The notes beneath the pieces were generated by a model, which was given only the letters and a program-made list of their open reading frames with translations, did no database searches and was not told where the DNA came from. 9,285 nt of DNA from assembly GCA_027064785.1 (NCBI GenBank), contig JAMOPE010000316.1, positions 1 through 9,285 of the forward strand, in the 5' to 3' direction. How positions within the stretch are numbered: position 1 is the first letter of the stretch; each line of letters opens with the position of its first letter. Positions 1-9,285 of the stretch are shown here, piece by piece. Source of the DNA: Geobacteraceae bacterium (lineage in GTDB: Bacteria; Desulfobacterota; Desulfuromonadia; Desulfuromonadales; Geopsychrobacteraceae). Both the position numbers and the translations under genes were made by a program.

Positions 1-1
1 T

Positions 2-811
2 TTCATGCTGCTGATCGCAGCATTCTTCTCCGAGTACCGCGCTCAGATGATGTTTTCAATCACCTTAATTGCGTGGGTCGTCGCACTCCTTGTTGCTAAA
101 CTGGTTCGATCGACAGTTATTAAAGGCGCATCGACACCGTTTATCATGGAACTGCCCCCCTACCGGTTACCAACCCTGCAGGGAATCTTCATCCACACCT
201 GGGAGCGGACGTGGCAATACATCAAGAAAGCGGGAACAGTTATTTTAGCAGTTTCGATTCTTCTCTGGGCAGCGATGACGTTTCCCGGGTTACCACAACA
301 GCAGGTCAACCAGTTTTCATTGGAACGTCAGACAGTCATCAACACTGTTCACACTGAAGCCGAACGCAAAATAGCTCTTACTAAAATCGATAACACTGAA
401 GGACAAGCGGCACTACGCTACTCCCTCGCCGGAAAAATCGGAACGGTTCTTGAGCCAATCAGCCGCCTCGCAGGGTTTGACTGGCGCACCAATATCGCTC
501 TCGTCGGTGGTTTTGCTGCTAAAGAAATTATTGTTTCAACCTTTGGCACCGCTTATTCACTGGGTAAAGTCAATCCGGAAGCGGCAGAAACACTCTCCAG
601 CAGAATTGCCACCGATCCAAACTGGAACAAATTTACAGCATTGGCGATGATTATCTTCGTTCTTCTTTATGCTCCATGCGTTGTCACGGTCGTCACTATG
701 GCGAAAGAGTCGTCGTGGAGCTGGGCAATTTTTGCAACTGTTTTCAATACAACACTTGGATTCATGCTGGCTGTCGCAATATATCAGGTCGGCACTGCAG
801 TATTTCTTTAG
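2..811 (+). CDS. feoB: FeoB ferrous iron transporter, C-terminal part (5' end outside window)
   Basis: This is the C-terminal membrane part of FeoB, the GTP-driven inner-membrane Fe(II) importer. The frame is already open at the first base and the ATG at 5 is internal, so the G-domain and first gate lie upstream of the window. About 269 residues are visible. Membrane helices (for example the IAWVVALLVAKLV stretch) are followed by the family signature MELPPYRLPTLQG. Next come an amphipathic WERTWQYIKKAGT segment, another helix, a charged loop, and the conserved block around GGFAAKEIIVSTFGTAYSLG in the C-terminal gate. Two final hydrophobic helices, one containing YAPCVVTVVTMAKE, end at TAG 809-811. 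The next gene starts 15 bp downstream, so the two are cotranscribed. FeoA, if present, and the operon promoter would be upstream. Family identification is secure; the N-terminal half cannot be judged. Confidence 0.96.
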   Translation, partial: FMLLIAAFFSEYRAQMMFSITLIAWVVALLVAKLVRSTVIKGASTPFIMELPPYRLPTLQGIFIHTWERTWQYIKKAGTVILAVSILLWAAMTFPGLPQQQVNQFSLERQTVINTVHTEAERKIALTKIDNTEGQAALRYSLAGKIGTVLEPISRLAGFDWRTNIALVGGFAAKEIIVSTFGTAYSLGKVNPEAAETLSSRIATDPNWNKFTALAMIIFVLLYAPCVVTVVTMAKESSWSWAIFATVFNTTLGFMLAVAIYQVGTAVFL

Positions 812-826
812 TGACAGGAGATCATC

Positions 827-1039
827 ATGTTTTCATGGGATTTAACACTAACATCACTTATCGTAACAGCAGCAGCCTGTTATGTTGCTTACTCCATCTA
901 TAAAACAATCAGCGGCGCACCAAATGGGTGCTCGGGATGTTGTTCTGCGTGTTCTCACTGCAACCTCACCGGAAGCAGTCAGGAATCTATTGGCGACAAA
1001 ATGGCGCAGGCAATCGCACTGGCGAAACAACAGAAATAA
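827..1039 (+). CDS. FeoB-associated Cys-rich membrane protein
   Basis: This is a 70-residue membrane peptide directly downstream of feoB. One N-terminal transmembrane helix (about residues 7-27, LTSLIVTAAACYVAYSIYK) is followed by a cysteine cluster, GCSGCCSACSHC, at about residues 34-45, and a polar tail ending AIALAKQQK. Size, helix-then-cysteine order and position match the FeoB-associated Cys-rich membrane protein family (FeoC-like in location, not in sequence). The role is not firmly known; iron binding or FeoB stabilisation is a common guess. The ATG at 827 is preceded by a good ribosome binding site (ACAGGAG, about 6 bp upstream). The gene ends at TAA 1037-1039. No U-tract terminator follows it closely on the plus strand, so its mRNA probably runs on to the hairpin at 1273-1317. 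Confidence 0.9.
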   Translation: MFSWDLTLTSLIVTAAACYVAYSIYKTISGAPNGCSGCCSACSHCNLTGSSQESIGDKMAQAIALAKQQK

Positions 1040-1042
1040 ATC

Positions 1043-1081
1043 AAAAAAAATGCCCCATTCCGGAGGAGGCAGAAACGGGGC
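1043..1081 (-). terminator. Rho-independent terminator of small RNA copy 1
   Basis: On the minus strand a GCCCCGTTTC/GGAATGGGGC stem is followed by A and eight T (1050-1043). On the plus strand the hairpin is followed by CTAAGAG with no T-tract, so it is oriented to stop minus-strand transcription only. The response regulator operon already has its own terminator at 1317-1273, so this second minus-strand terminator needs a transcript that starts between the two. Confidence 0.75.
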
Positions 1082-1133
1082 TAAGAGTCCATGATAAATG
1101 GACAAGAGAGATGAACCTTTTTCTGTTACTGGT
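1043..1133 (-). ncRNA. Candidate sigma-54-driven small RNA with anti-Shine-Dalgarno terminator loop (copy 1)
   Basis: A transcript of about 91 nt is predicted, from A1133 (12 nt after the GC of the sigma-54 -12 element) to the end of a T8 tract at 1043. In order on the minus strand it holds: a 5' end ACCAGTAACAGAAAAAGG; a pyrimidine run ATCTCTCTT; a perfect 6-bp hairpin (GTCCAT/ATGGAC, loop TTATC, at 1103-1087); and a terminator hairpin. The terminator stem is 10 bp with two G-U pairs, GCCCCGTTTC with GGAATGGGGC. Its 10-nt loop TGCCTCCTCC contains CCTCCT, the anti-SD sequence of 16S rRNA. No open reading frame of note lies inside. The 5' motif, pyrimidine tract and terminator resemble the candidate RNA at 8021-8094, which is the main reason to treat this as an RNA gene and not a stray hairpin. 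I do not recognise the family. No expression evidence is available. Confidence 0.6.
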
Positions 1134-1143
1134 CAGACCATTT

Positions 1144-1160
1144 AGCAACAGTGGTACCAA
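1144..1160 (-). promoter_or_regulatory. Sigma-54 (RpoN) promoter for the small RNA
   Basis: The minus strand reads TTGGTACCACTGTTGCT. Against the RpoN consensus TTGGCACG-N4-TTGCW, both invariant dinucleotides (GG and GC) are present with exactly 10 bp between them, and only two other positions differ. The predicted start is about 1133. An NtrC-type activator gene ends 181 bp upstream of this promoter in the same orientation. Enhancer sites would be expected in about 1180-1340. A sigma-70 reading (TTACAA, 16 bp, CTAAAT) is possible but much weaker. Confidence 0.65.
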
Positions 1161-1272
1161 TTTGTAATAAAATTGCTCAAGAACCTCTGAACCCGCTAGA
1201 AGTCACAGTCTTTATTGATTTTCTCTCCCCGGGAATTAACGATATAGAGGCCGAAACAACGTATAAAAATAA
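1161..1272. other. Gene-free spacer upstream of the sigma-54 promoter
   Basis: No coding sequence is supported here. The only small structure I see is a GAACC direct repeat at 1181-1185 and 1189-1193 (8-bp period), close to the region where an activator of the sigma-54 promoter might bind. No convincing dyad for an NtrC-type enhancer and no integration host factor site was found by eye. Confidence 0.3.
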
Positions 1273-1317
1273 AAAAGTCGTCCAATGTGGCGATTTTCAG
1301 CCCTTTAGACGACTTTT
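1273..1317. terminator. Bidirectional terminator between the feo operon and the kinase/regulator operon
   Basis: A 10-bp perfect stem, AAAAGTCGTC (1273-1282) and GACGACTTTT (1308-1317), encloses a 25-nt loop. On the minus strand it is followed by a T-rich run (TTATTTTTATAC when read outward) and lies 24 bp past the response regulator stop codon. On the plus strand the right arm itself ends in TTTT followed by ATTATC. It can therefore end both convergent operons, more strongly for the minus-strand one. Confidence 0.8.
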
Positions 1318-1340
1318 ATTATCTGGAACAATTGATAAAT

Positions 1341-2708
1341 TTATTCACCTGTCAGATGATACTTCTCCAGCTTGTAGCGTAATGTTCCACGCGGGACATT
1401 GAGAATCCGTGCCGTCTTGGCAACATTTCCCCCGGTGATCTTGAACGCCTTTTCAACCAGTTCTTTTTCAACCTGACCAACAACGTCGTCCAGAACGATT
1501 CCTTCGGGCGGAATTTCGTAATCAAATGGCATCTCGCTCTGAGGCGATTCGCCCCAGATTTCACGCGGTAAATGAGCCGGTGAAATCTGTTCAACATTGT
1601 GCATGATACAAATTCGCTCAACAACGTTACGCAATTCCCGAACATTCCCCGGCCAATGATAACGCATAACCAGATCAAGGGCGTCACGGCTGAAACCCCG
1701 TATTGACTTATTGAACTCCGTACTGAAACGTTGCAGAAAATATTCAAGTAAAATCGGAATATCTTCGCGCCGCTCACGTAACGGTGGAATATGAATGGGG
1801 AAAACATTGAGACGATAATAGAGATCTTCGCGAAACTCTTTCCGTTCCAGTGCCCCCTTCAGGTCGGCGTTGGTTGCGGCAATAATCCTGACATTAATAT
1901 CAATATTGCGGCTGCCCCCCAGACGGCGTATTTTACGGTCTTCCAGAACCCGCAACAGCTTAACCTGCAGGCTGACGTCCATTTCACCGATTTCATCGAG
2001 AAAAATTGAACCACTATCTGCTTCTTCAAACAGTCCGATTTTACGGTTTTTGGCATCGGTAAAAGCACCACGCTCATGACCGAAGAGTTCTGTTTCAAGA
2101 AGATTAAACGGTAAAGACCCACAGTTGATTTCAATGAACGGCTGTTGGCTGCGCGGCGACAGATTATGAATCGCCTGAGCGACCAGCTCTTTTCCAGTTC
2201 CACTGTCACCGGTAATCAATACCGTCGCCATCTCATGTTTCGCGACTTCACGAATTTGTTGAAAGATCTGTAACAGCTGTGGACTGTTCCCCACCATATT
2301 GATTCCAGAACCATCGCGGGAAAGACGTTTGACTTTACGCCGTAAGTTTTGAGTTTCAAGTGCCAGTTTAACAATCAAGTGGATCGCGTCAGCTTTAAAA
2401 GGTTTTTTAATATAGTCATAGGCACCGATTTTTAAAGCCTCAACAGCACTCTCAACCGTTCCATACCCGGTAATAATAATCACCAGAATCTCAGGATCAA
2501 CCTCCCGCATTGCCCGCAGAACATCAAGACCACTGCTGCTGCCAAGATTCAGGTCAAGAAGAACCAGGCTGATCTCTTCCTCTGCAACAATTCGAATCGC
2601 CTCTTCAGGTGATTCAGTTGAAATGGGACGATAGCCATCCTCAGCAATAATGCGTTCCAGATTTTCGCGGATAAACGCTTCATCATCAACAATAAGAATT
2701 TTTTCCAT
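1341..2708 (-). CDS. NtrC-family sigma-54-dependent response regulator
   Basis: This 455-residue protein is the output half of a two-component system; it activates RpoN promoters. Residues 1-120 are a receiver domain: acidic pair D8-D9, phosphorylation site D52 in LLDLNLG, T80, and K102 in KKPF. Residues about 137-370 are the AAA+ sigma-54 interaction domain: Walker A GDSGTGKE at 167-174, and Walker B GSIFLDEIGE near 233-242. An arginine-finger region (FREDLYYRLNVFPI) and the PLRERREDIP segment follow. The loop that contacts sigma-54 is GAFTDA at 214-219, where the classical motif is GAFTGA. A Fis-type helix-turn-helix ends the protein (GGNVAKTARILNVPRGTLRYKLEKY). The ATG at 2708 has a clear ribosome binding site (ACAGGAG, about 9 bp upstream). 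The kinase stop codon lies 27 bp upstream, so the two form an operon. Targets are unknown; the sigma-54 promoter at 1160-1144 is the nearest candidate. Confidence 0.95.
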   Translation of the reverse strand: MEKILIVDDEAFIRENLERIIAEDGYRPISTESPEEAIRIVAEEEISLVLLDLNLGSSSGLDVLRAMREVDPEILVIIITGYGTVESAVEALKIGAYDYIKKPFKADAIHLIVKLALETQNLRRKVKRLSRDGSGINMVGNSPQLLQIFQQIREVAKHEMATVLITGDSGTGKELVAQAIHNLSPRSQQPFIEINCGSLPFNLLETELFGHERGAFTDAKNRKIGLFEEADSGSIFLDEIGEMDVSLQVKLLRVLEDRKIRRLGGSRNIDINVRIIAATNADLKGALERKEFREDLYYRLNVFPIHIPPLRERREDIPILLEYFLQRFSTEFNKSIRGFSRDALDLVMRYHWPGNVRELRNVVERICIMHNVEQISPAHLPREIWGESPQSEMPFDYEIPPEGIVLDDVVGQVEKELVEKAFKITGGNVAKTARILNVPRGTLRYKLEKYHLTGE

Positions 2709-2735
2709 ATATGACCGCTCCTGTCGATCAACCTG

Positions 2736-5243
2736 CTAATCTTTGGTTATCGGTAACAAAATTTGAACGGTTGTTCCCTCACCAATCTGACTCTCAACCT
2801 CAATTTCTCCGCCATGGTCCGAAATAATATTGTAACTAATAGCCAGCCCCAAACCTGTCCCCTGCCCTTTACTGGTAAAGAACGGCTCAAAAATCAGGGG
2901 TAACTTATCGGCAGGAATTCCAATCCCATTATCGCTCACCCGGATTGCAATCTTCTCTCCCAATTTTTCGACCTCAACCCGCAATTCGCCACCATCGGGC
3001 ATGGCATCCAGAGCGTTGTTGAGAAGATTTATCAGCACCTGTTTTAGCCGGTCACTGTCGAGCATAATCTCGGGAAGATTTCCTTCTATATTTTCGATTA
3101 ACTGTACTTTTTGCCGCTGACACTGCTTGCGAATTAAAAATAGTGAATCGAACACAACCTTATCAATGGTTCCATACGCAAGCTTTGGTGTCGGAACAGA
3201 TGAAAAATGGAGCATTTCATTGACCAGCGACTCAAGGCGTTCAATTTCTCCCAACGCCCGGCGAATCAACTGCTGATCGGTTTCCTGACCGAGTAGCCGA
3301 TCGTGTAATTCATCCAGCAGTAAACTCACCCCGGTTAACGGATTACGGACTTCATGAGCGATCCCTGCGGACATCCGCCCCAGAGAAGCAAGACGATCCA
3401 TCCGTGCCATTTGCTGTCGCATATTGACCCGCTCTGTCAGATCCTCAATCGACAGCAACCACCCTTCCTGCTGGCGAAAGCTCAAGGGGAACATGGCCAT
3501 CAAATATGTCAGTGGCCGACCTTTGCGCTCGAGAGTGATATATTCCCGAAAAGTTCCACCCCCTCCTGCTGGACTGTCTTTAAACCAGCAAATAAGAACT
3601 TCACGCAGTTCAGGCCACTCAGCAAGCAGAACCTTCCAGCTGCAATCATTTCCGGGACGGTGAATCCCCAAAATTCGACACGCAGCACCGTTAGCAGACG
3701 TCACATGGCTCTCAGCATCAAATGTCAGCAGTCCCGTCTCAATATTTTCAAAAACAGTATCCTTGAAGTTACGTTCACGAATAATCTCTTTTCGTGACCG
3801 ACGTAATGCCTGTAATGTTTGGAGAAGGCGCTGCCGTCGTTCATTCAGTTCCCGAACCATCGTATTGAATGAATCGGCAAGGACTCCGACTTCATCATTG
3901 GAGCGGACATGAACTTCAGGTGACAGCTGACCATGGATCATTCTACGCGTTGCATCAGTCAATAAAAGAACGGGCCGGACAATACTGTTTGCCAGCATAT
4001 ATGCAATAGCGACAACAAACATGATTGTTAATGAAATAACGACCCATGATTGCATCAGGTAGTCGTTGATCTCTTTACGAATTAATCGGGATGTCGCGAC
4101 GGCGGGCTGATGAAACTGATCAATTTCAGCACCAATAGTAATCCCGCCGAAAACCTGATGATCTTTGTACTCGCCAGAGGAATAGTGGATTGGGGCATAA
4201 GCCATAATCTTATTTGAGCCACCAACGTTGACAGTTTCAACAACTCCCGACTTACCCTGCAACACAGCTTCTGCAACTTTGGGATAATTGGGGTGAACGA
4301 ACCCTGCTTCGAATAGGTTAAAAGGAATTCGTCCAGACAGGATGTCTTCTTTCGGCGTCGATGCACTATAGGCGGGAACCAGCTTTCCATTGGCATCATA
4401 GCCACGGATATCCCAATACTTCGGGTGAGCAATCATCCACCCCTCATCATCAAACATAAAAGCGTAGTTACCGCTGGAATAGGACGGAAAAATAATCGCT
4501 TTATCGTCAATCGGAGAAATATGCTGAGTGTATTCCATCAAATGACGATGATCGAGAGACAGGACAACAACACCCCGGAACTCATCTCCCTCAAAAACCG
4601 GTGTTGCAAAACGGATAACGCCACGATAGAGAGCACCCTGAACCGCTTCAAGAGGTGTCTCTGCCCCCAGTAACTGCTCATTCCGGCTGACATACCAGCC
4701 ATTTAGATGGGTGACCCAAACCTCACCCGGCTCCAACTGGGACGCATGGACAAAATATGTTTCATTCTTATAAGTTGTGTTCGCTGGATCAGAGACATCA
4801 CGCAAACTGTGAGATGAATCTCCGCCGACAATACGAACCTGCTCCCGACCGTCACTCCCGACAAAAGAGAGTTCACTGTAAAGAAGAATTTTATCACGAA
4901 CCTCAACCGGGTGACTGTTTGTTCCATGCCGGTACCAGAGTTCACGCTGATGACTGTGTGCAAAACGTTTATAGGCATACTCGGTCGTTGGAAGAAGACT
5001 TAAATCAAACAGGTCACCTTCAACTTCACGCAAAAACGACGATACCTGTAAAGCCACCATTTCAGCCCGCAGCCCAAGAGCCTTGGCTGCCTGGCTATCC
5101 AGAGTCTCGGTCGTCCGCTGACGAAGGAGGTCTTCTACCAGAGATAAACTGTGCTGTGAATTGAATAACAGAATACCGAGGGGAACCAGAGAAAGGAGCA
5201 GGAATGCACCCAGAACCTTCTTATGCAGATTAATCCGAAACAT
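2736..5243 (-). CDS. Membrane sensor histidine kinase (Cache-type sensor, HAMP, PAS, HisKA, HATPase)
   Basis: This 835-residue inner-membrane kinase is the partner of the downstream regulator. TM1 lies at about residues 8-27. A large periplasmic sensor region (about 30-395) resembles a double-Cache domain, with [13 protein letters not shown] near 262-274 and a second module ending [12 protein letters not shown]2 is at about 399-418. HAMP follows (about 419-470, P424 and [14 protein letters not shown]), then a PAS-like domain (about 490-605, [16 protein letters not shown]). The HisKA domain carries the phosphoacceptor H630 in [12 protein letters not shown]. The ATPase domain shows the N box [10 protein letters not shown] (739-748), G1 DNGIGIP (771-777), F box FEPFFTSK (785-792) and G2 GTGLGL (795-800), so it should be active. 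Cache domains usually bind small organic ligands; the ligand here is unknown. The ATG at 5243 is the only start that keeps TM1, but it lacks a visible Shine-Dalgarno sequence. Confidence 0.94.
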
Positions 5244-5250
5244 ATGGCGA

Positions 5251-5256
5251 ATTATA
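5251..5256 (-). promoter_or_regulatory. Possible -10 element next to the kinase start codon
   Basis: The minus strand carries a perfect TATAAT only 7 bp before the kinase ATG. A start 7 nt downstream would fall at about 5244, giving an essentially leaderless mRNA, which would fit the missing ribosome binding site. No good -35 hexamer is found 16-18 bp upstream, so this may be chance. Confidence 0.3.
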
Positions 5257-5294
5257 GCCGATTTTGGATTGTGATCATAGGCGGGAATGAAGAA

Positions 5295-5332
5295 CGGAGC
5301 AAATCAGGGGTTAGATAATTCGACTTGCTCCG
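5295..5332 (-). terminator. Weak hairpin between the polyprenyl synthase and kinase genes
   Basis: CGGAGCAA (5295-5302) pairs perfectly with TTGCTCCG (5325-5332) across a 22-nt loop, starting 7 bp past the synthase stop codon. On the minus strand it is followed by TTCTTCATT, a poor U-tract. It may be a partial terminator or an mRNA-stabilising hairpin, leaving some read-through into the kinase. Confidence 0.45.
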
Positions 5333-5338
5333 CAAAAT

Positions 5339-6307
5339 TTATTTATTTCGTGAGACCACGTAGTCGGCCAGAGTATAAAGGGCCTGACGGGCTTCTCCAT
5401 CAGAAAACAGGGCTAACTGTTGTTTTGCTTTTTCGATCCGCTCAGACGCCCTGGTGTGTGTGTATTGAATACCGTCTTTGGCATCGATCAGCTGACAAAC
5501 GTAATCAAGATCTTCTTTCGTCAACTCTTCAGCCTCAATAATCCGCGAAACCTCCTGTTGATCCTGCTCGGTCGCATTAGCATAAGCGTGGATCAACGGC
5601 AGTGTCATTTTCCCTTCAAACAGATCATGTCCCCGTTCTTTCCCGAAGTCTTCTTCGTCGGCAACATAATCAAGAGCATCATCCATCAATTGAAAAGCTG
5701 TTCCAATTTCCAGACCAAATTCACGCAGCGCAGCTTCGTGTTGTTCATCAACACCGGCAAGGACACCGGCAACCTGGCACGCTGCGGCAATCAAAATTGC
5801 GGTTTTATCACGAACAATCTGTAAATAGCGTGGCTCGTCAACTTCGAGATCACAGGTATTAATTAACTGAAGAATTTCCCCTTCGGCCAGTTGAGTTGTT
5901 GTATCCGACAAAATTTTCAGAATACGCAAACTTTCAGAACCAACCATCACGGAGAATGATTTCGCGAACAGAAAATCACCGACCAAAACCGATGCCTGAT
6001 TTCCCCACACAGAATTGGCAGAACGATTACCACGACGCAGGTTCGCACTGTCAACAACATCGTCATGCAATAAAGTTGCGGTGTGAATAAACTCGACGAC
6101 ACCGGCGAGATCAATATGTTTATCCCCCTGATAATCGCACAGGCGGGCACAAAGCAGCAGCAACATCGGCCGAATACGCTTACCACCGCTGGAGAGGACG
6201 TAATTCCCGACTTGACTCACCAGTTTCACATCTGACATCAGATGCTTTTCAAACTGGCGTTCAACCGCCTCCATATCTTCTTTAAGCAGGGCGATGACTG
6301 TATCCAT
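5339..6307 (-). CDS. ispB: Long-chain all-trans polyprenyl diphosphate synthase (octaprenyl type)
   Basis: This 322-residue cytoplasmic enzyme extends farnesyl diphosphate with isopentenyl diphosphate units to make the side chain of respiratory quinones (menaquinone in this group of bacteria). It has the GGKRIRP motif at residues 41-47. The first Asp-rich motif is D82-D83-V-V-D86 in TATLLHDDVVD, and an RRGN motif follows at 91-94. KTA is at 168-170, and the second Asp-rich motif is DDALD at 209-213. The small residues A77 and T78 before the first Asp-rich motif are typical of long-chain enzymes, and TATLLHDDVVD matches the E. coli IspB pattern. Length is normal for the family. The ATG at 6307 is preceded by an AAGGA site about 10 bp upstream, and a consensus promoter lies about 60-90 bp upstream. 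The exact product chain length cannot be read from sequence alone. Confidence 0.93.
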   Translation of the reverse strand: MDTVIALLKEDMEAVERQFEKHLMSDVKLVSQVGNYVLSSGGKRIRPMLLLLCARLCDYQGDKHIDLAGVVEFIHTATLLHDDVVDSANLRRGNRSANSVWGNQASVLVGDFLFAKSFSVMVGSESLRILKILSDTTTQLAEGEILQLINTCDLEVDEPRYLQIVRDKTAILIAAACQVAGVLAGVDEQHEAALREFGLEIGTAFQLMDDALDYVADEEDFGKERGHDLFEGKMTLPLIHAYANATEQDQQEVSRIIEAEELTKEDLDYVCQLIDAKDGIQYTHTRASERIEKAKQQLALFSDGEARQALYTLADYVVSRNK

Positions 6308-6350
6308 GATAGCACTTTTCCTTGTTCTTATTAATGTCGCGAAACGAAGC

Positions 6351-6387
6351 CCCTCGATTGGCAGTGATTCTAGAAATTGCCCGAGGG
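6351..6387. repeat. Nested inverted repeat spanning the ispB core promoter
   Basis: The outer arms CCCTCG (6351-6356) and CGAGGG (6382-6387) enclose inner arms GGCA (6360-6363) and TGCC (6378-6381). These surround a central palindrome TTCTAGAA (6368-6375). As DNA it is a 37-bp dyad centred on the -10 region of the ispB promoter, so it could be an operator. As RNA at the end of the HTH gene transcript it would fold as a hairpin, but no T-tract follows on the minus strand. Confidence 0.55.
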
Positions 6388-6395
6388 ATTGTCAA
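6367..6395 (-). promoter_or_regulatory. Sigma-70 promoter of the polyprenyl synthase gene
   Basis: On the minus strand, TTGACA (6395-6390), a 17-bp spacer, then TAGAAT (6372-6367). The -35 is perfect, the spacing optimal and the -10 one mismatch from consensus. The predicted start near 6360 leaves a 5' leader of about 53 nt. It begins 20 bp past the stop codon of the HTH gene, so the synthase is transcribed independently of that gene. Confidence 0.75.
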
Positions 6396-6414
6396 AACCT
6401 TTTTAAGTAAAATA

Positions 6415-7335
6415 CTACTGATCCAATGGTGGTTCTGCCGGAACGAATTTTTTTTCATCGGGCTGCCATTTGTAGGCACCCATTTCCCATATTTCTTCTA
6501 TCAGGTCCCAACCTAGATCCAAAGGTTCAGCCTCATCGGTCAGATCGGAAATTTCCAGAATTTCAAGGTCATCAATGACCCCGTCCCCATTGCTGTCTGC
6601 CCAGTGAAACGGTTCAATTTTCATTGTCCCGACCGAATCCACCGGTGTCACAGAGCGCTGTCCATCGGGATTCGCAATCAACTCACCATGAATAGCAAAA
6701 TCATCCCCGGCATGAGCATTTTCCGAAACCCTCAGGAGATAAAAAACATGAGTCGTCAGTGGCGGCTTGCGAAAAATCCAGCGAGCTTTTCCTGTTTCAC
6801 TGTCAAGATGAGACACTGCAGGTTGAGCTTCTATCAGCTGCCACCCAGCGGGGAATGTTTCTTTAAGAATCATCCCTTTCAACGGTTTATCTGCTGAAAG
6901 TTCGACACGGATCAGAATCTGACTACTAGGAGCAGCATAAGAAGGAAGGATTCGTTTGGCATGAAGGACCGCTGCAGGGACTGCTGCAGGTTTTAAAGTA
7001 AAATAGCCTGCAGCAACAGCGGCAATGATGACAACAATCAATAATGGAATCCAAGTCTTATTTTTCTTAGAGACTGATGGTTCAACCGACTCAGAATCTT
7101 CAAGCTCAGGCTCTTCTTTAAGAATTTCATCCAGCTCGACTTCCAGGGCTTCTGCCAGCTTCAGAGCATTATCACGCATAATCGTCGGATAACGATTATT
7201 TTCCCAACGCGACACCGTGTCAGTTGTCACACCGACAACTTTTGACACATAAAATTGCGTCAGTCGCTTCTCCTCACGGATTTTCCGAACAACAAGGCCA
7301 TCTATGGCGACAGATGATGTATTTAATGGTTCCAT
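6415..7335 (-). CDS. Membrane-spanning XRE-family HTH protein with periplasmic EF-hand-like loop
   Basis: This 306-residue protein has an N-terminal XRE/Cro-type helix-turn-helix (about 13-72; core LTQFYVSKVVGVTTDTVSRW, then ALKLAEALEVELDEIL). An acidic linker leads to KKNK and one transmembrane helix (about 95-114). The C-terminal region of about 190 residues should be periplasmic. It begins with a beta-rich part (about 135-240) resembling the Ig-like/DUF11 type of fold (for example ETFPAGWQLIEA). It then has a canonical EF-hand loop DSNGDGVIDDLE at 247-258, with ligand positions D247, N249, D251, D255 and E258, and ends in a Trp-rich tail. The layout recalls RodZ (cytoplasmic HTH, TM, periplasmic beta domain), but the C-terminal part is unlike RodZ. 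It may be a one-component transmembrane regulator or a scaffold. Its own promoter is unclear and the ribosome binding site is weak. It is divergent from the cytochrome gene. Confidence 0.85.
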   Translation of the reverse strand: MEPLNTSSVAIDGLVVRKIREEKRLTQFYVSKVVGVTTDTVSRWENNRYPTIMRDNALKLAEALEVELDEILKEEPELEDSESVEPSVSKKNKTWIPLLIVVIIAAVAAGYFTLKPAAVPAAVLHAKRILPSYAAPSSQILIRVELSADKPLKGMILKETFPAGWQLIEAQPAVSHLDSETGKARWIFRKPPLTTHVFYLLRVSENAHAGDDFAIHGELIANPDGQRSVTPVDSVGTMKIEPFHWADSNGDGVIDDLEILEISDLTDEAEPLDLGWDLIEEIWEMGAYKWQPDEKKFVPAEPPLDQ

Positions 7336-7430
7336 ATTGAAGCTCTACGGCAATTTGAAATAATGTTTTGCGGAGTCTAACAGAGAGGAAGGCTAACTGT
7401 AAACAACGGAATGTCACGAGAAAAAGACTT

Positions 7431-7525
7431 ATATCTAGCTGATATCACTACATGTCGACCCGACATCTCACGATATTCTCGCCGATGTCGAATGAAACAG
7501 GATTCTCCTTATGTCATTCTTTCAT
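7431..7525. promoter_or_regulatory. Cluster of dyads between the HTH gene and the cytochrome gene
   Basis: The 228-bp divergent spacer holds several inverted repeats: ATATC-N5-GATAT (7431-7445); ATGTCG-N3-CGACAT (7452-7466), with a further GATGTCGA at 7484-7491; and GAATGA (7490-7495) opposite TCATTC (7514-7519). They lie where operators for either gene would be expected. I see no promoter close to consensus in this spacer on either strand, which suggests activator-dependent or alternative sigma factor use. Confidence 0.4.
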
Positions 7526-7563
7526 CAGGAACAACAACCACCCCAATTTCATAGGAGGAAACG

Positions 7564-7884
7564 ATGAAAAGATTCTTGACCATGCTCTCTGCCACAATCG
7601 TTATTTCAGCATTGGCAACCATTGGTTACGCTGTCACAACAGGACCGGAGAAAGTGGCTTACACTCCCAAAATGGGAACAGTCACATTCGACCACCAGGC
7701 TCACCAGAAACGAACCGATTGTTCAACCTGTCACCACACTGAAGACTATGCCAAATGTACAAGTTGCCATGGTGTCGACCCTAAAGCCCCGAAAGCAAAA
7801 AATGCATTTCACAAAACCTGCAAAGGTTGCCATAAAGAAATGAAAAAGGGCCCGACCAAGTGCAAAGAGTGTCATATTAAATAA
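7564..7884 (+). CDS. Periplasmic tetrahaem cytochrome, class III (c3/c7-like)
   Basis: This 106-residue exported c-type cytochrome has a signal peptide with likely cleavage after GYA (about residue 23). Four CXXCH haem sites are at C53-H57, C65-H69, C86-H90 and C100-H104. There are exactly four other histidines, H44, H47, H58 and H83. Their placement matches the distal ligands of cytochrome c3: a pair three residues apart before haem 1, one directly after the first CXXCH, and one just before the third. All four haems can therefore be bis-His. The N-terminal GTVTFDHQAH and C-terminal GPTKCxxCHxK resemble the trihaem c7 (PpcA) family of Geobacter and Desulfuromonas, which lacks the second haem. 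The likely role is periplasmic electron transfer toward external acceptors. AGGAGG (7553-7558), 5 bp before the ATG, is an ideal ribosome binding site. Single-gene unit with its own terminator. Confidence 0.93.
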   Translation: MKRFLTMLSATIVISALATIGYAVTTGPEKVAYTPKMGTVTFDHQAHQKRTDCSTCHHTEDYAKCTSCHGVDPKAPKAKNAFHKTCKGCHKEMKKGPTKCKECHIK

Positions 7885-7903
7885 TTTTTCAATCAATCAA
7901 CTC

Positions 7904-7938
7904 AAAAGGGTCCCGCTCACCGAAGGGGCCCTTTTTTT
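7904..7938 (+). terminator. Rho-independent terminator of the cytochrome gene
   Basis: AAAAGGGTCCC (7904-7914) pairs with GGGGCCCTTTT (7925-7935) across a 10-nt loop, with one G-U pair, and runs into seven T (7932-7938). It lies 20 bp after the stop codon. Strong and specific for the plus strand. Confidence 0.92.
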
Positions 7939-7986
7939 CTATCCTCATAGTCACCACAAAAAAAGTTAAATATTATTTATTTTTAG

Positions 7987-8014
7987 TTGACATTAATCTT
8001 AAGCCGTTTATAAT
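7987..8014 (+). promoter_or_regulatory. Consensus sigma-70 promoter for small RNA copy 2
   Basis: A perfect TTGACA (7987-7992) is followed by a 16-bp spacer and a perfect TATAAT (8009-8014). It lies downstream of the cytochrome terminator and points toward the C-terminal end of a gene on the opposite strand, so it cannot serve an annotated gene. The predicted start is A8021. An AT-rich stretch upstream (about 7957-7985) could act as an UP element. Confidence 0.8.
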
Positions 8015-8020
8015 GTACTT

Positions 8021-8094
8021 AACAGTAAGAAAACTCTCTCTCAAAAAAAACTTTTTGCCCCGTGTTCTCCCTCCTGACGCGGGGCTATTTTTTT
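8021..8094 (+). ncRNA. Candidate small RNA with anti-Shine-Dalgarno terminator loop (copy 2)
   Basis: A transcript of about 74 nt is bounded by a consensus promoter and a terminator. It starts AACAGTAAGAAAACTCTCTC, continues with A8 and CTTTTT, and ends in a hairpin. The stem GCCCCGTG/CGCGGGGC (8057-8064 and 8078-8085) can be extended by two weak pairs to 10 bp. The remaining loop CTCCCTCCT contains the anti-SD core CCTCCT. The 5' end (ACAGTAA), GAAAA, CTCTCT tract, GCCCCGT stem start and C-rich loop all parallel the candidate RNA at 1133-1043; the internal GTCCAT hairpin of that copy is missing here. No coding potential. It may pair with Shine-Dalgarno regions of mRNAs. I do not recognise a known RNA family. 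Confidence 0.65.
8057..8094. terminator. Terminator of small RNA copy 2, possibly shared with the pyrophosphatase gene
   Basis: On the plus strand the GCCCCGTG/CGCGGGGC stem is followed by TATTTTTTT. On the minus strand the same stem is followed by CAAAAAG and then eight T (8050-8043), and lies 23 bp past the pyrophosphatase stop codon. It can therefore end transcription from both sides. Confidence 0.8.
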
Positions 8095-8107
8095 ATTCAC
8101 AGCATCG

Positions 8108-9285
8108 CTAACCCTTAAAGACTTTCAACAAATGGGGAACAAGTTGTTTCTTACGCGACAGAACTCCATTCAATCGATAAATGTTTTCTTCCTCTTGAGG
8201 GTATCCGATAATAAATGGAAGCTCACTTGATCCGGCAGTCAGCAGCAAACTGTTTTCCATAACAATGTCAGTGATCAGTAGTGCCGCAAGCTCATAACCC
8301 TTTTCCTCACGAACTTTCAATAACTCTGCCCGAAGTTCATCCTTACGGTCATGGAAGGTGTGGAAATTGACAACTTCGACCTGCCCTAAGCCCAACACAT
8401 AATCCCCGACACCATATTCCTTGAAATCGGTAAAGATCAGATCACGTGCCGGCGCACCACTGGCCATGGGACTACCTGCAGCGAACAATTGTGAACCGAA
8501 ATCCTGATGATCAAGCCCGGAGCATTCCTCTAACCACGGAATCAACTGGCGGTCAACGTCGGTTGTTGTCGGTGATTTCAAGATCACTGTATCTGAGAGA
8601 AGCCCTGCGAGTAACAACCCGGCAATATCCTTTTGGGGACGAATTCCTGCCTGCTGAAAAAGGGTTGAAACCAATGAGCAGGTGCTGCCGAGAGGCTGGT
8701 TAATAAATCGAATCGGCAAACTCGTATGAAAATTTCCCAGCCGATGGTGATCGATAACCTCGAGGATATCAACCTTTGAGGCGCCAGGAACGGCCTGACC
8801 CAATTCGTTATGGTCAACAAGAATCAATTTGATCGGCGAATTTTTAATCAGATGGCTTTTGGTTGCCAGTCCGATTAATTGTCCTTCCGGTGAAGCAACA
8901 ACTGCCCCCGACTGTTTGCCATGGGTCAGTTTAATGCGTAAATCCTCAAGAAGATCATTGGGAGAAACAGTCATAAAGTCGGAATCTGCCAGAAGACCGA
9001 CTGGTGTCGCCATCCGGGTTAACCAGACGCAATTTGCAGTATCGAAGCGACTGACCAGCACAGAAACGTGATTTTTACGGGCAATCTCCAGTAAATCATC
9101 ATCCAGAGGAGTATCACCTGAAATAATCAGTAACCGGACGCCGGCTTCAACGGCAAGACGCTGAATACCACTTCGATCGCCGGTGATCAGGATCGTCTTG
9201 CGCGGGTTAACCTCATCAACCCATCGGCCAAAGCTCGCTTCGCGACGGGCACCGACATGAAGGTCGAGATCTTCAACCTCATCGC
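8108..9285 (-). CDS. ppaC: Manganese-dependent (family II) inorganic pyrophosphatase with CBS/DRTGG regulatory insert, N-terminus outside window
   Basis: This cytoplasmic enzyme hydrolyses pyrophosphate to phosphate, pulling biosynthetic reactions forward. The frame is open to the right edge, so about 391 C-terminal residues are visible and the GTG at 9061 is not the start. In order: a DRTGG-type domain (about fragment residues 20-95, ILITGDRSGIQRLAVEAGVR onward); a CBS motif (about 96-150, FMTVSPNDLLEDLRI...GAVVASPEGQLIGLATKSHL); the DHH catalytic part with VDHNELGQAVPG (about 156-167) and VIDHHRLGNF (about 177-186); GSTCSLV; and LLSDTVILKSPTTT. The DHHA2 C-terminal domain ends with SRKKQLVP, which binds substrate. 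The metal-binding HDxDxxG motif and a probable first CBS motif lie outside. CBS-pyrophosphatases are controlled by adenine nucleotides, so activity probably follows cellular energy state. The tail abuts the candidate sRNA terminator. Confidence 0.93.
   Translation of the reverse strand, partial: DEVEDLDLHVGARREASFGRWVDEVNPRKTILITGDRSGIQRLAVEAGVRLLIISGDTPLDDDLLEIARKNHVSVLVSRFDTANCVWLTRMATPVGLLADSDFMTVSPNDLLEDLRIKLTHGKQSGAVVASPEGQLIGLATKSHLIKNSPIKLILVDHNELGQAVPGASKVDILEVIDHHRLGNFHTSLPIRFINQPLGSTCSLVSTLFQQAGIRPQKDIAGLLLAGLLSDTVILKSPTTTDVDRQLIPWLEECSGLDHQDFGSQLFAAGSPMASGAPARDLIFTDFKEYGVGDYVLGLGQVEVVNFHTFHDRKDELRAELLKVREEKGYELAALLITDIVMENSLLLTAGSSELPFIIGYPQEEENIYRLNGVLSRKKQLVPHLLKVFKG

Follow-up and report, generated by a model that had tools for sequence, protein, structure and literature searches.

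Candidate small RNAs with anti-Shine-Dalgarno terminator loops, and three states of a transporter locus behind an NtrC-type regulator in Desulfuromonadales

Two gene-free loci in the window

The window, by which we mean the whole 9,285-nt stretch of DNA analysed here, holds two gene-free loci, s1 on the minus strand and s2 on the plus strand. Each has a promoter-like element, a predicted short transcript and a terminator, and all these elements are present in the sequence as the original prediction had claimed. In the following list, genes were assigned by Pfam, promoters were read from the sequence, and hairpin 1 (hp1) was placed by row-by-row folding.

2..1039, plus strand: C-terminal part of feoB and a gene for a FeoB-associated Cys-rich protein, convergent with s1
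1043..1133, minus strand: s1, predicted small RNA of 91 nt, predicted +1 at A1133
1043..1051, minus strand: T-run of the s1 terminator
1052..1081, minus strand: s1 terminator stem-loop, with the anti-Shine-Dalgarno (anti-SD) loop UGCCUCCUCC
1087..1103, minus strand: s1 hp1, GTCCATTTATCATGGAC
1144..1159, minus strand: sigma-54-type −24/−12 element of s1, TGGTACCACTGTTGCT
1273..1317, minus strand: terminator-like hairpin of the response regulator gene, 5′ of the s1 promoter
1341..2708, minus strand: NtrC-type response regulator (RR), with receiver, sigma-54 activation and Fis-type helix-turn-helix domains
2736..5243, minus strand: sensor histidine kinase (HAMP, PAS, HisKA, HATPase), adjoining RR
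7987..8014, plus strand: sigma-70-type promoter of s2, TTGACA-16-TATAAT
8021..8095, plus strand: s2, predicted small RNA of 75 nt, predicted +1 at A8021, T-run to 8095
8057..8085, plus strand: s2 terminator stem-loop, with the anti-SD loop CTCCCTCCT
8108..9283, minus strand: gene for a DRTGG/DHH/DHHA2 protein (pyrophosphatase-like), convergent with s2

The sensor histidine kinase also adjoins RR in three other genomes (G055, G021 and G022); its Cache match scores below the cut-off, as does the match of the FeoB-associated Cys-rich protein (23.8 bits, cut-off 27). The hairpin of the RR gene precedes the s1 promoter, which makes read-through from RR an unlikely source of s1. As originally proposed, the two loci lie under different predicted sigma factors. 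Specifically, the s1 element reads TGGTAC-N5-TTGCT at 1159–1144 of the minus strand, next to the NtrC-type gene and in a genome that encodes sigma-54, while the s2 promoter matches the sigma-70 consensus at 12 of 12 positions and is the best among 23 sites in the window.

The s1 RNA folds into two hairpins, and its fold is better than that of dinucleotide shuffles (z −2.4). In the terminator, both partners have changed in 6 of the 10 stem pairs among 26 homologs; a register shift of +1 on the 3′ side yields 6 such pairs as well, though with only 61.9% of cells pairing vs 90.8%. The covariation score is 0.308, compared with 0.186 in shuffles, and 0 of 500 shuffles score as high. Since the ORF-less loci were scored via the C-rich terminator, conservation of the loop is partly built in, whereas hp1 was not selected for. 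Alignment by RNAalifold and MAFFT left hp1 unaligned, and it was assessed by folding each row against shuffles in place of pair counts. At least five pairs form 5′ of the terminator in 25 of the 26 homologs, with 23 different 5′ arms and a mean shuffle z of −3.0; the hp1 structure is thus retained through sequence turnover. We rejected s1 as a coding sequence, as none of the nine ORF-less loci examined has an ORF of at least 8 codons that ends at a stop within the RNA. A conserved activator-binding dyad 5′ of the sigma-54 element was likewise rejected: a TTATAACGATATTT-like block is seen upstream of the element in several type-A (SLC13-bearing) genomes, but not clearly in ORF-less ones.

The s2 RNA forms one clear hairpin, with a fold better than dinucleotide shuffles at z −3.75. 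Together with its sigma-70-type promoter, s2 could be aligned from 27 of 37 genomes of the family; in these 27 homologs TTGA is invariant and TATAAT is largely retained. Three cultured relatives, Desulfuromusa kysingii, Malonomonas rubra and Pelovirga terrestris, also have the s2 pattern. All 260 pair cells of the terminator are standard in 26 distinct rows, and two pairs are changed on both sides. Conservation in related genomes, one of the two checks set by the original prediction, was found for both RNAs.

Three states of the locus behind RR

We examined the DNA behind RR in a draw of 60 genomes, source genome included, of which 49 have RR at 70% identity or more and 45 of the 49 have enough downstream DNA to be informative. 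A sigma-54-type element followed by an SLC13 anion-transporter gene lies behind RR in 12 of the 45, the element plus tail with no SLC13 between in 7 (the source genome among them), and neither unit in 26. Where a unit is present, the RR ortholog stands 5′ of a sigma-54/SLC13 or a sigma-54/tail unit. The sigma-54 pattern is found in 11 of the 12 SLC13-bearing loci, in 7 of 7 tail-only loci and in 0 of 26 empty ones; the twelfth SLC13-bearing locus has the variant element TGGAAC-N5-TTGCT.

In the type-A relatives, the sigma-54 pattern sits 5′ of SLC13, and an s1-type hairpin tail or CTCC-loop terminator closes 9 of the 12 SLC13 genes behind RR. The stem of this C-loop terminator begins 45–68 nt past the aligned SLC13 end, which places the tail in the 3′ UTR, between the stop codon and the terminator of the mRNA; the window itself offers no such position, the SLC13 ORF being absent there. 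In G019, G025 and G034, SLC13 adjoins RR with no CTCC loop. After ten genomes brought in by model hits were added, the ORF-less loci number 15, from five families. Nine of them, including that of the window, have the sigma-54 pattern 155–192 nt past the aligned RR end, and the six of genus g39 (family f18) have no consensus −24 element.

On a quick RR tree, the SLC13-bearing and ORF-less states are at least five changes apart, and the ORF-less state takes six changes, three of them forced by starred branches. Furthermore, trees of RR and of SLC13 from 14 genomes agree in 8 of 11 splits. Taken together, these results suggest that the transporter has likely been lost repeatedly at the RR locus; we infer the direction of change, loss of the ORF, from the congruence of the trees rather than from a rooted test. 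"Lost" may in places mean "moved", since G022, ORF-less behind RR, carries at another place an SLC13 of the same type whose terminator has a TGAC loop, and several genomes without the unit behind RR also carry SLC13 elsewhere. Within the source genus, SLC13 (PF00939) was not matched in 14 genomes, several of them incomplete. Of the other genomes of the genus, 11 are informative and all 11 lack s1 (two more stop at contig edges), so that it is dispensable there.

An order-wide loop class and the role proposed for s1

A scan of the window finds four strong terminators, and the two with a CCTCC loop are those of s1 and s2, which bears out the earlier description of two candidate small RNAs with anti-SD terminator loops. 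Both RNAs have the CCUCC loop in a conserved structure, in a genome that encodes Hfq (as do 58 of the 60 genomes). C-loop RNAs recur across the order, reaching 25 matches in a single genome at E 0.01, and a third copy is present in the same genome as s1 and s2. With the R2 model, which was built from 12 loci of the order itself, all 31 listed matches at E ≤1e-5 in 146 genomes of the class fall within the order; in a phylum-wide search, 7 of 198 genomes match, three of them in the source family and four weakly (E 2.8e-4 to 7.9e-4). No relevant match to a curated family was found, in line with the original prediction: cmscan of the window against Rfam to E 10 gave six weak families, none relevant to s1 or s2, and the sole matches at gathering score in 15 further loci are two riboswitches. 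Searches of the open-licence literature gave no description of these RNAs nor, among the papers listed, any on small RNAs of Desulfuromonadales.

The reading that we favour, with moderate confidence, is that s1 is a small RNA gene that outlived the loss of the transporter and acts as an anti-SD silencer of other mRNAs. The paired kinase would sense a ligand, and RR, the likely activator of s1, would drive sigma-54 polymerase from 1159–1144 to give a 91-nt RNA in which hp1 is followed by a Rho-independent terminator with its U tail. The loop of the terminator, UGCCUCCUCC, mimics the 16S anti-SD and is predicted to bind, probably together with Hfq, purine-rich ribosome-binding sites on other mRNAs, holding back their translation. 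In relatives that retain the transporter, the same tail in the SLC13 3′ UTR would act as a 3′-UTR small RNA, and s2 would do the same job from a second locus under a sigma-70 promoter.

Two more specific modes of action were tried and set aside. Exact 9-nt complements of the s2 loop before an ATG number 28 in 15 genomes, compared with 17 for the reversed pattern (0 and 1, respectively, in the source genome), and among the 27 of 28 sites compared no gene start of any appreciable length recurs, which led us to set aside a specific target recognised by extended complementarity. The one exception among these sites is two short reading frames, aligned over 46 residues, in two members of the order. 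Feedback on the RR start region was set aside because its pairing with the s1 loop, although it ranks near the top for the locus in several genomes, is inconsistent between genomes.

The proposed silencer has to be weighed against four other readings. A decaying remnant, that is, a promoter and terminator left by the departed transporter and giving a short transcript without function, seems to us unlikely but worth serious consideration. It would account for the complete absence of s1 from the other informative genomes of the source genus and for the lack of an ORF and of a recurring target, but 15 genomes from five families have ORF-less units of promoter and tail, several changes apart on the RR tree, and a dead remnant is not expected to hold a structure such as hp1 for long. 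We find it improbable that the C-rich loop has no role beyond termination or RNA stability, with s1 and s2 as ordinary terminators and that of s2 also ending the DHH gene. Both loops do lie within Rho-independent terminators, and the DRTGG/DHH/DHHA2 gene is directly convergent, within ~210 nt, at 19 of 27 s2 loci (hand count); however, the −35/−10 promoter of s2 is kept in 27 homologs, AAAAAG stands between its hairpin and the T-run when the sequence is read on the minus strand, and the aligned RNAs of families f12 and f17 have a second CCTCC-type motif outside the terminator. Nor is the CCTCC loop a general habit of terminators. We rejected that idea because, in a small sample (400 kb of one same-family genome), 19 strong intergenic terminators include a single such loop, against 0.18 expected after shuffling the letters.

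There is a low probability that the C-rich loops are decoys, titrating a CU-binding protein, Hfq or another small RNA instead of pairing with mRNA. Titration would fit the abundance of matches in genomes of family f12 (25 in G126 and 23 in G085, E 0.01). Against it, CCUCC exactly complements the core of the ribosome-binding site, and the comparable motifs of LhrC and NfeR1 are reported to act on mRNAs. Quite improbable, finally, is true paralogy of s1 and s2, whereby a single small RNA gene was duplicated, as the original prediction had it. The two are alike in stem, loop and CT tract, and the s1 model matches s2 weakly (E 0.0025), but the supposedly common 5′ motif (ACCAGTAA and AACAGTAA) is kept in neither family: predicted 5′ ends read ACAATTAT, CAGAATAT and TCCAGGAT in s1 relatives (G020, G021 and G022) and AAAGATAA, AAAGGTAA, CAAAGAGA and others in the 27 s2 homologs. 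The CTCTCT tract noted earlier holds for 15 of 27 s2 homologs and fails in most s1 homologs (present in 3 of 26). Because, in addition, s2 has no hp1 and s1 has a separate history that goes back to the SLC13 locus, we rejected paralogy as unproven. What the two have in common is the GCCCCG stem and C-rich loop, and as these occur at many other loci of the order, a common origin is neither demonstrated nor excluded.

The wider form of the favoured reading, to which we give an even chance, is that a transporter locus has been converted several times to a free-standing regulator gene, through deletion of SLC13 and joining of the sigma-54 promoter to the 3′-UTR RNA, inside an undescribed order-wide class of anti-SD-loop RNAs. 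If so, the two-component system would now make only regulatory RNA at the ORF-less loci, which would form a natural ORF-deletion series revealing the 3′ UTR as the selected part, and Desulfuromonadales would have an undescribed anti-SD-loop small RNA class of up to ~25 copies per genome. These loci bear on how new small RNA genes originate. A favoured source is 3′ UTRs, but a single locus can rarely be seen in both its intermediate and its final states. Here, within one order, the same regulator is followed by transporter with RNA tail, by promoter with tail or by nothing, and the tail-alone state recurs, so that selection on the parts of an operon becomes directly testable. The order also gains candidate small RNAs with clear seeds.

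Comparison with known systems

With its sigma-54-type promoter adjoining an NtrC-type regulator gene, s1 resembles Qrr (Vibrio, luxO) and CrcZ (Pseudomonas, cbrB), small RNAs with sigma-54 promoters beside such a gene. Qrr has the Qrr pairing region and CrcZ has CA motifs, whereas s1 has an anti-SD loop and an origin in a transporter locus, and the window has no such Rfam match. The csRNAs of streptococci and the CCUCCUCCC cuckoo RNAs of Rhodobacter have, like s1 and s2, C-rich loops able to pair with ribosome-binding sites; they differ in phylum, promoter and structure, and gave no Rfam match in the window.

The rhizobial αr14 family, with NfeR1 and SmelA075, is reported to have fixed anti-SD loops on diverging stems (PMC10746234, PMC3927594). 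αr14/NfeR1 anti-SD loops silence ntrBC (PMC10746234), and NfeR1 is wired to the NtrBC two-component system (PMC10746234, PMC3927594), much as s1 lies beside an NtrC-type regulator. NfeR1 is described there as repressed by NtrC, while s1 would be activated, and αr14 RNAs as having three hairpins each with CCUCCUCCC, a sequence found in neither s1 nor s2; s1 has a single anti-SD loop, in the terminator, reading CCUCCUCCGG, and the Rfam scan of the window and 15 further loci matched no αr14 model. LhrC of Listeria is reported to be multicopy and linked to a two-component system, and its C-rich terminator loop is among the parts that pair with lapB, contributing to binding of the lapB start region (PMC4132741). 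LhrC carries the motif in three places and comes from another phylum, with no such Rfam match in the window or the 15 loci, whereas in s1 and s2 it is confined to the terminator loop; LhrC is approached more closely by the f12 RNAs, which combine two C-rich motifs with numerous copies, than by s1. The type-A tail resembles 3′-UTR-derived small RNAs in lying just 3′ of the SLC13 stop codon and including the mRNA terminator, and the ORF-less loci differ from them in that the tail, free of coding sequence, stands behind a sigma-54 element of its own.

Layout of the window and its regulatory elements

The window is one contig (C316) of a genome, G000, assembled as 2.37 Mb in 468 contigs. It contains the following features:

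plus strand: feoB and FeoB-associated gene
1133-1043, minus strand: s1, predicted 91-nt small RNA with a sigma-54-type element
1317-1273, minus strand: terminator-like hairpin of the response regulator gene
1341-2708, minus strand: RR, NtrC-type response regulator gene, with sensor kinase gene (minus strand)
minus strand: polyprenyl synthetase
minus strand: HTH protein
plus strand: class III cytochrome c
8021-8095, plus strand: s2, predicted 75-nt small RNA with a sigma-70-type promoter
minus strand: DRTGG/DHH/DHHA2 protein

The original prediction placed a promoter-like element and a terminator at both s1 and s2, and all four positions were confirmed in the sequence. The s2 promoter is the top-scoring sigma-70 site of the window, matching at 12/12 positions. 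s1 appears to be a unit of its own, since a terminator-like hairpin already follows the RR gene. Ahead of the kinase gene, a TATAAT (5251-5256, minus strand) ends 7 nt before the ATG, and similarly placed TATA-type boxes precede the kinase start in G020, G021, G022, G027, G087 and G099. The kinase mRNA may be leaderless, and would therefore be beyond the reach of an anti-SD RNA.

The locus behind RR with and without a transporter

Searches with s1 found matches in relatives mainly across both hairpins, hp1 and the C-loop terminator, here called the tail. The tail occurs in two settings: after an SLC13 anion-transporter gene (PF00939), where the terminator stem begins 45-68 nt past the aligned protein end, or directly after RR, as in the window (ORF-less loci). 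G055 has, on a single strand, the order kinase, RR, SLC13, tail, SLC13, tail.

In a 60-genome draw, RR orthologs of at least 70% identity were found in 49 genomes (G000 included), of which 45 are informative; G044 and G056, with RR at a contig end, were excluded, as were G006 and G010 (contig ends). A sigma-54 element is followed by SLC13 at 12 of the 45 loci (with a CTCC-loop terminator in 9 of the 12) and by the tail without SLC13 at seven, where the terminator stem starts about 70-105 bases past the start of the element; the other 26 loci carry neither unit. The sigma-54 pattern is present in 11/12 SLC13 loci, 7/7 tail-only loci and 0/26 empty loci. Genomes hit by the models contribute two further sigma-54 plus SLC13 loci and eight further tail-only loci, six of the latter from one genus (g39, family f18) with a non-consensus -24 element.

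A tree of RR built by a quick method from 49 rows requires at least five changes between the SLC13-bearing and the ORF-less state, and six for the ORF-less state alone, three of them forced by starred branches, a count that does not separate gain from loss. Eight of 11 splits are common to the RR and SLC13 trees (14 genomes). This is consistent with the two genes having been inherited vertically together and argues that the SLC13 ORF has more likely been lost repeatedly than precisely inserted repeatedly. In genus g4 the transporter is present in G023 and absent from G027; the sigma-54 elements of these two genomes align with each other, and so do their tails. Counting against simple loss, G022 is ORF-less at the RR locus yet carries, at another site, an SLC13 of this type whose terminator loop differs, and copies away from RR occur in further genomes, so in some cases the gene may have relocated. 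In the window's own genus, SLC13 had no match in 14 genomes, and s1 is absent from all 11 other informative genomes.

Structure and conservation of s1 and s2

We assembled 26 s1 homologs, selected for a C-loop terminator and leaving out g39 near-copies and others. An hp1 of at least five pairs lies just 5′ of the terminator in 25 of them. Its 5′ arm occurs in 23 different versions, and comparison with dinucleotide shuffles gives a mean z of -3.0, a pooled value that is indicative only since the rows are related. The terminator stem has both-side changes at 6/10 pairs, and its covariation score exceeds all 500 shuffles; a +1 slide control also gives six both-side pairs, but with 61.9% of cells paired versus 90.8%. 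Nine ORF-less loci contain no ORF of at least eight codons with a stop inside the s1 RNA.

A DNA search of 60 relatives, with the promoter included in the query, detected s2 strongly within the family. Across 27 aligned homologs (one per genome, all among the 37 family members of the draw), neither the -35 TTGA nor the loop core CCTCCTG varies, and TATAAT is mostly retained. The stem is paired in 260/260 cells, with both-side changes at two pairs. By hand count, a DHH-type gene is directly convergent with s2 in 19/27 loci. A scan of named genomes found the s2 pattern on 24 contigs, from Desulfuromusa kysingii and four Desulfuromusa MAGs, two Malonomonas rubra genomes (one a MAG), Pelovirga terrestris, and MAGs whose names stop at the level of family, order or class. 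One of the 24 contigs, JADFVC010000439.1, is filed as a Chloroflexi MAG, perhaps through a binning error. On the strength of this distribution the window is termed Desulfuromusa-like.

A wider class of C-loop RNAs and its relation to known RNAs

The s2 model found a third locus in G000, which lies upstream of an MFS gene (G000:C373:4515-4580, E 9e-7). The C-loop terminator there (4540-4571) has the MFS transporter gene downstream and a divergent HlyIII gene; upstream of it lies a GTTGTGGCAGGC stretch that recurs in several family members. At E 0.1, the s2 model matched 70 genomes of the order versus 17 matches elsewhere in the class (146 genomes altogether), with five same-order genomes among the misses listed and 39 misses not itemised. 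All 31 listed matches of the s1 model at E ≤1e-5 are within the order; in a phylum-wide draw it matched 7/198 at E 0.001, three of them in the window's family.

A related RNA of family f12 stands alone and contains two C-rich motifs. It matches at E 0.01 25 times in G126 (15 of these below 1e-9), 23 in G085, 13 each in G120 and G162, and nine in G107. Seven loci (L133, L134, L136-L138, L140 and L141, in G126, G085, G087 and G105) show these multicopy RNAs, whose 5′ part carries a TACCTCCTA-type motif and whose terminator loop contains CCCTCCTG. TTGACA occurs in 5/9 aligned copies, followed in several by a CTGACC...GGTAAG-like imperfect dyad, as might be expected for a repressor site. Two c-di-GMP-I-GGC riboswitches lie near f12 C-loop RNAs (L133, 1943-2035 and 3599-3690, minus strand, at gathering score). 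Elsewhere, similar C-loop terminators preceded by a CT-rich tract occur in L125 (1808-1837) and in L123, L124 and L128; the one in L125 belongs to the 3′ UTR of a gene for a LUD/CCG iron-sulfur protein and is another candidate 3′-UTR RNA. G049:C1:1409000-1415000 has three tandem CTCC-loop terminators in about 460 bp of gene-poor DNA. A scan of 15 loci against Rfam gave no match to C-loop RNAs at gathering score, and there was no relevant match to the window up to E 10.

The observations comprise sequence elements, synteny and conservation, and G000 has genes for Hfq and sigma-54. In the mechanism that we propose, RR would drive s1, the s1 RNA would be made, and its anti-SD loop would cover ribosome-binding sites. 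Target searches with the s1 and s2 loops gave nothing firm.

RNAs with anti-SD loops, 3′-UTR RNAs and sigma-54 RNAs adjoining their activator are each an already known kind. In the literature searched, this order-wide class of C-loop RNAs is apparently new, and so is a transporter locus probably reduced, more than once, to its promoter and tail. PmaR (PMC6234868) has a C-rich loop with mostly positive action, and most of its predicted sites are not near a ribosome-binding site, which calls for caution in reading a C-rich loop as a cover of such sites. There are precedents for the proposed mechanism: the LhrC terminator loop acts with other motifs on lapB (PMC4132741), and the anti-SD loops of NfeR1 act on ntrBC (PMC10746234), the same loops being carried by SmelA075 (PMC3927594).
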